In this document: positions 1 through 32,125 of the stretch, piece after piece
Position numbering within the stretch: the stretch's first letter is position 1
How the letters are laid out: every line of letters begins with the position of its first letter
NCBI GenBank assembly: GCA_944391975.1
Contig: CALXVK010000009.1
Location: forward strand, 1-32,125
Length of the DNA: 32,125 nucleotides
DNA from: an uncultured Clostridia bacterium
Lineage (GTDB): Bacteria > Bacillota > Clostridia > TANB77 > CAG-508
Direction: 5' to 3'
Position numbers and translations under genes: made by a program
Notes under the pieces: generated by a model
The model's input: only the letters and a program-made list of their open reading frames with translations
Database searches by the model: none
What the model was told of the DNA's origin: nothing

Positions 1-50
1 CCTTGAGGCTCTGCTTGTAACATAGCCTTTTAGGCGTTATGAGTAAAATA
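1..50 (+). other. 3' end of an unseen upstream element (possible IS200/IS605-type right end)
   Basis: No reading frame is recognisable here. The segment is GC-richer than its surroundings and runs directly into the hairpin at 51-69. The combination of a structured tract and a compact hairpin with a TAA loop reminds me of the right ends and omega-RNA regions of IS200/IS605-family elements. It could equally be the tail of another non-coding RNA. The upstream part lies outside the window, so the assignment is a guess. Confidence 0.25.
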
Positions 51-77
51 CCTCCGGCTAAGCCGGAGGATTTTTAT
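51..77 (+). terminator. Rho-independent terminator
   Basis: An 8-bp perfect GC-rich stem (51-58 with 62-69) with a 3-nt loop is followed by A and five T. It ends transcription of whatever lies upstream of the window and isolates the sortase gene. Confidence 0.75.
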
Positions 78-86
78 ACAAATTGA

Positions 87-116
87 TTGTAAAATAATAT
101 ATTGATGATATATAAT
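87..116 (+). promoter_or_regulatory. Sigma-A-type promoter for the sortase gene
   Basis: A perfect TATAAT at 111-116 is preceded by TTGTAA at 87-92 with an 18-bp spacer. It lies between the terminator at 51-77 and the sortase start at 164. Confidence 0.55.
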
Positions 117-163
117 ATATGTGATTTTAATGTAAGCTAGATAAAAATAGGAGATTTTTGTTA

Positions 164-1045
164 ATGAGAAATAATGGAAAACACTCTAAAAATGATATAC
201 GAAAAAAAGACTTGAAAAGTAATTCAAGAATTGAAAATGAGATTTCAGAATTAGAAAAAATTAGAATGAATAGTTCAAGAAAAAAAAAAGTAGAAAAAAA
301 GAAATCAAAAAAACATGGGATAAAAAATGTAATTTTGACGTTATTAATAATATTTTTTATAGCTGTAATTATATTTTCAGGAATTCAGTTAATTAAATGG
401 TATTTGGGTAATAAGGCAAATAATGATATTATTAAGGAGATTAAAGAAAGTAATATTATTTCTTATAATGAAAATGATGAAAATGTAAGTGAAGTAGATT
501 TTGAAAAACTTAAAAATATAAATTCAGATGCTGTTGGATATATAGAAGTGCCAAATACTAATATTTCGTATCCAGTTGTTCAAGCAAAAAATAATGATTA
601 TTATTTAACATACAACTTTAAGAAAGAATATAATAGTGCTGGTTGGATTTTTATGGATTATCGAAATGATTTGGATGGAAATGATAAAAATATTATTATA
701 TATGGACATAATAGAAGAGATGGAAGCATGTTTGGATCATTAAAAAATATATTATCACCAGATTGGTATAATAATGAAGCTAATAAGTATGTGACTTTAA
801 TTACAGAACAAGGAAATATGATATATGAAGTATTTTCAGTGTATCAAATAGAGAGAGAGGATTATTATATTCAAACAAGCTTTAGTGATAATGAAGATTA
901 TGAGTCTTTTATTAGAACGATAACAAATAGAAGTATAAAAAATTATAATGTAAATGTATCTTCAGAAGATAGTATATTAACTCTTTCAACTTGTGCAAAT
1001 GATAATAAATATAGAGTGGTTTTACATGCAAAATTAGTAAAATAA
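164..1045 (+). CDS. srtB: Class B sortase (SrtB family)
   Basis: Membrane-anchored cysteine transpeptidase that cleaves a C-terminal sorting motif and joins the protein to peptidoglycan or a pilin. The product is about 293 residues: a basic Lys/Asn-rich cytosolic N-terminus (1-45), one transmembrane segment (about 52-75), then the sortase barrel. The catalytic triad is visible: His182 in YGHN, Cys277 in TLSTC and Arg284 in KYRVVLHA. The sequence after YGHN (RRDGSMFGSL) is typical of class B. ATG 164 is preferred over TTG 158 because AGGAG at 149-153 is about 10 nt from the ATG and only 4 nt from the TTG. Its own promoter and terminator flank it, so it looks monocistronic. No LPXTG/NPQTN substrate gene is visible nearby. 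Confidence 0.92.
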   Translation: MRNNGKHSKNDIRKKDLKSNSRIENEISELEKIRMNSSRKKKVEKKKSKKHGIKNVILTLLIIFFIAVIIFSGIQLIKWYLGNKANNDIIKEIKESNIISYNENDENVSEVDFEKLKNINSDAVGYIEVPNTNISYPVVQAKNNDYYLTYNFKKEYNSAGWIFMDYRNDLDGNDKNIIIYGHNRRDGSMFGSLKNILSPDWYNNEANKYVTLITEQGNMIYEVFSVYQIEREDYYIQTSFSDNEDYESFIRTITNRSIKNYNVNVSSEDSILTLSTCANDNKYRVVLHAKLVK

Positions 1046-1054
1046 TTTATAGAT

Positions 1055-1096
1055 AAAAGAATAAATTTTGTTTATTACATTATTTATTCTTTTTTT
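1055..1096 (+). terminator. Terminator after sortase gene
   Basis: A 12-bp AT-rich inverted repeat (1055-1066 with 1082-1093) ends in a run of T. The stem is perfect but low in GC. Confidence 0.6.
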
Positions 1097-1156
1097 GTAA
1101 CTAAAAATAACAAAGCTTCATATTATAGTATATCTAAGAAGGGAGCTTTGGATTAT

Positions 1157-2298
1157 ATGGAGAGTGTAAGATATTTTGATCATGCTGCAACAACTGCTTT
1201 AGACGAACAAGTTTTAAATGAAATGATGCCATATTTAGTTTATGAATATGGAAATGCATCATCTTTATATAGTTTAGGTAAGAAATCAAAAGAAGCAATT
1301 TCTGTTGCAAGAATGAAAGTTGCCTCTAGTTTAAATTGTAATTCAAAGGAAATTTATTTTACAAGTCGGAGGTACTGAGAGTGACAATTTAGCTATTAAA
1401 GGAATAGCTTTTGCAAATCATAGATATGGTAATCATATAATAACTAGTTCTATTGAGCATCCTGCAGTTTTAAACACATGTAAATCACTAGAAAATATAG
1501 GATTTAAGGTAACATATTTAAGAGTTAACAGCTTAGGTAGAATTGATTTGCAAGATTTGGAAAGGGCAATTACAAAAAATACGATTTTAATTTCAATTAT
1601 GTTTGCCAATAATGAAGTAGGTACAATTCAGCCTATAGAGCAAATAGGAAATATAGCAAGAAAATATAATGTTATATTTCATACTGATGCAGTTCAGGCA
1701 GTTGGAAATGTTCCGATAGATGTAAGACATTTAAAAATAGATAGTTTATCTTTATCTAGTCACAAATTTTATGGTCCAAAAGGTGTTGGAGCTCTATATG
1801 TAAGAGAAGGTATTGCGTTTAATAGACAAAATGATGGTGGACATCAAGAAAGAGATAAAAGATCTGGAACTGAGAATACATCAGGAATAGTTGGGACAGG
1901 TAAAGCAATAGAAATAGCCACAGATAATTTAAATAGATATTATGATCAATTAAATGATTTAAGTGATTTTTATTTAAAAGAAATAAATAGAAGAATTTCA
2001 AATATAAAAATAAATGGAGATTTAGCAAATAAGGTTCCAGGAAACAATAATATTTGTTTTTTAGGTATTGATGGAAATAGATTGGTAAATGAACTAGATA
2101 GAAGAGGAATATGTGTTTCTAGTGGGTCTGCTTGTAGCGCCGGTTTAATAAATCCGTCACATGTTTTACTTGCAATGGGAATAAATGAAAACATTGCTAG
2201 GCGGAAGTCTAAGAGTTAGTTTTGGTAAAGAAAATACGATTGATGATGTGAAATATTTAATTGATAATTTAGAAGATATTATTAATAAAATTAGATAA
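1157..2298 (+). CDS. iscS: Cysteine desulfurase (NifS/IscS family), read through two +1 shifts at CGG
   Basis: PLP enzyme that removes sulfur from cysteine for Fe-S cluster, thiamine or tRNA thiolation. The gene is split into three frames, but skipping one C at 1367 and one at 2202 gives a continuous protein of about 379 residues, the usual family length. Visible landmarks are YFDHAATT at the N-terminus, TSGGTESDN (PLP phosphate-binding region) across shift 1, NNEVGT, HTDAVQ, SHKFYGPKG with the PLP lysine near 202, SSGSACSAG with the active-site Cys near 324, and ARGSLRVSFG across shift 2. Without the shifts, stops follow 3 and 5 codons after the CGG codons. ATG 1157 is chosen over TTG 1148 because GGGAG at 1141-1145 sits 11 nt upstream of the ATG. 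No iscU partner is adjacent, so assignment to iscS versus another nifS paralogue is uncertain. Confidence 0.9.
1367..1370 (+). other. +1 frameshift site CGGA (cysteine desulfurase, Gly71)
   Basis: The in-frame codon after AGT is CGG. Reading C-GGA as one glycine restores TSGGTESDN, a conserved motif. In the original frame a TGA appears two codons later (1376-1378). Confidence 0.85.
2202..2205 (+). other. +1 frameshift site CGGA (cysteine desulfurase, Gly349)
   Basis: In the frame set by site 1, CGG follows AGG. Skipping the C gives ARGSLRVSFG, the conserved C-terminal motif. Otherwise TAG ends the frame at 2217-2219. Confidence 0.85.
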
Positions 2299-2307
2299 GA
2301 TGATAAA

Positions 2308-2469
2308 TTATAGATGTGTATATATTATTTTAGCGTTGCGAAATTTGTGTGGGGACCGACAAGTTAGAAAATGTTATTTTGTAAATTTTTATACTTCAAA
2401 AGTTACAAAATTACATTTTCTTCGATGTTGGGATTTCGCAACGCTAAAATAATATATACACATCTATAA
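2308..2469. repeat. Large foldback element with perfect 37-bp arms
   Basis: The arms at 2308-2344 and 2433-2469 are perfect inverted repeats. Inside them a second stem of 19 bp with one mismatch (about 2364-2382 with 2401-2419) encloses an AT-rich loop. Between the two stems lie purine-rich single-stranded tracts (around 2349-2360 and 2421-2432). The whole would form one long hairpin of about 160 nt in RNA or extruded DNA. It lies between the convergent cysteine desulfurase and SPFH genes. It may be a MITE-like element or a structured RNA. No ORF is present. Confidence 0.8.
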
Positions 2470-2492
2470 AATCTATAAAAATATAAAATAAT

Positions 2493-2519
2493 AAAAGCCT
2501 CATTTTTGAGGCTTTTTAG
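2493..2519. terminator. Bidirectional terminator between convergent genes
   Basis: A 10-bp stem (2493-2502 with 2508-2517) has A-run and T-run flanks on either side, so it can terminate both the plus-strand desulfurase transcript and the minus-strand SPFH transcript. Confidence 0.8.
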
Positions 2520-2527
2520 TTTATGTT

Positions 2528-3430
2528 TTACTTTTTATCATCAGTCATAACATCTTTGATACTACCTAGACTAGACAAAGTTGATGTTGCTTCAAATGGA
2601 ATAAATATTTTATTTGCTTCTCCTTTTGCAACTTCTTGAAGAGTCTCTAAAGATTTTAATTGAACTAATTTTTCATTTGGATCAGCAGCTTTTATAGCTT
2701 CATAAACCATTGAAATTTCTTTTGATCTAGCTTCTGCAACTTTTTTAATTGCTTCAGCCTCACCGGCAGCTCTTCTAATTTGAGATTCTTTTTCTGCTTC
2801 TGCATCAAGAATTGCAGCTTCTTTTCTACCTTCAGCAAGAGTAATTTGAGATTGTCTTTCACCTTCAGCTTGAAGTATTAAAGCTCTTTTATTTCTTTCT
2901 GCGTTCATTTGTTTTTCCATTGCATCTCTAATATCTGGTGGAGGAGTAATATCTTTTATCTCAACTCTATCAATTTTACATCCCCAAATATCAGTAGCTT
3001 CATCTAAGATGGCTCTTAATCTGTCATTAATTAAATCTCTTGAAGAGAAAGTTTGATCAAGTTCCATTTTACCAACAATATCACGAATTGTTGTGATGGC
3101 AAGGTATTGAATACCTTGAGTTAAATTTTGAATTTCATAAATAGCTTTTGTAGGATCAGTTATTTTATAAAACACTACAGTATCAATAGTAATAGTAACG
3201 TTATCAGCTGTAATAACACCTTGAGGTGGTATATCCATTGTTTGTTGTTTTAAGCTAACTACTGCTCTAACATTATCAACAAATGGAACGATAATATTAA
3301 CACCAGGTTCAGCTACTTTGTGAAATCTACCAAGTCTTTCTATAATACATACTTCTGATTGTTGAACTATTTTAATTGAACGTATTGCTATAATAACAAT
3401 GATAATAAAAACTACAATTAAAAATGGCAT
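2528..3430 (-). CDS. qmcA: SPFH/Band-7 (stomatin-like) membrane protein, QmcA family
   Basis: A 300-residue protein with an N-terminal transmembrane anchor (about 2-20) followed by a Band-7 domain. Recognisable family blocks are ERLGRFHKVAEPGVN, VSLKQQTMDIPPQGVITADN and IRDIVGKMELDQTFSSRD. It continues with a long charged Ala/Glu/Arg coiled coil (about 175-245) typical of oligomerising stomatins. Such proteins form rings in the membrane and scaffold membrane proteases. It starts with ATG after AGGAGG and lies 31 nt downstream of the NfeD-like gene on the same strand; this NfeD-stomatin pairing is a classical conserved operon. The specific client is unknown. Confidence 0.9.
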   Translation of the reverse strand: MPFLIVVFIIIVIIAIRSIKIVQQSEVCIIERLGRFHKVAEPGVNIIVPFVDNVRAVVSLKQQTMDIPPQGVITADNVTITIDTVVFYKITDPTKAIYEIQNLTQGIQYLAITTIRDIVGKMELDQTFSSRDLINDRLRAILDEATDIWGCKIDRVEIKDITPPPDIRDAMEKQMNAERNKRALILQAEGERQSQITLAEGRKEAAILDAEAEKESQIRRAAGEAEAIKKVAEARSKEISMVYEAIKAADPNEKLVQLKSLETLQEVAKGEANKIFIPFEATSTLSSLGSIKDVMTDDKK

Positions 3431-3461
3431 TTTAAAATCCTCCTATAATATAATATTTAAA

Positions 3462-3893
3462 TTAATTGATTGGTGTAACTATAGCTTTAACACCATCTAC
3501 ATCTTGTACTAAAACTTTAGTACCTTCTTTAATTACTGTATCGTTTTTTGAAGTAGCTGACCATGTTTCTCCGCCAACTCTTACTTGACCTTTATTTTCT
3601 ATAGGCTCTATAGTAATAGTTACTTTTCCTTCTTTACCCACAATAGAATTTGTGATTTTTTGTTCTTCTTCTTTTTCTTCAAATTTGTTAGCAAATTTTC
3701 TTGTAGCAAAAATTAGAATTGTTGAAGATATAACAAAAACAGCAGTTTGAACAATGATACTATCAGTTAGGAAACTTGTAACTAAAGCGAATAAACTACC
3801 TATTGAAAACCAAAAAACTAAAAATCCAGTTGTAATTGATTCTAAAATTAAGAATACACCAGCTGAAATTATCCAAAATTGCCACATATTCAT
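3462..3893 (-). CDS. NfeD-like membrane protein
   Basis: A 143-residue protein with three closely spaced hydrophobic segments in the first 70 residues, then a charged linker (KFEEKEEEQK), then a small beta-rich C-terminal domain (about 84-143) matching the NfeD OB-fold, including GKEGKVTITI and VRVGGETWSA. This is the short NfeD form, lacking the ClpP-class protease domain. It is the first gene of a two-gene operon with the SPFH protein, its usual partner. Start ATG 3893 follows AAAGGAG. Confidence 0.85.
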   Translation of the reverse strand: MNMWQFWIISAGVFLILESITTGFLVFWFSIGSLFALVTSFLTDSIIVQTAVFVISSTILIFATRKFANKFEEKEEEQKITNSIVGKEGKVTITIEPIENKGQVRVGGETWSATSKNDTVIKEGTKVLVQDVDGVKAIVTPIN

Positions 3894-4177
3894 TTCTCCT
3901 TTACTTTTTTAAACAATACATTATTATTATACAATATAGTACAAAAAAAAGAAAGAGTTTTTAAAAAAATTAAGACAAAATCTTTGTAAATTTGAGTAAA
4001 AATAACAATTTTTTTTATAATAAAAAATTTATGCGTAAATCTTTAAAAATTAAAAGAAAATGCATTATTTGTTAAAAAGAAATAGTTTTACTAATAAAAA
4101 TATAAGAAAAAATAGGTTTACTTTTAAATTTAATAATGATATATTTATTATGAAATTTTTTATACAAGGAGAAACAA

Positions 4178-5449
4178 ATGAATAACAAAAGAAATTTTAA
4201 AGAACAAGAAAGAGTAAATAATATTAAAACTGCAAAAGGATCAAAAAATAAAATGACTGGAAAAAAGCCTAGAAAGTTTACTAATACAAGATTATTTAAA
4301 ATTTTAAGGATAGTTTTAATAATAGGAATTATTATAGTAATAGCAAATATTATTTCGAGTTTAATAAAAAATAGAACACCTGAAGATATTTCTCTGATAA
4401 TAGGAGAAAATAAAGTAGAATTAAAAGACAAATTATTAATTGACGAAAATGATAATATTTATATTTCAAAAGATGATGTTGCAAACTTATATGATGAAAA
4501 TATCTATTATAATGATGATGAACAAACTTTGATTACTACTTATAATAAACATGTTGCAAAATTAGTAATTGGACAAACAACAATGGAAGTTAATTCAACA
4601 CAAGTTGCAATAAAAGGAACTTTAAAATTTGAGGATAAAATGTTATATTTACCATTATTGGATTTAAAAGATGTTTATGATTTTGAATATCAATATAATA
4701 AAGATAGAAATGTTTTAATTATAGATTCTATTTCTACTGAAAAATCACAAGCTGTTGTTGTAAAAAGCACTAAAATAAAAGAAGAACCAAAAACGTTTTC
4801 AAGTTCTTTAGAAAAAATAAGTAAATCTGATGGAGCTTATGTAACTGTTTTTGGAACAGATGGAGATTATACAAAAGTAAGAACAGCAGCTGGTAATATT
4901 GGATATATAAAAACAGATAAATTAGGTGAAATAGAAATTGTAAGAGAAAATATGGAAGAAGACATATTAGATAATATAAATATTTTAAATGAATATGATA
5001 TTGTTACTTCTTATGATAATGTTTCAATAGATTCTAATTATACAAATATTGTAATACCAAATTTATTTAATATAAATGAAAATTTAGAAGTGGAAAGTGT
5101 TATAGACCTGTCAAGTGATACTTATCAAAATTATGTTTCTTGGGCAGAAGCAAATAAAATAGATATTTGTGCAGATGTAACATTAAGTGGAAGTATGAAT
5201 TCGATATGTAGTGATTATACATCAAGAACATGTTTAATTAATCTTTTATATAATCAGTTTGTTTCAAATAATATTAGCATGATTTGTATTGATTTTGATA
5301 ATATTGATGATACAGAAGGATTTTATAGATTTGTTATTGAGCTTACACCTAGATTTAAAGAAGCTGGATATAGAGTTTTAGTTAAATATAAAGATGGATT
5401 AGATAAAGAACGTTTAGAAAAAATTGTAGATTATGTAGTTGAGGAGTAA
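4178..5449 (+). CDS. Membrane-anchored SH3-domain protein with a truncated GH18-like C-terminus
   Basis: A 423-residue protein with a Lys-rich cytosolic head, a transmembrane segment (about 45-65), a copper-amine-oxidase-N-like beta region (about 70-170), an SH3-like segment (about 180-250, including YVTVFGTDGDYTKVRTAAGNIGYI) and a C-terminal portion (about 260-423) resembling the first half of a GH18 barrel. Family members with this order are clostridial wall-associated GH18 proteins. Here the active-site DxDxE strand reads as ICIDFDNI, with Asp instead of the catalytic Glu, and the barrel stops early. It is therefore likely a wall-binding, non-catalytic protein. It is first in a run with mltG: the mltG ribosome-binding site lies inside its last codons. 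Start ATG follows AAGGAG. Confidence 0.75.
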   Translation: MNNKRNFKEQERVNNIKTAKGSKNKMTGKKPRKFTNTRLFKILRIVLIIGIIIVIANIISSLIKNRTPEDISLIIGENKVELKDKLLIDENDNIYISKDDVANLYDENIYYNDDEQTLITTYNKHVAKLVIGQTTMEVNSTQVAIKGTLKFEDKMLYLPLLDLKDVYDFEYQYNKDRNVLIIDSISTEKSQAVVVKSTKIKEEPKTFSSSLEKISKSDGAYVTVFGTDGDYTKVRTAAGNIGYIKTDKLGEIEIVRENMEEDILDNINILNEYDIVTSYDNVSIDSNYTNIVIPNLFNINENLEVESVIDLSSDTYQNYVSWAEANKIDICADVTLSGSMNSICSDYTSRTCLINLLYNQFVSNNISMICIDFDNIDDTEGFYRFVIELTPRFKEAGYRVLVKYKDGLDKERLEKIVDYVVEE

Positions 5450-5453
5450 TAAA

Positions 5454-6548
5454 ATGAAAAAGTTTTTAAAAGTATTTGTGATAATTATTCTTATAATTAT
5501 AGTATTAGCAGTAATAACATTTTTTGTATTAAAAAATAAATATGAACAAAGTTTAACTGCAGTAAATTCTGAAGCAAATAGCCAAACTGTTATTGTAGAG
5601 ATTTCTCAAGGTATGTCAACAAGTGAGATTGCTGATTTACTACAGGAAAATCAAGTAATAAAAAATGCTACAATGTTTAAAGTATATATTAAATTAAATA
5701 ATGTTGGAAATTTTCAAGCAGGAAAATATGAATTTGAAAATGGTATAGATGATGTTTCAAGTGTTTGCCAAAAACTAGTAAAAGGTGATGTTTATGATGA
5801 AAGTGTTACAATAACTTTTGTTGAAGGAAAAACAATTGAAGATTATGCAGATGTAATTGCAGAAAATACAAATAATACTGCTGATGAAGTTTTAGAATTA
5901 GTTAATTCTGAAGAATATATTGATTCTTTAATTGAAAAATACTGGTTTATTACAGATGAAGTAAAAAATGAAGAAATTTACTATAGTTTAGAAGGATATA
6001 TTCTTCCAGACACATATACTTTTGAAAATGAGGATGTTACTGTAGAGGAAATATTTAATGTAATTTTTAATTATATGGATAATTATTTATCTGAATATCA
6101 AGATGAAATAGAAGAAAGCGGATATACAGTTCATGAACTTTTGAGCTTAGCATCAGTTGTGGAACAAGAAGGAAAAACAGATGAAGCTCGTCAAGGAATT
6201 GCAGGAGTATTTATAAATAGATTAAATTCTGGAATGAGTTTAGGAAGTGATGTAACTACATATTATGCCTTTGGATTAGATATGGCAACTGAAGAACTTA
6301 CAACAAGACAATTAAATACAGAAAATCCATATAATACACGAGGACCAAATATGGAAGGAAAACTACCTGTAGGACCAATTTGTAGCCCTAGTAGAAGTGC
6401 TATTTATGCTGTATTAAATCCAGAGAATACAGATTGCTATTATTTTGTTGCAGATAAAAATGGAGATGTATATTTTTCAAAAACATATGCAGAACATCAA
6501 TCAACTATAGAAGAATTAAAATCACAAGATTTGTGGTATGAATATTAA
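5454..6548 (+). CDS. mltG: Endolytic murein transglycosylase MltG (YceG-like)
   Basis: Cuts nascent glycan strands at the outer membrane face and helps to set strand length. The product is about 364 residues: a transmembrane anchor (about 8-28), a LysM-like region with the family block VEISQGMSTSEIADLLQ, then the YceG catalytic domain with SLASVVEQEG (catalytic Glu237), AGVFINRLNSGMSLGSDVTTYYAFG, YNTRGPNMEGKLPVGPICSP and the terminal YYFVADKNGDVYFSKTYAEH. Every canonical block is intact. ATG 5454 is chosen because GAGGAG at 5441-5446, overlapping the upstream gene's end, is 7 nt away; an in-frame TTG at 5439 precedes that site. Translation is probably coupled to the gene before it. Confidence 0.95.
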   Translation: MKKFLKVFVIIILIIIVLAVITFFVLKNKYEQSLTAVNSEANSQTVIVEISQGMSTSEIADLLQENQVIKNATMFKVYIKLNNVGNFQAGKYEFENGIDDVSSVCQKLVKGDVYDESVTITFVEGKTIEDYADVIAENTNNTADEVLELVNSEEYIDSLIEKYWFITDEVKNEEIYYSLEGYILPDTYTFENEDVTVEEIFNVIFNYMDNYLSEYQDEIEESGYTVHELLSLASVVEQEGKTDEARQGIAGVFINRLNSGMSLGSDVTTYYAFGLDMATEELTTRQLNTENPYNTRGPNMEGKLPVGPICSPSRSAIYAVLNPENTDCYYFVADKNGDVYFSKTYAEHQSTIEELKSQDLWYEY

Positions 6549-6668
6549 TATTAATATTAATATATTATAATAATAAGTTTTAACTGCTAAAAAAAGGTAT
6601 GGACAAGTATTTATTTTATGTATAAAATATAAATGAAATAATATATGAGATAGGAGATTTTTTATATA

Positions 6669-8015
6669 ATGCCAATAAATCAAAATGAAAAATCTCTTTC
6701 TGAAGTATTCAAAGAACTGGAACAATCAAAAAATAAGCAGGTTGAACAATACAAACAAAAACAAAAAGTTTTAAGAGAAATTAAAGAGACTGAAAAAAAG
6801 AAAAGTTTTGTTTTTCAAGTAAAACATAGAACTAAAAAAGATAATTTAAAGTTAATTGTAATTGTTTTAGTGATTTGTTTGAGTATTTCTACATTTTCTT
6901 CAAATTATATTTTTGCAAAGGATTTAGAGACAGAGCCCGAAAAAACACCTATAGGAACTTTTGAGGAAAATAATGATGTTACTGATGTTTATGAAATTGT
7001 ATCAGAAAATATTAGTACAACTTATCAAAAAGAAGTACTTGACATTGAAGAAGAGATTGCGTTTGTAACTGAATATGTTGATAATAAAAATTTACCAAAA
7101 GGAGAAGAAGTTGTTGAACAAGAGGGTATTATAGGACATCAAATTGTTACTTATGTAAGAAGTTATGAAAATGATGAAATGGTAGATCAAGTAGCTATTG
7201 GATATAATATTACTGAACCGCCAACTACTAAAATAGTTCAAGTTGGAACTTCTGATGTATTAGCAAATTATAACATACATATTGGTGATTATTTATATGC
7301 TACTAAAGATTTAGAACTAAAAAAGGAAGCAAATGATGAGTCTGATAATTTGATTACAGTTCCTAATAAATATGATGTTATGACAATTGAAGTGATAGAA
7401 GAGAACTGGATGAAAGTATCATTTTCAGAGCAAGAAGGTTATATAAAAGTACAAGATTTAACATCTGAAACTTTAACTCCAGGAAGCAGCGAAAATTGTA
7501 GAAAACAAAAGTTATTAGATTCTGTAAATGAAGAAATGCAACTAAATAAATCAAGTGGATTATTAGAAAGTGATTTTGAAAAGGTTTTTTTAGACAATAG
7601 TAGTGACACAAATGATATTTTTAAAGAAAATTATAAAAGTTTTTATGAAATTGAATCTAAATATAACATAAATGGTGTATTTGTTGCAGCAATTGCAATT
7701 CATGAAAGCAATTGGGGAAGATCTAATATCGCTAGCAATAAGAAAAATTTATTTGGATATGGAGCATATGATGCTACTCCATATGAATCAGCAGTTACAT
7801 TTGATACATATGCAGAGGGTATAGATACTGTTGCTAGATGGTTAGCTTTAAATTATTTAAATGAATCAGGAACGGTGCTTCCAAATGGAGAAACTGCAAC
7901 TGGAAGATATTATAATGGGGCAACTGTAAAAGGTGTAAATACTAGATATGCAACAGACAAAAATTGGTCAAATAGAGTTTTCTCACTAATGAAAGATATT
8001 TATAATTCTATATAG
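6669..8015 (+). CDS. Membrane-anchored wall hydrolase: G5, SH3 and glucosaminidase domains
   Basis: A 448-residue protein, predicted N-acetylglucosaminidase acting on peptidoglycan glycan strands. Layout: charged cytosolic head (1-60), transmembrane segment (about 65-82), a G5-type domain (about 110-195, with the VVEQEGIIGHQIVTYVRSYE block), an SH3-like domain (about 205-275), then a Flg_J/glucosaminidase domain (about 315-448) with AAIAIHESNWGRSNIASNKK (catalytic Glu in HESNWG), NLFGYGAYD and a YAEGIDTVARWLALNYL stretch. It lies 120 nt after mltG and overlaps the ribosome-binding site of the next gene. AGGAG at 6652-6656 is 12 nt from the ATG, slightly long. Confidence 0.85.
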   Translation: MPINQNEKSLSEVFKELEQSKNKQVEQYKQKQKVLREIKETEKKKSFVFQVKHRTKKDNLKLIVIVLVICLSISTFSSNYIFAKDLETEPEKTPIGTFEENNDVTDVYEIVSENISTTYQKEVLDIEEEIAFVTEYVDNKNLPKGEEVVEQEGIIGHQIVTYVRSYENDEMVDQVAIGYNITEPPTTKIVQVGTSDVLANYNIHIGDYLYATKDLELKKEANDESDNLITVPNKYDVMTIEVIEENWMKVSFSEQEGYIKVQDLTSETLTPGSSENCRKQKLLDSVNEEMQLNKSSGLLESDFEKVFLDNSSDTNDIFKENYKSFYEIESKYNINGVFVAAIAIHESNWGRSNIASNKKNLFGYGAYDATPYESAVTFDTYAEGIDTVARWLALNYLNESGTVLPNGETATGRYYNGATVKGVNTRYATDKNWSNRVFSLMKDIYNSI

Positions 8016-8024
8016 GGGGAGATT

Positions 8025-9002
8025 TTGAAAGAAAGAGCAAAAAACAAGAATAACAAAGTTCATAAACATAATTTAAATGCTAAAAGCAAAAATATTAAAA
8101 CTAAAAAAAATACAAAAGTAAAAGTAAAGTCTTATTCAAAAAATGGAGATAAAAGTGGAGTAAAGAAAATTGATAAAAAAGCTTTTATTATTAAATATAA
8201 GAAAAAAACTATTATGTTAGTTTTAATTATTATAATTTTAACATTATTGATTTTTGCTTTTTATAAGATTTTGTATATGCATAGGAATAATAATATTTTT
8301 GCTCAAAATGCCGAAAAAATTCAGGATGATTTAGATAACCCTATTTTTAAAATAGAAAGAATTCTTTTATATAGTGATGCAAATGTAGAAGATTTAAGTG
8401 AAAATCAAAATTTGTCTAATATAAATATTTCACAATTCACTGATTTTGCAATTTATATAAATAATACTGAAACAATAACTGAATTAACAGAAGAAAACAC
8501 TGTAAATAACTTGTATATTGATAATATTACTGTAAGTGGAACTGATTTTGGAAGTCAAAAAGTTTTTTATAAAGATATAAATGATATTTGTAAATATAGA
8601 AAAATTGATACTGGAACAAATAGAATTGATTTTAAGGTTCTTCATACTAATGAAGAAAAAGCCTCAAACGAAGATGAAAATGTTTTTTATACAGACTGTA
8701 CAGATCCAATTATATTATCATATGTAAATGAAAATATTGTAAAAAATGAAGATTTATCTACAAGCAATGAAAAAATGGCGTTAGACGGTTCAATTTTAAG
8801 AAATTTAGGAATAGACTTAGAGGATTTAAATTACAAGATTTCTTTTACTATAAATATTGAAAATAATTTAGGTGAAATGTATAAATGTAATTGTTCTTTA
8901 AATGTTAATTTAGATAGTGATGATGGTGGTATTTATACAGGATATATTATGCAAATATATAATTTGGATGAAAATAATTTTAAATTTAGAAAAATACAAT
9001 AA
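8025..9002 (+). CDS. Uncharacterised membrane-anchored protein with Lys/Asn-rich head
   Basis: A 325-residue protein of no recognised family. Residues 1-60 are strongly basic and low complexity (Lys, Asn, Ser), residues about 65-85 form a single transmembrane segment, and about 240 residues lie outside the membrane with mixed alpha/beta character and four cysteines. The start is TTG 8025, supported by GGGGGAG ending about 4 nt upstream and by the overlap with the end of the glucosaminidase gene (stop 8013-8015). The context of wall enzymes suggests an envelope role, which is inference only. Confidence 0.7.
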   Translation: MKERAKNKNNKVHKHNLNAKSKNIKTKKNTKVKVKSYSKNGDKSGVKKIDKKAFIIKYKKKTIMLVLIIIILTLLIFAFYKILYMHRNNNIFAQNAEKIQDDLDNPIFKIERILLYSDANVEDLSENQNLSNINISQFTDFAIYINNTETITELTEENTVNNLYIDNITVSGTDFGSQKVFYKDINDICKYRKIDTGTNRIDFKVLHTNEEKASNEDENVFYTDCTDPIILSYVNENIVKNEDLSTSNEKMALDGSILRNLGIDLEDLNYKISFTINIENNLGEMYKCNCSLNVNLDSDDGGIYTGYIMQIYNLDENNFKFRKIQ

Positions 9003-9028
9003 ATACAAAAGAGAGGATGTTATAAAAA

Positions 9029-9499
9029 ATGTTTGAAGCAATTTTGGTTATAATTATAGGAATTTCATTAGCTTTCATAATAGCTTTTGGATTGATTATA
9101 CGTGATATAAAAAATGCTAAATATAATGTTAAAGATGAAAGTGAAATATCAAAAGAAGCTGAAGAAAAATATTTAAAAGAATTTCCTGATTATACTATTT
9201 TTAAATTAAAATCTGAAATTGAAAAAATAGCAGATATTTTAGTTGATAACCAAAAAAGTAATAGATATACGGAAATTTTAAGAGAAAAGGCATCAAAAGA
9301 TGAAAAAGTAAAAAATCTTAAAAATGCTGTTATTGAAGATGTAGATATTGTTAAATATAATAAAGGCAATTTAAAAGCTAAAGTAAAATACAAAGATTAT
9401 GATTATAAATATTCAATGGTATTAAACTTAAGTACTGTTTCCAGAGGAAGAGTTTTTCTAAATAATTATTTGATTTATAAAGAAAAAGCTACTGTTTAA
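9029..9499 (+). CDS. Small membrane-anchored protein of unknown function
   Basis: A 156-residue protein with an N-terminal transmembrane segment (about 2-24) and a charged cytosolic or external remainder of helix followed by beta strands (VEDVDIVKYNKGNLKAKVKY region). I recognise no family. It lies 26 nt after the preceding unknown gene, with GAGAGG upstream, and ends the envelope run at a terminator overlapping its stop codon. Confidence 0.65.
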   Translation: MFEAILVIIIGISLAFIIAFGLIIRDIKNAKYNVKDESEISKEAEEKYLKEFPDYTIFKLKSEIEKIADILVDNQKSNRYTEILREKASKDEKVKNLKNAVIEDVDIVKYNKGNLKAKVKYKDYDYKYSMVLNLSTVSRGRVFLNNYLIYKEKATV

Positions 9500-9513
9500 A
9501 GTAGTTTTTTTAT
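9485..9513 (+). terminator. Terminator ending the envelope gene run
   Basis: A short stem with one bulge (AAGCTACT with AGTAGTTT) is followed by seven T. It overlaps the last codons and stop of the preceding gene. Confidence 0.55.
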
Positions 9514-9567
9514 TTATTGCATAAATTTTCCAACTTTATAAATAATATATAAAAAGGAGGAAAGTTT

Positions 9568-11837
9568 ATGCTTTTTAAATTTACTAAAAGTGGAGAAAAA
9601 GTTTTAGATTTAGCTAGTGATATAGCTACTTTATTAGGACATAATTATATTGGAAGTGAACATATTTTATATGGACTTTCAAAAGAAAGTGAAGGTTTAG
9701 CACATAAGGTTTTAGAGTCTCAAGGTATTTTTCCTGATTCTATTTTAAATAAAATAGAAAATATAATTCGGAAAAGGAAATACTAATTTAAATTCTCGGA
9801 AATCGGTTTTACTTTAAAATGCAAACGAATTATTGAAAACGCATATAATGAAGCATCTAATGTAGGATCAAATTTTATAAGTACAGAACATATTTTAATA
9901 GGAATTTTACAAGAATTAGATTCTATGGCTTTTAAAATAATTTTAGAATTTAATATAAATCCTGAAAAAATTTATAATGAAATTTGGAAAGCATTAAATG
10001 ATTTTCCGGGTACTAGCGGAAAAATTGAAACTAAAAATGACTCAAAGACCAAAACTTTAAATAGTTTTGGAATAGATTTAACTAAGAAAGCGTTTGATGG
10101 TGATTTAGACCCTATTATTGGAAGAAAAAAAGAAACAAATAGAATTATGGAAATTCTTTCTAGGAGAATAAAAAATAATCCATGTTTAATTGGAGAACCT
10201 GGAGTAGGAAAAACAGCAGTAGTAGAAGGATTAGCCAAAAAAATAGCTTCGGGTGAAGTTCCTGAAAGTTTAAAAAATAAGAAAATTATAGTTTTAGATA
10301 TTGCACAAATTGTTGCTGGAAGCAAATATAGAGGTGATTTTGAAGAAAGAATAAAAAAGATTTTAAATGAAGTAAAAGAATCTAAAGATATTATATTATT
10401 TATAGATGAAATTCATATTATTGTAGGAGCTGGAGCAGCAGAAGGAGCAATAGATGCAGCAAATATTCTAAAGCCATTTTTAGCAAGAGGAGAAATTCAA
10501 GTAATTGGTGCAACAACTATAAATGAGTATAGAAAATATATTGAGAAAGATAGTTCATTAGAAAGAAGATTTCAACCAATTTTATTAGATGAGCCTACAG
10601 AAGAAGAGACAGTTCAGATTTTATTAGGAATTAAAGAAAAATATGAGAAATATCATAATATAGAGATATCTTATGAATCAGTAAATGGGGCTGTAAAATT
10701 ATCTAATAGATATATAACAGATAGATTCTTACCAGATAAAGCAATAGATTTAATTGATGAAGCGTGTGTAAGAGTTAAAAAGATTAAAAGCAAACTAGAA
10801 CTTATAGATATTGAAAATGTTGTATCAGAATGGTCAGGTATTCCAGTAGCACTACATTCAAAAGAAGAAATATATAAACTCAAAAATTTAGAATTAGATA
10901 TTCATAAAAGAGTTGTAGGACAGTGTGAAGCAGTAAATTTAGTGTCTAAAACTATTAGAAGGGGAAGATTAGGTCTTTCAGAAGAAAACAGACCAATAGG
11001 ATCGTTCTTATTTTTAGGACCTACAGGTGTAGGAAAAACCGAACTCTCAAAGGCTGTTGCAGAGGTATTATTTGGAGATGAGAGAAAGTTAATCAGAGTT
11101 GATATGTCTGAATATATGCTTCCTAGTGATGCTTCAAAATTAATAGGGGCAGCTCCTCGGTTATATTGGATATGATGAAGGATCTCGGATTTATTAAAGA
11201 GGTAAGAAAAAAACCGTATTCTATAATATTATTTGACGAAATTGAAAAAGCGCATCCAGATGTAATAAATATATTATTACAACTTTTAGAAGATGGTAGA
11301 CTTACAGATAATTTTGGAAAAACTACTAATTTTAAAAATACAATAATTATTATGACATCAAATGTTGGAGGAAAATTAATTACTAATAATAAGAAATTGG
11401 GCTTTTTTAAAGAAGATTTAAAATCTGATTATGATGAATTAAGAAAAGATGTATTAAAGGAAACGAGAGAAAATTTTAGTCCAGAATTTTTGAATAGAAT
11501 AGATGAGATTGTTATATTTCAAAAATTAAATAGAATAGAATTAAAACAAATTTCTGATATATTATTAAATAAAATATCAAAAAGAATGAAAAATAAAAAC
11601 ATAGAAATTATTTTTGATAAAAATGTAAATGATTTTGTAGTTGATAAAATAGAAGATGATACATTAGGAGCAAGACCAATAAGAAGGATTATTCAAGATT
11701 GTATTCAAGATAAAATAGTAAATGAATATCTAAATGGAAACATTGTAGATGGAGATATAATAAATATTTTTGAGATGAATAAAGAAATTTGTATTAAAAA
11801 AGAAAATGAGCTTTATAAAATTAATGAATATATTTGA
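9568..11837 (+). CDS. clpC: ClpC-type AAA+ unfoldase, read through five +1 shifts at CGG, lacking the middle domain
   Basis: Hsp100 unfoldase that feeds ClpP. The DNA carries three frames, but skipping the C at 9769, 9797, 9804, 11158 and 11186 gives one protein of about 754 residues. Order: two Clp-N repeats (about 1-145), D1 with GEPGVGKTAVVEG, pore loop SKYRG and ILFIDEIH, then D2 with GPTGVGKTELSK, pore loop GYIG (created by the shift at 11158), ILFDEIEKAHP, a possible LGF ClpP-binding loop and FLNRIDE. D1 passes almost directly into D2 (LIDEACVRVKK to EWSGIPVALHSKEE); the roughly 50-residue UVR/coiled-coil middle domain of ClpC is absent, so the length is below the usual 810-850. Start ATG follows AAAGGAGG. 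No CtsR box was seen. Confidence 0.9.
9769..9772 (+). other. +1 frameshift site CGGA (ClpC, Gly68)
   Basis: CGG follows ATT in frame. Skipping the C continues into IGKGNTNLNSG, between the two Clp-N repeats. Otherwise TAA stops at 9784-9786. Confidence 0.85.
9797..9800 (+). other. +1 frameshift site CGGA (ClpC)
   Basis: CGG follows TCT in the corrected frame, nine codons after the previous site. The shift gives NSGN, matching the Gly-rich linker before the second Clp-N repeat. Confidence 0.82.
9804..9807 (+). other. +1 frameshift site CGGT (ClpC)
   Basis: CGG follows AAT, only two codons after the previous site. The shift gives NGFTLKCKRIIENA, matching the start of the second Clp-N repeat (GFTxxxKRVIExA in ClpC). 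Two shifts this close are unusual. Confidence 0.82.
11158..11161 (+). other. +1 frameshift site CGGT (ClpC D2 pore loop, Gly530)
   Basis: CGG follows CCT. The shift creates AAPGYIGYDEG, the invariant D2 pore loop (GYVGYDEGG in relatives). Otherwise the frame ends at TGA 11173-11175. Confidence 0.88.
11186..11189 (+). other. +1 frameshift site CGGA (ClpC, Gly539)
   Basis: CGG follows TCT, nine codons after the pore-loop site. The shift restores EGSGFIKEVRKKPYSIILFDE. Otherwise TAA follows two codons later. Confidence 0.88.
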
Positions 11838-11846
11838 TAAAAATAT

Positions 11847-11880
11847 ATAATAGGAAAGTAAAAAACTTTCCTATTATTTT
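11847..11880. terminator. Terminator after clpC (possibly bidirectional)
   Basis: An 11-bp perfect stem (11849-11859 with 11865-11875) is followed by ATTTT. The A-rich left flank could also let it serve the convergent DUF1540 gene. Confidence 0.75.
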
Positions 11881-11920
11881 GCAATTTTTTTAAAATAAAA
11901 ACAGTATAGTTATACTAGTT

Positions 11921-12085
11921 TTAATGCTTTGCTTTATAGCTTCCGCATACAGTCTCAGTGCACGTTCCAGTTTCACAATTTTCACAAGGTTTAACTATAA
12001 TGTTAGTTAATAAGCATTCTTTATTTGCTTTTCCGTTGTAAAGACAACTTGAAACAGTACAATTGATTTTTTGATGTTCTTCCAT
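11921..12085 (-). CDS. DUF1540 cysteine-rich mini-protein
   Basis: A 54-residue protein on the minus strand. It has seven cysteines in the order C-x4-C, then CLLTNIIVKPCENCETG and TCTETVCGS, matching the DUF1540 pattern (INCxVxxCxYN near the N-terminus, then a second Cys cluster). Such proteins are common in Clostridia and probably bind a metal, but the function is unknown. ATG is preceded by AGGAAGG at 8 nt. It is convergent with clpC and divergent from metK. Confidence 0.85.
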   Translation of the reverse strand: MEEHQKINCTVSSCLYNGKANKECLLTNIIVKPCENCETGTCTETVCGSYKAKH

Positions 12086-12218
12086 AAAAAAATCCTTCCT
12101 AATTTTTTAAATAAGATATTAAAAAATTGATTAGAATTAAAAAAGTAAAAAGAAATTTAAAAATAAAATTTCAGATTGCTTTTAATTTATTATATCCATA
12201 TTAAAAATAAATATTCTA

Positions 12219-12247
12219 TTTACAAATTCTTTAAAATATTGTATTAT
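12219..12247 (+). promoter_or_regulatory. Promoter for metK
   Basis: TTTACA (12219-12224), a 17-bp spacer and TATTAT (12242-12247). The leader to the ATG is only about 25 nt, so there is no room for a SAM riboswitch or T-box. Confidence 0.65.
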
Positions 12248-12277
12248 GTTTGAAGAAAAAAGGAGGATTAATTTTTT

Positions 12278-13421
12278 ATGAAAAAATTATTTACATCAGA
12301 AAGTGTTACAGAGGGACATCCTGATAAACTTTGTGATTATATTTCAGATAGTGTTTTAGATGAATATATAAAATTAGATTCTAATGCTAGAGTTGCATGT
12401 GAAACTGTTGCTGGAAAAAACATTATATTTATAACTGGTGAAATTTCTTCAGTAGCAGAAGTAGATATAGAAAAAGTAGTAAGAAATGCAATTAAAGAAG
12501 TTGGTTTTGACAATAGTAGTACAGATATAGATTATAAAACTTGTAAAGTTATGATTAATCTTTCAAAGCAATCTCCAGATATAGCGATTCGGAGTTGATA
12601 AATCTTTTGAAGATAAAAATGGAGAAAATGTTGATTCAGAAGGTGCTGGAGATCAAGGCTTAATGTTTGGATTTGCTATAAATGAAACAGAAGATTTAAT
12701 GCCAATGCCAATATATTTAGCCCACAAATTATCTAAAAGATTAACAGATGTTAGAAAATCTGGAGAAATTAGTTATATAAGACCTGATGGAAAAGTTCAA
12801 GTAACTGTAGAATATGATAATAATAAACCTGTAAGAATTGATACAGTGGTTGTTTCAACACAACATAATCCAGACGTGGATTTAGAAATTTTAAAAATTG
12901 ATATAAAAGAAAAAGTTATTAATGCTGTTGTTCCATCAAAATTATTAGATAACAATACTAAATATTATATTAATCCAACAGGAAGATTTGTTATTGGAGG
13001 ACCATTAGGAGATAGCGGACTTACTGGTAGGAAAATAATAGTTGATACATATGGTGGATTTAGTCGCCATGGAGGAGGAGCTTTTTCAGGTAAAGACCCT
13101 AGCAAAGTTGATAGATCAGCATCATATATGGCTAGATTTATTGCCAAAAATATTGTTGCAAATGGATATGCATCAAAATGTGAAATTCAATTTTCTTATG
13201 CAATAGGAGTAGCAAAACCAGTATCTGTATATGTTGATACATTTGGAACTAATACTATCCCAGAAGAAGAGATAGTGTCAAAAGTTTTGAAAACATTTGA
13301 TTTAACTCCAACAGGAATTATAAGAACATTAGATCTTAAGAAACCAATTTATAGAAAAACTACAAATTATGGACATTTTGGTAAAAAAGACTTACCATGG
13401 GAAGGAATTATAAAATTTTAA
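12278..13421 (+). CDS. metK: S-adenosylmethionine synthetase, read through one +1 shift at CGG
   Basis: Makes S-adenosylmethionine from methionine and ATP in the cytosol. Skipping the C at 12590 joins the two frames into about 380 residues, the normal family size. Recognised blocks are [20 protein letters not shown] (N-terminal ATP/methionine site), QSPDIAIGVD across the shift, [32 protein letters not shown] and [20 protein letters not shown] (P-loop region), all intact. Without the shift the frame ends at TGA 12596-12598 after about 106 residues, removing most of the active site of an essential enzyme. Start ATG follows AGGAGG. It has its own promoter. Confidence 0.95.
12590..12593 (+). other. 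+1 frameshift site CGGA (MetK, Gly105)
   Basis: CGG follows ATT in frame. Reading C-GGA as glycine gives SPDIAIGVD, nearly universal in MetK. The unshifted frame reaches TGA two codons after the CGG. Confidence 0.92.
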
Positions 13422-13439
13422 ATTTTGGTATTATGAGTC

Positions 13440-13637
13440 AAGCTTTATGGATTGTAATATTTTTCTGTAATGTAGCGACGAATGTGATGTAAGTGGGTTT
13501 TACAAATTCTTATTAAATCTAATGAAGGGCATTTGTTCCATCAAATGGGAGACCGTATTAGGTTTAATTAGAATTTGTTTAAACACGAGGAAGCCGAGGA
13601 GCGAAATATAAGAAAAATATTACAATCCATAAAGCTT
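13440..13637. ncRNA. Candidate structured RNA or foldback with perfect 27-bp arms
   Basis: Perfect inverted repeats at 13440-13466 and 13611-13637 enclose 144 nt. An inner stem (13502-13523 with 13557-13578, one mismatch and one G-U) carries an apical hairpin (around 13530-13547). The single-stranded tracts between stems (13470-13498 and 13581-13604) are much richer in G and C than the surroundings, as expected for conserved RNA cores. No ORF or ribosome-binding site is present. Size and multi-stem layout would suit a large ncRNA class such as the raiA motif, but I cannot confirm a family and the strand is uncertain. Confidence 0.6.
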
Positions 13638-13672
13638 AGAAATTCTCAATAAGTAATTAAATGAATTAAAAT

Positions 13673-13702
13673 AAAAAATCCCGGATTAAAGGGATTTTTT
13701 AT
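13673..13702 (-). terminator. Terminator for the CmpB-type membrane protein gene
   Basis: A 10-bp perfect stem (13673-13682 with 13691-13700) with A-rich and T-rich outer arms overlaps the stop codon of the minus-strand gene. It could also act on plus-strand transcripts. Confidence 0.75.
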
Positions 13703-14478
13703 TCGTTATTATCTGAAAATACTTGAACATAATATGTTTTTTCCATATTATATAAACTTGCAACATAAGTGTTATTATATTTTGTTCCAGCAATTTGCAT
13801 GTTTGGATATGTTAGTATCATATTTTCTTCTGAAAATAGCTCATTATCAATTATAGTTGATGCATATTCACCAGTTTTTATATCTAAATCAAAATCATTT
13901 ATGATTTTTGCGTAAAATGATTTTAATGCAATTGTAGTTATTGATGCATCAAATATTAAAAATCCTATGACAAGAAGAATGGCTGTTTTTAGAATTCTAG
14001 TATCAATTTTACTTTTTAGATAATATAAAACTTTATCAAATAATGGATTTACGATTTTTATTAAGATTACACCTAAAATTCCCCACATAACAGCAAAATA
14101 AAGACAAGTTCTTCCATTTATACTAAGCATCATTCCAGTATAATCCCACCATTTGAAATGAAAAATTTTTTCACATATATAACTCATTAAATATTCACAA
14201 ACTATTCCTATTAAGCAACTTGCTAAAAAAAGTTTAATAGGTTTATCTTTTAAACTACTTAAAAATGTTATTATTAAGAGCGCTCCTATTCCATAAATAA
14301 TACAAAAAGGACCAAATAAAAAACTTTGTCTGCTTTCTATTACTCCTTTAGACCAAAGCCCAAAACCTGTTTCTAAAAGACATCCAATAAAACTGTAAAA
14401 TATAAAATAAGAGCAAGCTTGCCAAATATTAAATTTAATAATTTTTTTATGTTCTTTTAATTCTAAAATATTTTCCAT
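13699..14478 (-). CDS. Putative ABC-transporter type IV membrane protein (CmpB family, PF06541-like)
   Basis: A 259-residue protein with about five or six transmembrane segments in the first 180 residues. It shows the family blocks FIFYSFIGCLLETGFGLW, FLFGPFCIIYGIGALLI, CEYLMSYICEKIFHFKWWDY and a WGILGVILIKIVNPLF segment. Members are annotated as putative ABC permeases, but no ATPase is nearby and transport has not been shown for this context. The C-terminal 70 residues are soluble. It starts 60 nt from the divergent pseudouridine synthase gene. Confidence 0.8.
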   Translation of the reverse strand: MENILELKEHKKIIKFNIWQACSYFIFYSFIGCLLETGFGLWSKGVIESRQSFLFGPFCIIYGIGALLIITFLSSLKDKPIKLFLASCLIGIVCEYLMSYICEKIFHFKWWDYTGMMLSINGRTCLYFAVMWGILGVILIKIVNPLFDKVLYYLKSKIDTRILKTAILLVIGFLIFDASITTIALKSFYAKIINDFDLDIKTGEYASTIIDNELFSEENMILTYPNMQIAGTKYNNTYVASLYNMEKTYYVQVFSDNNE

Positions 14479-14488
14479 GAAATTATTA

Positions 14489-14518
14489 TTGACGAAAAGG
14501 TTTTTTTTATACTAAAAT
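14489..14518 (+). promoter_or_regulatory. Promoter for pseudouridine synthase gene
   Basis: TTGACG (14489-14494), an 18-bp spacer and TAAAAT (14513-14518), immediately upstream of the GAGGTG ribosome-binding site at 14528-14533. Confidence 0.55.
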
Positions 14519-14538
14519 AAATTCATAGAGGTGAAAAA

Positions 14539-15420
14539 ATGCAAAAATTAATTGTTCCAAAAAAATATGATAAGAAAACTTTAAATAATTTTATATTAGA
14601 AAGTTTTCCAAATTTAAATCTGAATTTTTTATATAAAGCTTTAAGACAAAAAGATATAAAAATAAATGGAAAAAGAGTAAAAGAAAATATTATTATATAT
14701 GAAAATGATGAGATAGAAATTTTTATTTCAGATGAAATTCTATTTGGAAAACATGAATTAAAAGTTGTTTATGAAGATAATAATATTCTAGCAATAAATA
14801 AAGAACAAGGAATTTCAGTAACAGATGAAGCTGGGATAAATGGTATAACATTAACAAAATTAGTAAAAGAAAAGTTTGGAAAAAACATAGAGCCATGTCA
14901 TAGACTAGATAGAAATACAAAAGGGATAGTTTTATTTGCAAAAAATAAAGAATCATTAGAAATTCTTTTTAATAAATTTAAAAATCATGAAATAGAAAAG
15001 CATTATATAGCAAAAGTATATGGAATTCCTAAAGAAAAGCATAAGGTCTTAAAAGACTATCTTTTTAAGGATTCTAAAAAAAATAAGGTTTATATATCAA
15101 ATACTAAAAAAACAGGATATCAGGAGATAATAACTGAATATATTGTTATAGAAGAAAATAAAAAAGAAAATACATCAGTATTAGATATTAATCTACATAC
15201 TGGTAGAACTCACCAAATAAGAGCCCATTTAGCATATATAGGTTATCCTATAATAGGTGATGGAAAATATGGTAATAACGAAATAAATAAAATGTTTAAG
15301 CAAACAAAGCAAAATTTAACAGCATATAAATTGATTTTTAAGTTTACTAAGCCAAGTGGAATATTAGAATATTTAAATAAAAAAGAGATTATTTTGTCTC
15401 CAAAATATCCAGAAATATGA
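14539..15420 (+). CDS. RluA-family pseudouridine synthase
   Basis: Converts specific uridines in rRNA or tRNA to pseudouridine. The 293-residue protein has an N-terminal S4-like RNA-binding domain (about 12-75, including LRQKDIKINGKRVKEN) and an RluA catalytic domain (about 78-285). The catalytic aspartate is Asp124 in HRLDRNTKGIVLFAKN. Further motifs are HYIAKVYG, LHTGRTHQIRAHLAYIGYPI and GDGKYG. Start ATG follows GAGGTG. Which RluA/C/D target it modifies cannot be read from the sequence. Confidence 0.92.
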   Translation: MQKLIVPKKYDKKTLNNFILESFPNLNLNFLYKALRQKDIKINGKRVKENIIIYENDEIEIFISDEILFGKHELKVVYEDNNILAINKEQGISVTDEAGINGITLTKLVKEKFGKNIEPCHRLDRNTKGIVLFAKNKESLEILFNKFKNHEIEKHYIAKVYGIPKEKHKVLKDYLFKDSKKNKVYISNTKKTGYQEIITEYIVIEENKKENTSVLDINLHTGRTHQIRAHLAYIGYPIIGDGKYGNNEINKMFKQTKQNLTAYKLIFKFTKPSGILEYLNKKEIILSPKYPEI

Positions 15421-15541
15421 AATTATAAATAAAAATTTAAATTGTATTGTAATAAAATATTTTTTATTATAAAATTAAAATGATAACTATATTATAAGTT
15501 TTTTTATTGTCAAAATTGACTTATTATACAAAGGAGAAAAA

Positions 15542-18500
15542 ATGAACGAATTACCAGAAAAACAAAGTGTTTTTTCAAAAATACGTAATAAAATTATAGA
15601 TGCTGGATTAAAAAATAAATTTACAAGAAGTATTATAGCAAATATAGCACCAAATATATTTGGATATAATTTAACTGATTATGTTCTAAGTAATGATGAT
15701 TCAGAACTAAGTCAAACAATGGAACTTCTTTCATCAATGAACGAAAGAGCTGTTAAAGCTAATATTTCACAAATTCTTAGAACAGTTAAAAGAAAGATAA
15801 AAACTAATAGTGATAATAATGATTTAAATACTGACAAATTAATAAATATGATACTTGATTCAGTGACAGAAAAAGCTTCTGAGTTTGTGATTTTTAGAAT
15901 ATTAAGAGAACCTTATTTTATAGATGATTCATTTTCTGATGAAACGTGTAAAAGAGTATCTGATTTAATTGATTGTTCAAATAAGACTTCATCAGAAATA
16001 AAGCAAATGTTTGAAACAATTGAATCAATAAGAGCAAATAAATATGATCATATTATCGAGATAAGTTATAATTTATTTGAAAGTTTGACATTAGAACAAA
16101 GGAAAGAGCATTTTTCTCAAATAATACCAATAGTGTCAGAGTTTATACCAACGTTTTCAGATTCGTATTTTAATAAGGACAATCCACTTGTTTTATTATT
16201 TAGTGAATTTCCAGAAGAAGATAAATTAGAACAATATAAAAAGATTTTGGAAATGTATAAAACAAAAGATAATAAAGGAATAAAAAAATTAGAGAGTCTT
16301 TCTATATGTTTTAATATGTTATCAGAAGAAGAAAGACAAAGTACTTTAGATGAAACATTTGAACAAATAAGAAATAGCGATAAAGAGAATGAAAAATTAA
16401 ATAATGCAATAAGAGTTATTAGTAACATTCCAGCTCAAGCACAAGAAAAATATTATAAAGAAGTTTTAGGCTATAATATACAATATTTATATCAACTTAA
16501 TATGTATATTTCAATCTTAGATAAGTCTTTACGAAAACAAATTCTTTTTGATGTAATAAATAAAGCAAGACAAATAACTCAGATTTCTAATAATTATAAT
16601 AATAATGATATGCTAGAAATTATAGATAATTTTGAGTCTGATATAAGTAGTGCATTTGTGACGATTTTAAATGGAGATGTAGATAATCCAAATGCTAAAT
16701 TTATTCTTTATTTATTAAACCAAGAAGGAATAATTGAGAATATAGAAAAAGAAATTACAAATCAACAAGGTATTGAATACAGTCAAATTATTGCTTTTCA
16801 GCAAAAAGGTTATAATATAGATGGATTAGCTATATTATACACAAATTTAGAATGTAATAGAATATTAAATAACTGTATGGAGAATCCAAATCAAAAACAA
16901 TATAAAGAGTCAATAAAAGAAATCTCTGAAGTAGCGAAAGATATAGAGCTTTCAGATGATAAATTATATTTGTATTATGGTAATAATAAAAAATATGAAA
17001 TTATTTTGGAGAAAAAATTAGATACATATATACAATTATTGTCTAATATTAAATCTGAAGAAAGAAAAGAACTTTTTTCAGATATTTTAACTGAGATGGA
17101 AAGGATTCCAAATATCAATATTGAAATTTTTAGAAAAAAAGCAAATGAACTTTTTGGATTGTTGGAAAAAGAAGCACAGATTTCACAATTTCCAGTTTTT
17201 ATAAATTGGATGATGAAAAATTTTGCATACAAAAGAGATGTTTCTAAATCAATAGAAAAATTAATTGAAAGTATTGATTCAGAAACAATGAGTTTGATTT
17301 ATTCAAAATATATAGAGATGTTTAATAAAGGTGGAAAAGAAAATTATTTAAATGCAAGATCTGTATTGGTTTCAGATAAATTTTTAGATGGTTTAAATAA
17401 AAAACTGTCTAAAGAAGATTGTACTTTATTAACAGAAAAAGAATTAGAAAATATTTTAAGCAATAAATATTCTATGTCAGATATTCCACATGAATATTAT
17501 AATATTGTTAAAATTTTTGCTATTTCAAGAGTAGAAAAAATAAAAAATAAATATAATAATCTGGATGAAAATGAAAAAAAACAAAATGTGGATTTGGTTT
17601 TAGCTGAATTATCTAAAGAAATTGGAGTTATTGCAAAATTTGATGGTTATTATGATATAATAAGCCAATTACATGTAAATGCAATTAATGAAATTTTTGT
17701 TTCTTTTGATAATGAAGAAAAATCAAAACACTTTGATGTATTATTTAAATCGTTTGATGAAAATATAAAAAATGAAGACATAAGAAATAAATCTTTTATT
17801 ACTTTTTTTGAACAGTTAGATAATGATACGCAAATAGAGATTTTTAAACATTGTACATCTTTATCATTTGAAAACTTAAAATACGCTGCGGAAATATTAA
17901 GTAATTTCTCGATTAAAGAATTAAATAAAATATTTAAAGGTAAAATTACTTTAGATGAAGAAATCATTTCTAAATTGATGGAACTAAAAGATTCTATAAC
18001 AATAAAAACATTATTATTTGATAAAGATATTGATAGAGAAAAACTAATCGATTTATCTTCATATGATCAACTACAAACTAATATAATAAACATAGATTCT
18101 ATAATACAAAGTTTATATTTAAATAATAAAGGAGCTGATAAAGAGAAATTTAATCAATTATTAGATGATACTTATAATCTGTTTACATATAATAATATTC
18201 CTGAGTTTATGAAGAATTTTAGAATGTTTCAATTGGGAAATTTTTATCATAAAGAAAATAGTAAATTACAATCGTTTCAAGGTAAATCTTTTGAAGAAAG
18301 AGATGCATTAATTTTAGAAGATTTATTTAAAATTGCATTAGATTCTAATAGTGAATCTTTGAGAGATTTTCTTAATATAATTATTGAAGGAAATAAATTA
18401 ACAAATCTTCTTCAAGAAAATCCAGAAGAACAAATAAAATCATTTTCAGTAGAAGAATTAGCATTATTAAATCAATATAGAGATACTTTAATTGATTTTC

Positions 18501-20470
18501 ATAATTTTATAAAAGAAATAAAAAAAACTGATAAACCTAAGATTGAAAAAACTGATGATATTATTAAAGATTTAAGAACATTAAGTTATATTTATTCTAG
18601 CAATCAAGATAATATTTTTGATACTGATAAGATAATTAATGAGTTATTTAAAGGTTTTATTACAATAGAAATTACTCCAGAGAAATTACTTGAATACATG
18701 GATAACAAAAAAGCAGAATCTGATGCTAGACATTTAGAAATAGAAAAAAAACTAAGAGAAGGCACTTTACATTTAGAAGAAGGAGACTTTATTAAAGGAA
18801 TAAAATATTTTGATAGTTATATTTCAAGTATGATGCATGATGGTATAAAAGGAGGAGAATTTAATAAAGAACATTCTCATTCAGATGCAACACCATTAGA
18901 TTTAGATTTTGGATATATTTCAAAGGAAAATTTAAAAAAAGAAAAGGCAACTGATTATGAAATAATATGTACTACTATTAGTGAAGCATATGGATCTAAT
19001 TATATAGTTTTAAAGCAATATGCTGATAGATTGCATGCCAAATCAAGCGAAAAAATTTTTGGGGAAGAAATATTTACAAGTTTTTCAGACTATTATGGAT
19101 TAGGTTCAGGTGAAAATTCAACTAATAACTCTAGATATATTAGAACAGGCATACCAATAACAGATGTTGATTATATTGTAAGTGAAGCATGGAATTTTAA
19201 AAATGGATATGAAATGGCTATGGCTGGAATATATATACCTGTTATAAATACAAAAGGAGAAATAGTATTTTCATCAGAAGATTATAAGAAAATTCGTGAA
19301 GAAATGAGAGGATTATCTCATTATCATGCAGATAATATACAGGTAAGCCAAGAAGCAAGAAATGTTGAAGCATTATATTCAATTTATAAAAGTGTTAGTA
19401 TTAAAGATATAGAAGAAATTGATAAAGAAATAGAAACAGTGAATAGATTAGTTGAAGGAAATCCAGATACTGTTACTGAAGAAAAGAAAAAAGCAATTAT
19501 AAAACTTATAAAAGATTATTTTAATACTCAAGGAATAAAAGTTAGTGACGATTTGAGTCAAAATTTATCTTCAACATCAATTGAATTGATAGATACAGGT
19601 TCAACAGGAAGAGCTACAAATGTACCAGGAGATGGTGATTTTGATTTTATGCTTAGACATAATTTACCATCTGATGAATTGGTAAAATTTTCTGAATATG
19701 TTAAACAATTAAAGCATTCAAGTTTTACAGAAGTTGTAGATGGATTTAGAGCAAAAGATGTTACTCTTCCAACAGGAGAAGTTGTTGATTTAGATATTAC
19801 TACTGCAAAGAAGAGCTTAGAACTAAGTTATTCGAGTGATATGTGTGTACGTGATAGATTAAATAATATTAAGGAAAATAATCCGGAAAGTTATAATTAT
19901 GTAAAAGCAAATATTATTATGGCAAAAAAAATATTGAAAGCAAAAGGAATTTACAAAAAAATAGGTAGTAATGGAGCAACTGAATATGGAGGATTTGGAG
20001 GAATTGGAGTTGAAAATTGGATCCTTCAAAATGGTGGTTCATTTAAAAAGGCTATAGATACTTTCTTAGAAGTTGCTAATCAAGTTAGCTCTTATGAAGA
20101 ATTTAAGGAAAAATACCCTATTTTTGATTTTGGATTTAATCATAGAGAAGGAAAAACAAGTCATGATTGTTTTAGTTCTTTTTTGGCAAGTAATATAAAT
20201 AATCCAGATAAGGGATTTGAATATGTAAAAAAAGAATTAACTGAAATTCAAAAAGCTTTAGAATTAGAAATAGAAAAACAAGATCTGGAAACACCATTAT
20301 TAAAAAGTATTTCTACTGAAGGTCTTATTGAAGCTAGTAAAAAGAAAAGTATATTGAGAAATAAATTTAGCTATTCTAAAATACGTAGTATGATGGCGAA
20401 ATATATGTCAGTTAAAGAAAGTTCTAAAGTTCAACTTAATGAGACTCAAACTTGTTTGGAGGGAAATTAA
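15542..20470 (+). CDS. Giant 1642-residue protein with helical repeats and a CCA/OAS-like nucleotidyltransferase domain
   Basis: I recognise no named family for the whole protein. Residues 1 to about 1070 are predicted almost entirely helical, Glu/Asn/Ile/Leu-rich and repeat-like, with no signal peptide or membrane segment. About 1080-1270 is a globular region with clusters such as FNKEHSHSDATPLDLDFGYI and YIRTGIPITDVDYIVSEAW. From about 1340 the sequence shows a polymerase-beta-type nucleotidyltransferase signature: GSTGRATNVPGDGDFDFM (Gly1353-Ser1354, acidic pair Asp1366 and Asp1368) and a third acidic site VDLDIT (Asp1416/Asp1418). A later GGFGGIGVENWILQ block (from 1483) resembles the tail of archaeal class I CCA-adding enzymes. 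It has a strong AAGGAG site and heads a short operon. No shift sites interrupt it. The function is unknown; nucleotidyl transfer to RNA or a small-molecule product is inference. Confidence 0.7.
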   Translation: MNELPEKQSVFSKIRNKIIDAGLKNKFTRSIIANIAPNIFGYNLTDYVLSNDDSELSQTMELLSSMNERAVKANISQILRTVKRKIKTNSDNNDLNTDKLINMILDSVTEKASEFVIFRILREPYFIDDSFSDETCKRVSDLIDCSNKTSSEIKQMFETIESIRANKYDHIIEISYNLFESLTLEQRKEHFSQIIPIVSEFIPTFSDSYFNKDNPLVLLFSEFPEEDKLEQYKKILEMYKTKDNKGIKKLESLSICFNMLSEEERQSTLDETFEQIRNSDKENEKLNNAIRVISNIPAQAQEKYYKEVLGYNIQYLYQLNMYISILDKSLRKQILFDVINKARQITQISNNYNNNDMLEIIDNFESDISSAFVTILNGDVDNPNAKFILYLLNQEGIIENIEKEITNQQGIEYSQIIAFQQKGYNIDGLAILYTNLECNRILNNCMENPNQKQYKESIKEISEVAKDIELSDDKLYLYYGNNKKYEIILEKKLDTYIQLLSNIKSEERKELFSDILTEMERIPNINIEIFRKKANELFGLLEKEAQISQFPVFINWMMKNFAYKRDVSKSIEKLIESIDSETMSLIYSKYIEMFNKGGKENYLNARSVLVSDKFLDGLNKKLSKEDCTLLTEKELENILSNKYSMSDIPHEYYNIVKIFAISRVEKIKNKYNNLDENEKKQNVDLVLAELSKEIGVIAKFDGYYDIISQLHVNAINEIFVSFDNEEKSKHFDVLFKSFDENIKNEDIRNKSFITFFEQLDNDTQIEIFKHCTSLSFENLKYAAEILSNFSIKELNKIFKGKITLDEEIISKLMELKDSITIKTLLFDKDIDREKLIDLSSYDQLQTNIINIDSIIQSLYLNNKGADKEKFNQLLDDTYNLFTYNNIPEFMKNFRMFQLGNFYHKENSKLQSFQGKSFEERDALILEDLFKIALDSNSESLRDFLNIIIEGNKLTNLLQENPEEQIKSFSVEELALLNQYRDTLIDFHNFIKEIKKTDKPKIEKTDDIIKDLRTLSYIYSSNQDNIFDTDKIINELFKGFITIEITPEKLLEYMDNKKAESDARHLEIEKKLREGTLHLEEGDFIKGIKYFDSYISSMMHDGIKGGEFNKEHSHSDATPLDLDFGYISKENLKKEKATDYEIICTTISEAYGSNYIVLKQYADRLHAKSSEKIFGEEIFTSFSDYYGLGSGENSTNNSRYIRTGIPITDVDYIVSEAWNFKNGYEMAMAGIYIPVINTKGEIVFSSEDYKKIREEMRGLSHYHADNIQVSQEARNVEALYSIYKSVSIKDIEEIDKEIETVNRLVEGNPDTVTEEKKKAIIKLIKDYFNTQGIKVSDDLSQNLSSTSIELIDTGSTGRATNVPGDGDFDFMLRHNLPSDELVKFSEYVKQLKHSSFTEVVDGFRAKDVTLPTGEVVDLDITTAKKSLELSYSSDMCVRDRLNNIKENNPESYNYVKANIIMAKKILKAKGIYKKIGSNGATEYGGFGGIGVENWILQNGGSFKKAIDTFLEVANQVSSYEEFKEKYPIFDFGFNHREGKTSHDCFSSFLASNINNPDKGFEYVKKELTEIQKALELEIEKQDLETPLLKSISTEGLIEASKKKSILRNKFSYSKIRSMMAKYMSVKESSKVQLNETQTCLEGN

Positions 20471-20471
20471 A

Positions 20472-20813
20472 ATGATTAGTGAAAAAAATTATGAAAGAAT
20501 GGCAACAGAAGTATTAGAAATTATAAATTTATATCCAAAAGACACAAAAGAAAAAATACCAAAAAGACTTATTGCAGAACTTGAAAAACATAGATTGCCA
20601 AATTTAAATGTTAAATTAAATAAAAATAAAAAAGTATACGAACAAGATATATGTGATGAGTCATTAGTATTTATATATATGATTTATAGAGATTATATTG
20701 CAGGACCAAAAGAAAAAGCTTATTTTGATAATATATTGAATCAATTTGATGAAGAAATTAGAATGCAATATAATCTAGATAATTTATTTAAAATTAAAGA
20801 AGAAAAAAAGTAG
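20472..20813 (+). CDS. Small protein, paralogue of the 21382-21849 product
   Basis: A 113-residue soluble protein of unknown function. It shares an order of features with the 21382-21849 product: YxEVLEII near the N-terminus, a PK...EKIP block, a charged middle, a DE-SLVFIYMIYRDY hydrophobic helix, then A-GPKEKA. ATG 20472 is chosen because GGAGGG at 20458-20463 precedes it; an in-frame ATG at 20439 lies inside the giant gene. It starts 1 nt after the stop of the giant gene, so translation is coupled. Confidence 0.75.
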   Translation: MISEKNYERMATEVLEIINLYPKDTKEKIPKRLIAELEKHRLPNLNVKLNKNKKVYEQDICDESLVFIYMIYRDYIAGPKEKAYFDNILNQFDEEIRMQYNLDNLFKIKEEKK

Positions 20814-20872
20814 ATGTTAATGATTTTTATCATATACGGATAATGATTTTCTATAAAAATTAACAAAGATAA

Positions 20873-20901
20873 TTGATTTTATTATAAATTATTAATATAA
20901 T
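20873..20901 (+). promoter_or_regulatory. Promoter for the 20997-21849 gene pair
   Basis: TTGATT (20873-20878), a 17-bp spacer and a perfect TATAAT (20896-20901). The leader to the ATG is about 90 nt with no clear structure. Confidence 0.65.
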
Positions 20902-20996
20902 ACAATTAAATATAGAAAAAGGAAAATATTGGTTAAATAGAAGAAGATGCTTATTTTTAAGAAAAGTTATGATGATTATAAATTGAAGGAGAAAAT

Positions 20997-21401
20997 ATGG
21001 AAGAGGATAAAGAGAAAAAAACATTGAAGGATAAGGCTAAAAGTGGTGCATATTCTGTTGCAAAAGATGTAAAAGAAAAAATTAAAAATTTTGCTAAAAG
21101 AGCAAAAGAAAATTATCAGCAAATAACTGGAGTTCCACGTGATGATCAAGAAAAAAGAGGAAGAGAAACTTTACAAGATAAAATAGAGAGGTTTAATGAA
21201 ATACAGTTTGAAAATACATTGAGAATGGGTGGCTTTAGTGATGAAGCTATTAAAAATATAGAACAAAAAATTCAATCTGTTGGTACACGTATTATGGATG
21301 CTTTTGATAAAATATTTGATAAAATCGCTGATAGATGGAATGAATATATAAAACAATCTGAAGAGAAGAAGGAAGAAAGAGATGGAGAAGGTAAAGTATA
21401 A
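20997..21401 (+). CDS. Small helical charged protein of unknown function
   Basis: A 134-residue, Lys/Glu-rich, predicted all-helical protein with no signal peptide or membrane segment. The start is ATG with AAGGAG 6 nt upstream. The C-terminus is an acidic/basic low-complexity tail (EEKKEERDGEGKV). It overlaps the next gene by 20 nt in another frame, an arrangement that suggests coupled expression and perhaps a complex. I recognise no family. Confidence 0.65.
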   Translation: MEEDKEKKTLKDKAKSGAYSVAKDVKEKIKNFAKRAKENYQQITGVPRDDQEKRGRETLQDKIERFNEIQFENTLRMGGFSDEAIKNIEQKIQSVGTRIMDAFDKIFDKIADRWNEYIKQSEEKKEERDGEGKV

Positions 21402-21849
21402 TTGGGAGTGTGCATATAAAGAAATTTATGAAATATTAAAAATATTTCCAAAGGAATTAGTTGAAAAAATTCCAGCATCTAAAATAGATTATATAAAGAA
21501 AAATATGGATAAAGGTTATGAATATAATGTTACAGTAGAAACATTTGATGGAAAGACAATGCTAGATGAGACTGCAGCAATATTAGCAGTTTTATTTAAA
21601 AATTATTGGGCAACACCAAAACAAAGAGAACAAATGGAAAAATATCATAATATGCAAAGATTAAAATTGGATCAAGAAGCTAGAGAAAAATATGATCCAG
21701 AAAAGATATTTAAAAGAGAAAATGAATTTATTGACTCTAATGATAATAAAAAAGATAAAATTAAAGAGCAAGAAATATCTATGGTAAAAAAAGAAGAATC
21801 TTTTTTTAAGAAAATATTAAATAAGATTAAATCTTTCTTTTATAAATAA
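21382..21849 (+). CDS. Small protein, paralogue of the 20472-20813 product, with amphipathic tail
   Basis: A 155-residue protein. Residues 8-95 align by eye with the 20472-20813 product: YKEIYEILKIFPKELVEKIP, then a DETAAILAVLFKNYWATPKQRE helix. After a charged spacer it ends in FFKKILNKIKSFFYK, a basic amphipathic helix that could bind the membrane. Translation starts inside the end of the preceding gene. Proteins of this shape are frequent but uncharacterised in gut Firmicutes as far as I know. The function is unknown. Confidence 0.7.
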   Translation: MEKVKYNWECAYKEIYEILKIFPKELVEKIPASKIDYIKKNMDKGYEYNVTVETFDGKTMLDETAAILAVLFKNYWATPKQREQMEKYHNMQRLKLDQEAREKYDPEKIFKRENEFIDSNDNKKDKIKEQEISMVKKEESFFKKILNKIKSFFYK

Positions 21850-22022
21850 GAAAAATATTTATTATAATTAAAAAGTAATTTTTTATGAAAAAATATCTTA
21901 TAAATTGCGAAAAATTTTCTATTATTTATTAATAAAAATATTTGAATTTTCTAAAAAGATTATTCTACTACAAATAATATAAAAGATATTATGAATAAAT
22001 TAAATATTTTTTGATATTTTCC

Positions 22023-22051
22023 TTGACAAATGAGCAAAAAAGTAGTAATAT
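22023..22051 (+). promoter_or_regulatory. Promoter of the infC-rpmI-rplT operon
   Basis: Consensus TTGACA (22023-22028), a 17-bp spacer and TAATAT (22046-22051). This is the strongest promoter match in the window, as expected for a ribosomal protein operon. Transcription should start near 22058. Confidence 0.85.
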
Positions 22052-22058
22052 AGTTATG

Positions 22059-22185
22059 TTTTAAGAAGAAATTAGTTCTCACCTTATTCTAATTACAGTT
22101 ATAAGGTTAATAATTCAATAATAAAATTTGAATTTAATTTTGTGAGAAAATTTGACTTCTTAAAACAGGTCAAATTTTTTATTTT
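22059..22185 (+). promoter_or_regulatory. L20-type leader with attenuator
   Basis: Two exclusive folds are visible. In one, 22059-22068 pairs with 22156-22165 and 22076-22082 pairs with 22142-22148, around a small hairpin (22082-22087 with 22101-22106). In the other, 22148-22156 pairs with 22169-22177 and a T-run follows, making an intrinsic terminator. In Firmicutes, ribosomal protein L20 binds this leader and favours termination, giving feedback on infC-rpmI-rplT. Position and architecture fit; the family match itself was not computed. Confidence 0.8.
22147..22185 (+). terminator. Attenuator terminator in the L20 leader
   Basis: A 9-10 bp stem with a 12-nt loop is followed by a T-rich tract to 22185. 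Its left arm overlaps the 3' strand of the competing antiterminator. Confidence 0.75.
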
Positions 22186-22233
22186 TATAGCGAAATTATT
22201 ATAATATTATTGTTTTCGCAGAGGAGGTATATT

Positions 22234-22740
22234 ATTAAACAGGAATTACCAATTAACAGGCAAATTAGAGAAAAAGAAGTTCAAGTTATTAGTGAAAATG
22301 GAGAAAAAATTGGTGTTTTACCAATAGAAGAAGCAATTGCTAAAGCTGAAGAAAGAGATTTAGATTTAGTTTTAGTTGCTCCAAATGCAAAACCAGCAGT
22401 TTGTAAAATTATGAACTATGGAAAATATAAATTTGAGCAAGCTAAAAAAGAAAAAGAATCTAGAAGAAATCAAAAAACAGCTGAATTAAAAGAAATTAGA
22501 GTAACTCCAAATATAGGAGCACATGACTTTGAATTTAAATCTAGAAATGCTAGAAATTTCTTGGAATCTGGAAATAAAGTTAAATTTACTTTAAGATTTA
22601 GAGGAAGAGAATTAAATAATATAAAAGCAGGTGAAGATATATTAAATAAATTTATTGAAGATTTATCTGATATAGCTTCTCCAGAAAAGAAACCTTTATT
22701 AGAAGGAAAATCAATGTACATAATTTTGAGTAAAAAATAG
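22234..22740 (+). CDS. infC: Translation initiation factor IF-3, with AUU start codon
   Basis: Binds the 30S subunit, prevents premature 50S joining and checks the start codon. About 168 residues, with N-domain ELPINRQIREKEVQVI and IGVLPIEEAIAKAEERDLDLVLVAPNAKPAVCKIMNYGKYKFE, then C-domain LKEIRVTPNIGAHDFEFK and VKFTLRFRGRE. No ATG is available at the right place. AGGAGG at 22222-22227 points to ATT at 22234 (6 nt spacing), giving MKQELPINRQIR, the family's usual beginning. An ATT at 22231 is closer than ideal, and TTG 22210 lies upstream of the ribosome-binding site. An AUU start is the classical basis of IF-3 autoregulation. Confidence 0.95.
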   Translation: MKQELPINRQIREKEVQVISENGEKIGVLPIEEAIAKAEERDLDLVLVAPNAKPAVCKIMNYGKYKFEQAKKEKESRRNQKTAELKEIRVTPNIGAHDFEFKSRNARNFLESGNKVKFTLRFRGRELNNIKAGEDILNKFIEDLSDIASPEKKPLLEGKSMYIILSKK

Positions 22741-22752
22741 GAGGAGGACATT

Positions 22753-22953
22753 ATGCCAAAATTAAAAACAAACAAAGCTGCAAGTAAAAGATATGGATTT
22801 ACTGGTAGTGGAAAAATCAAAAGAACAAAAGCTAATAGAAGACATTTGTTAGCAAATAAAACAAAAAGACAAAAAATGACAGCTAGAGTACAAGATGGTA
22901 TAGCAAGTAAAACATGTGAAAATACAATTAAAAAATTGTTACCATACAACTAA
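22753..22953 (+). CDS. rpmI: Ribosomal protein bL35
   Basis: A 66-residue basic protein of the large subunit. The sequence begins [20 protein letters not shown] and contains [14 protein letters not shown], both diagnostic of L35. It starts 12 nt after infC with GGAGGA upstream, the standard infC-rpmI-rplT order. Confidence 0.97.
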
Positions 22954-22989
22954 TAGTTTAGAAATGTGAATATAAGGAGGAAATAAATA

Positions 22990-23340
22990 ATGGCAAGAGT
23001 AAAAACAGCTAGAACAACTAGAGCTAGACATAAAAAAGTTATAAAACAAGCAAAAGGTTATTTTGGTGCAAAACATTATAGATACAGAAATGCTAAACAA
23101 GCAGTTATGAAATCTGGAATGTATGCATATGTTGGAAGAAAAGACAGAAAGAGTAACTTTAGAAAATTATGGATTACTAGAATTAATGCGGCTGCAAGAG
23201 CAAATGGTATGACATATAGTACTCTAATTGCTGGTCTTAAAAAAGCTAATGTTGTTATAAATAGAAAAATGTTAGCAGAACTTGCAGTATCTGATAGCGA
23301 AGCATTTTCTGAAATTGCAAAGATCGCTAAGAATGCGTAA
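22990..23340 (+). CDS. rplT: Ribosomal protein bL20
   Basis: A 116-residue large-subunit assembly protein and the expected autorepressor of the operon through the leader at 22059-22185. Diagnostic blocks are [57 protein letters not shown] and [14 protein letters not shown]. It starts 36 nt after rpmI behind AAGGAGG and is followed by a terminator. Confidence 0.97.
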
Positions 23341-23351
23341 AAAATAAAACT

Positions 23352-23382
23352 AATGGTGCAAGAATGATTGCACCATTTTTTG
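23352..23382 (+). terminator. Terminator of the ribosomal protein operon
   Basis: A perfect 10-bp stem (23352-23361 with 23368-23377) with a 6-nt loop and a T-run. Confidence 0.85.
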
Positions 23383-23431
23383 TCATTTAAGAAATACATT
23401 AAAATTTAAATTAATGTAAAAAGAGGTGCCT

Positions 23432-24127
23432 ATGAAAAAAAAGAAATTAATAAAACTTATTATTTTGATTGTGGTTATAGTACTTTTAGTTGTACTGGAA
23501 ATTTTGATATATAATCAAGTTCAAATTAATAGATTTAAAAAAATTCTTGAAGAAAATGATTCTACTAATTATGAATTAATTCAAACAGATGGAATAACAA
23601 CTACAACTGTTAAGGTATATGGAAATATTTATACATATGAAGATGAAAATAATTATATATGGATAAGTGAATCTGAAAATCTTAGAGTTGTTATGGATAA
23701 AAAGAATAAATCAGCTATTATAACAGAAAATCCAGAAAATGAATTAAAAGTTGGAAGTCTTAATTCTACATATTTAGATTATTTTGAAAATGACTCTATG
23801 AAATTTAAATATTTAGGAGAAGAGAATCCTTTTTATAAACTTCAATTTACAAATAAAAGCACAGGAAATAACACTATTTTCTATTTGAATTCTGAAACTG
23901 GTGTTGTTGAGAAAATAGAAGAAATTTTTAATGGTGCCCAAAATATTTATGATATTACAGTAAATTTTGAATGTGTAACTGCAGAAGAAGTAGAGTACCC
24001 AGATTTATCAGAATATGATATAGGGGTATCTTCAAGTACTGTGCCTGATGAATCAGAAGAAAATTATGAAAATGAGGTAGCTGATGAAAATATAGTTTAT
24101 GAAAATATATTAAATGAAGTAAATTAG
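23432..24127 (+). CDS. Membrane-anchored extracytoplasmic protein of unknown function
   Basis: A 231-residue protein with a Lys-rich start and one transmembrane or uncleaved signal segment (about 7-29). The remainder is an exported beta-rich domain: GITTTTVKVYGNIYTYEDEN and FKYLGEENPFYKLQF suggest a lipoprotein-carrier-like or usher fold. The tail (about 190-231) is acidic and low complexity. There is no lipobox cysteine. It lies 8 nt before the substrate-binding protein gene and is presumably co-transcribed with the importer. ATG 23432 is preferred over GTG 23426 because AAGAGG overlaps the GTG. Confidence 0.65.
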   Translation: MKKKKLIKLIILIVVIVLLVVLEILIYNQVQINRFKKILEENDSTNYELIQTDGITTTTVKVYGNIYTYEDENNYIWISESENLRVVMDKKNKSAIITENPENELKVGSLNSTYLDYFENDSMKFKYLGEENPFYKLQFTNKSTGNNTIFYLNSETGVVEKIEEIFNGAQNIYDITVNFECVTAEEVEYPDLSEYDIGVSSSTVPDESEENYENEVADENIVYENILNEVN

Positions 24128-24135
24128 GAGAAAGT

Positions 24136-25107
24136 ATGAAAAAAAGAGTGTTTATAATTTTAATATGTTATATACTTTTAATATTGTGTGTTATTTTTGC
24201 TATTAAAATATTCAGTAGTGAAGATGAAAAAAATACAGATAAAATTCAAGTAATAGCAACATTATTTCCAGACTATGATTTTGTAAAACAAATTGGTGGA
24301 GATAAAGTTCAAGTTACATTACTTTTAAATTCAGGAGTTGATACTCACACATATGAGCCTAGTGTTAAAGATATGAAAAATATCTCGGATAGTGATTTAT
24401 TTGTATATACAGGAATTACTTCAGAACCTTGGGCAGATGAGATTATAAATAGTTTAGAAAATAGTAATTGCAGAATTATCGATACTTCTGAAGGAATAGA
24501 TCTAATTGAATCAGAAGAATTTGAAAAAGGATATAATGCATTAAGTCAATCAGTACATGAACATTCTGAAGACGAATTAGAAGAATATGAATATGATGGA
24601 CATATTTGGCTTAATCCTCAAAATGCAATAAAAATGATAGATACAATTTGTGAAGCACTTTGTGAATATGATGCATCAAATGCAGATTATTATAGAGAAA
24701 ATGCAGAAAATTATAAAAAAGAGATTCAAGAACTTGATTCAGATATAGAACAAGCTATGAATAATTTAGATTCTGATGTTTTAGTTTTTGGTGGAGAATT
24801 TGCATATTCTTATTTTATTTCAAGATATAATTTAAAATATGTAAGTGTTTATACATCATGTGGAGAAGAAGCAGAACCTAGTGTTCAAGATGTAAGAAAT
24901 GTTATAGATTTTATAAATGAAAATGATATTAATAAAGTTTTTTATGAAGAATTATCTGAAGGAACTGTTGCTAAAATGATTTCAGAAGAAACAGATACAG
25001 ATCCAATAATATTTTATTCACTTCATAATGTTTCTACAGAAGAAATTGAAGCAGGAGAAAATTATGTAAGTCTTATGAGAAAAAATTTAGAAAATATTAC
25101 TAATTAA
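24136..25107 (+). CDS. znuA: Zn/Mn ABC importer substrate-binding protein (ZnuA/TroA family)
   Basis: Cluster A-1 binding protein that delivers a divalent metal to the ZnuB/C permease at the outer membrane face. 323 residues: hydrophobic anchor (about 5-25) without a clear lipobox, then two lobes joined by a long helix. Metal-site candidates are His in VDTHTYEPS, His in the DGHIWLNPQNA block, Glu in FGGEFAYSYF where Mn-type members have Glu and many Zn-type members have His, and a late SLHNVS motif instead of the usual TDSI. A short acidic His-containing loop (SVHEHSEDELEEYEYDGH) replaces the long His-rich loop of ZnuA. Zn versus Mn cannot be settled from sequence. AGGAG overlaps the end of the upstream gene. 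Confidence 0.85.
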   Translation: MKKRVFIILICYILLILCVIFAIKIFSSEDEKNTDKIQVIATLFPDYDFVKQIGGDKVQVTLLLNSGVDTHTYEPSVKDMKNISDSDLFVYTGITSEPWADEIINSLENSNCRIIDTSEGIDLIESEEFEKGYNALSQSVHEHSEDELEEYEYDGHIWLNPQNAIKMIDTICEALCEYDASNADYYRENAENYKKEIQELDSDIEQAMNNLDSDVLVFGGEFAYSYFISRYNLKYVSVYTSCGEEAEPSVQDVRNVIDFINENDINKVFYEELSEGTVAKMISEETDTDPIIFYSLHNVSTEEIEAGENYVSLMRKNLENITN

Positions 25108-25122
25108 AAGGGGTTAAAGTAA

Positions 25123-25788
25123 ATGATTTTAGAAGTAAAAAATTTACAGGTTTCATATAATAATCATGTTGCTATTGATAAAATTAATTTTAAAATTAAT
25201 CAAGGTGAATATGTTTGTTTTGTGGGTGAAAATGGATCTGGTAAAAGTACACTTATAAAAAATATTATGGGATTAAAAAAGGAAAATAAAGGTGAAGTTA
25301 ATTTAAATATAAGCCGTGATGAAGTTTCATATTTAGAGCAAGGTGATTTAAAGAAAATAGATTTCCCAGCAACAGCAAAAGAAATTATAATGACAGGAGT
25401 TCAAAAACACAATAAATTACCTTTTTATACAAAACAAGATAAAGAAAAAATTAAAAAAGTTGTTGCTGAATTAAAAATAGAAGAAATTGTACATAGAAGA
25501 ATAGGGGATTTATCTGGGGGACAGAAACAGAGAGTATTGCTTGCAAGAGCTTTAATAAGAGAACCTAAATTGATTATTTTGGATGAGCCAGCAACAGGCT
25601 TAGATGCTAAAATCACAAGAGAATTATATAAAATATTAAATAAATTAAATAAAGAGCAAAATGTTACAATAATTATGGCAACACATGATCTAGATGAGTT
25701 AAAAGCAATAAAACCTAGAATTATTTGTTTAGCTAAAACAATTAAATATGATGGAAATTTTGAAAATTGGAAAGGAAATTTGGAATAA
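25123..25788 (+). CDS. znuC: Zn/Mn ABC importer ATPase (ZnuC family)
   Basis: A 221-residue cytosolic ATPase powering metal import. All motifs are intact: Walker A GENGSGKST (about 38-46), Q-loop region YLEQGD, signature LSGGQKQR, Walker B LIILDEPATGLD and the H-loop in MATHDLDE. It sits between the binding protein and the permease with 15 and 19 nt gaps. The start follows AAAGGGG. No shift sites occur in this gene. Confidence 0.93.
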   Translation: MILEVKNLQVSYNNHVAIDKINFKINQGEYVCFVGENGSGKSTLIKNIMGLKKENKGEVNLNISRDEVSYLEQGDLKKIDFPATAKEIIMTGVQKHNKLPFYTKQDKEKIKKVVAELKIEEIVHRRIGDLSGGQKQRVLLARALIREPKLIILDEPATGLDAKITRELYKILNKLNKEQNVTIIMATHDLDELKAIKPRIICLAKTIKYDGNFENWKGNLE

Positions 25789-25807
25789 AGAAAGGATTAT
25801 ATAAATA

Positions 25808-26625
25808 ATGCAAGAATTAATTAATTTAATGAATTATACTTTTATGCAAAGAGCTTTGATTTGTGGTATAGCAATATCTTTTTGTGCAGCATTGATAGGT
25901 GTAATATTGGTTTTAAAAAATTATTCTATGATAGGTCATGGACTAGGAGAAGTTGCTTTTGCTGCTTTAAGTTTAGCTATGTGCTTAGGACTTCCAGAAC
26001 TTGCAGTTTCAATTCCTATAGTAATAATTGCTGCAATTATTATAATGATTATAAGTCAGAAAAAAGGAGAAAGTGGAGATGTAACTATTGCTCTTGTTGC
26101 TTCACGGAGCTTTAGCGTTTGGTGTTATTATAACAGCTTTAAATTCACGGATTTGGAACAGATAGTTTAAATTATATGTTCGGAAGTATACTTGCTATGA
26201 CTACTTCTGATGTAATATTAAGTGTTATTTTATCTATAGTTTTAATTATAATATATTTTATTTTTTATAATAGATTATTACTTATTTCGTTTGATGAAAA
26301 ATTTGCTAAATCCTCTGGAATTAGTGTTACTTTTTATCAATTTTTAATTGCTTTAATTACAGCATTTGTTGTTGTTCTTGGAATGAGAATGATGGGAACT
26401 TTACTTATTTCAAGTTTAATTGTTTTACCTGCTGTAATTTCTAAAAGATTAACAAATAGTTTTAAAGATTTAGCATGTGTATCAGTAATAACATCAATTA
26501 TTTGCTTTATACTTGGAGTTTTAGTATCTTTTTATTTAAATCTTCCAGCAGGAGCTGCAATAGTAGCAGTTTATATTATACTTTTATTTATAGTAAATAT
26601 AGTTACTAAATTTATTAAAATATAA
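25808..26625 (+). CDS. znuB: Zn/Mn ABC importer permease (ZnuB family), read through two +1 shifts at CGG
   Basis: Multi-spanning permease of the importer. Skipping the C at 26105 and 26148 joins three frames into about 271 residues with eight or nine hydrophobic segments, the normal family size. Landmarks are MQRALICGIAISFCAALIGV, LVLKNYSMIGHGLGEVAFAA (family block around the first loop), ALVASGALAFGVIITALNSG across both shifts, LNYMFGSILA and MRMMGTLLISSLIVLPAV (the conserved transmembrane motif near the C-terminus). Without the shifts the product stops at TAA 26168-26170 or TAG 26163-26165, losing more than half the protein. It is the last gene of the importer operon, followed by a terminator. 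Confidence 0.92.
26105..26108 (+). other. +1 frameshift site CGGA (ZnuB, Gly100)
   Basis: CGG follows TCA in frame. The shift gives VASGALAFGV, a conserved membrane segment. Unshifted, about 20 foreign residues precede TAA. Confidence 0.88.
26148..26151 (+). other. +1 frameshift site CGGA (ZnuB, Gly114)
   Basis: CGG follows TCA in the corrected frame, fourteen codons after the previous site. The shift gives ALNSGFGTDSLNYMFGS. Unshifted, TAG follows four codons after the CGG. Confidence 0.88.
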
Positions 26626-26664
26626 AAGCGAGACATTGAGACATTTCTCTTGTCTCGCTTTTAA
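26624..26664 (+). terminator. Terminator of the metal importer operon
   Basis: A perfect 12-bp stem (26624-26635 with 26651-26662) overlaps the znuB stop codon and ends in a short T-run. Confidence 0.85.
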
Positions 26665-26693
26665 GAATCTTTAAATTTTTAAGTGCTTTTTTA

Positions 26694-26722
26694 TTGATAA
26701 AAAATTATAGTAATGATATAAT
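26694..26722 (+). promoter_or_regulatory. Promoter for the LRR-like gene and downstream operon
   Basis: TTGATA (26694-26699), a 17-bp spacer and a perfect TATAAT (26717-26722). Transcription from about 26729 excludes an upstream GTG at 26725 as start codon. Confidence 0.75.
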
Positions 26723-26769
26723 TTGTGCATAATAAATTTGGAAAAATACGTATAGAAAAGAGTAGTAAA

Positions 26770-28317
26770 ATGGAAGAACTAAAGAATTTTGAATTAAATA
26801 ATAAAATTTTAGAAGATTTTGATAAAATAATGAGCTATCATTTGGATAAAGTTGAAAACTTGATTATAAAAGAAGTTTTCACAAATCCAAAATTATTTAA
26901 TATAATAAGTTTGTGTACAAAGCTTAAATCTCTTACTATAGAAGGAGATCTAAGAGTTGATGTAAATAAGATAATATTTAATATATGCAAGCCAGAATTA
27001 TTAGAGACTCTTATTCTTAATTCAGTAAAACTTCCAACAACAAAAGCTTTTGCAAAATTTACAAGTCTTACAACACTTTCATTAACTAATGTTACTTTTA
27101 GTGATGTAAATGGTTTTTTTAATAAAATTACTAATAAAGAAAAAATTATTGCTATTAATTTAAGTAATGTTGATTTAGGAAGAAAATCTATAAGCATTTG
27201 TGGTATGTTTCCAAATTTAAAATATTTAAATATAGATGGACTAAAAAATTGCAAATTTGATAATTTTGTATTTTTAGCTGAAAGCAACAAAATAGAAAGA
27301 TTAGATTTTTTTGGAAATGAAATAAGTTTTGATGCATTAAAAGATTTGAGTAGAAAAAAGTATACCAAAAATATAGATGTAAAGTTAAAGACATCAAAAA
27401 AGTCATTAATTGATAATAGATTTGAAATAAGTGATGAAAATGAAATATCTCTTACAATTAATTCTTTTGATTTCGAAAAAGCTACTTCATATCTACCATT
27501 AAGTAAAATTCAAAATTTATTTTTGGTTATAGAAGATAAATTTAAGATAGATGAGTATATCAGAAAATTAAGAAAAGTAAAAGGCAAAGTTAGTATAAGC
27601 ATAAAAAATGTATCATATTTAGAAACTGGTACAGCAAAAGATTTACAAGATAAATTAGAATTAGAAAATATTGGAATTTTAGATTATGAAAAATCCAAAA
27701 TAAAAATGTATTCAATAAATGATTATATAGAAATTAGAGAAAAGTTTGATGAAATTATTGAAAAACTTTCAAAATATTCTAATGATATAGAATTATTTGA
27801 AGAATTATATAATTATATAAAAGAAAATATTAGATTTGATAATGAAAATGAAAGTAATATAAAAACATTTTATATAGAAAAATATTCAGGACAAAATTTA
27901 TATGCAATTATAATTGAAGATATTTTAAAAACTTTAAAAATACATTCTCATATTATTTCAGGAATTAGTTATAATGAACCAAATTGCATATGGAATCAAG
28001 TTGAACTTGCAGGAGATTGGTATAATGTGGATATTGCAAGTGATATAAAATTCAAATTAAATAAAAAAATATGGCAAAGTGGTTCTAAGGGAATTTTACA
28101 AGATGATGAGGAGTTTTCAAAAAATCATATTGAACAATCTGGAAATCCAGAAGCTTGTGAAACTAAAATAAGTCAAAAGAAAAAAGAAATAAAAAATAAT
28201 AATAAAAAAGTTAGCCCTTTTAATAAATTTGTAAATAAATTAAAAAATGTTTTTAAATTCAATAAAAATACGGCTTTACCAGAACCAGGTAATACTACAA
28301 AAGATAAAGAAGATTAG
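26770..28317 (+). CDS. LRR-like protein with a degenerate transglutaminase-like domain
   Basis: About 515 residues, with no signal peptide. The first 200 residues contain leucine-rich-repeat-like units (LCTKLKSLTIEGDL, KFTSLTTLSLTNVTF, MFPNLKYLNIDGL, SNKIERLDFFGNEISF). Residues about 350-440 resemble a bacterial transglutaminase-like domain (LYNYIKENIRF, then GQNLYAIIIEDILKTLKIHS, IWNQVELAGDWYNVDIASD). The Cys normally found at the GxC-x-G helix is absent (GQN) and the His of HAWN is replaced (CIWNQV), so it is probably non-catalytic. The C-terminus is a basic amphipathic segment. ATG 26770 is chosen from the promoter position; the ribosome-binding site is weak. It is first in a run with the peptidase, hpt and uvrC genes. 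Confidence 0.65.
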   Translation: MEELKNFELNNKILEDFDKIMSYHLDKVENLIIKEVFTNPKLFNIISLCTKLKSLTIEGDLRVDVNKIIFNICKPELLETLILNSVKLPTTKAFAKFTSLTTLSLTNVTFSDVNGFFNKITNKEKIIAINLSNVDLGRKSISICGMFPNLKYLNIDGLKNCKFDNFVFLAESNKIERLDFFGNEISFDALKDLSRKKYTKNIDVKLKTSKKSLIDNRFEISDENEISLTINSFDFEKATSYLPLSKIQNLFLVIEDKFKIDEYIRKLRKVKGKVSISIKNVSYLETGTAKDLQDKLELENIGILDYEKSKIKMYSINDYIEIREKFDEIIEKLSKYSNDIELFEELYNYIKENIRFDNENESNIKTFYIEKYSGQNLYAIIIEDILKTLKIHSHIISGISYNEPNCIWNQVELAGDWYNVDIASDIKFKLNKKIWQSGSKGILQDDEEFSKNHIEQSGNPEACETKISQKKKEIKNNNKKVSPFNKFVNKLKNVFKFNKNTALPEPGNTTKDKED

Positions 28318-28340
28318 AAATAAAGAAAGGGAGTATTATT

Positions 28341-29330
28341 ATGATAGCTGAAAAATTAAAACCAGGTGATGAAGTAAGAGTTATTGCTCCATCAAGAAGT
28401 ATGGCAATGCTAGGAGATGATTGTAAAGAAATAGCAACTAAGAGATTAGAAGATTTAGGACTTAAAGTAACTTTTGGAAAACATGTTTTAGAGTCAGATC
28501 CAGATTATATTGCAACAGATGCAAAATCAAGAGCAGAAGATTTAAATGAAGCTTTTGCTGATAAAAATGTGAAAGCAATTTTAACAGTTATAGGAGGATT
28601 TAATTCAAATCAAATTATAAGATATATTGATTTTGAAAATATAAAAAATAATCCTAAAATTTTCTGTGGATTTTCTGACATTACAGTTTTATCTAATTCT
28701 ATTTATGCTAAAACGGGGTTAGTAACATATTCTGGACCTCATTATTCTAGTTTTGGAATGAAAAAAGGATTTATGGAATATGAAATGGAATATTTTAAGA
28801 AAATGTTTTTTGATGATAACGAAATAGAAGTAAAATCATCTGAAGAGTGGAGTGATGATCCGTGGTTTATAGATCAAGAAAATAGAGAATTTATAAAAAA
28901 TGATGGAATGTTTATTATTAACGAAGGAAAGGCAGAAGGGAAAATAGTTGGAGGAAATTTATGTACATTAAATCTTATTCAAGGAACTGAATATATGCCA
29001 TCTATTGAAGATTCTATATTATTTATTGAAGATGATGAAATGGCAGGAAAGCTATTTTTAGTTGAGTTTGATAGAAATTTAATTTCATTAATTATGCAAC
29101 CAGGGTTTGATAAAGTAAGAGGAATTGTTATAGGAAGAAGTCAAAAATCTTGTAACATGACAAAAGAAAAATGGTTTAAATTAATTAAATCAAAACCAGA
29201 ATTAGAAAATATTCCAGTAATTGCAGGAGCAGATTTTGGACATACAACTCCAATAATAACTTTTCCAGTAGGAGGAGAAGCAAAACTAGTAGCAAAAGAT
29301 GGAAAAATAGAATTAAAGATAAGGGGATAA
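28341..29330 (+). CDS. S66-family serine peptidase (LD-carboxypeptidase / MccF-like)
   Basis: A 329-residue cytosolic enzyme that cleaves amide bonds of murein tetrapeptides (LdcA) or of acyl-sulfamoyl adenylates such as microcin C (MccF). The N-terminal block KPGDEVRVIAPS is typical. The catalytic serine is in FCGFSDIT (about Ser112), the glutamate probably in LFIEDDE (about 229) and the histidine in GADFGHTTP (about 300). The extra loop with DPWFIDQENRE resembles MccF more than LdcA. It lies 23 nt after the LRR-like gene and 4 nt before hpt. Substrate is not determined by sequence. Confidence 0.88.
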   Translation: MIAEKLKPGDEVRVIAPSRSMAMLGDDCKEIATKRLEDLGLKVTFGKHVLESDPDYIATDAKSRAEDLNEAFADKNVKAILTVIGGFNSNQIIRYIDFENIKNNPKIFCGFSDITVLSNSIYAKTGLVTYSGPHYSSFGMKKGFMEYEMEYFKKMFFDDNEIEVKSSEEWSDDPWFIDQENREFIKNDGMFIINEGKAEGKIVGGNLCTLNLIQGTEYMPSIEDSILFIEDDEMAGKLFLVEFDRNLISLIMQPGFDKVRGIVIGRSQKSCNMTKEKWFKLIKSKPELENIPVIAGADFGHTTPIITFPVGGEAKLVAKDGKIELKIRG

Positions 29331-29334
29331 AAAG

Positions 29335-29853
29335 ATGGTTAATTTAAAACTTTTATATGATGAAGAAACTATACAAAAAAGAATTCAAGAAATGGCAGAA
29401 GAAATTGACAGAGATTATGAAGGAAAAAGTATTTTAGCGATATGTGTTTTAAGAGGAGCAATATATTTTGCTGTTGATTTAACGAAAAAAATGAAAAATA
29501 CATCTATAGAAATAGATTTTGTAAGAGTTTCAAGTTATTCAGGAATAGAGACAACAGGTAAAATTGATTTGACATTAGATGTAAGTGAAGATTTAAAAGA
29601 TAGAGATGTTTTAATTATTGAAGATATAATTGATACAGGATATACTTTGAGTTTTCTAAAAAAACATATTTTGGAAAAAAATCCAAGAACTTTAAAGGTG
29701 GCTGTATTAGCAGATAAAGAAGAAAGAAGAAGAGTACCTGTTGATGTTGACTATGTTGGATTTAAAATACCAAGTAAATACATAGTAGGCTATGGATTTG
29801 ATTATAACAATACTTGTAGAAATTTAAATTACATTGGAACTTTAGAAAACTAA
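29335..29853 (+). CDS. hpt: Hypoxanthine phosphoribosyltransferase
   Basis: Purine salvage: converts hypoxanthine (and usually guanine) plus PRPP to the nucleotide. 172 residues. Motifs are the N-terminal region with ILAICVLRGAIYFAVDL, the flexible-loop region VRVSSYSG, the PRPP-binding LIIEDIIDTGYTL and DYVGFKIPSKYIVGYGFDYN near the C-terminus. It begins 4 nt after the peptidase stop codon with AGGGGA as ribosome-binding site, so it is translationally linked. Confidence 0.95.
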   Translation: MVNLKLLYDEETIQKRIQEMAEEIDRDYEGKSILAICVLRGAIYFAVDLTKKMKNTSIEIDFVRVSSYSGIETTGKIDLTLDVSEDLKDRDVLIIEDIIDTGYTLSFLKKHILEKNPRTLKVAVLADKEERRRVPVDVDYVGFKIPSKYIVGYGFDYNNTCRNLNYIGTLEN

Positions 29854-29871
29854 ATTTATGCCACGGGGACG

Positions 29872-29903
29872 TTGTTCCACGGCACATCCGTGGAACAATT
29901 TTC
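29872..29903 (+). terminator. Hairpin between hpt and uvrC, probable weak terminator
   Basis: A perfect 11-bp stem (29872-29882 with 29888-29898) with a 5-nt loop, followed by only four T. A second copy of CCACGG at 29861 could form an alternative pairing. It may attenuate rather than fully stop transcription into uvrC. Confidence 0.6.
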
Positions 29904-29942
29904 TATGGTATGAAGTAAAAAATAGAAAGGCTATATTTTAGG

Positions 29943-31727
29943 ATGTTTAATATTGAAGAAGAACTTAAAAAACTTCCAAGTAAACCAGGTGTTTACATAA
30001 TGAGAAATAAAGATGATGAAGTTATATATGTTGGAAAAGCAGTTGTGTTAAAAAATAGAGTTAAATCATATTTTAGAAAAACTAATAAAACTGCAAGAAT
30101 AGAAAAAATGGTCTCTTTGATAGACCATTTTGAGTATATAGTTGTTGGAAGTGAAGATGAGGCTTTAATTTTAGAATGTAATTTAATAAAAAAATATAGA
30201 CCAAAATTTAATGTTTTATTAAAAGATGATAAAACATATCCATATATTTGTATTGATATTAAATCAGATTACCCTAATGTTTTTATGACTAGAAGAATTT
30301 TAAATAATGGAGCAAAATATTTTGGACCATATCCAAATGTTGGAGCTGTAAAAGAAATGATTTCATTAATTAAGGAAAAATTTCAAATTAGGCAGTGCAA
30401 AGTTTTTAAATATAATGATAGACCATGTTTAAATTATCATATAAAAAAATGTTTAGCACCTTGTATGGGGTATGTTTCAAAAGAAGATTATAAAAAACAA
30501 ATAAATCAGATAATAGGACTTTTAGAAGGAAAATTTGATACAATTATTAAAGAATCAAAGCAAGAAATGGAGGAAGCTTCTAAGAGATTAGATTTTGAAA
30601 AAGCAGCTAGTTTAAGAGATAGAATATTGGCAATTCAAAGAATTACTGAAAAACAAAAAGTTTCTAATTTTTCTGAAAATAATATTGATGTTATTGGAAT
30701 TTATAAAAATGAACTTTCAGTTTGTGTTGAGATTTTTTTCGTGCGCTCAAGTAAAATGATAGGAAGAGAGCATTACTTTTTTGATGATTTAAAAGATATG
30801 CCAGAAGAAGAGATTGCATCAGGATTTATTAAACAATATTATATGAATGCTATTGAATTTCCAAATAAGATTATGCTTAGATATAGTCTAGATGAAAAAG
30901 AGCTTTTAGAAAAGTTTTTAAGTCAAAATGCTAAAAAACATGTTGAACTTAAAAGTCCTCAAAAAGGTGAAAAATTAAGATTTGTTGAAATGGCTGAATT
31001 AAATAGCAAAATTACTTTAGAAAATAGAGTAAAAGATAGAACAGAGATTTTAAAAGAACTAAAAGAAGTTTTAAATTTAGAAAAATTACCTCTAAAAATA
31101 GAAAGTTTTGATATTTCAAATATTTCTGGGAATTTTATAGTTGCAGGAATGTGCGTATGTCAAAATGGAGTTATAAAGAAAAACTTATCAAGAAGATTTA
31201 AGATAAAAACTGTTTTTGGACAAGATGATCCTAGATGTATGACTGAAGTTGTAAGTCGTAGAGTTAAACATTCTATAGAAAATCCAAAAGGTGGTTTTGG
31301 AGAACTACCAGATTTAATATTAGCAGATGGAGGTATTACTCAAATAAGAGCTATTAAAGAAGCTTTAAGAGAAAACAATATTGATATTCCAGTTTTTGGA
31401 ATGGTAAAAGATGACAAACATTCAACAAGAGCTTTAATAAATGAAGAACGTAAAGAATTTAAAATTTCTGAAGAACTTTTTAAATTTATAACTGTATTCC
31501 AAGATGAAGTTCATAATACTGCTATTGAATATCATAGAAAATTAAGAGATAAGGAAATGACAAAATCTAAACTAGATTACATAGATGGAATTGGAGAAAA
31601 GAAAAGAACAGCTCTTTTAAAAGAATTTGGTACAGTTTCAAAAATAAAAGAAGCAAGTGTTGAAGAACTAACAAAAGTTAAAGGAATAAATGAAGCTTTA
31701 GCTAAAAAATTGAAAAATGAACTATAA
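29943..31727 (+). CDS. uvrC: UvrABC excinuclease subunit C
   Basis: Makes both incisions in nucleotide excision repair, with UvrA and UvrB. 594 residues: GIY-YIG nuclease (about 10-95, KPGVYIMRNKDDEVIYVGKA), a Cys-containing segment (RQCKVFKYNDRPCLNYHIKKC), a UVR motif (about 205-235, FEKAASLRDRI) that binds UvrB, an RNase H-like endonuclease domain (about 380-500, with FDISNISG and ADGGITQI), and C-terminal HhH repeats (DGIGEKKRTALLKEFG, VKGINEALAKKL). The full canonical length is present with no CGG shift. The ribosome-binding site (AGAAAGG) is further upstream than usual, so initiation may be modest. Confidence 0.96.
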   Translation: MFNIEEELKKLPSKPGVYIMRNKDDEVIYVGKAVVLKNRVKSYFRKTNKTARIEKMVSLIDHFEYIVVGSEDEALILECNLIKKYRPKFNVLLKDDKTYPYICIDIKSDYPNVFMTRRILNNGAKYFGPYPNVGAVKEMISLIKEKFQIRQCKVFKYNDRPCLNYHIKKCLAPCMGYVSKEDYKKQINQIIGLLEGKFDTIIKESKQEMEEASKRLDFEKAASLRDRILAIQRITEKQKVSNFSENNIDVIGIYKNELSVCVEIFFVRSSKMIGREHYFFDDLKDMPEEEIASGFIKQYYMNAIEFPNKIMLRYSLDEKELLEKFLSQNAKKHVELKSPQKGEKLRFVEMAELNSKITLENRVKDRTEILKELKEVLNLEKLPLKIESFDISNISGNFIVAGMCVCQNGVIKKNLSRRFKIKTVFGQDDPRCMTEVVSRRVKHSIENPKGGFGELPDLILADGGITQIRAIKEALRENNIDIPVFGMVKDDKHSTRALINEERKEFKISEELFKFITVFQDEVHNTAIEYHRKLRDKEMTKSKLDYIDGIGEKKRTALLKEFGTVSKIKEASVEELTKVKGINEALAKKLKNEL

Positions 31728-31732
31728 ATATT

Positions 31733-31763
31733 AAGTGCCACCATGGATTGGTGGCACTTTTTT
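31733..31763 (+). terminator. Terminator after uvrC
   Basis: A perfect 11-bp stem (31733-31743 with 31749-31759), a 5-nt loop and a run of T. The convergent small ORF ends just beside it. Confidence 0.85.
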
Positions 31764-31875
31764 AGATTCCAGCGATAAGTATTTGTACGAAATTGTACAT
31801 AAGTAAACTAAGTATAAATATGCAAATAATTGTGCATATAGCTAAAATTATTAAAAACCTTTTATCATTTTCCAT
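31762..31875 (-). CDS. Small single-span membrane protein
   Basis: A 37-residue minus-strand ORF: MENDKRF followed by an uninterrupted hydrophobic stretch of about 25 residues, then a short tail. It has a plausible AAAGGA 8 nt before the ATG and a TATAAT-like sequence further upstream on that strand. The size is too small for homology. It could be a type of membrane microprotein or chance. It occupies much of the 400-nt region after uvrC. Confidence 0.45.
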   Translation of the reverse strand: MENDKRFLIILAICTIICIFILSLLMYNFVQILIAGI

Positions 31876-31977
31876 AAGCTTGTCCTTTCATAAAAACTAT
31901 TTGTTAATATTATATAAAATGAGTTTTGAGAAAAATGTAATAATATGAATCTAATTTAAATTTTTGTATACAAAATT

Positions 31978-32007
31978 TTGACATAGAGTAATTTTACCTG
32001 ACATAAT
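31978..32007 (+). promoter_or_regulatory. Promoter-like site at the right end
   Basis: TTGACA (31978-31983), an 18-bp spacer and CATAAT (32002-32007). The gene it would serve lies mostly outside the window. Confidence 0.45.
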
Positions 32008-32029
32008 ACTTGAAATCATCTAAAAGGAT

Positions 32030-32071
32030 ATGAAAAAGTTTGTAAAATTAAGAATTTTTTCGTTAGTTTAA
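32030..32071 (+). CDS. Possible 13-codon leader ORF
   Basis: ATG with AAAAGGA 3-8 nt upstream, encoding MKKFVKLRIFSLV and then TAA. It follows a promoter-like site. It may be a leader peptide for a gene beyond the window, or chance. Confidence 0.2.
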   Translation: MKKFVKLRIFSLV

Positions 32072-32125
32072 AACCATTGAAAGAGTAAGAGCAAAAAAAC
32101 TAAAAAAAACTTAACGACATGAAGT

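What the first reader, a model, noticed from the sequence alone, without database searches (positions are those of the whole stretch)
15542..20470. 1642-residue protein ending in an archaeal-CCA/OAS-like nucleotidyltransferase
A long helical-repeat body is joined to a nucleotidyltransferase core with GS, DFD and VDLD motifs and a GGFGGIG tail block like that of class I CCA-adding enzymes, which are normally archaeal. A further globular region (about 1080-1270) matches nothing I know. Size, fusion and operon with small unknown proteins could fit an immune, RNA-modifying or toxin-like system.
Basis: partly seen in the sequence, partly recalled or inferred. Interest (0 to 1): 0.62.

Follow-up and report, generated by a model that had tools for sequence, protein, structure and literature searches.

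The report
Solenoid–ART–nucleotidyltransferase fusion in gut bacteria
A giant accessory protein of gut bacteria joins a fast-changing helical front end to two enzyme-like parts, one resembling ADP-ribosyltransferases and one resembling tRNA-tailing or immune-signal nucleotidyltransferases; it looks like a weapon or immune effector that no database family used here describes.

Summary
The ORF at 15542-20470 is intact (1642 aa). Its C-terminus is a Pol-beta-type nucleotidyltransferase (NTase): AlphaFold model pLDDT 81; VIA Z 13-15 against poly(A) polymerases, archaeal class I CCA enzymes and CD-NTases; the acidic triad D1366/D1368/D1418 is invariant in 16 aligned relatives. The "unknown" globular region (about 1078-1262) is by predicted fold ADP-ribosyltransferase (ART)-like: all 36 listed PDB matches with Z>=2 are ARTs, best DarT (6.9) and Tpt1/KptA (6.2), though scores are modest. 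Neck, ART-like and NTase parts stay together across 78 loci from gut MAGs (Clostridia, Bacilli, a few Saccharibacteria); none in phage, plasmid or viral collections. The N-terminus is hypervariable. In the window the gene lies in a 6.6-kb insertion that a sister genome lacks. In Clostridia a small helical gene follows it; that family also follows about 30 unrelated, often effector-like genes, so it is a generic partner, not dedicated immunity. Most likely: an accessory conflict (defence or effector) protein with an active NTase, probably acting on RNA/tRNA ends or nucleotides. Not a CCA enzyme; CD-NTase kinship is open, without CBASS context. Function is untested.

The parts
15542..20470 (+). 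Large protein (1642 aa): variable helical N-terminus + helical neck + ART-like domain + NTase
15542..18121 (+). Variable N-terminal region (residues 1-860); 35-41% identical to its nearest full-length relative against 61-64% for the C-terminal module; no sequence repeat here, short repeats in some relatives
18122..18751 (+). Conserved helical neck (residues 861-1070)
18773..19327 (+). ART-like domain (residues about 1078-1262); invariant G1081 D1082 D1115 T1117 P1118 D1120 D1122, K/R/H at 1085, near-invariant R1201 T1202
   Evidence: AF2 model of 231 aa, pLDDT 79.5; Foldseek/VIA; columns
19328..20290 (+). Nucleotidyltransferase region (residues about 1263-1583)
19598..19645 (+). GSTGR...GDGDFD active-site block (residues 1353-1368; predicted metal-binding D1366, D1368)
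19793..19795 (+). Third catalytic Asp, D1418 (VDLD)
19988..20047 (+). GGFGGIGVENWILQNGGSF block (residues about 1483-1502), counterpart by position of the Gly-rich block of class I CCA enzymes
   Evidence: the CCA counterpart rests on general knowledge plus the structural match
20472..20813 (+). Small partner 1 (ORF listed from 20439; likely ATG at 20472, one base after the stop of the large gene)
20997..21401 (+). 134-aa gene, the upstream mate of small partner 2
21382..21849 (+). Small partner 2, same family as partner 1 (26% identical), cationic amphipathic C-terminal segment
15379..22021 (.). Inserted segment absent from the sister genome G024 (L174), where the pseudouridine synthase gene and the infC promoter region are neighbours

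Best explanation
It is an accessory biological-conflict protein (defence or effector/toxin). A rapidly evolving helical N-terminal region positions or senses a partner; a helical neck and an ART-like domain precede an active Pol-beta-type nucleotidyltransferase. The NTase transfers NMP from NTP, most probably onto an RNA or tRNA 3' end as CCA enzymes and MenT toxins do, alternatively making a nucleotide signal as CD-NTases do. The ART-like domain binds NAD or a nucleic-acid end next to it. Damage to translation or to nucleotide pools would then stop growth of an infected or targeted cell. In Clostridia the gene is followed at one base by a small helical protein with a cationic amphipathic tail, which probably tethers it to a membrane or serves as a generic adaptor. 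Shown by computation: ORF, predicted folds, conserved triad, conserved module, accessory insertion, generic small partner. Inferred: substrate, ART activity, membrane tethering, conflict role.
For: NTase fold Z 13-15 to PAP/CCA/CD-NTase enzymes with an invariant triad. All 36 listed fold matches of the middle domain are ARTs, nearest DarT and Tpt1/KptA, both acting on nucleic acids. Neck, ART-like and NTase profiles hit together across Clostridia, Bacilli and Saccharibacteria. Module under purifying selection (L060/L061 dN 0.09, dS 0.46) while the N-terminus diverges (35% against 61-64% identity). Sparse: 6 of 53 genomes of the genus. Precise insertion against an empty site. Some copies lie beside integrase/excisionase-like genes (L015, L049, L050; by reading). 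Several copies are frame-broken (L016, L048, L049/L050, second copy in L047). The small partner family follows many unrelated genes: 62 of 67 same strand, 52 within 60 bp, 33 homology clusters. In L090 and L101 the module sits in giant proteins that also hold a PF03496 ADP-ribosyltransferase exoenzyme domain. NTase toxins that extend tRNA acceptor ends are established (MenT, PMC10435456, PMC11541572).
Against: No activity, substrate or phenotype is known. Catalytic residues of the H-Y-E or R-S-E type were not recognised among the conserved columns of the ART-like domain, and its fold scores are modest (Z<7). The frame breaks could be assembly errors. Known defence genes were not seen beside it, and the flanks in the window are housekeeping genes. 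The window genome has no EssC-type T7SS ATPase over cut-off, so secretion by that route is not supported here.
Confidence: 0.5

Rival explanations
1. Intracellular immune receptor that works like a CD-NTase: the variable helical front senses an invader, the NTase makes an (oligo)nucleotide signal, and the small amphipathic protein or the ART-like domain is the effector.
For: CD-NTase fold matches Z about 13 and comparable size; PADLOC 'Cyclase' models match 16 of 25 relatives at up to 2e-5 over the active-site stretch; variable N-terminus, sparse insertion; small partner with cationic amphipathic tail.
Against: The window protein itself has no PADLOC hit. No CBASS effector pair: Bacilli copies stand alone and the small partner follows many genes that are not NTases.
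Confidence: 0.22
2. Delivered toxin or effector (interbacterial, or acting on host cells) whose toxic part is the ART-like + NTase module.
For: Giant variants L129, L101, L090: L129 has WXG100-like small genes upstream and L101/L090 a PF03496 domain; L084 has WXG-type genes upstream; partners of the small family read as effector-like enzymes.
Against: The window genome lacks EssC over cut-off, and the 6 genus members with EssC are not those with the gene. Most Bacilli copies have no secretion gene nearby. No dedicated immunity gene.
Confidence: 0.25
3. RNA-repair enzyme: a Tpt1/KptA-like ART removes or modifies terminal phosphates and the CCA-like NTase rebuilds 3' ends of tRNAs cut by anticodon nucleases.
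For: Tpt1/KptA fold match together with class I CCA match in one chain; RNA repair with 2'-phosphotransferases and NTases is known in phages (PMC9503650; PMC7824862).
Against: No ligase, kinase or phosphatase gene seen beside it; very variable N-terminus; sparse distribution.
Confidence: 0.1
4. Replacement of the missing housekeeping CCA-adding enzyme.
For: The window genome and 49 of 52 genomes of the genus show no PF01743 class II enzyme.
Against: The loss is genus-wide, whereas only 6 of 53 genomes have this gene; the one own-genome tRNA inspected encodes CCA.
Confidence: 0.03

Closest known systems
Archaeal class I CCA-adding enzyme (e.g. PDB 3ovb, 1r89, 2dvi)
   Same: NTase and neck fold (Z 13.3-13.9, 222-226 residues aligned, 18-21% identity); GS/DxD/D triad; a Gly-rich GGFGG...GGSF block in the corresponding region
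   Different: No PF09249 match, no body/tail tRNA-binding domains, extra ART-like and helical regions, bacterial and accessory
CD-NTases (CdnD/CdnB/CdnE; CBASS, cGAS, OAS relatives)
   Same: Fold Z about 12.7-13.1, similar domain size, weak PADLOC Cyclase profile matches
   Different: No CBASS effector operon; fused behind an ART-like domain and a long variable helical region
DarT / Tpt1-KptA ADP-ribosyltransferase group
   Same: Predicted fold of residues 1078-1262 (Z 6.9 and 6.2)
   Different: Own conserved set (D1082, K1085, DxTPLDxD, R1201), at most about 15% identity, no DarG-like macrodomain partner seen
MenT nucleotidyltransferase toxins
   Same: Pol-beta-type NTase, here proposed to act on tRNA 3' ends as MenT does (PMC10435456, PMC11541572)
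   Different: No dedicated antitoxin; different size and architecture; the likeness is functional and inferred
Polymorphic/polyvalent conflict proteins (PMC3482391, PMC5512222)
   Same: ART and Pol-beta NTase domains occur among their effector domains
   Different: The fixed neck-ART-NTase triplet with a variable helical front end was not found described in the papers searched

Membership tests
Pol-beta nucleotidyltransferase superfamily | GS + DxD + third acidic residue on the NTase fold | tested here: met
   Invariant columns, fold match Z up to 14.9
Class I CCA-adding enzyme | PF09249 domain after the NTase core | tested here: not met
   No match in the window genome at E<=0.01; control search rings in four archaea
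Class I CCA-adding enzyme | Body and tail tRNA-binding domains (CCA residues after about 252) | tested here: not met
   VIA alignments end at CCA residue 252, near window residue 1577, and only about 65 residues remain
Class I CCA-adding enzyme | CCA addition to tRNA | not testable with these tools
   -
CD-NTase (CBASS) | CD-NTase fold and triad | tested here: met
CD-NTase (CBASS) | Match to CD-NTase profile models | tested here: inconclusive
   PDLC00776 in 16 of 25 relatives, best 2.1e-5, active-site stretch only, none for the window protein
CD-NTase (CBASS) | Operon with a cyclic-nucleotide-activated effector | tested here: not met
   Bacilli copies stand alone; the Clostridia partner also follows unrelated genes
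CD-NTase (CBASS) | Cyclic oligonucleotide synthesis | not testable with these tools
   -
ADP-ribosyltransferase superfamily | ART fold | tested here: met
   All 36 listed matches with Z>=2 are ARTs, best 6.9 over 118 residues at 3.2 A; predicted model, modest Z
ADP-ribosyltransferase superfamily | H-Y-E, R-S-E or Tpt1-type catalytic residues | tested here: inconclusive
   Different conserved polar set; no structure-based residue mapping was possible
T7SS-secreted toxin | EssC-type secretion ATPase in the host genome | tested here: not met
   Window genome has only a partial match, 113.6 bits against cut-off 778.4; genome 95.6% complete
Toxin-antitoxin / toxin-immunity pair | Small neighbour specific to this toxin | tested here: not met
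   The small family follows genes of 33 homology clusters; Bacilli copies have none

The most novel reading that the evidence does not exclude
A new polymorphic conflict system of gut Clostridia: one small helical protein with a membrane-active tail is the fixed hub for dozens of interchangeable enzymes (ART-like, NTase, peptidase-like, LRR and others), of which the solenoid-ART-NTase protein is the largest and one that also spread to Bacilli and Saccharibacteria. Its two enzyme parts act together on one RNA or nucleotide substrate.
Probability: 0.25. Interest if true: 0.85.

Novelty: new variant of a known kind. Interest (0 to 1): 0.62.

Why it matters
It would add a widespread family of gut bacteria to the short list of proteins that couple ADP-ribosyltransferase-like and nucleotidyltransferase domains, place a tRNA-tailing/immune-signalling type of NTase in a new architecture, and open a previously unannotated set of effector-like gene pairs to direct testing.

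Tried and rejected
Pfam, NCBIfam and PADLOC on the window protein gave nothing above cut-off; the DUF5517 and 4lid matches over residues 1254-1296 were dropped as below cut-off. PDB sequence profiles of the module and of the middle domain found no relative. No match in phages or plasmids and none among viral contigs. CCA replacement rejected by distribution. Dedicated antitoxin/immunity role of the small gene rejected. T7SS delivery in the window host not supported. The viral-structure search with the middle domain gave only weak, mostly unnamed proteins. No Rfam family, no tRNA in the window. Repeats in the segment are chance-level two-copy families apart from small1/small2 homology. Literature searches found no description of the triplet, but only open-licence papers are held.

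Full report
OBSERVATION. The window is one contig (C9) of a 1.66-Mb, 136-contig genome assembly. The ORF 15542-20470 gives 1642 residues without a stop. Pfam, NCBIfam and PADLOC name nothing in it above cut-off.

RELATIVES. Searches found matches in 7 of 96 related genomes, 6 of 53 in the genus, 21 of 390 in the family, 11 of 385 in the order and 2 of 391 in the class sample; each count includes the window genome. A scan of genome contigs with the NTase alignment gave 110 relatives, of which 78 loci were kept, mostly rabbit, ruminant and other gut MAGs labelled Clostridia or Bacilli, and four Saccharibacteria. Viral contigs, phages and plasmids gave none. A module tree puts the Clostridia rows in two main groups apart from the Bacilli, with three Saccharibacteria rows nested beside a Bacilli row (SH-aLRT support only). 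Contamination of single MAG contigs cannot be excluded, but two of the Saccharibacteria contigs exceed 200 kb.

ARCHITECTURE. Profiles for neck, middle domain and NTase hit together in the loci whose sequence is long enough, in one frame or split by a frame break in a few Clostridia copies. The alignment of the module is A4; 16 NTase sequences share invariant GSTGR, D-F-D, third Asp, and GG-G--G-E-W-LQN-GS. AlphaFold2 of residues 850-1642 gave pLDDT 81, pTM 0.80. VIA aligned model residues about 403-738 to poly(A) polymerases (Z 14-15), archaeal CCA enzymes (Z 13.3-13.9, 18-21% identity), terminal uridylyltransferases and CD-NTases (Z about 13); Foldseek ranks an archaeal CCA enzyme first, E 4.8e-4. 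Rows within one Z unit are ties, so the fold does not decide between CCA-like and CD-NTase-like.

MIDDLE DOMAIN. A separate model from 75 sequences (A6) reached pLDDT 79.5. Foldseek scores are weak (best E 0.069, DarT1) but the top three are DarT, Tpt1 and DarT. VIA then listed 36 entries with Z>=2, all ART-fold proteins, led by Thermus DarT (Z 6.9, 118 residues, 3.2 A) and yeast Tpt1 (Z 6.2, 100 residues, 3.4 A). Z below 8 alone may mean a common arrangement; the uniformity of the list is what persuades me. Among the columns invariant in 75 of 75 sequences are G1081, D1082, D1115, T1117, P1118, D1120 and D1122; K, R or H stands at 1085, and R1201 in 73 of 75, so this is not a decaying domain. 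I could not map these on ART catalytic residues with the tools available.

N-TERMINUS. Against its nearest full-length relative (L061) the first 580 residues are 35% identical, the module 61-64%. dN is about 0.6 against 0.25-0.28 in the module; synonymous sites are near saturation, so ratios are rough. A closer pair (L060/L061) has dN 0.09 and dS 0.46 in the module, hence purifying selection. Eight of 14 relatives tested carry repeats of several unrelated kinds, mostly of 29 or 31 aa; the window protein, L061, L015, L018, L059 and L047 show none.

CONTEXT. In the sister genome G024 (L174; infC 96.6%, rluA-type gene 82.6% identical) the pseudouridine synthase gene is followed directly by infC, whereas the window has about 6.6 kb between the matching flanks (15378 and 22022), ending just at the infC promoter-like TTGACA. 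The segment holds the large gene, small partner 1, a 134-aa gene and small partner 2. L059 has a distant relative of the pair also upstream of infC, with another left flank. L015, L049 and L050 lie near genes that read as integrase/excisionase (not profile-tested).

SMALL PARTNER. The family occurs in 25 of 26 related genomes, up to 15 copies each, nine in the window genome. Of 67 distinct genes, 62 have a same-strand upstream neighbour, 52 within 60 bp or overlapping; these neighbours fall into 33 homology clusters, of which the large-protein family is the biggest (18). Some single-member clusters are plainly housekeeping neighbours at larger gaps, so the number of true partners is somewhat lower. 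One profile-named partner is GH10 (3e-27) and one LRR_5 (4e-15); LicD-like, transglutaminase-like and metallopeptidase-like are weak; ART-like, JAB-like and amidoligase-like are my reading of the sequences. The C-terminal 26 residues are amphipathic and cationic (mean moment 0.55 against 0.36 shuffled; net charge about +4; 40% individually below p 0.05). The loci were chosen by homology, so sampling is not random. Bacilli copies have no such neighbour and stand between housekeeping genes.

GIANT VARIANTS. In L101 (4335 aa, contig-cut) and L090 (3021 aa, contig-cut) the module is followed by a PF03496 ADP-ribosyltransferase exoenzyme domain; in L129 it sits in a >3000-aa protein behind small WXG-like genes (by reading). 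The window genome has no EssC over cut-off; six of 31 genus members tested do, none of them among the six carriers.

MECHANISM. Shown by computation: intact gene, NTase and ART-like predicted folds, conserved triad, conserved module, accessory insertion, generic partner. Inferred: that the NTase is active (about 0.8), acts on RNA/tRNA ends (about 0.5) rather than making a nucleotide signal (about 0.3), that the ART-like part uses NAD (about 0.45), that the role is conflict (about 0.75).

COMPARISON. It is a member of the Pol-beta NTase superfamily and by predicted fold of the ART superfamily. It is not a class I CCA-adding enzyme (two defining features not met). CD-NTase kinship is open; CBASS context is not met. 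It may work like MenT (PMC10435456, PMC11541572) or DarT, but is a member of neither by any test run here.

LIMITS. Folds are predictions; the nearest kin of the middle domain within ARTs is uncertain; MAGs contain errors (three housekeeping genes in the window are frame-split); no experiment exists.

Noticed in passing
window 20472-20813 and 21382-21849; loci L216-L233: A small helical protein family (up to 15 copies per genome in the genus) follows many unrelated genes, several effector-like: a possible generic partner of a polymorphic system.
   Followed up: partly
whole genus (52 genomes): 49 of 52 genomes, the window's included, show no class II CCA-adding enzyme (PF01743), though controls ring; the one own-genome tRNA inspected (L221 5314-5396, minus) encodes CCA.
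   Followed up: partly
window 9925-11175 / 11166-11837; L174 3757-5364 / 5352-6038: A clpC-like gene is split into two overlapping frames at the same place in the window and in the sister genome.
   Followed up: no
window 12278-12598 / 12663-13421 and 25808-26170 / 26176-26625: metK and a znuB-like permease are frame-split in the window; metK is intact in the sister (L174 6518-7660). Possibly assembly errors.
   Followed up: partly
window 26725-28317: 530-aa protein that reads as leucine-rich repeat plus transglutaminase-like with a cationic amphipathic segment near its end; a relative lies in L184 9058-10698.
   Followed up: no
L101 1-13005, L090 2-9064, L129 1879-10929: Giant proteins embedding the neck-ART-NTase module; two also hold a PF03496 domain, and L129 has WXG-like small genes upstream.
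   Followed up: partly
L048 76-888, L061 5919-6605, L224 3872-4675: A 230-270-aa family starting ECFHFT....SI...GL, which reads as another ART-like protein, recurs near these loci.
   Followed up: no
L049 8805-10145 (copy in L050): The C-terminal part behind the NTase carries an extra stretch of about 200 residues, and the gene is frame-split in two genomes with near-identical elements.
   Followed up: no
L181 2250-2843, L182 1711-2301, L185 9980-10582: Genes related to the small family sit upstream of infC without the large gene: this spot may be an insertion hotspot.
   Followed up: partly
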